Assembly: GCA_012517065.1 (NCBI GenBank)
Contig: JAAYVR010000015.1
Coordinates: 1-64,000, forward strand
DNA length: 64,000 nt
Reading direction: 5' to 3'
From: Verrucomicrobiota bacterium
Lineage (GTDB): Bacteria; Verrucomicrobiota; Verrucomicrobiia; Limisphaerales; J093
In this document: in pieces, positions 1-64,000 of the stretch
Position numbering within the stretch: the first letter of the stretch is position 1
Layout of the letters: every line of letters starts with the position of its first letter
Translations under genes and position numbers: made by a program
The notes under the pieces: generated by a model
What the model was told of the DNA's origin: nothing
Database searches by the model: none
The model's input: only the letters and a program-made list of their open reading frames with translations

Positions 1-1
1 A

Positions 2-166
2 ACAGACGGAGTGGCGTTGGGGAGCAGGGCGTTTGTTGAGGAGGTGTTCATGAGGCATCGGCCGCTGTTTGGTCCGAAGCGGAAGAGTGGAGCGAGGAAG
101 ATACCCGGGATGTTGTTGGGAGAGGTCTATGTGTTGCGTGACTTGAAGGTGAGAGCGATCGAGTAA
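2..166 (+). CDS. REP-associated tyrosine transposase (RAYT, Y1_Tnp/IS200-like), C-terminal fragment
   Basis: An open frame enters at the left edge of the window and ends at a TAA at 164-166, giving the last 54 residues. The track missed it because its start lies outside the window. The residues GSRAFVEEVF, FGPKRKSGARKI and the end LRDLKVRAIE match my memory of the C-terminal tail of REP-associated tyrosine transposases, which mobilise short palindromic intergenic repeats. The catalytic HUH and tyrosine motifs would lie upstream and cannot be seen. Two identical copies of a 26-bp motif sit 260-415 bp downstream, which fits a RAYT and its repeats but is inference. A different Y1-type transposase is possible. 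Confidence 0.7.
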   Translation, partial: TDGVALGSRAFVEEVFMRHRPLFGPKRKSGARKIPGMLLGEVYVLRDLKVRAIE

Positions 167-428
167 GGGCTTGGAGGATTAAGTCGAGCAAAAGGGGGCA
201 GGGACGTTTTCAGAGATCGTAGTTGAGGGATGCCGAAGGCCTGGTGAAGGTGATCGGCGATGGGGGATTGTTTTCACGTGTTGTCATTGGCAGCTCCGTC
301 AGCTTCATTATGGCGGTGGGATCTGCAGTGGGAGGGGTGTTCGTGCTGGCTGCATAGGCATTGTCGGGTCAAATCTGAAGTTTCCGGGGACTGTTGTGAG
401 GGGTTAGCGGGGGTTTTGCGGTGGCTGA

Positions 429-454
429 ACAAATAGAGTGACAGACACGATATT
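429..454 (-). repeat. RAYT-type short motif, copy 1
   Basis: The 26 bases containing agtgacagacacgatatt are identical to 555-580. Read on the minus strand the core is GTGTCTGTCACTCTAT, close to the GTGTCTGTCCCCATAT and GAGCCTGTCACTCTAT motifs found in other gaps of this window. Confidence 0.75.
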
Positions 455-554
455 GTGGCGGCCGGGTTGGACCGGGCTGGGCAGGCATTGTGGCGTCATG
501 AGTGAAGTTTCCGATGACCGGCGAGTGCCGTTGGCGGGGGTTGGCGCCCGGGGG

Positions 555-580
555 ACAAATAGAGTGACAGACACGATATT
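555..580 (-). repeat. RAYT-type short motif, copy 2
   Basis: This is an exact 26-bp copy of 429-454 in the same orientation. It lies 100 bp further on, downstream of the transposase fragment. Confidence 0.75.
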
Positions 581-831
581 TGCTCGGCTCGATGTTGCCG
601 GCCTGATCAAGTCAGACGGATCGGGGGGTGTGGTTAAGGCTTCGTCCGGGCAATCAAGCGGACATTGAAGTTGCGAATGTATCCTGCCGGAAAGCCTGGG
701 TTTACTGAGGTCTGTAAGTTGGGATCGGTGAATGAATCTTTGTAAGACAAGAGCATCGGGCGATAATAGATCTTGGGATTCTGGGGCAAATCCTTTCACG
801 CGGCGGTGCAAAGCCTGAGGAATGCCAGCCC

Positions 832-852
832 GGAAATCTCACCGGAATGAAG
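832..852 (-). repeat. GGTGAGATTTCC motif, reverse copy
   Basis: The reverse complement reads TTCATTCCGGTGAGATTTCC. The same 20 bases, with few changes, recur in other gaps near 45365, 52966 and 58270, and shorter versions lie near 23592, 27637 and 58228. Confidence 0.65.
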
Positions 853-1066
853 CAATGGGTGTTTTGGTCTGGTCAGACGGTCAGTTTTCCGGGCCAGGGC
901 TTTGCCAGCATGTTTTTCTTGCGGGTAGTTGGCGCATGGTATAGACAGCTCTTGGAATTCGCCAACACGCGGTCGATCAAGACCGGGTGTAATCCCGGGC
1001 GGGCGATGGTGGGCGGTGGTGTTACACCGTCACTTTGGGTTTCCGGAGAGCAGGAATTGGCCGACC

Positions 1067-1783
1067 ATGACAGTAACATTGTTCATTCCCTGTTATATCG
1101 ATCTGTTCTACCCACGGGTTGGGATGGCAATGGTCAGAATCATCGAGAAACTCGGTCACAAGATTGTTTGTCCCGAGTCGCCAGCTTGTTGCGGCCAGCC
1201 GGCGTTCAACACCGGGTATTGGGATGAGAGCCGGGCTTTGGCTGTCAAGGTGCTTGCCCAATTGAAGGACGCCGAGGTGGTCGTTATTCCGAGCGGATCG
1301 TGCGGTGCGATGATCAAGGTGTTTTATCCGGTGTTGTTTGCCGGAACGCCGCAGGAGTCTTTGGCGAAAGAAGTTTCGGCCAAGTGCTACGAGTTTGCCC
1401 AGTTCCTTGTTGACAAGCTTGGCGTAGCGGATCTTGGCGCCAAGTTTCCGCATCGCGTGACATATCACGACGGATGCCACAGTTTGCGCGAGATGAACAT
1501 CTACGAGGCGCCGCGTAAGCTGCTGCGTCATGTGGCCGGGCTCGAGCTTGTCGAAATGCGACAGACAGTTTGTTGCGGTTTTGGCGGGACGTTTTCAGCG
1601 AAGTTTCCGGCGATATCGACCGCGATGGGCGAGGTCAAGTGTGACCTTGCTGCCGAAACCAACGCAGAATACATCGTGTCGTCCGATTCGAGTTGTCTTA
1701 TGCACATACAGGGGCTGATAGACCGGCAGCGCAGGAAACTGAAAACGATTCATTTGGCCGAAGTATTGGCAGGGGATCATTAG
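1067..1783 (+). CDS. lutA: LutA, (Fe-S)-binding subunit of L-lactate oxidation
   Basis: This is the small subunit of the LutABC complex that oxidises L-lactate to pyruvate in the cytoplasm. I start it at the ATG at 1067 (MTVTLFIPCYID), giving 238 residues, the usual LutA length. The track start at 929 adds 46 residues that do not resemble the family. Two cysteine-rich CCG-type domains are visible. The first has Cys9 and the Cys41-Cys42-Gly43 motif, and the second has YHDGCHS followed by CCGFGG. These ligate Fe-S clusters in the family. The gene opens a lutABC cluster, 37 bp before lutB. The SD is weak (agga about 11 bases upstream). A glycolate oxidase GlcF-like role is less likely given the neighbours. 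Confidence 0.93.
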   Translation: MTVTLFIPCYIDLFYPRVGMAMVRIIEKLGHKIVCPESPACCGQPAFNTGYWDESRALAVKVLAQLKDAEVVVIPSGSCGAMIKVFYPVLFAGTPQESLAKEVSAKCYEFAQFLVDKLGVADLGAKFPHRVTYHDGCHSLREMNIYEAPRKLLRHVAGLELVEMRQTVCCGFGGTFSAKFPAISTAMGEVKCDLAAETNAEYIVSSDSSCLMHIQGLIDRQRRKLKTIHLAEVLAGDH

Positions 1784-1820
1784 AGTACCAAACATGGCTT
1801 AGCAACTCGCTTTTGCGCGC

Positions 1821-3218
1821 ATGACTACCGCTGCTGCAAAGTTCAAGAAGGATGTCCGACGGGTAACGGCTGATCTTCGTCATCGTCGGATCATCAATAC
1901 CGCCCTTGACGGATACGCGGTCAAACGGGACCAAAAGAAGTCCTTGTTCCAAGACTGGGCCGAAGCGAGGCGGCTGGCGGCTGCAACGAAATACGAGGCC
2001 ATCAACAGCCTTGATCGGTGTCTTGAACAATTTGCGCGTGGCCTTGAGTCACGCGGCGCCAAGGTGCATTGGGCAAGCACCGGACAGCAGGCATGCGAAA
2101 TCATTGTCGGCATTCTGAAGGAGCGCAACGCGCGCAGCGTGGTCAAGTCCAAGGCCATGACCGCGGAAGAAATCCACCTGAACGAAGCCCTTGCGCGTGC
2201 GGGGCTGGATGTAGTCGAGACAGACCTCGGCGAATTCATAGTGCAGTTGCGCGATGAGCCCCCATACCACATCGTGTTCCCCGCGATGCATCTGACCCGG
2301 GGCGAAATTCAGGAGACTTTTCGCAAGCGATTGGGCGATGCTCCATCCGATAACCCTGAAGAGCTTACAATGGTTGCGCGCCGGGTCCTCAGACAAAAAT
2401 ACATTCAGGCGGACGCGGGCATCACAGGCGCCAATTTCGCTGTGGCCGACGTCGGCTTGATTTCCCTGACAGAAAACGAGGGCAACGCGCGGCTTACGGG
2501 CGCATTGCCGCGAACGATGATTACGTTGGTTGGCATCGAGAAGGTGGTACCACGGCTGGAGGACCTTGCGTTGTTTCTGCCGATGCTGGCGACAGTGGGA
2601 GCAGGCCAATTGATCAGCGGATACAACACTCTGTACGGCGGGCCGCGCCAACCGGGCGAACCCGACGGTCCGGAAGAGTATCACGTCGTCTTGCTCGACA
2701 ACAATCGCACAAGGCTGATGGCCGACGCTGAAAAGCGAGACACGCTGCACTGTATTCGGTGCGGTTCATGTCTGAACGTGTGTCCGATCTTCAGGAACAT
2801 CGGCGGACACTCGTACGGCACGACCTACTGCGGTCCGATCGGAGCCGTGCTCACTCCCGTTCTGAGAGGGTTGGAAGAGTGGAAGCATCTGCCCTATGCG
2901 TCCTCGCTGTGCGGCGCATGCACCGAAGCGTGTCCGGTCGGGATCGATCTACATCATCACTTGCTGGAACATCGGCGTGCGGCGGCGAGCGCGAAACCGA
3001 GTTGGTGGCAAAAACTGGCTTTCAAGCTGTTTGCGCCGGTGGCAGCCAGCAAGCTGCTTTGGGCTTTGGTGACAAAGTCGGGCCGCCTTGGTCAAAAGCT
3101 TCATCCGATCGTCCTTGGCACAAGGCTTGACCCTGCTTATGTCTGGACACGGACGCGCGATCTGCCCCCAATCGCAAAAACAAGCTTCAAGGAATGGTGG
3201 AGGAGAACCCGGTCATGA
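1821..3218 (+). CDS. lutB: LutB, iron-sulfur subunit of L-lactate oxidation
   Basis: This is the large ferredoxin-type subunit of the LutABC lactate oxidation complex (YkgF family). It has 465 residues, normal for the family. The N-terminal two thirds is the LUD domain shared with LutC. Two 4Fe-4S motifs follow, CIRCGSCLNVCP near residue 312 and CGACTEACPVG near residue 363. The start at 1821 gives a typical N-terminus. The stop TGA overlaps the lutC start in an ATGA, which indicates translational coupling. Together with LutA and LutC it should let the cell grow on lactate. The regulator LutR is not in the window. Confidence 0.94.
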   Translation: MTTAAAKFKKDVRRVTADLRHRRIINTALDGYAVKRDQKKSLFQDWAEARRLAAATKYEAINSLDRCLEQFARGLESRGAKVHWASTGQQACEIIVGILKERNARSVVKSKAMTAEEIHLNEALARAGLDVVETDLGEFIVQLRDEPPYHIVFPAMHLTRGEIQETFRKRLGDAPSDNPEELTMVARRVLRQKYIQADAGITGANFAVADVGLISLTENEGNARLTGALPRTMITLVGIEKVVPRLEDLALFLPMLATVGAGQLISGYNTLYGGPRQPGEPDGPEEYHVVLLDNNRTRLMADAEKRDTLHCIRCGSCLNVCPIFRNIGGHSYGTTYCGPIGAVLTPVLRGLEEWKHLPYASSLCGACTEACPVGIDLHHHLLEHRRAAASAKPSWWQKLAFKLFAPVAASKLLWALVTKSGRLGQKLHPIVLGTRLDPAYVWTRTRDLPPIAKTSFKEWWRRTRS

Positions 3219-3886
3219 CAGAGCGCGAAAACATTTTGTCTCGAATACGCGACGCCTTGCGCGTTCCGGCTCGACGGCCGTTGGGCATGACAGAAACGCC
3301 ACTGCCAAAGCCTGAAGACCATCGGCGAGTATTGCCGAAGGTCGGGCCTTCGGAATCAGATCGCCTCAGCCTGTTCGCCTCAAACGCGGAGGAACTTCGC
3401 GCGCGATTCGTTGTGCTGCCGGCCATTGAAGCGCTCGAAAGCGAGATGCGATCGATGCGAGACGCGGAAGGGTGGACACGCGTTGCCAGCCACCGCGGCG
3501 AGCTTACGGATATTGCCTGCGCCAAGTTAGGGATTCCTGTTCTTCTGACCGATGGGGGGTACGACAAGAATGACCTCGAGGCGTGCCAAGTCGGCGTGAC
3601 CGAGTGCGATGCGCTGATTGCGCAGACCGGCAGCGTGCTCGTTTCAAGTCGGAGTTCAGGAGGACGTGCTCTGACGGTGCTGCCGCCCCACCACATTGTG
3701 TTGGCCAGACGCAGCCAGCTTGTTGCCGATCTACCGGAAGCGATGGCGTTGGTGCGCCAAAAACATCACCCAAACTATCCCAGCATGATTTCGATTATCA
3801 CCGGCCCGAGCCGCACGGGTGACATTGAACGGATTCTTGTGTTGGGCGCGCACGGTCCCAAGAAACTGACAATACTTCTGATCTAA
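3215..3886 (+). CDS. lutC: LutC, LUD-domain subunit of L-lactate oxidation
   Basis: This is the third subunit of the lactate oxidation complex, a LUD-domain protein of 223 residues. I prefer the ATG at 3215 over the track start at 3194. It overlaps the lutB stop as ATGA and has a strong SD (ggaggag at 3198-3204) about ten bases upstream. Family features are GIPVLLTDGGY-like sequence mid-protein and the C-terminal segment around TGPSRTGDIERILVLGAHGP, a strongly conserved LUD signature. It ends 22 bp before an MFS transporter gene in the same direction, so the four genes probably form one operon. Confidence 0.94.
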   Translation: MTERENILSRIRDALRVPARRPLGMTETPLPKPEDHRRVLPKVGPSESDRLSLFASNAEELRARFVVLPAIEALESEMRSMRDAEGWTRVASHRGELTDIACAKLGIPVLLTDGGYDKNDLEACQVGVTECDALIAQTGSVLVSSRSSGGRALTVLPPHHIVLARRSQLVADLPEAMALVRQKHHPNYPSMISIITGPSRTGDIERILVLGAHGPKKLTILLI

Positions 3887-3908
3887 CGCGGTTGTTTTCA
3901 CCAAGACC

Positions 3909-5348
3909 ATGGGACAAACAGGGCCGCTTATCTTGCGTTGCCGTCAGTTCCTGAGTTCTTTTACCGATTTGCGTCGTTTGCCAAGGGGCCTCTGGTACGT
4001 CATCGGTGCATTTTCCATCGAATCATCGGCTTACTTTGGCGTGCTGACGCTGATGACGGTTTATTTGACGGCTGACCTCGGGTGGAGCGATGTGCGAGCC
4101 GGAATGGCGGTCTCCGTTTTCACGATGCTGGTCACGCTGTTCATGCTGGGCATTGGAAGTTACGCAGAACGGTTTGGATTGCGTGGTCCGATCCTTTTTG
4201 CCCTTGTGATAAGCACAGCCGGCCGGGCGTTGTACAGTTGGGCGCCGCAGCTCGGCAGCTCGGCTGTGATAGCATCGTGCCTTGTGGTCTTTTCGCTGCT
4301 GATCGTCGCCATCGGCTCGGGCATCTTGCAGCCCATTTGCTATGCTGGAGTCAAGCAGTTCACCGACGAGAAAACCAACTCGATGGGTTACGGTTTGATT
4401 TACGCGATCATGAACCTCGGCATAGTTGCGACTGCGGCACTTTCTTCCTGGGTGCGGCCGGGCGTGCAGAAGATCAAGGATGGTAGCGTGTTGGGCGGGG
4501 TGAGTCATTCCCTGCTTGAGCCTTTGGCGCGCATCTCGACAAGCGGGGTTCAGGCAATGAACATTGTTTGCACCGCGATAACTCTGGGCACTTTGTTGGG
4601 ATTCGCACTGCTGATGACATCGAAGGTGGAAGCCCAAAAGGTGAGAGAACTCGCACCGAGCCGAACCGAAACAGCGGAATCCGGTTTCAGTCTCAAGCGC
4701 TATTTCACGGAAGGACCGTTCTCGAACCCGCGCTTTGTCTTTTTCATTTTCATGCTATTGCCGGTCCGCACTTTGTTTGCGCATCAATGGCTTACCATGC
4801 CCTCATACATCCTGCGCGCTTACCCGGGCGGTGTGGCGGACAGAATGGAGTGGCTGGTAAACTGGATCAATCCGCTGATTATTTTCTTTGGTGTGCCGAT
4901 TGCGACAGCCCTGACGCGGCACATCAATGTTTATCGCATGATGGTTGTGGGGACATTTGTTTCCGCTGTGCCGACCTTTCTGCTTTGTGGTGGGCCGAAT
5001 CTTTCCCTGCTAATTTCGTACTTCGTACTGTTCTCGATCGGCGAAGCGTTATGGTCGGCGCGATTCTACGAATATGCCTCGGAACTTGCGCCGCCCGGGA
5101 GACTGGCGCAGTACATGGGATTGGCGCAGATTCCATGGCTTTTGGCAAAAGGAGTCACTGGGCTTTACTCCGGCTGGATGCTCGAGCGGTTTTGTCCTGA
5201 AGGTGTCCCAGCCGAGATGCTTCGAACAGGCACACTTTGGTTCGTGTACGGTTGCATGGCCATGACAACGCCGATAGGATTGTGGCTGGCAAGGCGATGG
5301 GTAATGCGCGGATTGCATGATCCCGGACCTGCTGGTTCCCCTTCTTGA
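3909..5348 (+). CDS. MFS-type transporter, possibly a lactate permease
   Basis: This is a 479-residue integral membrane protein with about twelve hydrophobic segments and the layout of the major facilitator superfamily: two six-helix halves joined by a hydrophilic loop around residues 240-260. The first helix pair ends with a YAERFGLRGP loop, similar to the MFS loop 2-3 motif. It follows lutC by 22 bp in the same direction, so I infer that it imports lactate or a related carboxylate. Classical lut operons use an LctP/LutP permease, which this is not. The substrate cannot be read from the sequence, and a POT/peptide-like specificity is an alternative. It converges with the operon ending at 5476. 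Confidence 0.8.
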   Translation: MGQTGPLILRCRQFLSSFTDLRRLPRGLWYVIGAFSIESSAYFGVLTLMTVYLTADLGWSDVRAGMAVSVFTMLVTLFMLGIGSYAERFGLRGPILFALVISTAGRALYSWAPQLGSSAVIASCLVVFSLLIVAIGSGILQPICYAGVKQFTDEKTNSMGYGLIYAIMNLGIVATAALSSWVRPGVQKIKDGSVLGGVSHSLLEPLARISTSGVQAMNIVCTAITLGTLLGFALLMTSKVEAQKVRELAPSRTETAESGFSLKRYFTEGPFSNPRFVFFIFMLLPVRTLFAHQWLTMPSYILRAYPGGVADRMEWLVNWINPLIIFFGVPIATALTRHINVYRMMVVGTFVSAVPTFLLCGGPNLSLLISYFVLFSIGEALWSARFYEYASELAPPGRLAQYMGLAQIPWLLAKGVTGLYSGWMLERFCPEGVPAEMLRTGTLWFVYGCMAMTTPIGLWLARRWVMRGLHDPGPAGSPS

Positions 5349-5475
5349 ATCTGTGATTCACATCTTGCGCGTGTGCGCAAAATGAATGCACGCCGAGTTT
5401 GCTGTTGCTTGCCGTGCCTTGTTTCGTCTATAAGTAAAATCGTGATCAGGCCTTGAGATTACCAGAATTACCAGG

Positions 5476-7032
5476 TTACTGGGGAGCTTGGTGATATTCT
5501 TCCTGGTGTTGTTGATCGGTGTGGGCTGACGGAGTAAGCACGAGCTGCGGACGCAGGATCGCTCTGGCGAGGGCGTCTGGACTGGCTTGGGGCGGCCCTT
5601 GCACAAGTTCGGGGACATTGAAGGTATGAATGCAGGAGTCGTAAAAAGTGGGGTCTTCTTGTGGAAGGACGAACGGCTTTGAGAATCTGCCGGTTTGATC
5701 CATATATGCGAAGTGCGGTCTGGCAAAAAGACCATCGGCGCGTTTGCTGCTGAAGACGAGCCAGCGGCCGTTGCTTGACCAGCAGTGCCACGTGTCGGCG
5801 AGGTCGCTGTTGATGTCGAGCTTTTTTGTTTTCATGGTGGTCAGGTCAAGGAGATAAAGGTCGCTGCTGGGCTGGTAGATTGGGAAGTTGCCATACTTTG
5901 CGAGGCAAAACACCAGCCATCGGCCGTCGGGGGAAACACGGGGTTGTGCGGCGCTCAGTCCGGTTTCTGCAGCGGCGACTAGTATTTCAGGTTTGCCCCA
6001 TGAATTTTGATCGAGATCGAAGCTGACGCGGACGAGGTCGTATCGCACCTGTCGGAATCGTTCTTGGCGGAGTTTTGGTGCGCTGCAGAAATACAGATAG
6101 CGGCCATCTGGACTCCATGACGGCCATGTTTCGAGGCGATCTGGTTGGGCGATTGCCGGTGGGGTGACGACGGCATTTGACGTGACCCAATAAACCGCGA
6201 GATCGGATTCTGCGTCGAACACATCGCGTGTTTCGCCGATGGTATGGAAGAAGAGCGACAACTTGTTTGCCGAGAAAGCGATGAGCCGGCCGCTTGGATG
6301 CCACGAGATATAACCGGCGGTCTTGTTAACGCGCGTGACCATGTTCGAGGAGGCGAGCAGCATTGGTTGCGGCCCTTTTTGGCCGCGGATATGCAGGGCG
6401 AACGTGTCGGGTCGATGGTTCAAGAAAGTGTGGCAGTTGAGACAACCGTTGTTGAACGATCGGTTCTCGAGGACCGGGCTTTGTCGGAATCCCTCGAGGT
6501 CGCGCTGGTAAATCCCCATTTCGGCATAAAAGTTGTAGAGCGGCCTGAGCAACCGGTAAACAAGGGTCTTGTCGATGGGATCTGGCGCGACACGATTTGT
6601 CACGGCTTGGAACTGATGCCATGCGCCGTTGGCGTCGCGGACCGAGACTTCAAAGAACACATTCCCGTTCCTGTTTGCGTCGAGTAAGCCTTTCCACTTT
6701 CTGAGCGGGATTTGGACTTGCGGGTTTCGGCTTGCGACTGAGAATGGCGCGCCCTGTTCACCGCGCAGGGTCACACGGTATGCGCTGCCCGGCTCTTCGA
6801 TAACGAAATTGGGAGAAGCGATGTTGGGTGGGAAGACCGTATCGACGTAGTCCGGGCGCAACCGGGGAAGACGCGCATCCTCGTTTTTCTGCGATGCACC
6901 GGGATTGGTGGCGTCCATGGCAGGCCACGCGAGGAGCGAGAACATGCACATCAGCACAGCCATGACCAGACAACGGGCCATAGCGCGCGGTGTTGTATGG
7001 CTTGCGTGCAAGTGCATGCCAATCCAGTCCAT
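5476..7032 (-). CDS. Secreted CxxCH protein with PD40/TolB-like beta-propeller
   Basis: A hydrophobic segment (LVMAVLMCMFSLLAWPAMDA) marks a signal peptide, so the protein is exported. A single haem c motif, CLNCH, lies near residue 200. After it come several WD40-like PD40 repeats (ISWHPSGRLIAFSANK, PSWSPDGRYLYFCS, PRVSPDGRWLVFC, CWSSNGRWLVFSSK) that form a TolB-like propeller. The N-terminal part before the haem site is unrecognised. The start is uncertain. The track start is a TTG at 7038, and ATGs lie at 7032, 7017 and 6981, the last giving the neatest signal peptide. It is the last gene of the 18345-5476 operon, preceded by a long hairpin. The function is unknown. An electron-transfer or extracellular polymer-handling role is inference. 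Confidence 0.8.
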   Translation of the reverse strand: MDWIGMHLHASHTTPRAMARCLVMAVLMCMFSLLAWPAMDATNPGASQKNEDARLPRLRPDYVDTVFPPNIASPNFVIEEPGSAYRVTLRGEQGAPFSVASRNPQVQIPLRKWKGLLDANRNGNVFFEVSVRDANGAWHQFQAVTNRVAPDPIDKTLVYRLLRPLYNFYAEMGIYQRDLEGFRQSPVLENRSFNNGCLNCHTFLNHRPDTFALHIRGQKGPQPMLLASSNMVTRVNKTAGYISWHPSGRLIAFSANKLSLFFHTIGETRDVFDAESDLAVYWVTSNAVVTPPAIAQPDRLETWPSWSPDGRYLYFCSAPKLRQERFRQVRYDLVRVSFDLDQNSWGKPEILVAAAETGLSAAQPRVSPDGRWLVFCLAKYGNFPIYQPSSDLYLLDLTTMKTKKLDINSDLADTWHCWSSNGRWLVFSSKRADGLFARPHFAYMDQTGRFSKPFVLPQEDPTFYDSCIHTFNVPELVQGPPQASPDALARAILRPQLVLTPSAHTDQQHQEEYHQAPQ

Positions 7033-7043
7033 ATGCAATCTCT

Positions 7044-7097
7044 AGAGCTGTTGTCAAACTGAGATCAGCGTACCGGTCTCAGTTTGACAATAGCTCT
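7044..7097. other. Near-perfect 21-bp inverted repeat (intra-operon hairpin)
   Basis: The arms at 7044-7064 and 7077-7097 are complementary at 20 of 21 positions, with a 12-base loop (tcagcgtaccgg). The hairpin covers the stop codon of the SGNH/TPR gene and ends just before the start of the PD40 gene. No T run follows on the minus strand, so it is not a typical intrinsic terminator. It may protect the upstream mRNA or attenuate expression of the last gene. Confidence 0.85.
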
Positions 7098-8980
7098 GCT
7101 GCTTCTTTTTGGGTCGGATCAAGTCTCAATGCTGTTTTGAGGTGATGTAGTGCTTCGCTGCGTTTTCCCAGCAGGCGGTATGCTTTGCCCAAACCTGCGT
7201 GTGCATCTGCGGAGACGGGGTCAAGTTGGACAGCGGTGTGAAATGCAGACTGTGCCTCGTCCAGTTTGTTCAACTGCAGTTTGATTTTGCCAAGCTCGAC
7301 GTGCGGTCTGGCCGAGTGCGGAATGAGTTTGGCCACCTGCTGCCATTCTTTTTCCGCGCTGTCGAACTCTTCGAGCGCGGTCAGAAGCCGGGCACACAGA
7401 TCATGTAACACCCAATCGTTCGGGTTGCGCGCCAACGCTTGGCGGCATGCCTCAAGGCCGCGGCGTCTGGCTGTGGGTTTCGAAGCGGTGCGGAGATCGG
7501 CGACATCGAGTTGTTGGCGCTTGAACCGCTCGTTGTATTCGAGTTGCCGGCGGTAAATTGGCTCCTCGTAGCGGCGCAGGAGAAGGTTTGCGATTTCATA
7601 ACGCTGCGTATCCGTGTAGGCCAACCTGGCTGCGCAGTCGCTCTCGGACAGCCACTGAGCATTTGAAGAGGCGGCTTTTGTTTCTGCGGCGGATAGAAAC
7701 GTGGCGATTTGATCTGCGAAGAGCCGTGCAAGGAGGTAGTTACCAGCAAAAGTGAAATGGACGTGTTCGTACAGGAATTGGCTGCCCGCGATTTGGTCCG
7801 GGCTGCGCGCGTTGAACTCTTTCTCGGCGTCCATGAGCCGGACCGGACCGGAGATTGAGCCGCCTGCGATCTGGCGGATCAACTCGTTAAGATGTGAATC
7901 AGTTCTGAAGCGGAGCGTGTCGAGATCGCGCGCGAGAACAAAATGAACTTTGGCATCGTCAAGATTGCCTGTGGCAAGGGAGCAACGTCCCCAACGGAAA
8001 TGCAGCTCTGCGAATTCGTTATCGATCTGGGCCGCGAGCGCGTAATTGCGAATGGCTTCGCTGAAGTTTCTGTTCTGCTCGGCGGCGGTGGCGAGGCTGT
8101 AAAGCTTTTCCCAATCTTTGAGCTGGCCATCCGAGAGCCCGGGGCGGTGCATCGATCCGAAAGGCGGGCAATTTTTCAGGTTCGAGACCATTGTACTGAC
8201 GATTACCTTTGCGCCGGCGCCGGTGCCGAGGCGGATGATATCGGTCAGATTCTTTCTGAAATGATCATGCAAGGTCATCAGGCGCGGGTCGTCACGGCGC
8301 ACTTGCTGTTCCAAGAACATGTCCATGCCGCCCCAGCCCTTTCTTGCTTCGGGCGATGGGACCAGCCGCTGTGCAGCGGCGTCCAACAACTGTCCGATTC
8401 TGGTTGTTTTGATGGCGAGGCTGGCGCGGATAACGGGCAGGGGGGGTGATTGTTTTCCAAAAACTGTGCCGCTCCCGAACGGGCCTATGACCTCGTTATT
8501 GCCCATGTAAATCAGCCAGAAATCACCGCCGAACCGCTGTGCGTCCCGGGCTATTGGGACGATCACGTGGGAATTGATTGCGGTAAAAGCCGTGTTGACG
8601 ACCTCGAACCGAATTGACGGGTACCGCTCGCGCAGCAGAACATCCAGAATCCTCGAGAAACCAAATGCTGGCGCCGGATCACCAATCGCTGCAGATTCTC
8701 CAAACACGAAAATTCGGCAGGTCTTTTCCGGCTTTTGAATCGGCAACACAATTGGCTCGGGCCGCCTTGCAAGTGTCACCGACATGAACCGCCATGCAAA
8801 CTGCTGGTTTTCGACCACGTTCGCCGGGCCCGCAGCGGGATGTTTCACGAAGAATGCCGTTGTGTAACCGTACCCGGCGACCCGCAATGCCAACTCAAAC
8901 ACCGCAAGCGTCAGAATGCAAAAGACAATGCTGGCGATTAACCCGATAAGCCGCTGGCGGAACGGTTTAGCATGGGCCAT
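7079..8980 (-). CDS. Membrane-anchored SGNH-hydrolase-like domain with C-terminal TPR repeats
   Basis: The ATG at 8980 gives 633 residues beginning MAHAKPFRQR. A hydrophobic helix follows at about residues 13-33 and anchors the protein. The track start is a GTG at 9112 overlapping the upstream stop (TAGTG). It adds 44 Asn/Gln-rich residues, and I consider it less likely. After the helix, VFGESAAIG supplies the SGNH block I serine, MGNNEV the block III Asn, and the H-containing segment YEHVHFTFAGNY the block V histidine. The middle and C-terminal parts contain TPR repeats, the last two being SARPHVELGKIKLQLNKLDE-like and ADAHAGLGKAYRLLGKRSEA-like. SGNH enzymes remove acyl or acetyl groups from lipids or polysaccharides. 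The substrate here is unknown. It is the fourth gene of the operon. Confidence 0.82.
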   Translation of the reverse strand: MAHAKPFRQRLIGLIASIVFCILTLAVFELALRVAGYGYTTAFFVKHPAAGPANVVENQQFAWRFMSVTLARRPEPIVLPIQKPEKTCRIFVFGESAAIGDPAPAFGFSRILDVLLRERYPSIRFEVVNTAFTAINSHVIVPIARDAQRFGGDFWLIYMGNNEVIGPFGSGTVFGKQSPPLPVIRASLAIKTTRIGQLLDAAAQRLVPSPEARKGWGGMDMFLEQQVRRDDPRLMTLHDHFRKNLTDIIRLGTGAGAKVIVSTMVSNLKNCPPFGSMHRPGLSDGQLKDWEKLYSLATAAEQNRNFSEAIRNYALAAQIDNEFAELHFRWGRCSLATGNLDDAKVHFVLARDLDTLRFRTDSHLNELIRQIAGGSISGPVRLMDAEKEFNARSPDQIAGSQFLYEHVHFTFAGNYLLARLFADQIATFLSAAETKAASSNAQWLSESDCAARLAYTDTQRYEIANLLLRRYEEPIYRRQLEYNERFKRQQLDVADLRTASKPTARRRGLEACRQALARNPNDWVLHDLCARLLTALEEFDSAEKEWQQVAKLIPHSARPHVELGKIKLQLNKLDEAQSAFHTAVQLDPVSADAHAGLGKAYRLLGKRSEALHHLKTALRLDPTQKEAAELLSN

Positions 8981-9111
8981 GGGCAAAGAACGCGGGCTGC
9001 CCTTGGCGTTTGCGCCTTGCGCAGGATTTTGTTGTTTGTTTTTCTGGCGACCGTTGTTTTCCAAGATTAGTTGTTTGTTCGAGTTACCGTGCCTGTTGCC
9101 GCAGGCTGCCA

Positions 9112-12100
9112 CTACTTCGGGGCAGCCCCAACGCTCATCTGTCCGCGAAAACTGACCGTTACTTCATCGGCAGAGTCCGGAATGTCAAGGACCATTGTGT
9201 TCCCTCCCGGCCATCTGACCATCAACCTCCGGTTTGCTCTTGCACAGGCAAGCACCTGGACAAATCCATCTTGTGACCAATAACCCGAACCGGCGTGAAT
9301 TTCACGGGCAGGACCGAACCTGTTGCCCGAGCCGAGGCGGAGCACGGCGCCGATTGCACTTGGGTTTCCTGGTGGCCCGGCGAGCTTCACGCGCAGCCCG
9401 GGTTGCGCACGGACGTTGTGAAAAAGCCGGGTTTGATTGCCGTTTTGAGTCACCACAAGGTCAACCCGCCCGTCGCAATCGTAATCTGCCACGGCGCTTC
9501 CGCGCTGCTCGCCATAGACCTGCACGCCGCTTTCCTGCCCCGGGACAGGTTTAAAGCCGCCGCGACCATCCCCTTTGAGCCACAGGCCGCGCCCGGCATC
9601 GCATCGCGGGACCTTCGCGTGCGTGGCAAAGAAGTTCTGACTCAAGAAAGCATCTTCAGCACCGTCGCCATCGAAATCGGCGACACACGCCGCGAACGCG
9701 GCGGCGAACTGTGCTTCTGGCGGCAATGCGACGAGCTCGAAACGATTGGTCCGGTTCAGGAAGACAACCGACGCAAGAGTGGTCGCACGGAGTGCCGTGG
9801 CCTTGGCGAAGCCGGCGCCCAACAAATCTTGGACAGTGGCGCGCCCGTAGGCCGCATGCGTTGGGAACCGCTCACGCACGAATGGCAATGCGGTGCTCAC
9901 CGCATGGAGGTCGCGCTCAGGAACAGGTTTGCCGGAGAACGGATCGATTGTGGCCTCGATCATGTCGATTTCGCCGCTGCCGTTGAAATCGCCGTAGTAC
10001 AACATGTATGGCGATTCAGGTGAGGCGCGATACGGGCTGTTGAGCCCCCAATTGGTCGCAATGATATCCATGCTGCCGTCGCCGTCGAAATCGCCGGCGG
10101 CGACACCGTTCCACCAGCCTGTGTGTTTGTCCAATCCGAGTGCGGCTGTGATTTCGGCGAGCCTGCCATGATTGTTTTTGAACACGCGGACCGGTCCCCA
10201 TTCGCAAGCAAGGACCAACTCGGGCCATCCGTCGTTGTCGAGGTCGGTCCAAATCGCGCCACTGACCATTCCTGCTTTCTCGAGAACAAGGCTGTTGGTG
10301 GTGTCGAGCGCGAGTTTAGTTCCCTGAAGACGCCATATTTGAGACTTCGGAGGGGCCGGGTAACGGCCGGGCAGACATCGTCCGCCGACGAACAGCTCGA
10401 GTTGACCGTCGTTGTCGAAGTCTGAAAGAGCCATCGGGCCGACGCTTGAATCGGATGCGGGAACAACACCTTCGGCACGCGATTCGCCGAATTTGAGCAG
10501 CATCACGGCGTGGCCGTCAACAGCGTTGTCTTCGTAAGTCGAGCAGCCAACCAGAACGATGGCTTTGCCGTCATGGCCGGGCCAGCCCAACAACGATGAT
10601 TGATCGCGGATTGCGACAAGGTTCCACGGCGGGTCATTCAATCGAACAAATCCGCCTTTGCCCTTGTTCAAGAAAGCTGCCAACTCTCCGCCTTTTCCGC
10701 TCCCGATCAAAAGGTCTTCCCGGCCGTCGGAATCGAGGTCGCACCATGCCGCCCCGGGGCCGAGCTGACCGAGCCGGCGTGGCAGGAGAGGCTGTCGCGC
10801 AAAATCGTCGAAAACATTCTCATTGTGCCGGTGGTTAATAAGGCCGCTCACATCTTCAAAGTAAGGCTGTGGATTGGACCCTGACGATGACCGGTTTGCG
10901 GCTGACTGGATTGCACTCGCGGATTCTGTGCCGGGAGAGTTTTCCTGGGTAATTTCGTAAAGGCAATTTGCGTGCGCGTTGGCGACGACGCTTCGTGTGC
11001 CATCGCGCCACGTGACCTCGATTGTGAGGGTTTTGTTGGTCGCGCCTGCGGCAAAAACTCTGAGCGCCTGGTCGCAAGACAGGTAACGCCCACCGCACAT
11101 CATTTCCTGAGCTTGAACCGGCACGGCGCCGCCTTTGAGAACAATGCGGGCGCCGATCCCGGCGGTGTTGGGCGGTTTCCCCTTGAGTTTTACGGCAACA
11201 CGCGGTGCGCTGCTTTCATTTCGGTAAAGCCCAAGAGCGCCATTCAGATAATTGAGAACCAAATCGAGGTCGCCGTCGTTGTCGAGGTCGGCAAGGGCCA
11301 TTCCGTGGGCGACGCCGACCTGGTTGAATCCCCATTCGTTGCCGCACTCGACGAACCTGAGGTTGCCCTGGTTTCGGAACACGAGCTTGCGCTGGGCAAG
11401 AGGCGACAGCATGAGCAGTTTCCTGGGGATCATATGACGCGGATAAGGCCCGGCGGCCTGAATACGGGCTTGGGCATCAAGGTCCTGGGTGTCGTACATG
11501 TGGCCGGTGGCGGCCAGGACATCTTCGAACCCGTCCAGATCGACGTCGAGGAACAGGACCGACCAATTCCATTCCGAGTTTTCGAGGCCGGCATAGTGAG
11601 CAATCTCAGCGTAGGTACCATCACCTCGATTCCAATGCAGGACAGTTCGGTCCAATTGCGGTCTGTCGTCGAACACGCCGACTTCGATCGAGTAAGGCGC
11701 CATGCCTGCGATCTGCATGAGTCGCCGGCCGCGGTCGATGCTGGTCATGTCGGAAATGAGTATGTCGTCGTGGCCGTCTCGGTCCACGTCTGCGAAGTCA
11801 ACCGCCATCGAGAAAGTGGCCGTGTGCCTGATTGCGAGGCGGGGCATTGCTCTGAATCTGCCGCGGCCGTCGTTTATCCATGCGCGGTCGGGAGAGTGAA
11901 AATCGTTGCAGACATAAAGGTCGGGAACGCCGTCGCCATTGATGTCACGGAACGCGGCGCTCAGTCCCCAATCGCGCGGCGCTTCCTTGAGCGGCCTGCC
12001 GTCTTCGTCAAGAAACCTGCCGCCCGTCCACGAGACCGGGCGGAAATGTCCTTTACCATCGTTGATGTAAAGGAAATGCGGTTCACCATGTTCGAGCACG

Positions 12101-12798
12101 CGGCCGTCTGGGGTGAGTTCGAGGCGGCCACGTTCTTCCGGCGGTATCATGCGGCGCCCACCAACATTCAGCAGGGCGAACCCAGTTGTGCGGACGGTAT
12201 TGGTTCTGTAATTGGTGACGTACAGATCGAGGTCGCCGTCGCCATCGATATCTGCCACGGTACTCGTCATGGCTCCTCCGAACCATGCGAGGCCGGCATC
12301 ATCAGCTTTGGTGAAATGGCCGTGGCCGTCATTGAGAAAGAGTCTTGTCCCGGTGCCTATTCCGTTGATCAGCAGATCGAGGTCGCCGTCCCCATCGACG
12401 TCTGCAAACGTTGCGCCGGTCGAATAGTTGCCCGGGAAAAGGAGGCCGGCGGCTTCGGTGACATTGGTGAACCGCCACCCGCCGAGATTGCGATACAATG
12501 CGAGTGGCTGTTCGCAGGCGCACACGAACAAGTCGCACAAGCCGTCACCATCAACATCGCCGAGCGCGACACCCGAGCCATTGAGTCGAATCTGGTTTTC
12601 AGCCGCGTGATCGGGCGAGAGAGTGTTCGTGAACCAAACGCCGGTGGTTTGCGGAGGCATCAATGTGAAGCCCGCTTTGCTGGTCGGTGCGACATTCAGT
12701 GTTTGAACGCGGTAACCGGGCGCGGCCTGCGAGGAGACAATGGAGCCGAGGAAGAAAGCCAGCGTGACAAGCCCGAGAAACGCGGTGTCCATTGTCAT
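9112..12798 (-). CDS. Giant secreted FG-GAP/VCBS protein with two UnbV/ASPIC domains (CRTAC1-like)
   Basis: I start it at the ATG at 12798 (MTMDTAFLGLV), which gives a clean signal peptide ending near SSQAAPG and a mature exported protein. The track start at 12873 overlaps the upstream gene. It has about 1228 residues in two similar halves. Each half has FG-GAP/VCBS repeats rich in Ca-binding D-x-D-x-D-G motifs (DVDGDGLCDLFV, DLDNDGDLDLVL, DFDGDGSMDII) followed by a UnbV/ASPIC domain (GIGARIVLKGG...CGGRYLSCDQ and IGAVLRLGSGN...GSGYWSQDG). This is the CRTAC1 layout, duplicated. A propeller surface scaffold is likely, with unknown partner. The paralogue at 14437-18345 shares the same plan, so an old tandem duplication is likely. 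Confidence 0.88.
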   Translation of the reverse strand: MTMDTAFLGLVTLAFFLGSIVSSQAAPGYRVQTLNVAPTSKAGFTLMPPQTTGVWFTNTLSPDHAAENQIRLNGSGVALGDVDGDGLCDLFVCACEQPLALYRNLGGWRFTNVTEAAGLLFPGNYSTGATFADVDGDGDLDLLINGIGTGTRLFLNDGHGHFTKADDAGLAWFGGAMTSTVADIDGDGDLDLYVTNYRTNTVRTTGFALLNVGGRRMIPPEERGRLELTPDGRVLEHGEPHFLYINDGKGHFRPVSWTGGRFLDEDGRPLKEAPRDWGLSAAFRDINGDGVPDLYVCNDFHSPDRAWINDGRGRFRAMPRLAIRHTATFSMAVDFADVDRDGHDDILISDMTSIDRGRRLMQIAGMAPYSIEVGVFDDRPQLDRTVLHWNRGDGTYAEIAHYAGLENSEWNWSVLFLDVDLDGFEDVLAATGHMYDTQDLDAQARIQAAGPYPRHMIPRKLLMLSPLAQRKLVFRNQGNLRFVECGNEWGFNQVGVAHGMALADLDNDGDLDLVLNYLNGALGLYRNESSAPRVAVKLKGKPPNTAGIGARIVLKGGAVPVQAQEMMCGGRYLSCDQALRVFAAGATNKTLTIEVTWRDGTRSVVANAHANCLYEITQENSPGTESASAIQSAANRSSSGSNPQPYFEDVSGLINHRHNENVFDDFARQPLLPRRLGQLGPGAAWCDLDSDGREDLLIGSGKGGELAAFLNKGKGGFVRLNDPPWNLVAIRDQSSLLGWPGHDGKAIVLVGCSTYEDNAVDGHAVMLLKFGESRAEGVVPASDSSVGPMALSDFDNDGQLELFVGGRCLPGRYPAPPKSQIWRLQGTKLALDTTNSLVLEKAGMVSGAIWTDLDNDGWPELVLACEWGPVRVFKNNHGRLAEITAALGLDKHTGWWNGVAAGDFDGDGSMDIIATNWGLNSPYRASPESPYMLYYGDFNGSGEIDMIEATIDPFSGKPVPERDLHAVSTALPFVRERFPTHAAYGRATVQDLLGAGFAKATALRATTLASVVFLNRTNRFELVALPPEAQFAAAFAACVADFDGDGAEDAFLSQNFFATHAKVPRCDAGRGLWLKGDGRGGFKPVPGQESGVQVYGEQRGSAVADYDCDGRVDLVVTQNGNQTRLFHNVRAQPGLRVKLAGPPGNPSAIGAVLRLGSGNRFGPAREIHAGSGYWSQDGFVQVLACARANRRLMVRWPGGNTMVLDIPDSADEVTVSFRGQMSVGAAPK

Positions 12799-12844
12799 AC
12801 GGAACAAACGAGATTTTGGCTTTACACAGTCCAAATGCACGCAA

Positions 12845-14440
12845 TCACCTCGTCTGGTCCTGAGCTGCAGCACGCAGATTATTTCTAAGGATGAGCAAGG
12901 AAGGCCCTTCCTTTTTCCATCGCTCCTGTAGTTCGGCTGTGGTTCTGAACGGCGTCATGTACGCGGCGCCGAGGACAATATCAATGTCGCCGTCGCCGTC
13001 CAGATCGCCGATGCCCATTGTCAACCAACGCCCGCGCTCGCAATCGGTGAATGTATGAGCGTCAAACACCATGTTCCCGCGGTTTTCAAGGTAAACGAAG
13101 CTTTCTTCCGGGGAGCGGTCGTAATCGGGAAAAAAAGAAATCGCCGCGATGTCCAGATCACCGTCTTGATCAAAGTCAGCGGCTTTGACGTCATAAGCGC
13201 CGTTGAGCGGGTAGAAGAACGCCTCGGTAAAATTCCATTTTCCGTCGTTCAGATAAATGCGAATGCCGTGATAACGTTTCGGTGGGCAATCGAAATCGCC
13301 CATGTCGCCGTTCGCCGTCAGAATATCGAGGTGCCCGTCGCGATTGAAATCGGTCAGTTGCATTCCGACGTTTCCCCATGTGGGCGAGTGCTTGATTGGC
13401 CGAAGCTCGGTGAAGTCTCCGTTTCCCTCGTTTCTGTAGATATAGACTCCCTCTTTGGCCTGGGCGACCAATGCAACGATGTCAAGTCTGCCGTCCTTGT
13501 TATAGTCAACCAGGCCGCACCGAGTGGGCCCGGGCTTGTCCAACAAAACATGTTCCTCGTAACCTGAGCTGCCCGTGATTTCGTACCATGCCAGCTTTCC
13601 GGAAACGCCTGTCAGGTTGCCGTAGCTGCACACCACAATGTCCGGCGCGCCGTTGCCCGTGAGGTCGCCGACAGCGCATTCGATCGGGCGCACCAAACCT
13701 GTTATGATATCACGGACCTGGACGAATTGAACGCCTCTGCGGGTGAACAGTGTTATTTTGCCCAAAGGCCGGTCATCGGGCACGACCATCCCGATCTGAG
13801 TCCCAAGCCAACTGCCGTCTGGCAACTGGATCAAGTCCGTCAGAGTGCTGTCCACCTTTGTACTGGCCATGCCCTTGCCGTTCTTGTTCAGGACGTCCAG
13901 GCTGCGCGTAAGAGCATTACCGACGTAAATCTGCTGTGTCTCAGGGTCTATTTTGACCATCGTTGCGTAACAGATTTGCCGTCGGTATTGCGGGTCTTCG
14001 ATGGTAAACAGCTTCAAGTCGCGGCGAATTGGCGCACGCGGCCCTTGCGGAATCGCCTCCGCAGGCGCTGTCTGAAAGTAATACTCCCAAACCAATCGCC
14101 ACTGTGAAAGCGCCTCGCGTTCTTCTTCAGACCTTGACGGGTCCAACTCCGACATCCGCGCGTTTCTGTGCATCAGCGGGAAAACGTTCTTTCGCCATGT
14201 TGCTGAGTTGTGTTCGTCCGGTTTCGGCTGAACATGGCAAACAGAACAGTATCGCGCTGAAAGCTCACGCCCGCGTTCGATGTCGGTTTGCTTCCCGCTC
14301 TTGGCGGATTCTTCACCGGCACAAACCGGCCGAACCACAAACAGCAACGGCAAGCCCGTCGCAAGAATAGCCACAGCAAAGCGAATTGCATTCACTGCAA
14401 GAGTGCGGCCGTCCGTCCCAATCAAAACAGCCTTGTTCAT
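12845..14440 (-). CDS. Secreted c-type cytochrome domain fused to FG-GAP repeats
   Basis: This protein has 531 residues. A hydrophobic segment (FAVAILATGLPLLFVV, about residues 21-36) acts as a signal or anchor. One haem c site, CSVCH, lies at residues 65-69 in a short mono-haem domain. FG-GAP repeats with D-x-D-x-D motifs follow to the end (DYNKDGRLDIVAL, DFNRDGHLDILTA, DFDQDGDLDIAAI, DLDGDGDIDIVLG). The start ATG overlaps the stop of the preceding giant FG-GAP gene by four bases (ATGA), so the two are translationally coupled. It lies between two CRTAC1-like paralogues, which suggests one surface complex. The function is unknown. The sequence shows a haem site and a calcium-dependent propeller. 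Electron transfer is inference. Confidence 0.85.
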   Translation of the reverse strand: MNKAVLIGTDGRTLAVNAIRFAVAILATGLPLLFVVRPVCAGEESAKSGKQTDIERGRELSARYCSVCHVQPKPDEHNSATWRKNVFPLMHRNARMSELDPSRSEEEREALSQWRLVWEYYFQTAPAEAIPQGPRAPIRRDLKLFTIEDPQYRRQICYATMVKIDPETQQIYVGNALTRSLDVLNKNGKGMASTKVDSTLTDLIQLPDGSWLGTQIGMVVPDDRPLGKITLFTRRGVQFVQVRDIITGLVRPIECAVGDLTGNGAPDIVVCSYGNLTGVSGKLAWYEITGSSGYEEHVLLDKPGPTRCGLVDYNKDGRLDIVALVAQAKEGVYIYRNEGNGDFTELRPIKHSPTWGNVGMQLTDFNRDGHLDILTANGDMGDFDCPPKRYHGIRIYLNDGKWNFTEAFFYPLNGAYDVKAADFDQDGDLDIAAISFFPDYDRSPEESFVYLENRGNMVFDAHTFTDCERGRWLTMGIGDLDGDGDIDIVLGAAYMTPFRTTAELQERWKKEGPSLLILRNNLRAAAQDQTR

Positions 14441-17400
14441 CGTCTCAGTGTTTCAACCGTGCCATCTTTTAGCACTCTGATTTCACGCGCGCCAAGCGGA
14501 ACGGCACTTTCCGTTAAGCCGTCGCCCGGCCACCGGACTTGAACGCTCGCGGGCGTTGACGGACAACCCATCACCAACACCGGGCTGTCCTGCGACCAAT
14601 AGCCGCTGCCGCCGTGCAACTCCCGAGCCGGGCCCCATCTGCCGCCAAACCGCAGCCTCACAACAGCCCCGATCCCGCACGGATTCCCTTGGTCAAGCTC
14701 TACTCGCACTCGCAAACCGGGTTTCGCCGACGCATTCTGAAAAAGCTTCGTCTGGCCGTTGTTCTGGCTCACAGCGAGATCGACCCGTCCATCCCCATCA
14801 AAATCGCACAACGCAGCGCCGCGCTGTTCGCCGTACACAATCACGCCGCAGTCATGACCCGGAACCGGCTCCAAGTTGCCGCCGCCATCGCCACGCAGCC
14901 AAAGTCCGCGCCCCGAGTCGTACCGCGAGGTGTCGAGATCAACCCCGAAAAAGTTCTGACTCAGAAATACATCCTCGTTGCCGTCTGCGTCAGCATCGCC
15001 GATGCAAATTCCGAACGCCGGGGCAAATTGCGCTTCCCGCGGAAGCAGGCGCACTTCGAAATGGTCGCCTCTGTTCAGAAGAACCGTTGATTCCAGCCAC
15101 AGCGCTTCGTGCACTCTTGCGCTGACGCGCCATTCTCCCAGCACATGGTCGATCCCCGAAGTTGACCATGCGTGATGGGTCGGGAAACGTTCTCCCATTT
15201 GCGGCAGAGCCCGCATCACCGCATCCAACATCCGCTCAGGACAAAACTGTTTGAGCTCGGGAACAAAATGGGTTTCAAACAGCTCGACGGCGCCGTCCTT
15301 GTCAAAATCTCCGAAGTACACCCGGAGCGATGCGCCTCGCCAGCGCTCGTATCGGGTGTTTTGGCCCCAATTCGAGGCGAGCAGATCGAGCCGCCCGTCA
15401 TTGTCAAAGTCGCCCGCGCACACGCCGGTCCACCAGCCGGTCAATTGATCAAGGTTCGTCAGCGTGACCCCGCAGAGCACAGCTTTGCCGTCGGCAAACT
15501 TGAGTTGCGGGTTTTGCATGCCGGCCTGAGATGCGATTGCCACCCGCGCATTCCATCTGGTCAGTTTCCCCTTGTCATTTCTCAGAATGACCAACGGCCC
15601 CCACTCACAGGCCAAAACCAACTCAGGCCAGCCATCTCCGGTCAGATCAGTCCAGATCGCTCCGCTAACCAATGCGTCTGGCAACTCCTGCGCGTTCACG
15701 TCGTCGAGTGCAAATCCTTCCTCTGTGCCCTTGAGGATAACCGACCGAACCGGCATGGGATACTTACCACCAATCACACGAGCGCCAATGAATAGGTCCA
15801 GCTTCCCATCACAGTTGTAATCGGCAACAGCCAACGGCCCGTAAGCCGGTTCACCCAAGCCCAGAACAGGCACCATCCCACTCGCGCCCAGCCGCACCAC
15901 GCCGGGTCCATTGGTGGAACAATCTTCGTAGTTCGAGAATGCCATCAACAATTCGCCATGCCGCAGTCCGGCCATCCCAGCGGTGTCCCTGTCAACCGGT
16001 GCCGTCAACACCGAACTTGTCACGCGTTCGACTTTGAGCGCAGGTGAAATCCGATAAACGCACACCTGCCCGCCCCGGCCGCTTCCGATGACCAACTCGT
16101 CGCGGCCGTCTTTGTCGATGTCCCACCATGCAACTCCAGGTCCGAGCTGGCCGAGCTTGCGCGACATCAGAGGCTGGCGCTCAAAATCGTCATACGCCGC
16201 ATCATGATGTACGTGGCCGAGTTTGTCGCTCACATCCACAAAGTGAATGCGCGCGACGCCTGCCAAATCCGGGGCAGCGGACTTGTCTGGGGCCTTTCCT
16301 CGGGTTCTAACGGAAGCCATTTCTGAATGCGAAGATTCAGGGCGCGGCTCGACGACCTCCACGAGGTGGTTCGGCGGGACGTTTGAAATGACGGTCAAAA
16401 CTCCGCTCGGCCATTCGACCTGCACTTTCAGGGACTCTGCGGTCCCGGCAGCAAAAGTGCGCTGGGCATGGTCGGATGAACAATACCGGCCGCCGCAAAC
16501 GATCACCTGGCTTTGGGTCACTGGTCCGCCCAACACGGTAATGCGCGCGCCAATGCCCGCGGTGTTCGGAGGACGGCCACGGAGTCTGATACCGATCCGC
16601 GGCGCTGCAGAGTCATTCCGGTACAGAGCCGCTGCATTGTTCAAATTGTTGACTGCGAGATCGAGGTCGCCGTCGTTGTCCAGATCGGCAAGGCAAATGC
16701 CCTGCGAAATCGTGGTTTGATCAAACCCCCATTCATGACTGCACTCGGCGAATCTGAGGTTGCCCATGTTGCGGAATGCAATGTTGGGCGTGTAAAGGGG
16801 CGGGTAAATTGCACGCAGATGCAGTTCTTCCAGCGGGGTGAGCTTGCGCCTCGCTTTTTCGGCCATGATACGGTTCATCGAATCGATATCCATGTTGTCT
16901 CGGACAAACCCGTTTGGGACCAAGAGGTCCTCGAAACCATCGAGGTCAACATCCAAGAGAACCGGGTTCCACGACCACTCGGAACCTTCGATGCCGGCGT
17001 ATTGGGCAATCTCGGCGTAAGTGCCGTCGCCCCGATTCCACAATAGCGTGTTCCTAGGATACTGCGGCCGCGCCATCACGTCGAAGACCGGGGCAAGTTC
17101 AGCTCTGAGGATATTGCATTGGGTGAGGCGCCGCTGATGCCCAAAAGCAAGCATGTCTAAAACAACAAGATCATCGTGCCCGTCGCGGTCGAGGTCCGCT
17201 GCATCAACCGCCATGGACGCAAGGCTAGTTTGGCGGATTGCAAACCACGGAGCCAATTTGAAATTGCCGCGGCCGTCGTTCAGCCACAACCGGTCCGGGG
17301 TTCCAAAATCATTGCAGACATAAAGGTCCGGCGCGCCGTCACCATTCAGATCGCGAAACAGCACTGACAATCCCCAGTCGTGCGGAGCCGCGGTCAGCGC

Positions 17401-18345
17401 CCGCCCGTCCTCGTCCATGAAACGCCCGCTCGTGAACGGCACACCCGTGAACCCGCCACGACCGTCGTTGAGGAAAAATGCGTCTGGTTCGCCCAATTCT
17501 TCATGCCCGAACTTGCCCCGCCCGCCGGGGGCGACCTCGAACTTGAATCGGAATCGGTTTGTCCATTCGGGGTCTGTCAGTGGCCGGCCGTTGATGCTGG
17601 TGACGAGCCACTGATCGTTGACCCGCTTGATCCCCCATCGCGCGCCCGGCATGTCAGTGAGGGTTGATACACGGTAGTTGGCAATGTACATGTCAAGGTC
17701 GCCATCACCGTCTGCGTCGGCCAAACCTAAAGAGGTGCCGGCAAACCCGTTGTTCAGCAATCCAGCCATGGTGAATCGCCCGTGCCCGTCATTGGCGAAA
17801 ACCCTGGTGCCTCCGCCAATCGAATTCACAACGAGGTCCAAATCGCCATCACCGTCAATATCAGCGAAAGCCGCGCCAGTACAATCCAACCCTGCGACAC
17901 TCACCCCCGCTTGTTCAGTCACGTTGGTAAAGCGCCACCCGCCAAGGTTCTTGTAAAGCTGATTGTCCGAGTCTTTCAAACCGCAGAAATACAAATCGCA
18001 CAGGCCATCGCCGTCGATGTCACCCGCCGCGACGCCGGCGCCATTTGGCAGGATCTGGTTTGTGAGATGCCGTTGCTCGGGCAGCAAATTTGTGAAGCAA
18101 ACACCTGTCAGAGCCGGTGGAAGCAAAGTAAAACCGCCCTTGGGTGTTCCCTGCGGATTCAGTCGCGCGATCCTGTGCTGGCCAAGCTCGACCCAGTTCA
18201 GGTGACTTGTTTGGCCAACAGCCAGGTTTGGCGCCGCCCACAGAAGCAGCAAAAGCAACGCCGCCCTCCGAACCCAGTCATTTTTCTCGATGGAGGGTTT
18301 GGGCGCCAGGTTCCACGGCAAATTGAATTGGCCGATCCGGGCCAC
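14437..18345 (-). CDS. Giant secreted FG-GAP/VCBS protein with two UnbV/ASPIC domains (CRTAC1-like), paralogue
   Basis: With 1302 residues this is the first gene of the minus-strand operon. The start is a GTG at 18345, and no better in-frame start is obvious. A hydrophobic run (AALLLLLLWAAPNLAVG, about residues 28-44) is the signal peptide. Two halves each carry FG-GAP repeats and a UnbV/ASPIC domain (GIGARITVLGG...CGGRYCSSDHAQ and IGAVVRLRFGG...GSGYWSQDS). It shares long stretches with the paralogue at 9112-12798, for example DGDGLCDLYFC versus DGDGLCDLFVC and NLGGWRFTNVTE in both. The family is abundant in Verrucomicrobia and Planctomycetes without an assigned role. Calcium-stabilised extracellular scaffolding or carbohydrate binding is inference. 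It diverges from the polysaccharide export genes across a 239-bp gap. Confidence 0.88.
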   Translation of the reverse strand: MARIGQFNLPWNLAPKPSIEKNDWVRRAALLLLLLWAAPNLAVGQTSHLNWVELGQHRIARLNPQGTPKGGFTLLPPALTGVCFTNLLPEQRHLTNQILPNGAGVAAGDIDGDGLCDLYFCGLKDSDNQLYKNLGGWRFTNVTEQAGVSVAGLDCTGAAFADIDGDGDLDLVVNSIGGGTRVFANDGHGRFTMAGLLNNGFAGTSLGLADADGDGDLDMYIANYRVSTLTDMPGARWGIKRVNDQWLVTSINGRPLTDPEWTNRFRFKFEVAPGGRGKFGHEELGEPDAFFLNDGRGGFTGVPFTSGRFMDEDGRALTAAPHDWGLSVLFRDLNGDGAPDLYVCNDFGTPDRLWLNDGRGNFKLAPWFAIRQTSLASMAVDAADLDRDGHDDLVVLDMLAFGHQRRLTQCNILRAELAPVFDVMARPQYPRNTLLWNRGDGTYAEIAQYAGIEGSEWSWNPVLLDVDLDGFEDLLVPNGFVRDNMDIDSMNRIMAEKARRKLTPLEELHLRAIYPPLYTPNIAFRNMGNLRFAECSHEWGFDQTTISQGICLADLDNDGDLDLAVNNLNNAAALYRNDSAAPRIGIRLRGRPPNTAGIGARITVLGGPVTQSQVIVCGGRYCSSDHAQRTFAAGTAESLKVQVEWPSGVLTVISNVPPNHLVEVVEPRPESSHSEMASVRTRGKAPDKSAAPDLAGVARIHFVDVSDKLGHVHHDAAYDDFERQPLMSRKLGQLGPGVAWWDIDKDGRDELVIGSGRGGQVCVYRISPALKVERVTSSVLTAPVDRDTAGMAGLRHGELLMAFSNYEDCSTNGPGVVRLGASGMVPVLGLGEPAYGPLAVADYNCDGKLDLFIGARVIGGKYPMPVRSVILKGTEEGFALDDVNAQELPDALVSGAIWTDLTGDGWPELVLACEWGPLVILRNDKGKLTRWNARVAIASQAGMQNPQLKFADGKAVLCGVTLTNLDQLTGWWTGVCAGDFDNDGRLDLLASNWGQNTRYERWRGASLRVYFGDFDKDGAVELFETHFVPELKQFCPERMLDAVMRALPQMGERFPTHHAWSTSGIDHVLGEWRVSARVHEALWLESTVLLNRGDHFEVRLLPREAQFAPAFGICIGDADADGNEDVFLSQNFFGVDLDTSRYDSGRGLWLRGDGGGNLEPVPGHDCGVIVYGEQRGAALCDFDGDGRVDLAVSQNNGQTKLFQNASAKPGLRVRVELDQGNPCGIGAVVRLRFGGRWGPARELHGGSGYWSQDSPVLVMGCPSTPASVQVRWPGDGLTESAVPLGAREIRVLKDGTVETLRR

Positions 18346-18584
18346 TGCAGAACTGATTCTGCGCTCAAATCCTCAACGAGTCAATGCCGCCCCGGCAAAG
18401 TTCAAACCACAATGTTCACCCTTCAACTTTCAACGCGGGAAATGAAGAGGCATATGGACTGAGAATGCAGCGGGCGAGGCCATTCGCATTGCAAAAGCGC
18501 AGTCCAGACAGTTTGTCTTCGATCCACCAATCGGTTGTTTTGGCTTGCAGAATTTGTGAAAACTGATGGAATACCGGAGGATCA

Positions 18585-19892
18585 ATGTGGCACTCACGCA
18601 CTGACCGTCCATCGGGATGCACGCGGGATCAAGCTCTTGTTTTGCAAATGCAGACCTCTAGCACAGTACGCGGCGTGTCGGCAACGGCATCGGCCTTGCT
18701 CGGCTTTAGCCTTGTTTGCCATGGCTTCGAAGCCAAGGACATCATGGCATACCGGGCCGGGCCTGTCCTTTTGCGACCCCACCTCACAGTGGCGGAACAG
18801 TACAATGACAACTTGTTTTATCAGTCAGGGGGTCCTCAGACTGACGATTTCATCACAATGGTGACTCCTGCATTGGATATCCAGGTCGGCCGCAGCGGCA
18901 CAGCTTTCGATCTGGGAGTTGGCTATTCATTTACGCAGCTTTTCTACACTCAAAACCCATACGTTAGCGACGCTTCCGAACACCGCGGCACCATCGCAGC
19001 AACACTCAGCGGCGAAAGGCTCCGGTTCAGCCTCACTGGCTCGGCTTCTTATGCGAACACCATCTACGGCGGATATGAGAGTTTTGAGTTTGGGGGTTTG
19101 ACATTCCTGGTGCGTGCACCCAACGTCGAGCGGTTCAACTACGCGTTCAGTCCCGGTTTGGACTACAGCCTGAGCCCGAAAACCTCGCTGCACGGAGGAT
19201 TAAGCCTCAGCGGACTCGATTTTCTCGAGAACAGCCGGTTCTACGATGTCAATTCATGGAGAGCAACGGGCGGTGGTAGTTACAAAATACGCCCTAAGAT
19301 CAGCGCCGTCACCGAATTTTTCTACGGCCAGTCCGCGACGGAGCCGAACAAGCCACTCCTCGGTCCAAAGCTGGCCAAACTCCCGCACCTTGAAACATTG
19401 GGCGCGTTGGTCGGCGCCAGGGGTGAAATCACGCCCAACATAAGCGGCTCTCTCAAGGTTGGATATCAGCAGAATTACTGCGGCGAGAACGAGTTTGGAG
19501 ACCCGGCTTATCAGGGTGACTTGTCGTGGAAGATATCTGAGAAGTCCCAACTTGGGCTCAATTACGCGAGAGCGAGTTCCGCCTCGGCCCAATCCGGAGC
19601 CGCGTACACAAGTGACAACGTCGGGCTTCAGTTTCAGCAGGTAATTGGCACAAGACGACCGTGGTTTGTCTCTTTAGGCGCGACTTACAGCCACAACCAG
19701 TATGAGGGCGATGGTACCAGTAGAAATCGCGGCGCCGATTATTACAGCGTGAACATGGGCGTCTCCTACCAGGTCAAACTATGGCTGAAGACCGGACTCG
19801 CGTACCAGTACACCCAAACGGTTAGCGACTCAGAATCATTTGTTGACTACGAGATCAATCAGGTTACTGTAAGCGTGTCTATAGGGTATTGA
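18585..19892 (+). CDS. Outer-membrane beta-barrel protein of an exopolysaccharide system
   Basis: This 435-residue protein has a signal-like segment around residues 30-48 and then alternating polar and hydrophobic strands rich in Tyr, Ser and Gly, ending in an aromatic strand (VTVSVSIGY) typical of outer-membrane barrels. Segments such as LTVAEQYNDNLFY resemble the barrels associated with exosortase/EPS loci (TIGR03016-like). The ATG at 18585 has an SD (cggagg at 18575-18580). An internal ATG at 18648 would shorten the N-region. It precedes a Wza-like exporter by two bases and a Wzc-like kinase, so I infer a role in polymer secretion through the outer membrane. The exact substrate is unknown. 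Confidence 0.8.
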   Translation: MWHSRTDRPSGCTRDQALVLQMQTSSTVRGVSATASALLGFSLVCHGFEAKDIMAYRAGPVLLRPHLTVAEQYNDNLFYQSGGPQTDDFITMVTPALDIQVGRSGTAFDLGVGYSFTQLFYTQNPYVSDASEHRGTIAATLSGERLRFSLTGSASYANTIYGGYESFEFGGLTFLVRAPNVERFNYAFSPGLDYSLSPKTSLHGGLSLSGLDFLENSRFYDVNSWRATGGGSYKIRPKISAVTEFFYGQSATEPNKPLLGPKLAKLPHLETLGALVGARGEITPNISGSLKVGYQQNYCGENEFGDPAYQGDLSWKISEKSQLGLNYARASSASAQSGAAYTSDNVGLQFQQVIGTRRPWFVSLGATYSHNQYEGDGTSRNRGADYYSVNMGVSYQVKLWLKTGLAYQYTQTVSDSESFVDYEINQVTVSVSIGY

Positions 19893-19894
19893 GC

Positions 19895-20554
19895 ATGAAA
19901 CTGTTTGTCTGGTCAGCGCCGTGGCTCGCAGCCATCGGCATTTGGTGTTTGTTATCCCAGCCCTCCTTGGCCGCCGAGGACAAGTCGGATGTTTCCAAAG
20001 GTGCTTCCAGCGAGGTTGCCAAGGGAGATTCATCCGGTGTGGCAACTCTCCAACCACGCCGTGAAGCAGAACGGAAAATATCTCCGACCGATACTCTGTA
20101 CATTACAATAGTCGGAGAAACCGGCTTGCAGACCGATTTCAAGGTTTCGGCAAGCGGCACCATACAGTTCCCGTTCATCGAAGTCGTCGAGGTCGCAGGA
20201 CTGACTCCTTCCGAACTCTCACTCAAACTGCGCGAGTTGTTGATGAAGGATTACTTTGTGGACCCCCAGGTTCTGGTCACAGTGAAAGATTACCGGGCCG
20301 ATTTCGTCACCGTTATCGGCCAGGTCCAACGCCCGGGTCCAATCATGCTCACCGGCGAACGCAAGTATGACATCGTGGATTGCATCGCACTGGCCGGCGG
20401 AACAACCCGCCTCGCAAGCAATACAATCGAGTACACCCACCGAGGCGAAACTCGAAAGCTCTCGTATGACAAAATCAAGAACGAGAAAGACCCGGCAAAA
20501 CGGATTTACGTCGAGGCCGGCGATATCATCGAGGTCAAAGAAACATGGATGTAA
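19895..20554 (+). CDS. Wza-like polysaccharide biosynthesis/export protein
   Basis: The 219-residue protein starts at the ATG at 19895, two bases after the previous stop; the track start is a TTG two codons earlier. It has an N-terminal signal peptide (WLAAIGIWCLLSQPSLAAED), then a polysaccharide export domain (ISPTDTLYITIVGE ... VSASGTIQFPFI, where family members begin 'Y.i.pgD.l.i.v') and one SLBB domain (VTVIGQVQRPGPIMLTGERK). Members form the periplasmic or outer-membrane channel that passes capsular or exopolysaccharide to the surface. It is shorter than E. coli Wza (about 380 residues) and lacks an obvious lipobox and the C-terminal amphipathic helix. The adjacent barrel may therefore supply the outer-membrane pore. 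Confidence 0.9.
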   Translation: MKLFVWSAPWLAAIGIWCLLSQPSLAAEDKSDVSKGASSEVAKGDSSGVATLQPRREAERKISPTDTLYITIVGETGLQTDFKVSASGTIQFPFIEVVEVAGLTPSELSLKLRELLMKDYFVDPQVLVTVKDYRADFVTVIGQVQRPGPIMLTGERKYDIVDCIALAGGTTRLASNTIEYTHRGETRKLSYDKIKNEKDPAKRIYVEAGDIIEVKETWM

Positions 20555-20591
20555 CCCAGTAACTTTGCCAATAACTTTGATTTTTTGAGCC

Positions 20592-22757
20592 ATGCCATAC
20601 TTCCCACAAGCTGCCACAAACGATCTTATCGAATCGTCGGTTTCCCCCTCCGCAAACATCAACTTGCGGCATTATTGGCACGTCATACTCGAACGCCGGT
20701 GGCTCGTTATCGCCACTTTTGTCTCTGTCTTTGTCCTTTGCCTGGTTTATCTGTACAAGGCGCCAAAGATTTATCAGGCAACAACTCGCATCCAAATTGA
20801 CCGTGAGTCGTCCACGTTCAACCTCCAGGATTTGGTTGTCTCCGGAGGCGCAGATACTGACTACCTGCAAACCCAGTACAAAAACCTCATGAGCCGTTCG
20901 CTCATCGAAGCTGTCATAAAGAAACAAAAACTCAATGAGGACCCTAGATACGCGAAGGAACTCGACATCGCCGAAGCCGTTGCCGACGATATCACCGTCG
21001 CCCCAATCCGCATGAGCCGCCTCGTGGACGTCCGAGTCGAACATACCAACCCCAAAAAAGCCGCCGATATCGCAAACACCCTCGTCGAAGAATTCATCGA
21101 GCAAAACGCTGTCCTGAAACAGAAACGCACCCTCGACACACTCTTCTTCCTTAAAGCACAAGCCAACAGCCTCGAAAAAGATGTCCAAGAAGCCGAGGAA
21201 AAACTCCACAATTACCGCACTCAGGTGAAATTCGTCTCGCTCGACGAGCGCTACAATGTGATCGCTGAGGCGCTCAGCCAGGCACAATCCCGTTATACCG
21301 ATGCCAAAGCAAGAGCTGAAAACGCTGAAACTGTAATCGTTGAACTGGAACAACACGTAAAGGCCGGCAAACCCGTCGAAACGTTCCCAGCAGTCGCCTC
21401 CGACCCCGTGGTCAAAGACCTGCAGCGACAACTCACTACCCAAGAAAACGATCTGGCCGTGCTCCTTAAACGGTACAAAGACAAACACCCAACCATCATC
21501 GCCGCACGATCCAGAATCGACGAAACCCGCAAGTCCCTCGATCGCACAGTCCAAAACCTCGTCGAAACTCTCCGTGCCGAAGCGCGCCTCACCCGCGTCA
21601 CCGAGCAAACCATCGGATCGAACGTTAAAGATTGGGAAGAGCGCCTGACTGAATGGACCAAGGCCAAAAAGGACTATGACATTCTTGTCCGCAAAGCCGA
21701 TACCAGCAAAACACTGTTCAATCTGGTTCTTTCAAAGATGAAAGAGGTCGAGCTGCTCGGCAAGGACCGCGCCAATAACATCAGAATAGTTGACCCAGCC
21801 TCAGTGCCCGTCAAACCAATCAAGCCCCGCATCGTGACCACTCTCTTGCTCGGCGCTTTCGGCGGTCTCGCAGTGGCCATCGGACTTGCACTGTTTGTGA
21901 ATTACCTCGACGATTCAATCAAGACCCAGGACGACGTCGAAACGTACCTCCATCTGCCGTTCCTCGGTTACGTGCCAAACATCAAGTCAAACAGCGTCGT
22001 CGAGCGCGACCTCCAGTCCCACCTCCATCCTCAATCCAATGCGTCCGAAAGTTTTCGCACCGTTCGCGCAGCAATCGCCCTCGGCAGCAAAGCTGGCAAA
22101 ATGCGCGTCCTGACTGTCACAAGCACAATACCTTCAGAAGGCAAGTCGCTCGTCGCATCCAACCTCGCCATCGTAACCGCACAAACAGGACTTAAAACGC
22201 TGTTGATCGACTCTGACATGAGGCGGCCGTCGGTGCACAAGGCATTCCAATTGCACAGCCCCGTCGGACTCGCAGCATATCTAATGGAAAAAGCACAAAG
22301 CATCGACGAGCTCATCCACACCACCGATATCCCAAATCTCGACGTGGTGTGCTGCGGCGCCACTCCATCCCAACCCTCCGAGCTTCTCGGTTCGCGTCGA
22401 ATGTTGCAGTTCATGCAGGAGGTCAGCAAACGGTACGACCGCATCATAATGGACTGCCCCCCGATTTCCGCTGTCAGCGATCCTCTCGTCCTTTCCGCGA
22501 TGGCCGACGGCGTTGTTTACGTCACCAAGTTCAACAAAATCCGCCGTGAACACGCGCGCAAGAGCATCCAACGCCTCCTCGATGCAGGCATTCACATTTG
22601 CGGCGTTGTCCTCAATGACATCGACTTCGAGGGCCGCGACTCTTACTACTACTCGTATTACTACTACCAGAACCGGTATTACTCGAGCTACTACCGAAGC
22701 CGCAGTACAGGTTCAACTTCTTCCACTGCCGAACAGGCCGAGACCAAAAAGAGTTGA
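20592..22757 (+). CDS. Wzc/GumC-type chain-length determinant fused to BY-kinase
   Basis: This 721-residue inner-membrane protein controls polysaccharide chain length by tyrosine autophosphorylation. It begins with a Wzz domain with a first membrane helix (about residues 37-55), a long coiled-coil periplasmic region (about 150-400) and a second helix near residue 430. The cytoplasmic BY-kinase domain has Walker A (TSTIPSEGKSLVASNLA, about 510), Walker A' (LLIDSDMRRP) and Walker B-like (IIMDCPP). The C-terminus carries a dense tyrosine cluster (YYYSYYYYQNRYYSSYY), the autophosphorylation tail. With the two preceding genes it forms an export module. No cognate polymerase or glycosyltransferase cluster is adjacent. 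The paired phosphatase was not found. Confidence 0.92.
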   Translation: MPYFPQAATNDLIESSVSPSANINLRHYWHVILERRWLVIATFVSVFVLCLVYLYKAPKIYQATTRIQIDRESSTFNLQDLVVSGGADTDYLQTQYKNLMSRSLIEAVIKKQKLNEDPRYAKELDIAEAVADDITVAPIRMSRLVDVRVEHTNPKKAADIANTLVEEFIEQNAVLKQKRTLDTLFFLKAQANSLEKDVQEAEEKLHNYRTQVKFVSLDERYNVIAEALSQAQSRYTDAKARAENAETVIVELEQHVKAGKPVETFPAVASDPVVKDLQRQLTTQENDLAVLLKRYKDKHPTIIAARSRIDETRKSLDRTVQNLVETLRAEARLTRVTEQTIGSNVKDWEERLTEWTKAKKDYDILVRKADTSKTLFNLVLSKMKEVELLGKDRANNIRIVDPASVPVKPIKPRIVTTLLLGAFGGLAVAIGLALFVNYLDDSIKTQDDVETYLHLPFLGYVPNIKSNSVVERDLQSHLHPQSNASESFRTVRAAIALGSKAGKMRVLTVTSTIPSEGKSLVASNLAIVTAQTGLKTLLIDSDMRRPSVHKAFQLHSPVGLAAYLMEKAQSIDELIHTTDIPNLDVVCCGATPSQPSELLGSRRMLQFMQEVSKRYDRIIMDCPPISAVSDPLVLSAMADGVVYVTKFNKIRREHARKSIQRLLDAGIHICGVVLNDIDFEGRDSYYYSYYYYQNRYYSSYYRSRSTGSTSSTAEQAETKKS

Positions 22758-23675
22758 GTTGCTGCAAGAATACGTTCTCGCTGGAGCGGACCAATAGCAC
22801 GCCCGAGTGGTTATAGTGCCTGTGTAGGTTTTTCTTCCGCAACGCATCCTGCAAACCATACAGGATGATAACCGGCAGTGCACCGAGACCACGGATCAGC
22901 CCTGGCCCGCATGTTCCCCAGCCCGACGTAGCCGGAACAAAATGGCCTCCCGGGCACTGCCCCGGCTCCAGCACCCCCTCGGGCTGTCCGTCACGCCTAG
23001 CTGGGAAATATGCCCCGCGACTCCATCGCTCGGAAAAGCACCAGGACCAAACCTCCACCGGACGCAACGCTGCCAGAGCAACTCCCAATCAAATGTAGCT
23101 CTTAAGCCCGAACGCTGGACTCTACTCTAATAGCCGCGGTGCTGGATTCGCCCGACGCACGGAACAACCCACCGCCGTTACAGTTCCGCGTTTACGCGAA
23201 AAACTGAAACCTTTCTGGTCCTGATTCTGGTACCCAGCGCTTTGCCCCTGAGCCAAATGCCGCCTGCGGCGTTCCAAGCCGACTACGTGTCTGTCCCCAT
23301 ATGGCCTGATTCGCGGTGATCCCAATAGTTTCTCACGCGCTGCCGCGGATGCAATGGGCGTTGGCAGGCGCGAAGCGTTTGGAGTGCGGCAGCTTGCTGC
23401 CGCTTTGTTTCCATGCCCAAACAACGTGTCTGTCCCCATATCGACATCCGATGGGTTCCTCCACAGACATCGGCAACATCGGATTGGAACAAGGGACAAT
23501 TTGCGGACCACGCCGCAATCAGGGGCCAAAACCCAAATAATGAGCCTGTCCCATATTGATACTTCTCTGGCCCAAGCGCGGGTTTCCTTGGCCCGGAGAT
23601 CTCACCGCCTGACCGGCCAAAGACAGCCAAGGCATTCATTGAGGTGAGATTCCCTGGTTAGGCACACTCAAATGG
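22758..23675. other. Repeat-filled intergenic region
   Basis: I see no real gene here. The region carries copy A of the composite repeat (22918-23441), two GTGTCTGTCCCCATAT motifs (23286-23302 and 23425-23441), a GAGCCTGTCCCATAT variant (23542-23556) and a reverse ATCTCACCG motif (23592-23613). Small ORFs here share peptides with ORFs in other repeat copies only because the DNA is repeated. Confidence 0.75.
22918..23441 (+). repeat. Composite intergenic repeat, copy A
   Basis: Block 1 (22918-23103, from cagcccgacgtagccgg to caatcaaatgtagctc) matches 26655-26838 and 52676-52803. Block 2 (about 23104-23441) matches 27050-27427, the inverse of 41033-41417, and in its last part 52804-52965. The block 2 core contains the palindrome gcggcagcttgctgccgc and ends in gtgtctgtccccatat. 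Confidence 0.8.
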
Positions 23676-24197
23676 TCATTCAAGCGAGATGTCCTGACTA
23701 AAGTCCGAAAGGCGTTCCCGAAGCGGCTGCAGATCGGGGTCAACCTTCGCCATTTGCAGCACTGTTGATCGCCCCCCAACCGCCATTGCGCGTTGAAGCA
23801 GTCCCCACGCTTCGTCAACATGACCGGATTGCGCCGCGTAACAGGCGAGATTGTAAGGAACAAGAAAAGCCTTGGGAAACTTCTCAAGCGCAGGGTGCAG
23901 GAGCGACCATGCCTTTTCCAGCCCGCCATCTTTCATCCGTCTCGCTGCAAAAGCCCGAACAATCCAGCCATCTACTTCGTCAGGAAGCAATGCCACAAGC
24001 CGCTCTGCGATCCGAAAAGCCGCATCCCAATCGCCCAACTTGGCCCTGATCTCCCACTCCACCCGAAGCACATCGGGTGAATTCCGGTTGGACGATCGTA
24101 TCCGATCCAGCTCGCCAAGCGCCGAAACAGCGTCGCCAAGCAACAGCCAGGCCCGGGCTTCTTCGAGAGCTAAGTTATCCGGCTCGCTCAACGGCAT
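23676..24197 (-). CDS. TPR-like repeat protein
   Basis: This 173-residue protein is made of helical pairs of the tetratricopeptide type, for example EEARAWLLLGDAVSALGELD, WDAAFRIAERLVALLPDEVDGW and PYNLACYAAQSGHVDEAWGLLQRA. No signal peptide is visible, so it is probably cytoplasmic. TPR proteins mediate protein-protein contacts, and nothing here shows the partner. It starts with ATG at 24197 and stands alone on the minus strand between repeats and the gene at 24509, with which it diverges. Codon use and frame are coherent, so I take it as a real gene of unknown function. Confidence 0.75.
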   Translation of the reverse strand: MPLSEPDNLALEEARAWLLLGDAVSALGELDRIRSSNRNSPDVLRVEWEIRAKLGDWDAAFRIAERLVALLPDEVDGWIVRAFAARRMKDGGLEKAWSLLHPALEKFPKAFLVPYNLACYAAQSGHVDEAWGLLQRAMAVGGRSTVLQMAKVDPDLQPLRERLSDFSQDISLE

Positions 24198-24444
24198 AAA
24201 AACTTTGCGATCTGCAGCTTCTGACGGAGCAACAACCCAGTTGTTCCAGTGCTACGCGTGACCCGCATCTTGAATAACAGGACTCCGCCCGAAGCAACAA
24301 GCACACACACAGCGTGCAATGATCGCACAGTAATTCTAACCAACCAACCCAACTCCCACAATCCGAAGTTCAAGCGGGAATCCAAGCCGCACCGCGGGCA
24401 ACTTTTCGGCAGAGTTGCGCTTCGATATTTTTTTGAAAAAATTG

Positions 24445-24474
24445 TTGACGTGATGTTCCGCAATGTGCTAATTA
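24445..24474 (+). promoter_or_regulatory. Sigma70-like promoter of the Ala-rich secreted protein gene
   Basis: A TTGACG box (24445-24450) and a TAATTA box (24469-24474) are 18 bases apart. They lie in a clearly AT-richer stretch, 35 bases before the ATG at 24509. This is the best promoter candidate in the window. Confidence 0.6.
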
Positions 24475-24508
24475 TAAGCCTGCGTACGGTGGAACATATT
24501 TTGTGCCT

Positions 24509-25165
24509 ATGAAAAGGGAGCATACAAAGTGGGTTTTGGCCCTCGTTTTAGCGGGGTCCATCGGTGTCATTTCTACGCAGGCAGTTGCCGGCGTTGAATC
24601 AAAGGGTGCTGTGGTTAGCAAGGCCATGATGGGAGTGCGCGTGCCTGAGTTGGCTGCTAAAGCAGCAGTGCTTGTCAAGCAGGCCGATATTGGAGACCGC
24701 GAGGCCATTGCGGTGGCCGTGGTCGAATATGTGGCCAAGGCATATCCTGCTGCAGTTAAATCTGTCATTTCCTCCATAGCAAAAGCGGAGCCTTCTCTTG
24801 CGCCAAAGATTGCTGCGAGGGCTGCTGAGTTGCTTCCTCAAGACAGTGTGGCTTTGGCGTCGGCAGCCGCATTGGGAGCCAAGCAGTTTGCCCCACAGGT
24901 CGCTGCCAGTGTCGCCAAGGCGAATCCAAAAATGGCCCCAGAAGTCACTGAGACAGTCATATTGGCCGTTCCGCAAGAAGCCGTTCGAACTGCCGATGCA
25001 GTGGCTGCCTCAGTGCCTTCCGCCAAGGATTCACTGCCCGTAATCGAGCGCTCTGCAATGGCAAGTGGCGGCACGCCTATCATCATCCAACGCAAGAAGC
25101 CCATTCCTCCATCCCAGAGCTTGACGGGACAGGATACGCCTGGGTACGACTACGCGCGCCCTTAA
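24509..25165 (+). CDS. Small secreted Ala/Val-rich protein of unknown function
   Basis: The 218-residue protein starts at the ATG at 24509 (MKREHTKWVL); the track start is a GTG two codons earlier. A signal peptide is clear (LALVLAGSIGVISTQAVAG). The mature part is low in complexity, with helical Ala/Val/Lys segments of related pattern (AVVEYVAKAYPAAVKSVI, IAARAAELLPQDSVALASAA, VAASVAKANPKMAPEVTETV), so it may be built from degenerate helical repeats of about 30-40 residues. It ends in TPGYDYARP. It has its own promoter and a strong terminator, so it is a monocistronic and probably well-expressed gene. I do not recognise the family. A periplasmic or envelope structural role is a guess. Confidence 0.75.
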   Translation: MKREHTKWVLALVLAGSIGVISTQAVAGVESKGAVVSKAMMGVRVPELAAKAAVLVKQADIGDREAIAVAVVEYVAKAYPAAVKSVISSIAKAEPSLAPKIAARAAELLPQDSVALASAAALGAKQFAPQVAASVAKANPKMAPEVTETVILAVPQEAVRTADAVAASVPSAKDSLPVIERSAMASGGTPIIIQRKKPIPPSQSLTGQDTPGYDYARP

Positions 25166-25195
25166 GCAGGGCCACCAAGTGGATTTAGTAATGCA

Positions 25196-25224
25196 ACGCC
25201 CGAGTGTGTGCTCGGGCGTTTTTC
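25196..25224 (+). terminator. Rho-independent terminator
   Basis: A perfect 8-bp stem (cgcccgag / ctcgggcg) with a six-base loop is followed directly by TTTTT. It lies 30 bases after the stop of the Ala-rich protein gene. Confidence 0.92.
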
Positions 25225-25323
25225 ATTTAGATCGCGCGCGCTTGCGCTCCAGTGTCCCCCTCACATCACTCTTGTAGAAATTCCTGCTCGACAGAACCTT
25301 CACAGCCGCATTGACTGAAACGC

Positions 25324-26643
25324 ATGAACACTGCACTGACAAGAAGACGGTTCCTGAGTCAAACGGTCATCTCAAGCGCGACACTCGGAGTTGCCCCCTG
25401 CTTCCTCCGCGGATTCGGCTCCCTTAACCAGAAGATTAATGTCGGGTTTGTCGGCGTGGCGAATCGTGCTGCTGACAATTTGTCGGAAGTCAGCAAGCTA
25501 ACCGACCTGGTCAATGTGGCCGCCCTCTGCGATGTTGACGACAGATACTTGGCACAGGCACGCGAGAAACATCCGGGGGCAAAAACATACAACGATTTTA
25601 GAAGACTGATCGACCAGAAAGACATTGACGCGGTCGTGGTGAGCACGCCGGATCACACACACGCTGTGGCCACTGCGGCGGCCATTCGTACAGGACGCCA
25701 CGTTTACTGCGAAAAGCCGCTCACCAGAACAATCTCCGAATGCCGTAAGATCGAAGAACTCACCAAGAAGTACAAGCGAATCACACAGCTCGGCACCCAA
25801 ATCCACGCCGGCGACAATTATCGCCGTGTCGTCGAACTCGTCCAAGCCGGTGCGATCGGTCCCGTCCACGAGGTGCACGTGTGGGTCAGCGCCTCCTACG
25901 GCGGGATGAACAAGCCGACAGACAAACCGCCCGTTCCGCCCGGATTGCACTGGGATTTGTGGCTCGGGCCAGTTGGCCCTTCCGATTATCACCCGGATTA
26001 CGCGCCGTTCAAATGGCGCAATTGGTGGGCGTTCGGCGGCGGTTCCCTAGCAGATTTCGGGTGCCATTTCATGGATTTGCCGCATTGGGCGCTGGACCTG
26101 CGTCATCCGTTGTCCGCTGAACCTCTTGCCGGGCCGCCGGTGCATCCAGATTCAACACCACCGTGGCTCATCGTCAGATACGAGTACCCTGCGCGTCCTG
26201 CAATTGAAGGCCGGCCACCACAGCCTCCCGTGGTTCTAACATGGTATCACGGCGGAAAACAACCAGCGCTGCTTGATGAGGAACAATCCAAGTATTTTCG
26301 AAGCGGAGTGATGTTCGTAGGCGAAAAGGGAATGTTGTTGGCCGACTATACGCGCAGGCAATTGTTGCCTGAAAAAGATTTCGCCGGTTTTCAACCCCCG
26401 CCTCAGTCGATCCCAAAGTCCATCGGACATCACCGCGAGTGGATCGAAGCAATCCGAAATGGCGGCAAAACCACATGCAATTTTGATTACTCGGGCGCTC
26501 TCACGGAGGCAGCATTGCTGGGCAACGTCGCATACAGAGTCGGCCGCAAAATTGTTTGGGACGCCAAAGCACTCCGGGCAATCGGATGCCAGGAAGCCGA
26601 CCAGTTCATTCAACACAGTTACCGCAAAGGCTGGAAGCTTTAG
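25324..26643 (+). CDS. Tat-exported Gfo/Idh/MocA family oxidoreductase
   Basis: This 439-residue protein has an N-terminal Tat signal (TRRRFLSQTVISSATLGVAP), so it is folded in the cytoplasm and exported. The Rossmann fold begins with INVGFVGVANRA and continues with the family motifs STPDHTHAVATAAAI and VYCEKPLTR; the EKP lysine contacts the nicotinamide cofactor. The C-terminal part is the usual beta-sheet substrate domain. Family members oxidise or epimerise sugars and inositols using NAD(P), and exported forms are common in Verrucomicrobia and Planctomycetes that degrade polysaccharides. The substrate is not readable from sequence. The gene is isolated, following a terminator. A paralogue lies at 56010-57362. 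Confidence 0.9.
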   Translation: MNTALTRRRFLSQTVISSATLGVAPCFLRGFGSLNQKINVGFVGVANRAADNLSEVSKLTDLVNVAALCDVDDRYLAQAREKHPGAKTYNDFRRLIDQKDIDAVVVSTPDHTHAVATAAAIRTGRHVYCEKPLTRTISECRKIEELTKKYKRITQLGTQIHAGDNYRRVVELVQAGAIGPVHEVHVWVSASYGGMNKPTDKPPVPPGLHWDLWLGPVGPSDYHPDYAPFKWRNWWAFGGGSLADFGCHFMDLPHWALDLRHPLSAEPLAGPPVHPDSTPPWLIVRYEYPARPAIEGRPPQPPVVLTWYHGGKQPALLDEEQSKYFRSGVMFVGEKGMLLADYTRRQLLPEKDFAGFQPPPQSIPKSIGHHREWIEAIRNGGKTTCNFDYSGALTEAALLGNVAYRVGRKIVWDAKALRAIGCQEADQFIQHSYRKGWKL

Positions 26644-26654
26644 CCATCACATTC

Positions 26655-27427
26655 CGCAGCCCGGCGTAACCGGAACCAAAGCTGCCTGCAAGGCAGTGCC
26701 CCGCTCCTGCACCCCCGGTGGCTGTCGGCCACGCCGGGCTGCGAAATATCTGCTACGACTCCGTCGCCGGGAAAAGCACCCTGATCCCCCGACCGGACCA
26801 GGCACTGCCAGAGCGACTCCCAACCACATGTAACTCTTCCGCCTAAAGGGGGACTCAAACGGTCGAGGCGGACAACGCCACTCGGTTGGCAAACCCGCGG
26901 CCCGGTTCAACGTTGTAAGTTAGACGTTGTACGTTGAAAGTTTTCATAGGTTTATCAGCTTGGCCGTCTTGTTGAGAACGTTCAACATACAACGCTCAAC
27001 GTACAACGTTCAGAGGTATTACTGCTCGATGAATGCTCGTTCCAAAGCCGCCTAAAGGCGGGACTCCGACAGCCCCGGCCGTGACATCGCCCAAAGCGCG
27101 CAACAGCCCATCGCCGTTAGAGCTCCCCGTTTACGCGGAAAACTGAAAGCTTTCTGGCCCTGATTTTTGGGACGGCATCGCTTTACGCCTGCGCCAAGGG
27201 GCGACCCGCGGCCCTCCGACCCAACTACGTGTCTGTCCCCATATGGCCCCATTCGATCTCGCCGCTGATCCTGATGGTTTTTCACGCGCTGCCGAGGATG
27301 CAGCGTGCTTTGGTGGGCGCGGAGCGCTTGGAGTGCGGCAGCTTGCTGCCGCTTTGTATTTATGCGCAAACATCGTGCCTGGAACCAGATCGGCATGACG
27401 CAGAAAACAATGTGTCTGTCCCCATAT
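26655..27427 (+). repeat. Composite intergenic repeat, copy B (split by a hairpin)
   Basis: Block 1 at 26655-26838 aligns with 22918-23103. Block 2 at 27050-27427 aligns over its whole length with the inverse of 41033-41417, including gcggcagcttgctgccgc and both gtgtctgtccccatat ends. About 200 bases of other DNA with a hairpin separate the blocks. Confidence 0.8.
26905..27011. repeat. Inverted repeat of acgttgta-type units
   Basis: The left arm (about 26909-26940, aacgttgtaagttagacg...) and right arm (about 26979-27010) are complementary at roughly 26 of 32 positions around a 38-base loop. Each arm holds degenerate copies of acgttgtacgttga. A related stretch, gttgtatgttgcatgttgaa, lies near 45290. 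Confidence 0.7.
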
Positions 27428-27838
27428 CTGCATCCGACTGGTTCCTCCGCAGATTTCGGCAACCGCCGATTGGAGCACGGGACAATTCTCCCGCCATGCC
27501 ACGATCCGGAGGCAAGACCCAAACATCGAGCCTGTCACTCTATTTGGGTCCTTGTTCGATGTGCGTGGGTGGCAGGCAGCCCAGCGGCAGCTCCAAGAAT
27601 TGAGATTCTCTCGTTTGCGGCGCGGGTTGCCAAGAACCGGAAATCTCACCAGAATCAGGGCCGAAAGCGCTGCATAGCGAAGTGAGGCGCACGGCTCGAC
27701 CGCGCAACGAGTTCGAACATTGATTAATTCTTGTCTTGAATCCGACCGCAGTTGTTGCGATAAAGCGCGAGTCACCGATGGCTTTCGCGTTGTAACAAAG
27801 ACGGAATCAACTCAACCAACAAGCAAGAGGAGTTCAGA

Positions 27839-29407
27839 ATGACGAACAACAAGGTGTCTGGCATTTACCCGAGGTTGCAGTTGGCGTACCTGCTGCAATT
27901 TGCGATTTGGGGAAGTTGGTCTTTGGCTCTTGGGGGTTACCTGAACGGAAAAATGAGCGGGTCGCACATCGGGTACCTTTACATGGCGATCCCATGGGGT
28001 GCAATCATCGCACCAATGTTTATCGGGCCGATAGCGGACCGATATTTTTCTGCGCAAAAGATGCTTGGGCTGTTGCACCTGATTTCGGGGTCGGCCCTGC
28101 TGGCCTGTGGGTTTGTTTGCGCCAGTGCAGAAGCGAGAGCGGCCGGGGGTGCAGTGGTGGTCCCATTTGGTCCGCTGATGGTCTTGATGCTTCTGTCAGG
28201 GATTTGTTACATGCCATCAATCCCGCTGATCAACACTGTGGTTTTCAAGCATATTCCGGATTCAGCGTCAGCGCCCAAGGTTTTCATATTCGGCACATTG
28301 GGCTGGATTTTGGTTAATCTGGTGGTCGAGGTTTTCGCAGGGGGCGCTGCGAGGCCGACATTCTTCTTCATAGGGGGCGCGTGCGGTATTCTCTTGGGGC
28401 TGTATTCGTTCACTCTTCCTGACACACCACCCAAAGGCGCGTCAAAGGAAGGCAAAACGGACGTTTTCGGGTTGGGCGCATTGGCAATGTTCAAATCGCC
28501 TGTGTTTACCATTTTTGTTCTTTCCGCGTTCATGGTGAGCATATTTGGCAGCAACTATTTCTTCCCCTCCGTGGTTGCCTACCTGAGCGAGTACGGTTAC
28601 CCGGCGCCGGTGGCTCTGACCACGCTAAACCAGGTTTCGGAGCTTTTTTTCATGGCGATCCTCGCATTTTGTGTTGCTCGCATCGGGCTGAAGTGGGTGC
28701 TTGTTATTGGCATGAGCGCGTGGGCGGTGCGGTATTTCATCTTCACGTTTGAGGGATTCCAATTTGCATTGATCGGGCTTCTTTGTCACGGGATGGCCTA
28801 TGCGTTTCTCTATGCCGCGGCCTACATGTTTGGCGATCGAGTTGCGCCGTCCCATCTCAAGGCCAGCGTCCAGAGTCTGCTGGCATTTCTGTTGCTCGGA
28901 ATCGGACAGGTGCTGAGCGGAGCTCTGTTCGGCTATCAAATTGAGCGATGCGCCCCTGCAGTCACCAAGACCGTCGCAGTCGAACCCGGCCAGGCTCCAA
29001 AGGCTCTGCCGCCGTGGCATGTCCCCGAAATGGAAACCTCGGCGTGGAGATATCTTGATTTGGCAAAGTCGGTAAAATACCTGCTCGGCGACAAAGCTGT
29101 TTTCAATCTTGGCGAACACCTGGGCAAATACACGAAAGCGGATGGCACTGTTGACCTCGACAAGCTTCCGGAAACGTGGGAAGCGGGCGGTGTTAAATAC
29201 AGCAAAGCCGAGTTAAAGGCCACCCTCGACAAGATCGGCACTGCGGTCACTCGCGACAAATACTTGCAGGCCCAAAGACACAACTGGAAAGGATTCTTCA
29301 TCCCGCCTGCGATATTTGTTTTGTTCTGGGTCGTTCTGTTCGCGCTTTTGGGCAAGGAACCTCCAAAAGCCGAGCCCGAGCCTGCAAAGCAACCAGCCGC
29401 GGCTTGA
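27839..29407 (+). CDS. MFS nucleoside:H+ symporter-type transporter
   Basis: This 522-residue membrane protein has about twelve hydrophobic helices. Its opening, LAYLLQFAIWGSWSLALGGYL, is typical of the nucleoside:proton symporter family (NupG/XapB), as is the FGTLGWILVNLVV segment. A long hydrophilic insertion (about residues 375-480) before the last helix is larger than in NupG and is likely a periplasmic or cytoplasmic loop. The start at 27839 has a good SD (gaggag six bases upstream). Its stop is directly adjacent to the convergent LamG gene at 29408. The substrate is probably a nucleoside, but a sugar cannot be excluded. Confidence 0.82.
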   Translation: MTNNKVSGIYPRLQLAYLLQFAIWGSWSLALGGYLNGKMSGSHIGYLYMAIPWGAIIAPMFIGPIADRYFSAQKMLGLLHLISGSALLACGFVCASAEARAAGGAVVVPFGPLMVLMLLSGICYMPSIPLINTVVFKHIPDSASAPKVFIFGTLGWILVNLVVEVFAGGAARPTFFFIGGACGILLGLYSFTLPDTPPKGASKEGKTDVFGLGALAMFKSPVFTIFVLSAFMVSIFGSNYFFPSVVAYLSEYGYPAPVALTTLNQVSELFFMAILAFCVARIGLKWVLVIGMSAWAVRYFIFTFEGFQFALIGLLCHGMAYAFLYAAAYMFGDRVAPSHLKASVQSLLAFLLLGIGQVLSGALFGYQIERCAPAVTKTVAVEPGQAPKALPPWHVPEMETSAWRYLDLAKSVKYLLGDKAVFNLGEHLGKYTKADGTVDLDKLPETWEAGGVKYSKAELKATLDKIGTAVTRDKYLQAQRHNWKGFFIPPAIFVLFWVVLFALLGKEPPKAEPEPAKQPAAA

Positions 29408-30904
29408 TCAATCCGGCCCGGCGCGATACAGCTCTTGAATTGCTTCGGTGCTGATGGCGCAGCCGTAAATACGCACGTCGTCGATCCACCCGTCAAAATG
29501 GTGTTGGCGCTCAGACATGCTTGCACCGATAACAACATTGGCGACCGGAGTTGACAGTATCTCGCCGGCGGCAGACATGGCATCGTCTTCAACGCCGTCC
29601 ACGTAAAGCGCAGCGCGCAGGCCATCATAGGTCGCTGCGATGTGGTGCCATTGACCGTCGGCCACCGGCCGTTTTGAAACCAGGACTACTTGGTTTGTCT
29701 TACTGCTGGTCTCTGGCTTCGGCCCAACCAAAACGAACCGGACGGCGTCACGTTCGCCGTTGCGTTCGATACGCCATGCGTTGTCTGATCTGTTGATGAT
29801 CGCCTGGTTCGGCTTGTCGAACTCGCGCACTTTCATCCATACCGAAACAGTCATTTCACTGCGGCAATCCATCGCGGGCGAGGATTTACAATCGACGTAA
29901 CCTCTTGACCCATTAAGTTCTATAGCGCCGCCGAACCTGCCTTTCCCGGGCGCCCACATTACAGGACCTCGAAGCTGTGCCGTATGCCAGCAACCGGACG
30001 CATCGGGAACCTCAGTGCCGGTTGTTTCTTCGAACTTCCACCAAGCCACCAACCCGGTCGTACGAAAAGCCGCAACCCTGCCCGATACAACCCTGCCCCG
30101 AGCAGGCACGGCATCGACCCGCCAATAGTACGTCGTGTCGGGCTTAAGCTCCGATAGTTCAAACCGGAGCTGATCTGTCGTTCCGATCCGCCTGAGTGCG
30201 TCGGCGCCGATTCCGAGATAAACACTGTACGCGCTCGCATCAGGGACGGGGGTCCATTCGAGCGCTGTTCGTCTTATCCCAACGCCGGTGGAACCGTCTT
30301 CGGGCTTGAGTGGTGCGGCACGTGCTGATACAGCTTCGCGAAAGACGACCTCGCTGATACCAACGGCTGAACCGGTCCCGAATGACACGAGGTTCTCGAA
30401 TCGGACTTTTCGTGCCTTGACACCGTTCAATCGCAGGACGGTCCGCTGATCATAATCGGGGTTTCCTTCGGCTTCAGTGAACTCGGCGCCGGCCAAAGCT
30501 GTCTCCCACGTCGAACCGTCAGTTGAGACTCTGATGTCGGCACGGCGAACGCCATTTGTTGTTTGCCACGGATCGTTGAAGTTCCAAATCTCGATAGAGG
30601 CCAAAGGCACGGCCTCGGGCAACTCGAACTCGACGAACAAATCAGGCGCGCGCTGCGCCATCCACATGTTTCTCTTCTCGCAATCGTGCTCGAAAAGCCC
30701 GTCGCCGTCCGTGTCGGCCAAACCAGAGCCATCGGCAATGGCGGCGACATTCACACCAGATTCAGGCGCGTTGGCTCGAACGCTCGAAACCCGCACTTTC
30801 GGATTCGCAGTTGTGGGTTTGCGATCCCGCGCCTTTAGCGCAACCGGCTGTTTGAGTACAACAAAAGGAGTGTCGAACTCGAGAGTTGCCGTAACAGGAC
30901 GCAC
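29408..30904 (-). CDS. LamG-like jellyroll protein, likely downstream part of a gene split by an in-frame TGA
   Basis: The 498-residue ORF has no signal peptide and starts with a GTG inside an already coding frame. Directly upstream the same frame runs GGVCALSWREPKNVV back to the TGA (30947-30949) that ends the preceding ORF, without any shift. Visible parts are a discoidin/F5-8-like segment (IEIWNFNDPW, DIRVSTDGSTWE, about residues 100-180), a fibronectin-III-like region (YSVYLG...YYWRVDA), and a C-terminal LamG/concanavalin fold (VAWWKFEETTGTEVPDASG ... QWHHIAATYDGLRAALYVDG ... GWIDDVRIY). I infer that it was or is one polypeptide with 30947-32116, produced either by recoding or no longer at all. 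It would bind carbohydrate outside the cell. Confidence 0.75.
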   Translation of the reverse strand: MRPVTATLEFDTPFVVLKQPVALKARDRKPTTANPKVRVSSVRANAPESGVNVAAIADGSGLADTDGDGLFEHDCEKRNMWMAQRAPDLFVEFELPEAVPLASIEIWNFNDPWQTTNGVRRADIRVSTDGSTWETALAGAEFTEAEGNPDYDQRTVLRLNGVKARKVRFENLVSFGTGSAVGISEVVFREAVSARAAPLKPEDGSTGVGIRRTALEWTPVPDASAYSVYLGIGADALRRIGTTDQLRFELSELKPDTTYYWRVDAVPARGRVVSGRVAAFRTTGLVAWWKFEETTGTEVPDASGCWHTAQLRGPVMWAPGKGRFGGAIELNGSRGYVDCKSSPAMDCRSEMTVSVWMKVREFDKPNQAIINRSDNAWRIERNGERDAVRFVLVGPKPETSSKTNQVVLVSKRPVADGQWHHIAATYDGLRAALYVDGVEDDAMSAAGEILSTPVANVVIGASMSERQHHFDGWIDDVRIYGCAISTEAIQELYRAGPD

Positions 30905-30915
30905 AACGTTCTTTG

Positions 30916-30949
30916 GCTCTCGCCATGAGAGCGCACAAACGCCGCCTCA
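30916..30949 (-). other. In-frame TGA followed by a 6-bp hairpin (possible recoding site or nonsense mutation)
   Basis: The TGA at 30949-30947 is in frame with coding sequence on both sides. Fourteen bases later GCTCTC (30932-30927) and GAGAGC (30921-30916) form a perfect stem with loop ATGGC. The loop lies 20 bases after the TGA, within the range used by bacterial SECIS elements. The expected G in the first two loop positions is absent. TGA would replace TGC, TGT or TGG, giving a possible UGGVC motif. Confidence 0.4.
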
Positions 30950-32116
30950 CCCAAATTGGAACGAACTGACCTTGCGATAAGTGCCATCAACGCTTGCAAG
31001 GACAAGCTTGGGCGGCTGTGGGCGTTGCTTGTTTCGCAGCACAGTAACCGATTCCCCGAGCCGGCCCTGCAACTTCAGACCAACTGAGATGGGGTCTTTG
31101 GCACTCTTTGCTTCCGTGACTTCAAGGATCGAAAGAACCGGTTCACCGATGTCGAATCGAACGCTCTGATCCACCCCCAGCGCAAATCGTCCGTTTGCGC
31201 CGAAATCATCGCCAACCAACTGCCACGTCGCTCCCTTGTTGTCCTTGCGTTCGATTGTCCAGGACAGAATCTGGTAGGTTCCTGCGGGGAGTGTGAAACT
31301 GCCATTAGATGGGTTGCGAGTGAAGTGACCCGTTGGACCAGCGGCGGTAAACTCGGAGATCGTTTCAGGCACGGTGACGGTCCCAAACTTGATGTCGCGA
31401 GCCTTTTCGACCTTTACGAAAGCACCGTCACGCGCAACTTCTATCCTGAACAATTGGCCATCGACCTCAACCAGCCGCCCCAGGTAACGATCGATCCTCT
31501 GATCAGTTTCCGTTGCTTTGTCGGGACTCAGAATCAGCCTGTCTGTATCTGCGGTGTCCCACCCGATGTCATCGAATGCACCGTTAACGTTGCTGTCCAC
31601 CAATCTGACCCGATATTTCTTGCCGCCAAAGTCAACATCACCCTCATACCAGCAAGCCGAACTGATATAGACACGGTCATACTGGTAATAGCGGACAATA
31701 ACGTGGTACGTCACCGGCCCGTCCTCGGTTTGGAAAACGACACGAGCCGGATCGAAAATGGCGGCGTAAGCGCTGACATCGCCCGAAACGGCCGGATCGT
31801 CATCGAGCCGCCCGTTGCCATTCGAATCAATGAAAAGCTTGTTGGGAATCCCACGCTTGGTCGTTCTGTCGAGGCAAATCCAGCGGAACCCGGCTTTGTC
31901 CATCGGCGTTTTCCAACGCGCGAACACAGGCTTGCCTTGAAGTTGCGGCAAAGCCAGATTCGGCGGCTGGTTGGTCAGCAGAACGATCCACTGATAAGCC
32001 GGAGCTTCATCGCACGTGTGGTATTGCAGCCATTGCTCCGGTTGGGCAAAAAGACGACACGCAAACCAAAGGAGTGCACAGCTACCCCATACGCACGCTG
32101 CTCGGCGCAAGTTCAC
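30947..32116 (-). CDS. Secreted protein of unknown function, upstream part of the TGA-split gene
   Basis: I start it at the GTG at 32116 (VNLRRAACVWGSCALLWFACRLFAQ), which gives a compact signal peptide and 389 residues; the track start is a TTG at 32152. The mature part contains IDSNGNGRLDDD and DSNVNGAFDD, calcium-binding-like D-x-N/D-x-N-G loops, followed by beta-rich sequence. The final domain appears cut off at VSSFQFG by the TGA and seems to continue in the next ORF as GGVCALSWREPKNVVRP. No known family was recognised. Either the two ORFs are one recoded protein, or the gene is decaying, or the base is a sequencing error. Confidence 0.75.
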   Translation of the reverse strand: MNLRRAACVWGSCALLWFACRLFAQPEQWLQYHTCDEAPAYQWIVLLTNQPPNLALPQLQGKPVFARWKTPMDKAGFRWICLDRTTKRGIPNKLFIDSNGNGRLDDDPAVSGDVSAYAAIFDPARVVFQTEDGPVTYHVIVRYYQYDRVYISSACWYEGDVDFGGKKYRVRLVDSNVNGAFDDIGWDTADTDRLILSPDKATETDQRIDRYLGRLVEVDGQLFRIEVARDGAFVKVEKARDIKFGTVTVPETISEFTAAGPTGHFTRNPSNGSFTLPAGTYQILSWTIERKDNKGATWQLVGDDFGANGRFALGVDQSVRFDIGEPVLSILEVTEAKSAKDPISVGLKLQGRLGESVTVLRNKQRPQPPKLVLASVDGTYRKVSSFQFG

Positions 32117-32206
32117 TTTATGATTACTACCATAGTTCGCCCCGTTACGCAATAGGACCGAAATAAGTTCATCGCCGGGCAGCCCACCAGCAGCAAGAAC
32201 CGCCCG

Positions 32207-32827
32207 TCAAAACCTGCTCTGTGGCATGGTCCCCAGAAGCTTGAAAAGCAACCATGCCGCCGCCGCGAGAAACCCCAGCGCAATAACCCCCGCAATCCAC
32301 TTGAACAATCGGGCTTGAAATCTAATTCGCTCCGTCTGCGCATACTGTTCCTCCTGAAGCCGAGCGAGTTGTGCAGTCAGGTGCTCAGGCAATGCCGGTC
32401 CCTCGCGCAAAACGAGTGTAAGCCATCTGCCCGAACCATCACCGAATGCCTTTGGCAAAGTCACCAGTTCGTCGTTGTCCGGCTGCCGAAACCCGGCTGA
32501 TCGCCAAAAACCGGTTACAATGCCTTTCATCCAAAGCCGTTCGCACCCGTGGTTGCGCGCCAAAACAAGAAGCTTCTCCCACAAGAAGGGACGCACCTGT
32601 TCTTCCTGGTGCGCAGAGGAAAAGGATTCGCCGTAAATGAGCCCGTGCGCCCCCGAGACTCGCAAACCCATCGTACCGACAAGAACCCCGTCAGGTCGCA
32701 CCACGACCTGAAAATCTGTCAGGTGCTTTTCAAGATCCAGCACAGGCAGGCACGCAGTCTCCCACAGGCCCCGCAGCACGGGCAAATCATCCAGATTTGC
32801 TCTGCGAATCGAATACTCGCTTTGCAT
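32207..32827 (-). CDS. GNAT-like acetyltransferase domain with C-terminal membrane helix
   Basis: The ATG at 32827 (MQSEYSIRRANLDDLP) gives 206 residues and has a gagaggcg SD-like stretch upstream; the track start at 32875 adds 16 atypical residues. YSIRRANLDDLPVLRGLWE is a typical GNAT opening, and GVLVGTMGLRV and ERLWMKGIVTGFWRSAGF match later parts of the fold, although the acetyl-CoA loop (Q/RxxGxG/A) is not clear. A C-terminal hydrophobic helix (WIAGVIALGFLAAAAWLLFKLL) would anchor it facing the cytoplasm. The target is unknown. It lies downstream of the divergent FHA gene and upstream of the TGA-split gene, all on the minus strand. Confidence 0.7.
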   Translation of the reverse strand: MQSEYSIRRANLDDLPVLRGLWETACLPVLDLEKHLTDFQVVVRPDGVLVGTMGLRVSGAHGLIYGESFSSAHQEEQVRPFLWEKLLVLARNHGCERLWMKGIVTGFWRSAGFRQPDNDELVTLPKAFGDGSGRWLTLVLREGPALPEHLTAQLARLQEEQYAQTERIRFQARLFKWIAGVIALGFLAAAAWLLFKLLGTMPQSRF

Positions 32828-32996
32828 CAACGCCTCTCGCCTGCAACGTCCCGCCCCGGCACGGCCGGAAAACATCAGCGCAACAGAAATCTACATAACT
32901 TGACGCGACAATGCCCATTTCCATTCAGCGTGGAGCACCCCGGAGACGCATTACCCCAGAATCAAAGACACACTATCATCTTCACACCTGCTGTCT

Positions 32997-33608
32997 TCAA
33001 TTCCCCTGCTTGTTTTTCTTGAACTGGATTTTGATTGTGTCCAGCAACCTGCTGGCAAACGATTTGCGCTTCGGGGGCGCCGCAACGCCTGTCACCGGCT
33101 GGCAGGAGCCGCTGCACGCCGGACAAAAGAGGCGCGATTTCCCGCCCACCAAGTGCAGCTCGCGCACACAAGCCTCACAATACATTCGACCGCATTGAGT
33201 GCACTTGAGCACAGCCTCGATGCCGGGATGGTTAATACAAGCGGGGCGACCGTCATCAAGCGTCGTCTGGACGGGTTCGGCAGGTTTCGGCAACGGAGGA
33301 ATGGATATCTCGGCAGGCAACACAGAAAGCCGCATCTCCATGCTGCCAAGCATCAGCACCTGGCCATTTCTGATCTCGGCGTCGAGTACGCGCCGGTTGT
33401 CAATCCATGTGCCATTTGTTGAGCCCAAATCACGAACGCGAACAGAGAAGTCCGTGACAATGACCTCGCAGTGCCTGGCCGAAACAGTGACATCGTTCAA
33501 AACGAAGTCATTGGCTTCCGCGCGCCCAAGAAAATTGGACCCCCGTTGCAACTCGAGTTCATCGCCCTTTTGAGCGCCGTTCAATATGATCAGCCGGGCT
33601 GTGGCCAT
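32997..33608 (-). CDS. FHA-domain protein with zinc-binding cysteine cluster
   Basis: I start it at the ATG at 33608 (MATARLIILNGAQKG), giving 203 residues; the track start adds 35 unlike residues. Residues 1-95 are an FHA domain with the phosphothreonine-binding signatures LGRAEANDFVLNDVTVSARHCEV and DLGSTNGTWI. Residues about 125-175 hold a B-box-like metal site (CINHPGIEAVLKCTQCGRMYCEACV ... FCPACSGSC). The C-terminus is basic. FHA proteins read Ser/Thr kinase signals. The gene diverges from the secretin operon at 33924, so a regulatory link to that secretion or pilus machine is a reasonable inference. No kinase lies in the window. Confidence 0.85.
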   Translation of the reverse strand: MATARLIILNGAQKGDELELQRGSNFLGRAEANDFVLNDVTVSARHCEVIVTDFSVRVRDLGSTNGTWIDNRRVLDAEIRNGQVLMLGSMEMRLSVLPAEISIPPLPKPAEPVQTTLDDGRPACINHPGIEAVLKCTQCGRMYCEACVRELHLVGGKSRLFCPACSGSCQPVTGVAAPPKRKSFASRLLDTIKIQFKKNKQGN

Positions 33609-33923
33609 ATAACTCACTTGTTTTGCTGCTCGAAATGATACTACCATAATGCACCTTAACCGCAACTGCAGAGAATCGGGATCAAGACGGACCAGACCAT
33701 TGCAAATTGACAACGGCCCTCAACACCCGCGCACGAACTTAAGGCTGGCATAAACCAAGCAGTGTCGGTATGGTCAATAAATGAACTCGGCCAACCAGGC
33801 TTCTTGGGCGACTGGCACATGATTGCGCGAACGGGAATGCACGTGTGGTTGCAGTAGCGCCTTGCGTCCCAGTTCCCTGTGCGGTTGCTTTGAAGACAAG
33901 GCAGTCGAACGCCGTCCATTAAC
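33609..33923. other. Divergent intergenic region between FHA and secretin genes
   Basis: These 315 bases should hold promoters for both flanking genes, but I could not assign boxes. The only feature I note is atgatactaccataat at 33635-33649, which resembles atgattactaccatagt just upstream of the gene starting at 32116. Confidence 0.4.
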
Positions 33924-35996
33924 ATGATTATGGCTAGAGCAAGCGGTTATGCGCGGGCAACAGCCGCAGTGGCGGCCTGCGCCATAGTCATTTCTTTGCT
34001 CACTTCGTGCCAGAACCAGAAGGTTACCGGTGGAAGCAGTGTCAAGTACCCGCCTCCTCCAGCAGCAGAGACGTCTGACAGCCAATCACCCCCCCCGAAC
34101 AAGACCTCCGCAAAGCAGCAAAAGCAGAAGTCAAAACAGGCCCCTGTCAAATACAGCACAAGCTACGAAAACGAAATCAAAGAGGTATTTGATCTCGCTG
34201 AAAAAGGGGATTGGGACGCAGCCGAGAACCGCGCAAACGCCCTTTACGCAAGGGAACCCCGGGACCCGGCTGTTCAACGCCTCCGCGAATGGGTCAGAAA
34301 ACGGCGTGAGCAAAGCCGTGAACGCGCAATCGAAGACCGCATAAGGACCCTTGACGCCCGCGATTCAGTTTTTAATCCAACACTCAAGAGTCTTGCGACC
34401 GAAAAGAAAGACCGCGGTCTTCCGCCCAGAAAAGACGTTCGGGACGCGGTTCAGCAAATAGAAGCCACACCTTATATACCGCCGACCTATGGCAAGACGA
34501 ACATATTGGCAGACACCGGGCTGCTTTTTGATTTCGAATCCCGCCAAGGTCGAATGTCCAAAATCTTGGATAAAGAGATTTCCGTTCACCTCGACGACGC
34601 CACACTCGAATCAATCATTTTCACAATCGGCCAGGCTGAAGGAATCAATTTTGTCGCTGACAAGTCCTTGCCTGCATTCCAGACGAAAATGAGCATCAAC
34701 ATGCATCGAGTTAAGCTATCCGAATTCCTGCGTTACGTGTCGCGAAACCTCGACCTTCAATTCCAGGTGGGCGACGATCTTGTCTGGATAGTCGATGCCA
34801 AGGACCCGAAGAAGATAATGGAAGAAACACGATTCTACCGCTTGCGCAAAGGCTTTATCCTCCCCGCCCAACTTGGGCCAAGCGAGGTGGTCCGCACCGA
34901 AACCAGGGCGCAAAACGCCGTCACAGTCACCGAAGTCCAGAAGGTCGATAGATTCGTAAACGACCTGGCGCCGCCCACGCCATCCATCGAGCGCGCAATC
35001 ACAAACTTCTTCACCGGCAAGTACCAGATCGACTACGAACGGAACATCATAGTTGCGCGTGGCACACGCGAACAGTTGGACGTGCTCGAGCAGATAATCA
35101 AGGAATTCGATCAACCAATCCAGCAGGTGCTCATCGAGGCAAGGTTTATTACTGTGACTCAGGGCGCATTTCTGCGCCTCGGAGTTATTTGGGGATCAAA
35201 AGGTGGCGACCTTGTTGTTGAAGCGCCCGCTGATCAACTTGGCATGGCGAAGCTGCCCGTTTCCTCTGCTTTCACATGGAATTGGACGAACGTTTTTGGC
35301 GTGCCGGATTTGTCGGCCGTTCTGACAGCACTCGAACAGTCAGGCGAAAGCCAGGAACTCAGCGCCCCACGTCTCACCGTTCTCAACAACCTGCCCGCAA
35401 CCATCTCCGACGGCAAAGTGCAGTACTACTATGAAGAGTACCAGGTGAAAACCACCATACTCGAGCGCCGTTCGTCATCCCAACTCGTGCCAGCCGGAAA
35501 ACCCACCAAGATCACCGCCGGCGCTTCGTTGGAAGTCCTGGCAAGCATAGGCGGCGACGGAAAAACCGTGCTGCTTGCTCTGAATCCGAAGGTGAATTCG
35601 GACGTGCAACTCACACCTTTCATGACAATCACTGACACCGACGACACCGGCAAAGTTGTCAGCAAAGTGGATATTCGCCTTCCGGAGTACCGCACCCAAG
35701 ACCTCGCAACGCGCGTGGCCGTCCAGTCCGGCCAAACGGTCGTCATGGGCGGTGTCCTCGAACGTCAGCAGAATACGTATGTCGAGTCAGTTCCAGTACT
35801 CGGCAACCTGCCGATTATTGGCCCAATTTTCAGGCGCCGAACCGAGATTGACCGGCCCCGGTACCTGTTGATTTTTGTCACGGCTACCATTTTGTCCGAA
35901 ACCGGCGAGTACGTTATTTACACACAGGAACCTTCAACCCAAAACCGTCCAACACCACGACCGGACGAGCAGGCAACCCCGGCACAGACTCCGTAA
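33924..35996 (+). CDS. Secretin (GspD/PilQ-type outer-membrane channel), lipoprotein
   Basis: This 690-residue protein forms the outer-membrane ring of a type II secretion or type IV pilus machine. The signal peptide ends in a lipobox (ISLLTSC, Cys29), so it is lipidated and may need no separate pilotin. Residues about 200-300 form a secretin N-terminal region (ISVHLDDATLESIIFTIGQAEGINFVADK). The C-terminal secretin domain carries QQVLIEARFITV and the signature VPVLGNLPIIGPIFRR near residue 622. A Pro/Lys/Gln-rich linker follows the lipobox. Start codons at 33924 and 33930 are both possible. Its stop overlaps the next start (TAATG), so it is coupled to the PilM-PilN gene. This is the first gene of the operon. 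Confidence 0.93.
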   Translation: MIMARASGYARATAAVAACAIVISLLTSCQNQKVTGGSSVKYPPPPAAETSDSQSPPPNKTSAKQQKQKSKQAPVKYSTSYENEIKEVFDLAEKGDWDAAENRANALYAREPRDPAVQRLREWVRKRREQSRERAIEDRIRTLDARDSVFNPTLKSLATEKKDRGLPPRKDVRDAVQQIEATPYIPPTYGKTNILADTGLLFDFESRQGRMSKILDKEISVHLDDATLESIIFTIGQAEGINFVADKSLPAFQTKMSINMHRVKLSEFLRYVSRNLDLQFQVGDDLVWIVDAKDPKKIMEETRFYRLRKGFILPAQLGPSEVVRTETRAQNAVTVTEVQKVDRFVNDLAPPTPSIERAITNFFTGKYQIDYERNIIVARGTREQLDVLEQIIKEFDQPIQQVLIEARFITVTQGAFLRLGVIWGSKGGDLVVEAPADQLGMAKLPVSSAFTWNWTNVFGVPDLSAVLTALEQSGESQELSAPRLTVLNNLPATISDGKVQYYYEEYQVKTTILERRSSSQLVPAGKPTKITAGASLEVLASIGGDGKTVLLALNPKVNSDVQLTPFMTITDTDDTGKVVSKVDIRLPEYRTQDLATRVAVQSGQTVVMGGVLERQQNTYVESVPVLGNLPIIGPIFRRRTEIDRPRYLLIFVTATILSETGEYVIYTQEPSTQNRPTPRPDEQATPAQTP

Positions 35997-37834
35997 TGGC
36001 TCGCGTTCGCGTTTCCATTCTTCAGCACATTGTGCCACTGGCATGCCACCGCGTGCTGGTCATAGACCCGGGACGCCGCCAGCTCAAACTGCTCCTGGCT
36101 GAATCCAGACTCGGCAGGTTCCGCGTCGTCCACCGCCAAGCCGTCAGCGTCCCGGAAGAAGGCGCTCTCGACCCGGATGAAATGCGCCAGCACATGGCGT
36201 TGCTTGTTCCAGAACTTGGCGCGCATCAGACTGCTATTGTGCTTCCTCAGCACAAGGCCATAACTCAAACAATAGACCTCCCGCACAATCACCTTCAGGC
36301 GCCCCGCGAGTACCTCGTTGCAGAAGCACGCAAGTTGAGCGGTCTTTCCGAAGACGAATTGGCTGTCGCATTCACTCGGCTCCAACCATGGGCAACTTTG
36401 AGCCACCCGCATGTGCTCTCGTTCTGCAAACGCAAAGAACTCGATTTGTTGATCGATCAGTTCGCACCCGAAAAAAGCGAAGACGCAGACGAAGATGATC
36501 AGTTGATCGAAATAACCACCACCGCCCAGGGACTAATAGCCGCCAGCAGAACGCTCCACCCGCCTCCACTCGACGCGGTACTCGTGGACCTCGGCGCCCA
36601 GGAAACAACCGTGGTGATTCTCGTGGCAGGACAGGGCGTCTTCGCAACCAGTTTCGAGGGTGGTAGTGACAGCTTCACCCGCGCCCTGCTCGAAGCTGGT
36701 TGCACCACTGCCGAGGAAGCTGAATCTGCCCAGCGTGCAACAGATTTCTTCCAAGGACCAAACACGGCGCAGGCCTTGGTCAGCACTGTTACCAAATGGC
36801 ACACCGAGCTCACCCGCTGTATAACCGAATGGACGGATGACAACCCTGCTTTGAAGATCGCCCCCGGCGATCTGCCCGTGTACCTCGCAGGCGGCGGCGC
36901 CGCACAAAAGGGACTGGTCGATTACCTGAACAAGCTCGGTCCGATGCGCTTCCAATGTTGGCCCAACCCACCCGGAGCCAGCCCAATGGACAGTTTCTGG
37001 GTCGCATGCGGAGTGGCTCGAGTCGCTCTCGGCAAAGAACCCGGCCGTTTGTCTTTCCTGCCGGATGATTTTCAGCAACGTCGTGCCAAACGCGCTTTCT
37101 GGGAAGCCGTCCAAGCCGCCGTGTTTGCGCTTTTGGTAACTGTCGCGACTCTGCTCTCGGTCGGCACGTGGCAGAACTCCAAGCTTCTCGAGCGCAAACG
37201 CGCGCTCATCGCTCAAACAACAAGCGCCCTCGAGTCGGCCCGTGCTGTTGGTGAACTCATGCAACAGGTGGACGCCAAATATGCCGCTCTGCGTCCAATC
37301 ATACTGCGCCGGGCGCAAACCATCGCAACCCTGCAGAGTTGGACCGCCGTAAACCAGGTACGCACAAACAACGATTACTGGATGGTCCTGTTCGCCGACA
37401 GCCTCAGTTACCTCGAAGGCGCTACTGCACCACAAGCTTCCACGAACCAAGCTGCCCTTGGACCTGCGCAAACGCACCTCAATCCCGGCCGCCGCGCAGA
37501 ATTCGTTACCGAGGTCTGCATTCCGCAGCAGGGCGAACCTGCCCGCAGAATCTTGAACCAGTTCGTTCTCTCCCTGAAAGGGCTTGGAGTATTCGCCCGA
37601 GTCGATGAACTGCCAGCCGAACGAAAGCGCGAAATCGTCGATCCGCGAGTGATAATCAGCAACCAGGTTTATGGCGTGTCCATGGAAATGGCGCCGCCAT
37701 CGCCTCTGGGAGCCGAAGACTCCGAATTCCGGCGGAACAGTTCGCCCGGTGCGTCGCGGCGGCTCCCGGCTCCAGCGTCCACGAACAACCAACCAGAGGC
37801 GCCAACGCCCACCGCCACATCGACCAACCGCTGA
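35996..37834 (+). CDS. PilM-PilN (GspL-like) fusion, inner-membrane assembly platform protein
   Basis: The 612-residue protein begins with an actin-like ATPase fold of the PilM/GspL type (VLVIDPGRRQLKLLLAE, VLVDLGAQETTVVILVAG, LPVYLAGGGAAQKGLVDYL) over residues 15-340. A single membrane helix follows (AAVFALLVTVATLLSVGTW, about residues 372-390) and then a coiled-coil and PilN-like periplasmic region. In classical type IV pilus operons PilM and PilN are separate, while GspL is a single chain, so this arrangement is GspL-like. A Pro/Ser-rich tail closes the protein. The start overlaps the secretin stop. The gene should link the cytoplasmic ATPase with the periplasmic subunits encoded next. Confidence 0.85.
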   Translation: MARVRVSILQHIVPLACHRVLVIDPGRRQLKLLLAESRLGRFRVVHRQAVSVPEEGALDPDEMRQHMALLVPELGAHQTAIVLPQHKAITQTIDLPHNHLQAPREYLVAEARKLSGLSEDELAVAFTRLQPWATLSHPHVLSFCKRKELDLLIDQFAPEKSEDADEDDQLIEITTTAQGLIAASRTLHPPPLDAVLVDLGAQETTVVILVAGQGVFATSFEGGSDSFTRALLEAGCTTAEEAESAQRATDFFQGPNTAQALVSTVTKWHTELTRCITEWTDDNPALKIAPGDLPVYLAGGGAAQKGLVDYLNKLGPMRFQCWPNPPGASPMDSFWVACGVARVALGKEPGRLSFLPDDFQQRRAKRAFWEAVQAAVFALLVTVATLLSVGTWQNSKLLERKRALIAQTTSALESARAVGELMQQVDAKYAALRPIILRRAQTIATLQSWTAVNQVRTNNDYWMVLFADSLSYLEGATAPQASTNQAALGPAQTHLNPGRRAEFVTEVCIPQQGEPARRILNQFVLSLKGLGVFARVDELPAERKREIVDPRVIISNQVYGVSMEMAPPSPLGAEDSEFRRNSSPGASRRLPAPASTNNQPEAPTPTATSTNR

Positions 37835-37842
37835 ACAGCGCC

Positions 37843-38694
37843 ATGGCACTCATATCCCACATAAAATGGTTCCCTTCCGCCGCGTTCATCGCAACAGTGC
37901 TGCTTGGTGCATATTACAGGCTTGCGTACCAGCCTCTGGTCCGTGCCTCAGCGGCACAAGACAAGGAACTCGTCACCCTGTGGGGCCGATTGGTGTCGAG
38001 CAATGAACAGGTTCGCGCGTGCCGTGGGCTGTCGATAGAAAACCACAACGAACGCGTCATGGAATTGAATGGTGCATTGGCCAACCTCGATCGAGCTCAG
38101 GAACTGATCAAACAACGCATCGAAATAGGCGTCGCCACTCGCGCCAAAATGGAGCAACCATGGCAATTGATAGATTTTCAAATCGAGCGCCTCCAACAGG
38201 CCGGCGCACTTTTGCGCATCGCCAAGGAAAATCGTGTTACTGTTGAAGCCGCCGCTCTTGCAGGACTGCCAGAGTACTCGGTGGACCTTCCCGAGCCGCG
38301 TTTGCTCTGGCCAAGGCTTGACATGGCAGCGCAGCTCCTGACCGCGGCGATCCAAAGCAAGGTAACCTCGATTCGAAACATCAATCAGTTAAGCCCAATC
38401 ACGCACCCGGGACCAACACGCGATGCGCCTGCGCTTGAAGAAGTCGCCATGCGAATCGAGTTGGTCGGCTCCGCAGAATCCGCAACTCGCTTCCTCAAAA
38501 GCATTCCCGCAACCGGCGATCGGTTGGTCGCATTGGGATTCACAGGCACCGTGACAAACAAACCTGTCTTTTTCATCGACAAGGTCCTGGTCCGCAAATT
38601 TGCCCCCGACCGGCCCGGCGAGGTCCAGCTCGAAGCCCGTGTTTGCGGGTTCGTTCCATGGCCAACCGGACAAAATGCCGGAGGCGCCCGTTGA
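37843..38694 (+). CDS. PilO/GspM-like inner-membrane assembly protein
   Basis: The 283-residue protein has one N-terminal membrane helix (WFPSAAFIATVLLGAYYRLA, about residues 9-28), a coiled-coil (residues 40-110) and a C-terminal ferredoxin-like region (MRIELVGSAESATRFLKSIPATGDRLVALGF), the layout of PilO and GspM. It starts 8 bp after the PilM-PilN gene. These proteins form a periplasmic alignment complex with PilN and PilP. Sequence identity to known PilO is not obvious by eye, so the call rests on layout and position. Confidence 0.72.
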   Translation: MALISHIKWFPSAAFIATVLLGAYYRLAYQPLVRASAAQDKELVTLWGRLVSSNEQVRACRGLSIENHNERVMELNGALANLDRAQELIKQRIEIGVATRAKMEQPWQLIDFQIERLQQAGALLRIAKENRVTVEAAALAGLPEYSVDLPEPRLLWPRLDMAAQLLTAAIQSKVTSIRNINQLSPITHPGPTRDAPALEEVAMRIELVGSAESATRFLKSIPATGDRLVALGFTGTVTNKPVFFIDKVLVRKFAPDRPGEVQLEARVCGFVPWPTGQNAGGAR

Positions 38695-38707
38695 CGAGAA
38701 TCGACCT

Positions 38708-39211
38708 ATGGTAAGGCTTTTCGAGCGCAAAACCTGGGTGTCAGCCGCAATAGCCTTCGCGCTGTTGGTGCTCGCTGTGGCTGTCGCTGTGAACCTGCGT
38801 GGCACGCTGCCAGATTTGAAGCCGCTGCCCGCAAGAAACCCGCCACCAATTCACTTCTCGAATGAGACCGAAGAACAGGGCTGGCAGACTTTGGACGCTT
38901 CCCTCCAAGTTCAATTGCCTACGAATGTCATCAATCCTTTCTTCACACTCCACTTCCAGCCGCCGCCGCCGCCGCCAACCAAGAAGGTTGCATTGCAATA
39001 TCAAGGTTGTCTCATGTCCTCAAAAGGCGTCGGACTCGCTTATGTCCTTGTGGACAAGTCGCTCCTGATCCTGACCAACGGCGCACGCGTGGTCGCCGAT
39101 CATGCAATAAGCGAAATCGGGGTGACAAACCTTACTTTGACCAACAGCGCCGGGGTTACGAACATCCTGAAGTTCAGAACAACAACGGTGCTCGAAGTCC
39201 CAGCCTCCTGA
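38708..39211 (+). CDS. PilP/GspC-like small periplasmic subunit
   Basis: I start it at the ATG at 38708 (MVRLFERKTW), 13 bp after the previous stop, giving 167 residues; the track start lies inside the preceding gene. One membrane helix (VSAAIAFALLVLAVAVAVNL) is followed by a Pro-rich linker (QPPPPPPTKKV) and a small beta domain (VALQYQGCLMSSKGVGLAYVLVDK), as in PilP and GspC, whose beta domain contacts the secretin. The order secretin, PilM-N, PilO, this gene, ATPase supports the role. It is shorter and weaker in identity than standard members. Confidence 0.68.
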   Translation: MVRLFERKTWVSAAIAFALLVLAVAVAVNLRGTLPDLKPLPARNPPPIHFSNETEEQGWQTLDASLQVQLPTNVINPFFTLHFQPPPPPPTKKVALQYQGCLMSSKGVGLAYVLVDKSLLILTNGARVVADHAISEIGVTNLTLTNSAGVTNILKFRTTTVLEVPAS

Positions 39212-39213
39212 GC

Positions 39214-40962
39214 ATGGATACACAACCGTCAAAAAAAGAAGTCGGCGACATCCTCCACGAACGAGGAAAGTTGACCGATGCTCAGTTGGACACAATCCGA
39301 AGACGCCAACAACGCTGGCACACCCCACAACACGTCGCCATACTCAATCTCGGTTACGCTTCCGAGGAGGACACTTATCGCGCCCTGGCAGAGCTTCACC
39401 AAATTGAGTTCCGCGACCTTGCCAATTTTCAGTTCTCCGATTCTCTGAAGGAACTCGTGCCGGTCGCCGTCATGCTCAATTACAGAGTACTGCCACTCGG
39501 ATCAGAACCCGACGCACTCATTCTCGCTTTCACCGAACCACCCCGCCAAACAGAAATCAACAACCTCAGGCTTCTCCTCAACCGCAAAATCAAACCCGTC
39601 CTCATTACCCCAAGCTGCCTGCGAGCAATCATCAGACAACACTTCGGCCTCGGCGCCGAGACAATTCAGCGCCTCCGCGAAGACCGCGAACTCAAGGACG
39701 GTGCAAGAGAGATCGTCTTCGACATCACAACCGGCGAAGGCACACCCGCTGTCGATGCAAGCATCTCACGGCTCGTCGAGCAAATCCTCTCAGAAGCCCT
39801 TCGCCTCTCCGCAAGTGACATCCATATCGAGCCGTACCCTTCCGCAATCCGACTCCGCTATCGCATCGACGGTGTATTGCAGTCCGTGCCCGTGCCCGCT
39901 GATCTGCGTCAAATCTACGCTGCGTTGGTTTCACGACTCAAAATCATGGCCGGTCTGGACATAACCGAGAAACGCGTCCCGCATGACGGCCGCATTTCAA
40001 TGAAAACTGAACGCGAGGAATATGACCTGCGCGTATCCATCATCCCAACCAAACACGGCGAAAGCATCTGCCTGCGCATCCTCGGGCGCCAAAGCCTGTT
40101 CTTGGACTTGAAAGAGTTGGGTCTCAATCCTTCCCAAGAAGAGCTCATCCGACAGCTCACGCAGCTCCCTCAAGGGTTGGTCCTGTTGACTGGCCCAACA
40201 GGCAGTGGCAAAACCACAACGTTGTATGCCGCCCTCGCTCATGCCAACGACGAAGGCCGCAAAATCATCACCATCGAGGACCCTGTCGAGTACCAATTGG
40301 AAGGAGTCATCCAAATACAGGTCTGGGAAGAGGTCGGCCTCACGTTCGCAAGCGGTTTGCGCTCAATCCTCCGGCATGACCCCGACGTTGTCCTGATCGG
40401 AGAAATTCGCGATCCCGAAACAGCAGAGATAGCTGTTCGCGCCGCCCAAACCGGGCATCTGGTTTTCTCCACAGTTCATACCAACGACAGCGTCAGCGTC
40501 GTGACCAGGCTGCTGGACATGGGCGTGGAACCATTCTTGCTAGGTTCTTCCCTTGTTTGCAGCATTGCCCAACGCCTCGCCCAGCGCATATGTCCACATT
40601 GCAAGGAACCCGACACATCCATTCCCAAGCAGTTCCGTGAAGAAATGGCAACTGCATTGGCAATCAACCCTGCCGACCTGCGAGCTTTCCACGGCGCCGG
40701 CTGCATCGAATGCAACAACAAAGGACACCGAGGCCGCGTAGCGCTTTATGAGTTCTTTGTCATGACGGAAGAGATCGCCGACATGCTGGGCTCGAGAGTA
40801 CCCACGGGCCAGTTGCGTGCTGCAGCGCGCGAACGAGGTTGGCGATGCCTGCGCGATGAAGGCTGGGCCAAGGTCCAGGCAGGTCTGATCCCCATCGCCG
40901 AACTCCAAAGGCTCACGAGGAGAATCATCCCGCCTCCCTCATTGATAACACCCTCAAAATAG
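39214..40962 (+). CDS. PilB/GspE-type assembly ATPase
   Basis: The true start is the ATG at 39214 (MDTQPSKKEVGDIL), two bases after the preceding stop, giving 582 residues; the track start at 39007 extends into the previous gene. An MshEN/GspE N-domain covers residues 1-150. The ATPase core has Walker A (GPTGSGKTTTLYAALA, about residue 326), the Asp box (ITIEDPVEYQ), Walker B (DPDVVLIGEIRD) and the His box (TGHLVFSTVHTND). A four-cysteine zinc site (CPHCKEPD ... CIECNNKGH) lies near the C-terminus, as in PilB and GspE. It powers pilin or pseudopilin assembly. No PilC/GspF platform protein, pilin or prepilin peptidase is present in the window. Confidence 0.94.
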   Translation: MDTQPSKKEVGDILHERGKLTDAQLDTIRRRQQRWHTPQHVAILNLGYASEEDTYRALAELHQIEFRDLANFQFSDSLKELVPVAVMLNYRVLPLGSEPDALILAFTEPPRQTEINNLRLLLNRKIKPVLITPSCLRAIIRQHFGLGAETIQRLREDRELKDGAREIVFDITTGEGTPAVDASISRLVEQILSEALRLSASDIHIEPYPSAIRLRYRIDGVLQSVPVPADLRQIYAALVSRLKIMAGLDITEKRVPHDGRISMKTEREEYDLRVSIIPTKHGESICLRILGRQSLFLDLKELGLNPSQEELIRQLTQLPQGLVLLTGPTGSGKTTTLYAALAHANDEGRKIITIEDPVEYQLEGVIQIQVWEEVGLTFASGLRSILRHDPDVVLIGEIRDPETAEIAVRAAQTGHLVFSTVHTNDSVSVVTRLLDMGVEPFLLGSSLVCSIAQRLAQRICPHCKEPDTSIPKQFREEMATALAINPADLRAFHGAGCIECNNKGHRGRVALYEFFVMTEEIADMLGSRVPTGQLRAAARERGWRCLRDEGWAKVQAGLIPIAELQRLTRRIIPPPSLITPSK

Positions 40963-41483
40963 CCACCTTTTCACAGCTTGGTTACCCCGGAAAATCTCCC
41001 GGGCGTGGCCGACTGCCCGAGTGAGCGCAAGGATATGGGGACAGACACATTGTTTTCGGCGTCATGCCGATCTGGTTCCAGGCACGATGTTTGCGCATAA
41101 ACACAAAGCGGCAGCAAGCTGCCGCATTCCAAGCGCTCCGCGCCCACCAAAGCACGCTGCATCCTCGGCAGCGCCTGAAAAACCATCAGGATCAGCGGCG
41201 AGATCGAATGACCAGATATGGGGACAGACACGTAGTTGGGTCGGAGTGCCGCGGGTCGCCCCTTGGCGCAGGCGTAAAGCGATGCCGTACCACAATCTGG
41301 ACCAGAAAGCTTTCAGTTTTCCGCGTGAACGCGGGACTCTAACGGCGATGGGTTGTTGCGCGCTTTGGGCGATGTCACGGCCGGGGCTGTCGGAGTCCTG
41401 CCTTTAGGCGGCTTTGGTTCCGGCTATGCCGGGCTGCAAAATATACGGGCCAAGAATTCGATGCAGGTCCACCCTCAGCAAGC
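40963..41483. other. Intergenic region with inverted composite repeat
   Basis: Most of this gap is copy C of the composite repeat in reverse orientation. The last 60 bases before the Minf_1886 gene (41424-41483) show no feature I can name. The ORFs of 128 and 92 residues here are repeat sequence, not genes. Confidence 0.75.
41033..41417 (-). repeat. Composite intergenic repeat, copy C (block 2 only, inverted)
   Basis: The reverse complement aligns almost base for base with 27050-27427, including gcggcagcttgctgccgc, the segment ccagatcggcatgacg (the 5' part of which is also in copy D), and motifs at both ends (atatggggacagacaca at 41033-41049 and atatggggacagacacg at 41216-41232). Block 1 is missing here. 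Confidence 0.85.
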
Positions 41484-41918
41484 TCAAGCAGAGGTCGAGC
41501 TTTTCTTTTCTGTTTCGGTCCCTTGCCGGTTCTTTGGAAGGAAAGGCTTTCGGAAAGCCTCGTAAAAATCATAGCCGTCCTGGAAATCGGCACGGCTGTC
41601 CGTCTCGGTTTTTTTAAGTAAACCGTGATCGACAAGGTTGAAAACTATTTCGCCGAAATCTTCGCAACGTTTCACGCCCCACTCATCAAAAAGCGTGATC
41701 GCCATGGGCCCGTATCGATCCAACGCGTAGGTCTTGATCCCTGCGAGCAATTCCTGCCCCGAAATATGCCTGATTCGGCCCTTGTTGGCTTTGCTGATCG
41801 CCTTTTGCGTGAATTCAACAGCCTGCGTAACGAAAACGTAGGCATCACGGTGAAACCGTTTGTCTTTCTCCACAATCTGATCCAAAACCTCGTCAAAATC
41901 GTCTTTCCCCATACGCAT
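41484..41918 (-). CDS. Minf_1886 family protein (Verrucomicrobia/Planctomycetes-restricted)
   Basis: The ATG at 41918 gives 144 residues and lies four bases after the stop of the small membrane ORF; the track start is 15 codons upstream inside that ORF. The sequence FDEVLDQIVEKDKRFHRDAYVFV, followed by ISGQELLAGIKTYALDRYGPMA and FGEIVFNLVDHGLLKKTE, matches my memory of the Minf_1886/TIGR04138 family, which is known only from Verrucomicrobia and Planctomycetes. Its function is unknown. It lies downstream of leuS with one tiny gene between and is probably cotranscribed. It is the best taxonomic marker in the window. It is soluble with no signal peptide. Confidence 0.88.
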   Translation of the reverse strand: MRMGKDDFDEVLDQIVEKDKRFHRDAYVFVTQAVEFTQKAISKANKGRIRHISGQELLAGIKTYALDRYGPMAITLFDEWGVKRCEDFGEIVFNLVDHGLLKKTETDSRADFQDGYDFYEAFRKPFLPKNRQGTETEKKSSTSA

Positions 41919-41922
41919 AGAA

Positions 41923-42057
41923 TCACTCTTTAACCTGGACTGGGAATTCTCCGGGCAATTCATGCGCTGTGCGCCAGGCTTTCACGGCCCAACCCACAAG
42001 CAAAAGCCCAATCACCAAACAAATCACTCTTTGTTCGCGTTGCGTCAGTCGAAACAT
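41923..42057 (-). CDS. Small single-helix membrane protein (44 aa) between leuS and Minf_1886 gene
   Basis: This ORF is too short for the track. It begins with an ATG at 42057, 22 bp after leuS ends, and stops at 41923, four bases before the next ATG. The translation starts MFRLTQREQRVICLVIG, continues with a hydrophobic helix (VICLVIGLLLVGWAVKAW) and ends in a short polar tail (HELPGEFPVQVKE). Tight spacing on both sides and the coherent helix argue for a real gene. A similar opening precedes helix-hairpin-helix ComEA-like proteins in related bacteria, so it could be a truncated relative. Its function is unknown. Confidence 0.65.
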   Translation of the reverse strand: MFRLTQREQRVICLVIGLLLVGWAVKAWRTAHELPGEFPVQVKE

Positions 42058-42079
42058 CGCTAGAAGTATCGCCCAAGTG

Positions 42080-45142
<3,063 letters not shown>

Positions 45143-45447
45143 GCGCGGATTATGCTCAAGCGGCGCTCACATTCGCAATCACCGAGTTGTCTGTCGCGGC
45201 AGGGCCGCGCTCTTGTCGTGAGCGTGGCCACGCCCCCAGCGTTCACAAAGCATGTGGCCCTTTATTCCCTACCCTTGAAAGTCGTGAGTTGTATGTTGCA
45301 TGTTGAACGTGCCCAACCAGTATGCCAATCAGCGAGCCCTGTTGATAGCCCGCTACGCCCAAAGCTTCATTCCGATGAGATTTCCGGGTTAGACTTGCGC
45401 CACCCAGCCCACTAGTAGCAGTCTTTCAACCGGACAATCACGACGCA
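45143..45447. other. Divergent intergenic region
   Basis: This gap of 305 bases lies between leuS and the macro-domain gene. It contains a gttgtatgttgcatgttgaa stretch near 45290, related to the hairpin units at 26905-27011, and a TTCATTCCGATGAGATTTCC motif at 45366-45385. I see no gene. Confidence 0.6.
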
Positions 45448-45990
45448 ATGAAAGAAACAAATCGTCACTTGGAACGATTGCGGGTCATTGAAGGCGATAT
45501 CACCCGTCAAAATGTCGATGCGATTGTTAACGCGGCAAACACCACGCTCCTCGGCGGCGGTGGAGTTGACGGCGCGATTCACCGCGCCGCCGGCCCTGAG
45601 TTGCTCGCCGAATGCCGAACGATCGGCGGCTGCCCGACCGGCGAGGCCAAAATAACCCGCGGATATCGGCTGCCGGCAAAATGGGTTATCCACACTGTCG
45701 GCCCCGTGTGGCACGGGGGTGACCGTGGCGAGGACGAATTGCTCGCAAGTTGTTATCGAAACAGCCTCGAACTTGCCATTCAACATGGTGTTAAAACCAT
45801 CGCTTTCCCCGCCATCAGCACCGGCGCATACGGTTTCCCGCTCGAGCGCGCAGCGCGGATTGCCGTGCGCGAATGCCTCAGTTTCTTGCGCAACCACCTC
45901 GAGTTTGGTGAAATTCGCCTTGTGTGTTTCGGAACGAAGGCTCTGGACGCTTACAAGGCAGCGCTCGCCGAATCGGCGCGGGAAAAGTGA
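45448..45990 (+). CDS. Macro-domain protein, probable O-acetyl-ADP-ribose deacetylase
   Basis: The 180-residue protein is a single macro domain, the usual length for YmdB-type enzymes, acting in the cytoplasm on O-acetyl-ADP-ribose or ADP-ribosylated targets. Signatures are [39 protein letters not shown] (substrate loop 1) and [17 protein letters not shown] (loop 2 around the phosphates). The Asn of NAAN and the Asp of GGVDGAI are the expected catalytic or binding residues. It stands between leuS and the glycosidase-glycosyltransferase gene without a clear operon partner. Confidence 0.92.
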
Positions 45991-46195
45991 CGCTGATCTG
46001 CCGCGATTCAATCCGCGTGTTATGGCACCGCATGTCCGGTCGGTCTGAAGCGGAGCTTCGCCAGTCCATAAACCACAGCGCTGAAAGCAGGGATGTATCT
46101 GTGGGTCTGTCCGGAAAATTTCCGGGCCAAGAAATTGTTCGCTCAGTTTAATTGAGCTCTGATGATGCTTGTGCACGCCGACGTCTAACTCATCA

Positions 46196-48727
46196 ATGCC
46201 GGAAAACGAATCGCTTGAAAAACATGTAAGAGTAGATGGCCGGTTCTTTCGCGCAGGCCGGGACAAGTTTCATTTGCGTGGGGTGGCTTACGGGCCGTTC
46301 GCCCCAAACAGCAAAGGCGAGCCTGTTGGCGAGAAGGACGAAGTATTGCGCGACTTTTCCCTGATACGCGAGTTGGGCGCAAATCTTCTTCGCGTTTATT
46401 TCGTGCCACCGAAATGGTTCATGGACCTTGCGGCCGAACATCGACTGCGGCTGCTCATCGACGTGCCATGGAACCAAACGGTGTGCTTTTTGGATCGGCC
46501 GGAACTCACGCGGCAATCGATCGAAGCCGTCCGCAAGGCAGCAATTGAATGCGGACATCATCCGGCGGTGTTTGCGCTGTCCGTCGCGAACGAGTTTCCG
46601 CCAGATATCGTCCGATGGTCCGGGGCGGCGGCTATAGCAGACCATGTTGATCGACTTGTCAGGGCGGTCAAAGAAGTTGCGCCACAGTGCCTTTGCACAT
46701 TCGGCAATTTCCCGACAACGGAGTTCCTGGCCCCGACCGAGGTTGATTTCGTGTGTTTCAATGTTTATCTCCATGATGGCGCGGCCTTTGACAACTATCT
46801 TGCGCGGCTGCATATGCTGGCCGACGTCAAACCTCTGGTGATTGGCGAGGTGGGAGTTGACTCATTTCGCGAGGGACAACAACGGCAGGCGGACATTTTG
46901 AAGAACCTGACGCAGATCGCTTTTGCCGGAGCCACCGCAGGTGTCGTGGTGTTCAGGTTCACAGACTCATGGTACAAAGACGGGCAATCGGTCGAAGACT
47001 GGGAGTTTGGTCTCACAACCAGAGACCGGCGGCCAAAACCCGCGTTTTTCGCTGTGCAACAAGTCTTCAGGGCAGCCCCTTATTTCATCCATCACCGACA
47101 ACCAAAGGTGTCCGTGATCGTTGCGGCTTATAACGCAGCAAAAACATTGCCCGCATGCCTCGAGTCACTCGCAAACCTGAACTACCCGGATTACGAGGTC
47201 ATACTGGTGGACGACGGTTCCACAGACGCCACAGCCAATATCGCAGCCCAGCACCCGAACGTGCGCTATATACGACACCCAACAAACCAAGGACTCTCAG
47301 TCGCTCGCAACACCGGCATCGCGGCTGCCACCGGAGAAATCGTAGCGTTCACCGATGCCGATTGCCGCGTGGACGAGGATTGGCTTCATTATCTGGTGGG
47401 CACGCTTGTTGAGAACAGATATGCAGGCGTGGGCGGACACAATCTTCTGCCGCCCGACGACTCCGCAGTGGCAGCGGTCGTCCAAGCTTCCCCGGGCGTC
47501 CCAACGCACGTCATGCTCACCGACAGAATCGCCGAGCACATCCCGGGGTGCAATATGGCGTTTTGGAAGTCGGCACTCGTAGAAGTCGGGTGTTTCGACC
47601 CGATATTCCAAAGGGCGGGCGACGATGTGGACATCTGCTGGCGATTACAGCAACAAGGATTCCAGCTCGGGTTTAGCCCTGGCGCGTTCGTCTGGCATTA
47701 CCGCCGATCGACCGTCTCGGATTACCTCAAACAGCAACGCGGGTACGGCGAAGCAGAAGCGCTCCTTGACCACAAGCACCCGGAAAAATTTGGCCCGTTC
47801 GGTCATAGCATCTGGCGCGGCCAAATCTATGGCACCGGCAATGTCGGAATCACAACAAGGCATCCCGTCATCTACCGCGGAAGATATGGAGCGGCCCTGT
47901 TCCAACGCCTCTATCCGGCGCCTAATTCGCTGGCAGTGATGTTGCTGACCAGCATCGAGTACCACGCATTCGTCACGGTGCCCTTGTTGCTTTTGTCGCT
48001 GGTATTCAGTTGGGTGGTCCCGCTTGCTCTTGCCAGTGTTGCCTTGTCAACAGGAGTTTGCATTGCGGCCGCCGCTCAAGCTCCAATCCCGCGGCAAAAG
48101 AAACGGTTATGGTCAAGGCCCCTTGTGGCTCTGCTGTTTGCTTTGCACCCAATTGTGCGGGGTTGGGCGCGGTACAGAGGCCGGCTGTTGCTCCGGCGAA
48201 CGAAGCTCGGCGAACTTGAAACCCTCGAGTCAATCAGCAGAAAGCAACAACACCGGATTCCCAGAGAACTTGCCTACACCGCCCCGCCCGGGTTCTTGCG
48301 CCAGGAATTCCTCGACGCGGTCCTGTATCGCCTGAGCCGTGAAGGTTTCGCCGCAAGAACCGACACTGGTTGGAGCGATTTCGACATCGAGGTCTATGGC
48401 GGGCCATGGTCAAGACTTCATCTGGTCACAGCCAGCGAATACTGGCCGGGCGGCGGCCAGTCAATTCGCTGTCGGCTGCGTCCCAGAACGACGCTGGCGG
48501 CCAACGTCGCTGGCTTCTGCATATGCGCTTTGACGGTCGTTCTTGTCGCTCTGGCCACCAAAGGACATCACTGGCTGTGGACGTCACTGGTGTTGATGCC
48601 GGCTTTCGTCCTTTGGGTTTGGAGGGAACAGCGAGATTTGCAGAGGCTGACCGGCGTGCTGCTTGATGATGTTGCGAAGCGATTGGGGCTGCAGCCCGAT
48701 CCCGGCACCGCGCCCGCAAAAACGTGA
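46196..48727 (+). CDS. Glycoside hydrolase-like TIM barrel fused to a family 2 glycosyltransferase
   Basis: I use the ATG at 46196 (MPENESLEKHVRVDG); the track start is a TTG nine codons upstream. The protein has 843 residues. Residues about 10-295 resemble a GH5/GH2-type TIM barrel (FHLRGVAYGPFAP, FALSVANEF with the acid/base Glu after Asn, and PLVIGEVGVDS with the nucleophile Glu). Residues about 303-560 are a GT2 domain (KVSVIVAAYNAAKTLPACLESL, VILVDDGSTD, FTDADCRVDEDW). Two pairs of membrane helices follow (about 589-627 and 766-810). Combining breakage and synthesis of a glycan in one chain suggests polymer processing or transglycosylation at the membrane. The glycan is unknown. Confidence 0.85.
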   Translation: MPENESLEKHVRVDGRFFRAGRDKFHLRGVAYGPFAPNSKGEPVGEKDEVLRDFSLIRELGANLLRVYFVPPKWFMDLAAEHRLRLLIDVPWNQTVCFLDRPELTRQSIEAVRKAAIECGHHPAVFALSVANEFPPDIVRWSGAAAIADHVDRLVRAVKEVAPQCLCTFGNFPTTEFLAPTEVDFVCFNVYLHDGAAFDNYLARLHMLADVKPLVIGEVGVDSFREGQQRQADILKNLTQIAFAGATAGVVVFRFTDSWYKDGQSVEDWEFGLTTRDRRPKPAFFAVQQVFRAAPYFIHHRQPKVSVIVAAYNAAKTLPACLESLANLNYPDYEVILVDDGSTDATANIAAQHPNVRYIRHPTNQGLSVARNTGIAAATGEIVAFTDADCRVDEDWLHYLVGTLVENRYAGVGGHNLLPPDDSAVAAVVQASPGVPTHVMLTDRIAEHIPGCNMAFWKSALVEVGCFDPIFQRAGDDVDICWRLQQQGFQLGFSPGAFVWHYRRSTVSDYLKQQRGYGEAEALLDHKHPEKFGPFGHSIWRGQIYGTGNVGITTRHPVIYRGRYGAALFQRLYPAPNSLAVMLLTSIEYHAFVTVPLLLLSLVFSWVVPLALASVALSTGVCIAAAAQAPIPRQKKRLWSRPLVALLFALHPIVRGWARYRGRLLLRRTKLGELETLESISRKQQHRIPRELAYTAPPGFLRQEFLDAVLYRLSREGFAARTDTGWSDFDIEVYGGPWSRLHLVTASEYWPGGGQSIRCRLRPRTTLAANVAGFCICALTVVLVALATKGHHWLWTSLVLMPAFVLWVWREQRDLQRLTGVLLDDVAKRLGLQPDPGTAPAKT

Positions 48728-48747
48728 CCTCCGCCGCATCAAACAGG

Positions 48748-49431
48748 TCAGCTCTTCACTGAAAAAACACTGGAAAGAATCAGTTCTTTGATCCTCCAGA
48801 TGAGCGTCATTGTCAACGCCAACGGCAGAAGCAGCAGCAACAGCAACAGAAAAATCCCCGCCCGCGAAAGAGTCGCAAGAAGCTGGGCCGGCAGGTAAAA
48901 CCCGCGATATGTGTAGGCAAGCATTATCCAACCTGCGCTGAAAAGAGCCAACGCTGCCAGCAGCCAGATGTTGAGCGTCGTGAACAGTTTGGCCTCAATC
49001 CGCAGCGTTTCGTCGGGCAACATCGCAACCAAACGCTGAAGAGCATGATTGAGCAACAGTAGAAAAGCGAAACCCGACAGCGCCATCAAAAATGTTGCGA
49101 TCCTGTAATGGGGAACCTCTGGCATCACTTTCCACCAATAGAGAAAAGGTGAGAGCCCAAGGCTGATCAAAGCCGCAGTTTTCGTCCGCTCGAGGGCAGC
49201 ACGCCATACACGTTCGTTTTGGCGAAAATACCCGAGCTGAGCAACAGCGTAATACAGCACGCCAGTGACCATCATCGGCGGCAGTATTCCGAAAGGCTCA
49301 AAGAATCCTGTCCTGGCCGTCTGGACACAGACAACCAGCGCAACGGGCATTCCCCAGAACAGTGCCGACAGGCCCCTGACAAGCCTGCCCAGTGAAAACA
49401 TCAATTGTGCCGGTGGCGCCTGGTCGCTCAT
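48748..49431 (-). CDS. Multi-pass membrane protein of unknown function
   Basis: The 227-residue protein has five or six hydrophobic helices (GMPVALVVCVQTA, PMMVTGVLYYAVAQLGY, ALISLGLSPFLYWW, FLMALSGFAFLLLLNHAL, LWLLAALALFSAGW-like and LLLLLLLLPLALTMTLIW). It lacks a recognisable signature. It converges with the glycosyltransferase gene 20 bp away and lies 199 bp from speA on the same strand. I cannot name the family. A distant similarity to small integral membrane proteins of the Yip1 type is possible. Confidence 0.72.
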   Translation of the reverse strand: MSDQAPPAQLMFSLGRLVRGLSALFWGMPVALVVCVQTARTGFFEPFGILPPMMVTGVLYYAVAQLGYFRQNERVWRAALERTKTAALISLGLSPFLYWWKVMPEVPHYRIATFLMALSGFAFLLLLNHALQRLVAMLPDETLRIEAKLFTTLNIWLLAALALFSAGWIMLAYTYRGFYLPAQLLATLSRAGIFLLLLLLLLPLALTMTLIWRIKELILSSVFSVKS

Positions 49432-49630
49432 TGACCTTGGGACCTTGTGCTGTTCACTCCCGTGGGTCTGTGGGGCTTTGCCGGCAAACTGCTTTGGCGG
49501 AATTTGCTGACGCGGTTTGCTGCGGCATGATCAGACGAGAGCATCGTGGCGCATGATTGGCTGTGGTGTTCCGGGCTGGTAGCAAGGCCTTGTTGCATAG
49601 ATCATTTGGTTGTGGCTCTCGATCCCTGAC

Positions 49631-51574
49631 CTACTGAATGCCGAGGTACGTGTAATCGGTCAGTCCCCGCTCGTATTCGTCCAACAACCGCATCGCTTCA
49701 GAGGGCTTCAGTCTGTCAGTCTTAATTGCCTCGTCAACCTGCGCTTTCATCAGGCGCTTGAGCTCATTGTCGTCATATTGAACAGCAGCCAGCGATTGAA
49801 CGATTGTGGTGCCTTCGATGATTTCTTCCACATAGTAGCCGCAGGGCTCGTCGGGGTCGAGGAACACGTGCACTTCGTTCACGCGGCCAAAAAGGTTGTG
49901 CAGGTCGCCCATGATATCCTGATATGCGCCCATGAGGAAGAACCCGAGATAATACGGTTCGATTGCGCCGTTGCCGTTCCGATTCAAAGCGTGCAGGGGT
50001 ATGGTGTCGCGCGGATCGCACAGGTCGATGAATTTGCTGATTTGGCCATCGGAATCGCAGGTGATATCGACCAATGTTGCTTCGCGAGTCGGGCGTTCGT
50101 TGAGGCGGCTGACTGGCATGATCGGAAACAACTGACCCAATGCCCAGTGATCCAGCAGCGATTGAAAGACCGAGAAATTGCAAATGTATTGGTCACCCAG
50201 GCTGTCTTCGAGCCGCCGAATCTCCTCCGGCACATAACTCTGTTCTTTGAAGCTGCGAACAACTTCTTCGCTGATCTCCCAGTACAGGTTTTCGATCTTT
50301 GCCTTTGAAACCAAATCGAGCAAACCGAGAGTGAACATGTTGTACGCGTCTTCCTTGCGTTCGAGAGCGTCGTGGTAGGCTTCGAGTTTGTTGAGCCGGG
50401 GCAGATTCCGCTTTATGTCGAGCAACTCGCGGACAAGCGGGTGCTCATCGTTCCCGTAACTGAGGTGCTCCCACTTGCGTTGTTTGGCGATCGCACCGAA
50501 AGCCTCAACAATCAACACGCTGTGATGCGCAACAATGGCCCGGCCGCTCTCACTGATGATGTCCGGGTGCGGCACTTTCTCTGCGTTGCACACATCGGCG
50601 ATGTAATAGACGATGTCGTTGGTGTATTCCTGAAGGGTGTAATTGGTGGAACTGTCAAACGCTGATCTGCTGCCGTCGTAGTCAACCCCAAGGCCGCCCC
50701 CAACATCAAGGTACTGAATCGGAAACCCCATCGTCACAAGCTTGGCATAAAAGCGGCTCGCCTCCTGGACGGCCTTCTTGATCGCGAGGATGTCAGGAAC
50801 CTGCGAGCCGATGTGAAAATGCAGGAGTTTGAGGCAATGGGAAAGGTTCTCGGACCGCAACATCTCGGCCGCCGCCAGTATCTCGGAGGTTGTGAGGCCG
50901 AACTTGGCGTGTTCACCCCCGCTTTCAACCCATTTGCCGCCGCCTCTGCACATCAGCCTAACCCGAATCCCAATCAACGGCTCCACCCCTATTTGCTTCG
51001 AAATGCCGAGAATCTGGCGGAGTTCCTCAAGTTTTTCGACCACAAGAATCACCTTCTTGCCAAGCTTGATCCCCATCAGCGCCATGCGAATAAACGCGCC
51101 GTCTTTGTACCCATTGCAAATAATCAGGCTCCCCACCTGGCTCTGAAGAGCAAGGCCGGCAAACAACTCCGGTTTGCTTCCCACTTCGAGGCCGAACTGG
51201 TATGGTCGGCCCGCATCGAGAATCTCCTCCACCACCTCGCGCAATTGATTGACCTTTATGGGAAACACACCACGGTACGAACCTTGGTAGTTGAACTCGG
51301 CGATCGAGTTGCGAAATGCAAGATTGATGGCTTCCACCCTGTGCCGGAGTATGTCTTGAAACCTGATCAACAGCGGAAACTTGAGCCCGCGCCCGCGCGC
51401 TTCTTCAATCACGTCTGTAAGGTCCACTACCGCGCCGTTCTCCTGCAGCGGCCTTGCTACAACGTGGCCTTCGTCGCTGATGTCGAAGTATCCCGCGCCC
51501 CAGCGATCGATGTGATAAAGAGCACGGGCATCCTGGATACTCCAGGGACTGCTATCTTCTGAAGCTTTGCTCAT
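49631..51574 (-). CDS. speA: Biosynthetic arginine decarboxylase
   Basis: This PLP-dependent fold-III enzyme converts arginine to agmatine, the first step of the agmatine route to putrescine and spermidine. I start it at the ATG at 51574 (MSKASEDSSPWSIQDARALYHID), giving 647 residues against 658 in E. coli SpeA. The track start at 51982 would overlap the divergent NIF3 gene. The PLP lysine lies in FPIKVNQLREVVEEIL near residue 103. The family segments LLHFHIGSQVPD, YLDVGGGLGVDYDGS and ISESGRAIVAHHS are present. No agmatinase or agmatine deiminase lies in the window. Confidence 0.95.
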   Translation of the reverse strand: MSKASEDSSPWSIQDARALYHIDRWGAGYFDISDEGHVVARPLQENGAVVDLTDVIEEARGRGLKFPLLIRFQDILRHRVEAINLAFRNSIAEFNYQGSYRGVFPIKVNQLREVVEEILDAGRPYQFGLEVGSKPELFAGLALQSQVGSLIICNGYKDGAFIRMALMGIKLGKKVILVVEKLEELRQILGISKQIGVEPLIGIRVRLMCRGGGKWVESGGEHAKFGLTTSEILAAAEMLRSENLSHCLKLLHFHIGSQVPDILAIKKAVQEASRFYAKLVTMGFPIQYLDVGGGLGVDYDGSRSAFDSSTNYTLQEYTNDIVYYIADVCNAEKVPHPDIISESGRAIVAHHSVLIVEAFGAIAKQRKWEHLSYGNDEHPLVRELLDIKRNLPRLNKLEAYHDALERKEDAYNMFTLGLLDLVSKAKIENLYWEISEEVVRSFKEQSYVPEEIRRLEDSLGDQYICNFSVFQSLLDHWALGQLFPIMPVSRLNERPTREATLVDITCDSDGQISKFIDLCDPRDTIPLHALNRNGNGAIEPYYLGFFLMGAYQDIMGDLHNLFGRVNEVHVFLDPDEPCGYYVEEIIEGTTIVQSLAAVQYDDNELKRLMKAQVDEAIKTDRLKPSEAMRLLDEYERGLTDYTYLGIQ

Positions 51575-51824
51575 CTCAGAGTTGTTCGACAGCACTATAA
51601 GAATGTCAGTGCAGTTTTCAATATGCAGCGTGAAAACCCATGTGAATTGCAAGAAAGAAAAATCTCGATTCACTCTTCGTTCCTCTTTGACGAGGCAAGC
51701 AAGGTGACAAGGCCGACGGCAGCCCCCGAGCGTCGTCGCGCCGCCCGCATAGCTGGTCTGAGGCTGGGCTGCGCTAAAGCAAAATGCCTTTGCATGTTCA
51801 CACGCCGCCTGATTCACTGAATCC

Positions 51825-52586
51825 ATGCCGTTTGTCACCTTGTCCGCGATCGTTAAGGAGTGCAATCGCCTGTTGAAACCGGAGCGTTTCAATGATTGGG
51901 ATGGCGCAGTAAACGGTCTGCAGGTCGAAAACCGTGGCAAGGTCCATCGCATCGCAGCCGCCGTGGACGCCACTCTCAGCACGGTCCAGTCCGCAGTTCA
52001 AGTACACGCAAACCTCCTCCTCGTCCACCACGGCTTGTTCTGGTCGCCGAGTTATCCATGGACCGGTTCGCGCTACAGGCTTTTGAGGCTGCTGTTGGAC
52101 AACGATCTCGCCGTTTACAGCGCGCATCTCCCGCTCGATGCCCACCCGCGACTGGGAAACAGCGCCGGCCTCTGCGCTGCGCTCGGCCTCGGCCGAGTCC
52201 AGCCTTTTTTTGAATGCCGGGGCCACCTCTTGGGGTTTAAGGCTGCCACGCGATTGTCCCGCGACGTTTTGGCGGAACGATTGGAGAAAGCCACGGGCGC
52301 AAGAGTCACACTGCTCCCCGGCGGGCCGTCCATATGTCGGCGAATAGGCGTTGTCACAGGCTCGGCAGGAGCTGAGCTCGCACAAGCCGCGCTCGAAGGC
52401 GTGGATACGTTCATTACTGGGGAAGGACCGCACTGGACATTCGGCGCTGCCGAGTTCGCCGGAATCAACGTGATGTACGCCGGCCATTATGCGACCGAGA
52501 CATTCGGTGTGAAAGCCCTCGCAAGGCATCTCTCCCAGAAGTTTCGGGTGCCATGGGTTTTCATAGACAATCCGTCCGGATTGTAA
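51825..52586 (+). CDS. NIF3/YqfO-family dinuclear metal-centre protein
   Basis: The 253-residue protein is of the NIF3 (GTP cyclohydrolase I type 2-like) family, close to E. coli YbgI in length. Metal ligands are seen in LLVHHGLFW (about residue 64), SAHLPLDAHPRLGNS (His and Asp, about 100), and near the C-terminus in TGEGPHW ... YAGHYATETFGVKALA (His and Glu). Members form toroidal hexamers, and their role remains unsettled. The start ATG at 51825 matches the family opening. It diverges from speA over 250 bp in which I see no clear promoter. Confidence 0.92.
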   Translation: MPFVTLSAIVKECNRLLKPERFNDWDGAVNGLQVENRGKVHRIAAAVDATLSTVQSAVQVHANLLLVHHGLFWSPSYPWTGSRYRLLRLLLDNDLAVYSAHLPLDAHPRLGNSAGLCAALGLGRVQPFFECRGHLLGFKAATRLSRDVLAERLEKATGARVTLLPGGPSICRRIGVVTGSAGAELAQAALEGVDTFITGEGPHWTFGAAEFAGINVMYAGHYATETFGVKALARHLSQKFRVPWVFIDNPSGL

Positions 52587-52675
52587 GGGTCGGCGCATAT
52601 TCCCGGCGCTTAAAGTTCGCGCATTGGGAATGCGATGCAACGCCGACAATCGCGCAGTCTTAGCCCGCATAATTC

Positions 52676-52965
52676 CCAGTCCGGCGCAGCCCGAACCAAA
52701 GTTGCCTGACTGGCATTGACCCGGCTCCTGCGCCCCCCTGTGGCTGTCTGTCGCGCCGGTCTGCGAAGTATCCCCTGCGACTCCGTCGCAAGGAAGAGCG
52801 CGCTGATCCCACTGGTTTTTCACGCGCTGGCGCGGATGCAGTGGGCGTTGGCAGGCGCGAAGCGCTTGGAGTGCGGCTGCTTGCTGCCGCTTTGTTTCTA
52901 TGCCGAAACAACGTGCCTAGAACCAGATCGGCATGAAGCCACAAACAATGTGTCTGTCCCCATAT
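52676..52965 (+). repeat. Composite intergenic repeat, copy D (internally deleted)
   Basis: The first 130 bases match block 1 of copies A and B. From tgatcccactggtttttcac onward it matches the 3' half of block 2 (27267-27427) and ends in tgtgtctgtccccatat. The 5' half of block 2 is missing, so the two blocks are fused by a deletion or recombination. Confidence 0.8.
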
Positions 52966-52988
52966 CTTCATTCCGGTGAGATTTCCGG

Positions 52989-53059
52989 AGCCCGCATATT
53001 CCTTGGTTGCTTGAAGACACCCGTTTCGCAGACTGCTCAGGGTATGAGATATGCGGGCT
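52989..53059 (+). repeat. 71-bp element with 11-bp terminal inverted repeats, copy 1
   Basis: The ends agcccgcatat and atatgcgggct are perfect inverted repeats. The element is 67 of 71 identical to 58293-58363. Both copies are preceded by the same TTCATTCCGGTGAGATTTCC motif. The size and ends resemble a MITE. Confidence 0.8.
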
Positions 53060-53199
53060 AGCGCATTTCGTCAGCACCGGATCGGAACACGGGTAGTCTG
53101 CAAGCCGCGAAGTGAAGGCGCACATAACGGAAGGGGATGGTTGCCACGAGCACTTCCGTGTTGGCGACGCGGTGACCGTCGGCTAAACTTGGCGCCGCG

Positions 53200-54030
53200 A
53201 TGCGCAGCGCGGAACGCCATTTCAGTGCTTTGCCCGGGTTTCGGTTCACGCTCGGGTACACGATGTTCTACCTTGGCGTTATCGTGGTCATTCCGATGGC
53301 CGCCCTTGCACTGAAAGCCCTCGAGTTGTCGCCGGGCGAGTTTTTTCGGCTTGTGAGCACGCCGCGCGCAATAGCGGCACTGCAGCTTACATTTGGGGCA
53401 TCATTTGTTGCAGCCTTCGTCAACGCAGTGTTTGGCACATTGTTGGCGTGGGTGCTGGTGCGTTATGAGTTTCCGGGGCGCCGCTGGGTGGATGCGCTGG
53501 TTGATTTTCCGTTTGCTTTGCCAACGGCCGTGGCTGGTCTTACTCTCGCGAGTCTGTTCGCTGAGAACGGTTGGCTGGGGCGATTTCTAGTGCCTTTGGG
53601 GTTTCATGGGGCTTTCACGCGGGCCGGCGTTGTAATAGCGCTTACGTTTGTCGGTCTGCCGTTCATGGTAAGGACGCTGCAGCCCATGCTCGAGAACTTC
53701 GAGCGCGACGTTGAGGAAGCGGCTGCCATCCTGGGCGCAAGCCGGCTTCGGACGTTCCTGACGATAATTGCGCCGACGCTGCTTCCTGGCGTGCTAACCG
53801 GTTTCACTCTCGCATTCGCGCGCGCTGTGGGCGAGTACGGCTCGATAGTCTTTATTTCCGGGAACCTTCCATTCCGGACCGAGATAGCGCCGTTTCTGGT
53901 CGTGATTCGACTCGAGGAATACGATTACAACGGTGCCACGGCAATAGCAGTGGTGTTATTGGTGGTGTCCTTCTTGATTCTCGCCGGGATAAACAAACTT
54001 CAGCTTTGGGCCAACAGATTCAATCGGTGA
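53200..54030 (+). CDS. cysT: Sulfate/thiosulfate ABC transporter permease CysT
   Basis: The 276-residue inner-membrane permease has six helices and the ABC permease EAA loop (EEAAAILGASRLRTFLTIIAPTLLPG), typical of CysT/CysU. Residues YEFPGRRWVDALVDFPFALPTAVAGL match the family well. It is followed 22 bp later by cysW and then cysA, so it is the first gene of a cysTWA operon importing sulfate for cysteine synthesis. A molybdate-type transporter is less likely because two separate permeases are present. No periplasmic binding protein gene precedes it. Confidence 0.92.
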   Translation: MRSAERHFSALPGFRFTLGYTMFYLGVIVVIPMAALALKALELSPGEFFRLVSTPRAIAALQLTFGASFVAAFVNAVFGTLLAWVLVRYEFPGRRWVDALVDFPFALPTAVAGLTLASLFAENGWLGRFLVPLGFHGAFTRAGVVIALTFVGLPFMVRTLQPMLENFERDVEEAAAILGASRLRTFLTIIAPTLLPGVLTGFTLAFARAVGEYGSIVFISGNLPFRTEIAPFLVVIRLEEYDYNGATAIAVVLLVVSFLILAGINKLQLWANRFNR

Positions 54031-54052
54031 ACACGGACCGTACTGGCAACTC

Positions 54053-54964
54053 ATGATAACTGAACGCCAAACTGCCAGAGGATCGCCACCGCGCGTGGCA
54101 GGATCGGGTTCGGGCGCAGGACGGTTCTTGTTGGTGGTGATTGCGATGCTTTTCGCGTTGGTGTTTCTGTTTTTGCCGTTGTTGAACGTTTTTGCAAAGG
54201 CTTTTGAAAAGGGCTGGACAGTGTTTTATGGTGCGTTGGTAAATCCCGACACGGTCTCGGCCATCAAGCTTTCGCTCACGATCACAGCAATTACTGTCCC
54301 ACTGAACCTCATTTTCGGCATCGCAGCGGCATGGGCCATCGCAAAGTTCGAGTTCAGATGGAAATCCCTGTTGGTTGCGCTCATTGATCTTCCGTTCTCA
54401 GTCTCACCGGTTGTCACCGGTCTGATGTTTGTGTTGCTGTTTGGCTTGCGCGGGTATTTGGGGCCGTGGCTGGATGCGCACAACATCCAGGTTATTTATG
54501 CAGTGCCGGGCATGGTGTTGGCCACAACATTCGTGACCTTGCCGTTCGTGGCGAGGGAGTTGATCCCCGTCATGCAGTCCGCAGGCAACGAACAGGAACA
54601 GGCGGCGTTGACCCTTGGGGCAAGCGGCTGGCAGACGTTCTGGCATGTGACGCTTCCGTCGGTCAAACTGGCGCTGCTGTACGGCGTGATCCTGTGCAAC
54701 GCCCGTGCGCTTGGCGAGTTCGGCGCCGTCTCAGTGGTCTCGGGGCATATTACGGGTCTGACAGATACGCTCCCGCTCCGGGTGGAGAAGTTGTACCAGG
54801 AGTACAATTCGACCGCAGCATTTGCCGTGGCGAGCATTCTGGCGCTGCTGGCTCTTGTCACACTCGCAATCAAGACGGCGTTCGAATGGCATACTCAGCG
54901 GGTTTATGCCAGAGCTGAGCGCGCCACTTCGGACGCCCGAACAACTCGCACGAAGTCAACTTGA
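54053..54964 (+). CDS. cysW: Sulfate/thiosulfate ABC transporter permease CysW
   Basis: The 303-residue second permease of the sulfate importer has six helices after a Ser/Gly-rich N-terminus. Diagnostic stretches are FAKAFEKGWTVFYGAL, DLPFSVSPVVTGLMFVLLFG and the EAA loop (EQEQAALTLGASGWQTFWHVTLPSVK), followed by ARALGEFGAVSVVSGHI. It begins 22 bp after cysT, and its stop overlaps the TTG start of cysA (TTGA), indicating coupled translation. Confidence 0.94.
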   Translation: MITERQTARGSPPRVAGSGSGAGRFLLVVIAMLFALVFLFLPLLNVFAKAFEKGWTVFYGALVNPDTVSAIKLSLTITAITVPLNLIFGIAAAWAIAKFEFRWKSLLVALIDLPFSVSPVVTGLMFVLLFGLRGYLGPWLDAHNIQVIYAVPGMVLATTFVTLPFVARELIPVMQSAGNEQEQAALTLGASGWQTFWHVTLPSVKLALLYGVILCNARALGEFGAVSVVSGHITGLTDTLPLRVEKLYQEYNSTAAFAVASILALLALVTLAIKTAFEWHTQRVYARAERATSDARTTRTKST

Positions 54965-56052
54965 GTATTGCGCTGAAAAGCGTGACGAAGCGGTTCGGCG
55001 ACACAATCGCTGTAAACGACCTTTCTTTTGCCGTGAACGAAGGCGAGCTGGTGGCTTTGCTCGGGCCAAGCGGCGGCGGCAAGACAACAGTGCTCAGGTT
55101 GATTGCCGGACTGGAAACGCCAACTTCCGGTGACATCTTCATTCGCGGCCATCGTGTGAACGACCTGCCTGTGCAGAAGCGAAACATAGGGTTCGTGTTC
55201 CAGAGCTATGCGCTGTTCAAGAACATGACCGTGTACCGAAACATCGCTTTTGGACTTCGCGTCAAGAAATGGAAACGCCGTGCAGCAAGAGAGCGTGTCG
55301 AGGAATTAATGCAATTGTTCGGGCTCGAGCAGCTTGGCCACCGTTATCCGCACCAGCTTTCAGGCGGCCAGCGACAGCGCGTGGCAATCGCGCGCGCGCT
55401 TGCACCCAAACCCGACGTTCTGTTGCTGGACGAACCGTTTGGGGCGGTTGACGCCAAGATTCGCCAGGAACTGCGCGAATGGCTGGTACGACTGCATCAC
55501 CAGTTCAACGTTACAACGCTGTTCGTCACGCATGACCAGGAAGAAGCCATGGAAGTCGCCAGCCGCATTGGCATCCTCAATTGCGGCCGTCTCGAGCAGG
55601 TGGGTTCTCCCCAAGAGGTCTATGAGCAGCCCGCCAACGAGTTCGTGGCAAGGTTCATCGGCGTCATGAACGTAATCGAACTCGAAGTTCGCAACGGCAT
55701 GGCGTGTTTGGATCAGATTGCGTTCCCTGCCCCTGGGTACAAAGACGGCGACAAAGTGCGCGTTGGGTTCCGGCCCTATAATGTCCGGGTTTCGCCCTCG
55801 ACCGATGAGTATCGGTGTCAGGCAGTGATCAGGCACACGTATTTCCTCGGCATAATGATGCGGCTGGACCTTGAACTGCCTTCTGGCGCCCGCGTATGCG
55901 CCCGGTTGACAAAGGAAGATTATAAACGTTTGGGACTGGCCACAGGCATGCGGGTATCATTCCAGATCGCAGAACACAAAATCCTCGGCGCCGCACAGAA
56001 CAGCAACGCTCACACCGCGGCCGGATCAGGGTGCACCCACGGCGAACGGTAA
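54961..56052 (+). CDS. cysA: Sulfate/thiosulfate ABC transporter ATPase CysA
   Basis: The 363-residue ATPase drives the CysTW permeases. Walker A is GPSGGGKTTVLRL, the signature motif LSGGQRQRVAIARAL and Walker B VLLLDEPFGAVD, with the switch His in FVTHDQEEAM. A C-terminal regulatory/TOBE-like region follows (about residues 235-350). The start is a TTG at 54961 overlapping the cysW stop; the family N-terminus (MSIALKSVTKRFGD) supports it. The 3' end overlaps the convergent oxidoreductase gene by 43 bases. Confidence 0.94.
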   Translation: MSIALKSVTKRFGDTIAVNDLSFAVNEGELVALLGPSGGGKTTVLRLIAGLETPTSGDIFIRGHRVNDLPVQKRNIGFVFQSYALFKNMTVYRNIAFGLRVKKWKRRAARERVEELMQLFGLEQLGHRYPHQLSGGQRQRVAIARALAPKPDVLLLDEPFGAVDAKIRQELREWLVRLHHQFNVTTLFVTHDQEEAMEVASRIGILNCGRLEQVGSPQEVYEQPANEFVARFIGVMNVIELEVRNGMACLDQIAFPAPGYKDGDKVRVGFRPYNVRVSPSTDEYRCQAVIRHTYFLGIMMRLDLELPSGARVCARLTKEDYKRLGLATGMRVSFQIAEHKILGAAQNSNAHTAAGSGCTHGER

Positions 56053-57362
56053 GGACGCTTCAGCAACCGCGTCGCTTCCGGGTCGTCGGTCACGATACCT
56101 TTCTCCGGGTCGTATTGCAGTGTGCGGCCGACGCTCATGGCGATGTTCGCCAAAATGCATGACGCGCTCGAGATGAAACCCTGTTCGATGTCCGCCACGG
56201 GCCGCGTGCGCGAATCAACTGCAGCAAGAAAGTTCTGCCAGTGCCGGCGCATTGGCGCTGCGCAATGGCGCTCGAGGTCTTTTTCGGTGCGATCCTCCGG
56301 ATACTTGTCGTATTCGTAAATTGCCTCGCCGTGCATGGGTTCGCCCCCGCCCAAAGGCGTGAAATCGTAGCTGAAAACACTGGCTTTGAGCGTTCCCTTG
56401 TCGCCGTAGATTGTTGCTGACCACGGGTATTTGGGGTCTGGCGCTTCGCCCCATGTCCGATGCTTCCAAACGACCTGCAGATCGCCGTAGTCGAAAGTGG
56501 CGATTTGAGTGTCGGTAATGTTTGCCCTGCTTGCCTTGTCCACGAGAATGCCGCCACTGGATGAGATTCGCTTGGGCCAGCCCAATTCGAGCAGCCACCG
56601 GACCATGTCAAACATGTGAATGCACATGTCACCGACGATGCCGTTGCCGTACTCCATGAATGCGCGCCAACTGCGCGGATGGACAAGCTTGTTGTAAGGC
56701 CGCATTGGCGCCGGCCCGGTCCACATTTCATAATCCAGATACTCGGGCGGCTCTGTGTCGGGCGGGTTCTCGCGGGCACGCATGTGCCAGTAACAGCATA
56801 TTTCCACGTGGGCGATCTTTCCAAGTTTGCCCTCGCGTAAAACCCTGTCGCGCGCCTCGATCAGATGCGGCGTGCTGCGGCGTTGAGTGTTGATTTGTAC
56901 GACGCGCCCGTACTTTCTTGCGGCAGCGAGCATTGCCTGGCCTTCGACGACATCGACCGAAATCGGCTTCTCGCAGTACACGTCGGCGCCTGCCTGCATT
57001 GCAGCGATCGATGGCAGGGCATGCCAATGATCCGGGGTCGAAACCATGACAATGTCAAGGTCCTTCTCCTTGAGCATTTCCCGCCAATCACTGTACGTGC
57101 GCGGCTTTTTCCGCGATTTCTGTCGCTCGGCCACCATTTCTGCCGCTTCTGCCAGCATTCGCCGGTCAACATCGCACAGCGACACCACTTCGACCGGTTC
57201 GACCTGCAGAAGCCGGAAGAGGCTGCTCTTGCCGTACCATCCGGTGCCTATGAGGCCGACACGTCTGGTTTTTTCTGCGGCGAAGGTTATTGGCAGGTAA
57301 CTTGCAGCCGTCACGGCCAGCCCTGTGGCGGCACCCATCCGAAGAAAACCGCGGCGATTCAT
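56010..57362 (-). CDS. Tat-exported Gfo/Idh/MocA family oxidoreductase
   Basis: I start it at the ATG at 57362 (MNRRGFLRMGAATGL), giving 450 residues with a Tat signal (NRRGFLRMGAATGLAV); the track start adds 136 residues of repeat and non-coding sequence. The Rossmann motif is VGLIGTGWYGKSS, followed by VSTPDHWHALPSIAAM and VYCEKPISVDV. The C-terminal substrate domain includes GDMCIHMFDMVRWLLELG. It oxidises an unknown sugar or related alcohol with NAD(P). It overlaps cysA tail to tail by 43 bases, which may reflect extension of one 3' end. A paralogue lies at 25324-26643, with moderate similarity. Confidence 0.9.
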   Translation of the reverse strand: MNRRGFLRMGAATGLAVTAASYLPITFAAEKTRRVGLIGTGWYGKSSLFRLLQVEPVEVVSLCDVDRRMLAEAAEMVAERQKSRKKPRTYSDWREMLKEKDLDIVMVSTPDHWHALPSIAAMQAGADVYCEKPISVDVVEGQAMLAAARKYGRVVQINTQRRSTPHLIEARDRVLREGKLGKIAHVEICCYWHMRARENPPDTEPPEYLDYEMWTGPAPMRPYNKLVHPRSWRAFMEYGNGIVGDMCIHMFDMVRWLLELGWPKRISSSGGILVDKASRANITDTQIATFDYGDLQVVWKHRTWGEAPDPKYPWSATIYGDKGTLKASVFSYDFTPLGGGEPMHGEAIYEYDKYPEDRTEKDLERHCAAPMRRHWQNFLAAVDSRTRPVADIEQGFISSASCILANIAMSVGRTLQYDPEKGIVTDDPEATRLLKRPYRSPWVHPDPAAV

Positions 57363-57760
57363 GGCGTTTTTTAGTAACTGAAAACCCCGACACGGGCAAG
57401 CGCGAATAAAGTGCCAGGCTCGTTGTTGTTTTTTCAGCGCGAATAAAGTGCCAGGCTCGTTGTTGTATCTGCCTTTCATGAAACCGCGCACGAGGCAGGA
57501 CGGGTGCTCCGCACGCTGGATTTGTTCTCTCTGTCCTGATTCCGGCTCAGCGGGACGGCGCGTCCTACCGTGCATGGAACCGCACACGACGTGGTCGGGG
57601 CTTTTTGAAATGGCACGGGCGCGGGTTCTCTGGTATGGAATATGACTGGCACGGCTGGGCCGAGTCACGGTCTCATTGGAATGGGCAAACGGCCCCCAAT
57701 CCAAGCGGGCTGCAAACACGGTCCGGTCAGGGCCAAACGAGTCGGTGTAACCACCTTTCA
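57363..57760. other. Divergent intergenic region with tandem 30-bp repeats
   Basis: The gap separates the oxidoreductase and folA genes. It holds two identical 30-base units (57400-57429 and 57437-57466) close to the oxidoreductase start, where its 5' untranslated region or promoter should lie. I see no gene in the rest. Confidence 0.65.
57400..57466 (-). repeat. Tandem pair of 30-bp direct repeats
   Basis: Both units contain aataaagtgccaggctcg and are identical over 30 bases with a 37-base period. On the minus strand the core reads GAGCCTGGCACTTTATTC, a variant of the GAGCCTGTCACTCTATT motif found at 27528 and 58431. Confidence 0.85.
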
Positions 57761-58228
57761 GTGAAAGCATTTAAGGCTATCGGCGCCATGTCTCTCAACC
57801 GCGTCATAGGACGCGGAGGCCGAATTCCGTGGCACATACCGGAGGAATTCAAGTGGTTCAAGAGAACCACAATGGGGCATGTGCTGGTCATGGGCAGGCG
57901 GACGTTTGAGTCGATAGGACGCCCTCTGCCGGGCCGGGAGACAATAGTCCTGAGCCGAACGGGATTTACACATCCCGGGGTAAGAACAGTGGCGAGCCTC
58001 GATGAAATCGGCCTTGGGAATGATCAGCGCGACATATTCATATGCGGGGGCGCTCAGGTGTACACAGCGGCGCTGCCGCGCTGCTCAGACCTTTTCCTGA
58101 CGGTTGTTGAACAGATTGTTGACGGCGACAGTTTCTTCCCGCCCTTCGAGCACTTGTTTGACGCGGGCGAGCTGGTCTTTGAAGGACCGGGTTTCAAAGT
58201 GATGCACTACCTTAGGAGGCAATCCTAG
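57761..58228 (+). CDS. folA: Dihydrofolate reductase
   Basis: The enzyme reduces dihydrofolate to tetrahydrofolate with NADPH in the cytoplasm. I start it at a GTG at 57761, which gives VKAFKAIGAMSLNRVIGRGGRIPWHIPEE, a normal DHFR opening, and 155 residues, the normal length. The track start at 57605 adds 52 unrelated residues. Motifs are IPWHIPEEFKWFK (Trp and catalytic Glu region), MGRRTFESIGRPLPGR (NADPH phosphate site) and DIFICGGAQVY. No thyA lies next to it. Confidence 0.94.
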   Translation: MKAFKAIGAMSLNRVIGRGGRIPWHIPEEFKWFKRTTMGHVLVMGRRTFESIGRPLPGRETIVLSRTGFTHPGVRTVASLDEIGLGNDQRDIFICGGAQVYTAALPRCSDLFLTVVEQIVDGDSFFPPFEHLFDAGELVFEGPGFKVMHYLRRQS

Positions 58229-58269
58229 CCCGCAAATCTCACCGCTTGACAAACCCAAGAGACCCAAAG

Positions 58270-58363
58270 CTTCATTCCGGTGAGATTTCCAGGGCCCGCA
58301 TATTCCTTGGTCGCTTGAAGACACCCGTTTCGCAGACTGCTCAGGGTATGAAATATGCCGGCT
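58270..58363 (+). repeat. 71-bp TIR element copy 2 with leading TTCATTCC motif
   Basis: TTCATTCCGGTGAGATTTCC at 58271-58290 is followed by the 71-bp element at 58293-58363 (ends ggcccgcatat and atatgccggct). It has four differences from copy 1 at 52989-53059, two of them in the terminal repeats. It lies between folA and the repeat-protein gene. Confidence 0.8.
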
Positions 58364-58425
58364 AGAGCCAATAGTTGGAGACCCCATCTCAGAACAACCA
58401 AACCTCCGGCACGATGACGTCCGAA

Positions 58426-58450
58426 CATCGAGCCTGACACTCTATTCAGG
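58426..58450 (+). repeat. GAGCCTGACACTCTATT motif
   Basis: The stretch catcgagcctgacactctat is nearly identical to catcgagcctgtcactctat at 27525-27544, differing in one base. It lies just before the start region of the repeat-protein gene. Confidence 0.65.
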
Positions 58451-58552
58451 TCAAATTTCAGCTTGTTGAGCAATGGACTTGGCAATATGGTATTCCAAGC
58501 TGGGTTAAGGCCCGATGTCATGACGCAAAGCTCTAAATACACCAGAATTTCA

Positions 58553-60136
58553 ATGATCACATCCAGATTCAGTGTGCCAGACACACAAGCGGTCTTGGCT
58601 GCCTTTTTATTGTTGTTTGGGTTGCCGGACGCAAATGCACAAACGACCCGGGTATCCAGCGCTCGAAACAGTCCACGCTTCATCAACCTCGAAGCAGCCC
58701 GCAAATCCGGTTCGACATGGGAAACTCATTCTGCGCCAGCATGGCAATATCGGCTGCTGCCAGGCGCACAGTTCATCGACGACTGCATGACGTGCGGACG
58801 TCCAACCTATCTGTTGCCGATGGAAGGGACATTCTCGTTGCGGCTTGTCGAGGAAAACCCTCTGTTCTCAACGTACGCGGTCGAAGACATATCTTTTCGT
58901 GCCGGCACACCGCCCGGGTTGTACTACAAGATCAGCGGCACCGGCACGTATCAAGTGGGCGGTGAAGTGGCCCTGGTTCAGACCATGAGCCTCAAGGTTC
59001 ACGTTGACGACGATTCCACGACCAGGCCCTGCACATTTACAAACAATCCGTCTCACGTGACACGCGGCTGGCCCCTGATCGAAATTGGCCTCGATCAGGC
59101 TGACGGCAACCCGATGCAGTTTTTCCGGATGACGTTCGTTGCCGCTCCCATTCGTGAGGTTTGGTTTTCGACCTCTCATGGTTTCACCCCGGGTGTTCAA
59201 CCTGCTCCGGCAGAACACGTTCGCGGAGGTGACCTTGTTTCTGACACTGGTCGGCTGGTCCTGCTCAACACGTATCTCAGGGGACGCCTCGGGCTGATGC
59301 CGTCTCCTGATCCTCCGGACATTGGACTGGACTGCGTGGACATTCTCCACGGTGGCGAAGTCGCTTTCTCGATCGAAGAAGACGCATTCAGCGAAACACT
59401 TGGGTTCATTAGCCACGGCGATGTGCTTTCCGATCGCAGCAGGGTGATTGCTGCCTACTCTGAGCTGATCGCGCCGTTTCGGCCAATGCCACCAATTGTT
59501 AATCCGGGCCTTGATGCGCTCCAGGTTTTCGATTCGGGTGAGATTTACTTCTCCGTCAAAAGCGAATTCTTTTCCGAAAGCCTCGGCGCAACGATCAGGC
59601 GCGGCGACCTGCTTTCGAACAAAGGAGTGATCGTCAAAACCCAAGAACAGCTCCTTGCGAAGTTCCATCCGCCACCAATCCCCATGGATTTCGGGCTCGA
59701 TGCAGTGTATGTCTGGCCCAGCGGTGAAATCTGGTTTTCTCTCGAGGAAACTTTGCAGGATGCTTCATTGGGGATAGTCCGCCATGGGGATCTTTTGAGC
59801 GACCGCGGCGAGATTGTTTATCGAAATTACGACCTGCTCCGGAACTTCCAGCCGCTGGAAGAACTGGCCGATTTTGGATTGGACTCGGTTTTCATTGTAA
59901 GCGACGCGATTGCTCTGCCTGCGGGTGTTGCGCGCTGCACGGGAATGGAATTGCTTCCGGATGGTGCCATCCGCTTGCACTGGAAAACCACTGGAAAACT
60001 CCGGCAACTGGAAAAAGCAACTTCTGTCCTCGGCCCGTGGAAAGCCGTCAGCCCGATAACCGTCGATCTCACTTTCGATGATCCAGAGGGACCAAAGCAT
60101 GTTCCACAGGCTTTCTACCGCCTGCGTGAATGGTAG
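58553..60136 (+). CDS. Secreted protein with four tandem ~62-residue repeats and a CxxCGRP motif, family unknown
   Basis: The start is uncertain. I use the ATG at 58553, which gives a signal peptide (QAVLAAFLLLFGLPDANAQ) and 527 residues; the track start is a TTG at 58463 and another ATG lies at 58520. Near residue 78 is DDCMTCGRPTYLLP. From about residue 255 come three clear and one partial unit of about 62 residues with consensus GLDAV...GEI.FS.E....LG....GDLLS..G.IV....LL..F.P. The C-terminal module (LHWKTTGKLRQLEKATSVLGPW ... FYRLREW) is shared with the next gene. It is probably a beta-rich extracellular protein. The repeats may form a propeller or solenoid, which is inference. Confidence 0.75.
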   Translation: MITSRFSVPDTQAVLAAFLLLFGLPDANAQTTRVSSARNSPRFINLEAARKSGSTWETHSAPAWQYRLLPGAQFIDDCMTCGRPTYLLPMEGTFSLRLVEENPLFSTYAVEDISFRAGTPPGLYYKISGTGTYQVGGEVALVQTMSLKVHVDDDSTTRPCTFTNNPSHVTRGWPLIEIGLDQADGNPMQFFRMTFVAAPIREVWFSTSHGFTPGVQPAPAEHVRGGDLVSDTGRLVLLNTYLRGRLGLMPSPDPPDIGLDCVDILHGGEVAFSIEEDAFSETLGFISHGDVLSDRSRVIAAYSELIAPFRPMPPIVNPGLDALQVFDSGEIYFSVKSEFFSESLGATIRRGDLLSNKGVIVKTQEQLLAKFHPPPIPMDFGLDAVYVWPSGEIWFSLEETLQDASLGIVRHGDLLSDRGEIVYRNYDLLRNFQPLEELADFGLDSVFIVSDAIALPAGVARCTGMELLPDGAIRLHWKTTGKLRQLEKATSVLGPWKAVSPITVDLTFDDPEGPKHVPQAFYRLREW

Positions 60137-60189
60137 AGAACTGATACGGCCAGATATGGACATTCAATGCCAACCAGAACAGTGACTCG

Positions 60190-63132
60190 ATGGTAACAAT
60201 GAAAAGGATTAGTATGCAGCCGTCTTGCGAGTTGGTGCGGCTTGGATTTGAACCGGCCTACTTGGCCCTGCTCACATGTGCAGGGCTCAAGCCAATGAGC
60301 CGGCTTGAAAACTGTTCAAACCCTGATCATCAGCGCGTCCTGCAAGCGGCCGGACTCAAAACGCGCGTGATCCATCGCTGGACAAGGTCGGGCAAACGCA
60401 TTCCAGAAATCATTTTCGCCCGCTCGGACGTAGTTCTGTCCGAATACGCTGCGCGCTTCGACAACAAAACCCTCGAACGCACGCCGGATGACATGCGGTT
60501 TGAGGGCCGCATGTTTGGCTATCCTGCTTGCTGCACCGAGAGTTACATCACACGCGGTTACGCCCCCAATTCGTTGCGCCGCGCCGACCAGAGTATTCTG
60601 TTTCACTGGGCCTGCGATGGTTGCAAAGTCACCCCCACGTTACTGCCCGAATACCGGCGCGTTTACCGCCGGTGCAGACAGTTATTCCGCAGAAAACCCA
60701 ACGCCTGCATCAGGCCTCCAAAACCAACCTCATCCCGAAACGTCAAACGAACACTCGCGTTTGCGGCATCGGTGGCAGCCGTGTTGACGCTTCCGCAAAC
60801 AGCGCTCCATAGCAGCCCCTCCATGCCACCCATCGACCCTCACTGGCTCCAACTCGGACCGGACACCGACCCCGACGGCGATTTGCTCACCACCGAGGAG
60901 GAAATCGTTCTTGGCACCAACCCAGCCCAGCCCGACCAGAATCAAAACGCAGTGCCGGATGGCCCCGACCTCGCATTCCAGTTCGCAGACATGATTGCTC
61001 TACTGCCAACAAAGACATCCGACACCGAACCTTATGCAATTCACAACATGGCTTTCGGACTCGAGACCTGCAAGGTCTGCGGCCAAACAGCCAACATGGG
61101 CTTCATCACTATCGTCAACCCCCTCGAAAACCAGATAATCCACATCCCATACATCGGACTTCATTACCTCGAACACGGCAGTTTTCAGTTCGATGGCACG
61201 GTGCACTCCGGTCGCGTCAATCCCCCGCTTCTCCGGACGGTCCTGACGAGCGATGGCCGCAGGCATTTCATATCGGAACCCGAAGCGTACGACTCCGACA
61301 ATGACGGGCTGCGCGATTGGGAAGAGCCACTCCTCGGCACCAACCCAAACATGGCCGATTCGAACGGTAACCTCGTCATTGACGGTGCGGAAACGATGCG
61401 CGCTTTCCGAGCTTCTCTCGAACAGCTCCCTCGAGCTGTCAGCCCCGACGCCGGCCCGAAAGACACGCCGTTCGTTGTCGAGCATCCGATGAAGGGTATC
61501 GAAACCTGCCCTCGCTGCGGCGAACAGGTCGCAATGAACATCTGGGATGTGATCAACCCGGTCACCCACGCCAAAATGTCCATCCCTTCAATGGCTCTGC
61601 ATTACCTCGAACATTGTGGACCAACATGGGAAGGCGGCCAGTTAATGGGCGGTAAAGGCCGCGTCGAACCGCTTCGCCTGCAAGGCCTGCTCAACGGTCA
61701 GCTCGACGGACATTGCCTCGAAGTCCCATCGGACATCGACAGCGACCTCCTGTCCGATCAGGAGGAAACAGACCTTGGCATGGACCCGCGTTGCACTGAC
61801 CATGACAAAAACCAAGTGCCCGACGGAGCCGATCTTGCCCGCGCCACAGCCGCTCAAATCGAGGGTTTGCCCACAGAACCAACCGCCGCCGTTCACAGGC
61901 TCGACTTCAAGCTGCGCGGCCTCGAGCAATGCGAAATCTGTGGTGACACCGTCAACATGGGTCACCTCACCGTCTGCAATACTGCCGCAGACCTCTATGC
62001 AAAAGTCCCTTACATCAGCCTGCATTACTTGCAGCACGGCAGTTTCTCTTTCGCCGGTGATGTCCACGGAAGCGGCCGCCTCGAGGTCAAGCTGCTCATA
62101 AACGCCCTTCACTCAAAAGGCCCGTCCCACCTGCTCCCGACTTACGGCGACGCCGACCGAGACGGACTCAAGGATTTCGAGGAAGCCCGCTTTGGGTTCG
62201 ACAAAAGCAGACCCGACAGCGACGACGACGGTGTTCCCGACGGGTTCTGGCTCGCGCGCAAGATGTTCAATGAAATCCAGGCCCTCAGCCGCACACCTAA
62301 CCAAACCTGTTTTGCAGTCGAAAACCCGTTGCGCGGGATCGACACTTGCGATGTCTGCGGCGTCAACGTCAACATGGGCTGGCTCGACATCATCAACCCA
62401 CCCGAACAACTGAAAGTCCAGGTCAGTTATCTCGCTCTCCATTTCCTTGACCACGGGAGTTTCGCGTCCTCACCCGGTAATCGACTCAACCCTTGTCTTT
62501 TGGACATCGCACTCCATGGGAACGGCTCATCTCACCTCGTTGTCTGGAAAGGCGATTCAGACAGTGATGGGTTGCTCGACGGTGAGGAAACGTACTTCGA
62601 CACCCGCCCTGACCGCGCCGATACGGACGGCGACGGCGTTCTTGATGGAATTGCTATCGCGCGGCAATTGTACCAGAAAGTCCAGGCACTGCCAGTCGGA
62701 CGGCACCAGAGCGGTCGTTACCGCCTTTTGTATGAGACCGACTGCTTGACCCCTTGCCCCGTGTGCGGCGAAAGCGTCAACTGCGGTCATTTGGAAGTGG
62801 TTAGCGAATGGGCTGGCAAATCGGTTCACATTTCTTTCCTCAACCTCCATTACCTTGAACACGGCAGCTTCGCCGTCTCGCAATCCGAACGCATCGATCC
62901 CGTGGCATTGGACGAGTTGCTCAAGCCGATTCCTTCCATTGCGCTCACAGCAGAGGGCGTAACGCTGCGCTGGCCAAGCCGCACGGACAAAACATACCAG
63001 GTCTTCACGTCCATGAACGCCCTCGGCCCATGGCTGCCCGGACCAGTGTTCAGCGGGACCGGCGAAGAGCTTTCATTCACCGATCCCGACACCAGCTCGC
63101 CACTCAAGCTGTACCAAGTTCGAACGAATTAG
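60190..63132 (+). CDS. Large protein with Cys-rich N-terminal domain and five CxxCG...HYLEHGSF repeats, family unknown
   Basis: The 980-residue protein has an N-terminal domain (1-175) with FGYPACCTESY near residue 112 and HWACDGCKVTP, reminiscent of DUF483-like CC motifs. A single hydrophobic helix follows at about 187-205 (LAFAASVAAVLTLPQTAL). Then come five modules of about 140 residues, with CxxC near 293, 437, 580, 718 and 855 and, some 28 residues later, LHYLEHGSF or a variant. Linkers contain Ca-binding D-x-D-x-D-G loops (DTDPDGD, DSDNDGLRD, DSDSDGLLD). CxxC plus HxxxH suggests a zinc or other metal site in each module. A C-terminal LRWPSRTDKTYQVFTS...LGPW module ends it. It follows the previous repeat protein by 53 bp and may form a two-gene operon with it. 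Confidence 0.8.
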   Translation: MVTMKRISMQPSCELVRLGFEPAYLALLTCAGLKPMSRLENCSNPDHQRVLQAAGLKTRVIHRWTRSGKRIPEIIFARSDVVLSEYAARFDNKTLERTPDDMRFEGRMFGYPACCTESYITRGYAPNSLRRADQSILFHWACDGCKVTPTLLPEYRRVYRRCRQLFRRKPNACIRPPKPTSSRNVKRTLAFAASVAAVLTLPQTALHSSPSMPPIDPHWLQLGPDTDPDGDLLTTEEEIVLGTNPAQPDQNQNAVPDGPDLAFQFADMIALLPTKTSDTEPYAIHNMAFGLETCKVCGQTANMGFITIVNPLENQIIHIPYIGLHYLEHGSFQFDGTVHSGRVNPPLLRTVLTSDGRRHFISEPEAYDSDNDGLRDWEEPLLGTNPNMADSNGNLVIDGAETMRAFRASLEQLPRAVSPDAGPKDTPFVVEHPMKGIETCPRCGEQVAMNIWDVINPVTHAKMSIPSMALHYLEHCGPTWEGGQLMGGKGRVEPLRLQGLLNGQLDGHCLEVPSDIDSDLLSDQEETDLGMDPRCTDHDKNQVPDGADLARATAAQIEGLPTEPTAAVHRLDFKLRGLEQCEICGDTVNMGHLTVCNTAADLYAKVPYISLHYLQHGSFSFAGDVHGSGRLEVKLLINALHSKGPSHLLPTYGDADRDGLKDFEEARFGFDKSRPDSDDDGVPDGFWLARKMFNEIQALSRTPNQTCFAVENPLRGIDTCDVCGVNVNMGWLDIINPPEQLKVQVSYLALHFLDHGSFASSPGNRLNPCLLDIALHGNGSSHLVVWKGDSDSDGLLDGEETYFDTRPDRADTDGDGVLDGIAIARQLYQKVQALPVGRHQSGRYRLLYETDCLTPCPVCGESVNCGHLEVVSEWAGKSVHISFLNLHYLEHGSFAVSQSERIDPVALDELLKPIPSIALTAEGVTLRWPSRTDKTYQVFTSMNALGPWLPGPVFSGTGEELSFTDPDTSSPLKLYQVRTN

Positions 63133-63326
63133 CGCTCCGCCACCTCAGACCGGCCAAGAGCGCCGCATCCATCGGCATCTTCGTTGCCCGCCCATTTCCG
63201 ACTGGTGCGGTTGGGCTGGCTACATGTTTCTGATCCTCATAACCCTGGAATCTCACCCGCCACCCGCTCAGGTACACCCATGCGTTTAACCCGGTGACGT
63301 TCTTGAGGCCAGGCCCACCTCTGTTT

Positions 63327-64000
63327 TTATTCTACGAACCGGAGCGAATACAAGTCGGCGTCCCGCATCACAAACCTGAGCCGCACTTCCTGCCCTGCAA
63401 GCGAGCCAACATCCGGTCCCTTTTTCCATGTCACGATTCGGTCAATGTCATCGCCAATCTGTTCCACCGCATCAGCAAGCCCAAAGCCTTCGAGCGCACG
63501 GCCGTTCGCGTCCTGAATCTCGACGCGCACTTCGCCTGCAGCACCGGTAGCAAAATTGATCGACAACTTCTGCCCGGCGAAAACGAGCGGCCGGGTCACC
63601 ATCTCGCCACCCGAATACGGGGCGTTCACAGAAACAAACCCGTCGGTGCGCAGTATGTATCGGACCAGCCTGCTGGTGGGTTGCGCGTAGCTGGCCTGCT
63701 TGTAGATGGACATTTCAGCGGGACCGGTTGGAACGACGCCTAACGCTGCCATCCCGGCGCGTGAAACCCAGTTGCCGAGGTCCGAGCCAGGACGAATAAA
63801 AGACTCCAAAAACAAACGCACAAATCTGTCGCCGCCGCGCGTCGCCATGAACACAGTGTCCGCGGTGTCGCCAGCGTACCCTGGTTTCACACCGAGCGTT
63901 CTTGCCTGTTCGTCCGTAAGCACTTTCCGCCCCGGCACAAATCGCATCGGGGTCGCCACGTAAATGTGTGGCGCACGAAAGTACGGATGGGTTTGGCTCG
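63327..64000 (-). CDS. C-terminal part of a secreted multidomain protein, truncated by the window edge
   Basis: The frame stays open beyond the track start (a GTG at 63959) to the window edge, reading HPYFRAPHIYVATPMRFVPG. The true start therefore lies outside, and about 224 residues are visible. The segment THPYFRAP/IYVATPMRFVPGRK, then NWVSRAGMAALGVVPTGPAEMSIYKQASY, then a beta-sandwich end (VRVEIQDANGRALEGFGLADA ... LRFVMRDADLYSLRF), resembles the C-terminal half of glycosidase-associated proteins common in Verrucomicrobia and Planctomycetes. Catalytic residues are not visible. The specific function cannot be assigned from this part. Confidence 0.8.
   Translation of the reverse strand, partial: SQTHPYFRAPHIYVATPMRFVPGRKVLTDEQARTLGVKPGYAGDTADTVFMATRGGDRFVRLFLESFIRPGSDLGNWVSRAGMAALGVVPTGPAEMSIYKQASYAQPTSRLVRYILRTDGFVSVNAPYSGGEMVTRPLVFAGQKLSINFATGAAGEVRVEIQDANGRALEGFGLADAVEQIGDDIDRIVTWKKGPDVGSLAGQEVRLRFVMRDADLYSLRFVE

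Follow-up and report, generated by a model that had tools for sequence, protein, structure and literature searches.

In sensors of the RsgI and FecR types, a cytosolic head is followed by one membrane segment and an exported modular part. DUF483 (PF04467) is a poorly understood domain for which fused forms with a radical SAM or methyltransferase domain have been mentioned, and a radical SAM/DUF483 gene set has been described in Thermus phages (PMC11437467). Here we describe a gene, located in the 64,000-nucleotide stretch of Verrucomicrobiota DNA that was analyzed (the window), in which a DUF483-like head precedes a signal-like hydrophobic segment and an array of CxxCG/HxxxH modules that alternate with calcium-type loops (Table 1).

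The protein is encoded by a single ORF that is present in one copy in its own genome. Exact matches to C..CG-x26-H-x3-H begin at residues 294, 440, 581, 720 and 856, and a looser module pattern occurs five times, compared with 0.009 occurrences expected and a maximum of two in 5,000 composition shuffles, confirming the initial annotation of five modules in one gene, about 140 residues apart. Since conservation of the gene extends across families and it is under purifying selection relative to a sister species (L003; dN/dS ~0.29 over the first 230 codons), it is not a chance ORF; the shuffles and the conservation together rule out a chance or repeat artifact. The HYLEHGSF motif first read in the modules is present as a region, but copy 3 has HYLQHGSF and copy 4 has HFLDHGSF. 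D-x-D-x-D-G segments do lie between the modules, as originally noted, and are of the TSP3 type, with the pair before module 3 degenerate. Exact matches to D-x-[DN]-x-D-G fall at residues 225, 368, 654, 676, 789 and 811. The Pfam TSP3_bac model (PF18884) matches residues 368–389 with E 2.5e-4 and 21.2 bits, under the cut-off of 25, and scores above cut-off in homologues (28.5 in L087 and 38.4 in L102).

Table 1. Parts of the gene for the module-bearing protein, with positions in the window
Feature	Position	Strand	Basis
Whole ORF, 980 aa	60190..63132	+	full-length homologues exist
N-terminal DUF483-like Cys-rich domain, residues ~18-165; GLKPxSR, FGYPxCC, FHWACxxC	60241..60684	+	invariant columns, hhalign, AF2
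Signal-peptide-like or signal-anchor hydrophobic segment, residues 189-205, LAFAASVAAVLTLPQTA	60754..60804	+	same place in all fused homologues
TSP3-type calcium loops 1	60862..60963	+	loop motif match
CxxCG/HxxxH module 1	61039..61245	+	
TSP3-type calcium loops 2	61291..61386	+	TSP3_bac match
Module 2 (HYLEHCGP)	61477..61692	+	
Degenerate TSP3-type segment 3	61732..61827	+	
Module 3 (HYLQHGSF)	61900..62109	+	
TSP3-type calcium loops 4	62149..62244	+	loop motif match
Module 4 (HFLDHGSF)	62317..62514	+	
TSP3-type calcium loops 5	62554..62649	+	loop motif match
Module 5 (NCG subtype, extra Cys pair)	62728..62922	+	G7C + M20C together in 5/5
C-terminal domain, putatively of sorting or anchor type	62908..63129	+	common to other secreted-type proteins including the upstream neighbor

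Which residues define the module? In an alignment of 88 modules from about 25 loci, the first Cys, second Cys and first His are retained in 86/87, 87/87 and 86/86 modules, respectively, and all three are invariant among intact module copies. At the second His position, His is found in 73 of 86 modules and Cys in five, a few modules carry T, N, A, K or R, and the Myxococcota modules have the second His displaced by one residue (HxxxxH). Some modules lack the second His, which means that HxxxH does not provide the same ligand pair throughout, and since a non-ligand residue replaces this His in about 9% of modules, a CCHH site cannot form in every module. The earlier proposal that CxxC and HxxxH are conserved above their surroundings holds best for the two Cys and the first His, whose conservation is ligand-like, and less uniformly for the variable second His. 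The exchange of His for Cys at this position would be a ligand-type swap typical of metal ligands, and the module is probably a zinc site.

The modules also differ by position. Copy number varies from two to seven across homologues (the seven-module protein, L089, repeats the first two types), and in most Verrucomicrobiota homologues modules are 47–69% alike with their positional counterparts, compared with 29–46% among the modules of the window protein. As modules are closer to their positional counterparts than to each other, simple copy-number noise is ruled out. In the sister species, the loop of module 1 is joined directly to the loop of module 3 (L003:7292-8203); this copy appears to have lost modules 1 and 2, though the L003 contig ends soon after. 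The loss of GSF from copy 2 (HYLEHCGP), noted at the outset, is peculiar to the window protein, its orthologues having HGAF or HGGF. The NCG of copy 5 is not drift; it is conserved in every orthologue that has the last module and is accompanied by an extra upstream Cys; the two Cys occur together in 5/5 modules and never apart. Copy 5 is best described as a conserved subtype in which an extra Cys co-varies, and since the pair always co-occurs, it suggests a disulfide and hence an oxidizing compartment.

These patterns bear on whether the metal is structural. The modules could instead form a functional metal or redox site, for example copper or a redox-active CxxC plus His of the Sco type, as the most invariant set is two Cys and one His, the second His is variable and the Met of the NMG motif is nearly invariant (82 of 87 modules, with Cys in the rest). 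We consider this quite unlikely, given that Cys, the commonest single replacement of the second His, is typical of zinc sites, that a disulfide explains the linked appearance of two new Cys better than a ligand swap does, and that no redox or copper genes are found among the conserved neighbors.

The initial annotation recognized no named family for the module, and this was borne out: neither the whole protein nor module profiles found one when searched against Pfam, NCBIfam and PDB sequences. In the whole-protein Pfam search, zf-C2HC_2 scored 17.9, below its cut-off of 27, and none of 15 modules matched a Pfam zinc-finger model with E better than 0.01. AlphaFold modeled two modules with their loop pairs (297 residues) with a pLDDT of 92.8, placing the CxxC in a turn flanked by short strands, followed by a hairpin and a helix carrying HxxxH. 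This predicted order of secondary structure is compatible with a single Cys/His site resembling a metal knuckle. No solved fold matches the two-module model, the best PDB match (E 0.81) being to a structure that is not a zinc finger. The module thus adds an unnamed, metal-binding-like unit whose confidently predicted fold lacks a solved counterpart.

The initial annotation described a plain surface repeat array, a description that fails because the putative export signal comes only after about 185 residues, among them a highly conserved domain of the DUF483 kind. Twenty-seven columns of this head, including KPxSR, FGxPxCC and FHWxCxxC, are invariant among 24 sequences, and AlphaFold predicts its structure with a pLDDT of 91.6. 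The head, searched as a profile against Pfam, NCBIfam and PDB sequences, gave scores below cut-off or no family; the window head scores 16.8 bits against DUF483, under the Pfam gathering score of 25, while eight of nine head members match DUF483 (best E 6e-5). By hhalign, the head aligns over GxKP...GYPxCCV with eight Myxococcota proteins, all of which match DUF483 (best E 1.3e-8), at 98.8% and E 4.9e-17. Because of this profile-profile match to DUF483-matching proteins, we treat the head as a diverged relative of DUF483. A Foldseek search matched it to 2guk with probability 1.00, TMt 0.63, E 0.018 and 19% identity, over part of its length. As a relative of DUF483, the head gives this domain a new constant partner outside the radical SAM and methyltransferase contexts.

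The two-part design is rare and recurs in three bacterial phyla. Within the order, 11 of 293 genomes proved to carry modules, and 10 of these also have the head. The exception (G006, L121:3515-4702) is a truncated, headless copy in which one module has C-to-S and H-to-Q changes, the former seen at a module Cys only here; it is probably a decaying gene, and we do not count it as a genuine module-only protein because of the truncation and the mutated ligands. A second candidate (G826, L118:3-1673) was set aside because it resembles only the first half of the module, in a subtilase-like frame ending CGLCGVSANTAYLNIANPSA. In the phylum of L004, which we call FCB-like after the C-terminal domains of its homologues, modules occur in 13 of 82 genomes, and the strong head matches fall in exactly these 13. 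Two Myxococcota loci (L005 and L006) encode the head and the modules as adjacent overlapping genes, both lacking TSP3 loops and a signal peptide; the pair can therefore do without export, and this arrangement argues that head and modules cooperate even when not exported. In a tree of heads, the Verrucomicrobiota sequences group together (support 0.85) and the Myxococcota pair falls within the FCB-like sequences (0.91), a topology that would fit horizontal transfer. No relatives were found in the plasmids, phages and viral contigs searched, PADLOC models did not identify a known anti-phage defense protein, and PHROGs returned nothing useful.

How might head and modules work together? In one possible peptide-modification system, the modules would be the head's substrate, with the DUF483-like domain modifying conserved module residues before export. 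The two parts do accompany each other, either in cis or encoded by adjacent genes, in all but the one decayed copy, and DUF483 is fused to radical SAM enzymes both in the literature (PMC11437467) and in two of the Myxococcota DUF483 proteins, in which a radical SAM-type domain at the N-terminus is joined to a DUF483-like domain at the C-terminus (L056:931-2889, by Pfam scan, and L055:319-2355, as read from its sequence). However, the neighborhoods surveyed show no conserved radical SAM gene next to the fused genes, and modification is putative on both sides, the head having no known catalytic activity and the modules no known modification; we regard this explanation as distinctly improbable. 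It is also unlikely, in our estimate, that the head is a cytosolic maturase or metal loader that acts in cis on the modules and is later cut off at an internal signal peptide. If true, this would be a self-maturing exported metalloprotein system that has been horizontally transferred among three phyla.

In all fused homologues, a basic flank and then a hydrophobic stretch, often ending in A-x-A or A-x-G followed by Q, lie between the head and the repeats. From this order of head, signal-like segment and repeats, we infer that the head would be cytosolic and the repeats exported. The C-termini were compared for a sorting domain of the kind carried by T9SS-type exported proteins. Those of the FCB-like homologues match FlgD_ig above cut-off and Por_Secre_tail below cut-off. 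A Pfam search of the whole window protein found no sorting domain of these types; the Verrucomicrobiota homologues end in a different domain of about 75 amino acids that recurs in other proteins of relatives. The upstream neighbor of the window gene shares this domain; its profile match arises by construction, since the neighbor was among the sequences that made up the profile, but the alignment itself shows W, GPW and FYR positions in common. Together, the signal-like segment and the C-terminal sorting-type domain make an exported location of the repeats likely. Of the surface-exposed, multivalent metal-binding architecture envisaged at the outset, the multivalency and ligand-like conservation stand and export is likely, but the part preceding the signal should be cytosolic.

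If the order is cytosolic domain, signal segment and exported repeats, the head could be a helper that is cleaved off, or it could form a sensor's inner half. A soluble domain preceding a cleavable signal peptide is an unusual order, and an uncleaved anchor is equally possible. With such an anchor, the protein could be a single-pass transmembrane sensor resembling RsgI or FecR, in which the head is the cytosolic output domain and the repeats sense an extracellular ligand or divalent metals; the constant order in all fused homologues would be expected of such a protein, and the 27 invariant head residues suggest an active or binding site. We nevertheless consider a sensor somewhat unlikely. The segments show no more than moderate hydrophobicity and frequently have ends resembling signal peptidase motifs, the sorting-type domains of the FCB-like homologues imply that the protein reaches the outer surface, a membrane segment is missing from the Myxococcota version, and no regulatory gene is conserved nearby in the neighborhoods surveyed.

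The genes around the FCB-like loci point to an extracytoplasmic role, because they are of secreted types. Of these 13 loci, five have a DUF3160 gene directly upstream (L095, L097, L099, L100 and L106), seven have a serpin gene nearby (L095, L096, L097, L099, L100, L101 and L103) and three have a gene for a carboxypeptidase-regulatory-like repeat protein directly upstream. DUF3160 is described as a family of secreted enzymes (PMC4158269). The Verrucomicrobiota loci have no conserved neighbor except for the upstream gene, which is kept in the sister species. In the window, this gene (58463-60136, + strand) encodes 557 amino acids with internal repeats of FGLD..GEIWFSLEE..LG..RHGDLLSD and the same type of C-terminal domain; it belongs to no Pfam family and, among the loci compared, was found only in L003 (96.8%). 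Further upstream are apparent genes for an ABC transporter (53200-56052), a Gfo/Idh-type oxidoreductase (56010-57770, − strand) and a dihydrofolate reductase-like protein (57605-58228), as read from sequence only.

Our confidence is high for the architecture and moderate to low for the function. We tentatively favor a two-part precursor consisting of a cytosolic DUF483-like head and an exported, multivalent rod stabilized by calcium and probably zinc. The N-terminal domain would fold in the cytosol, and the signal-peptide-like segment would send the downstream part across the membrane. There, each unit of the rod would consist of a calcium-loop pair and a small metal-knuckle module, probably stabilized by one zinc ion and offering one binding surface, and the rod would be followed by a C-terminal domain for sorting or anchoring. 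The most likely role of the modules is multivalent binding to an extracellular partner. Either cleavage would leave the head behind, or the head would stay attached as the cytosolic portion of a signal-anchored protein; before export it probably helps the modules, by metal loading or modification.

How does this protein compare with described systems? Like DUF483, the head contains GLKP...R, FGYPxCCV and a later Cys pair, but it has FHWxCxxC where DUF483 has PCxxxC, and it is fused to putatively exported repeats rather than to radical SAM or methyltransferase domains. Its predicted fold is partly like that of 2guk, a Porphyromonas gingivalis protein of unknown function. The loop pairs resemble bacterial TSP3 repeats (PF18884) in their D-x-D-x-D-G motifs, but here they are spacers that alternate with an unrelated metal-knuckle-like module. 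That module shares a CxxC turn, a hairpin and an HxxxH helix with treble-clef and C2H2 zinc fingers, from which it differs in its wider spacing, its NMG and HGSF motifs, the calcium loops between repeats and its lack of a family or solved-fold match. Finally, the order of head, segment and exported modular part is that of RsgI- and FecR-type sensors, although here the domains are different, no sigma-factor context was seen and some homologues carry a C-terminal sorting domain.
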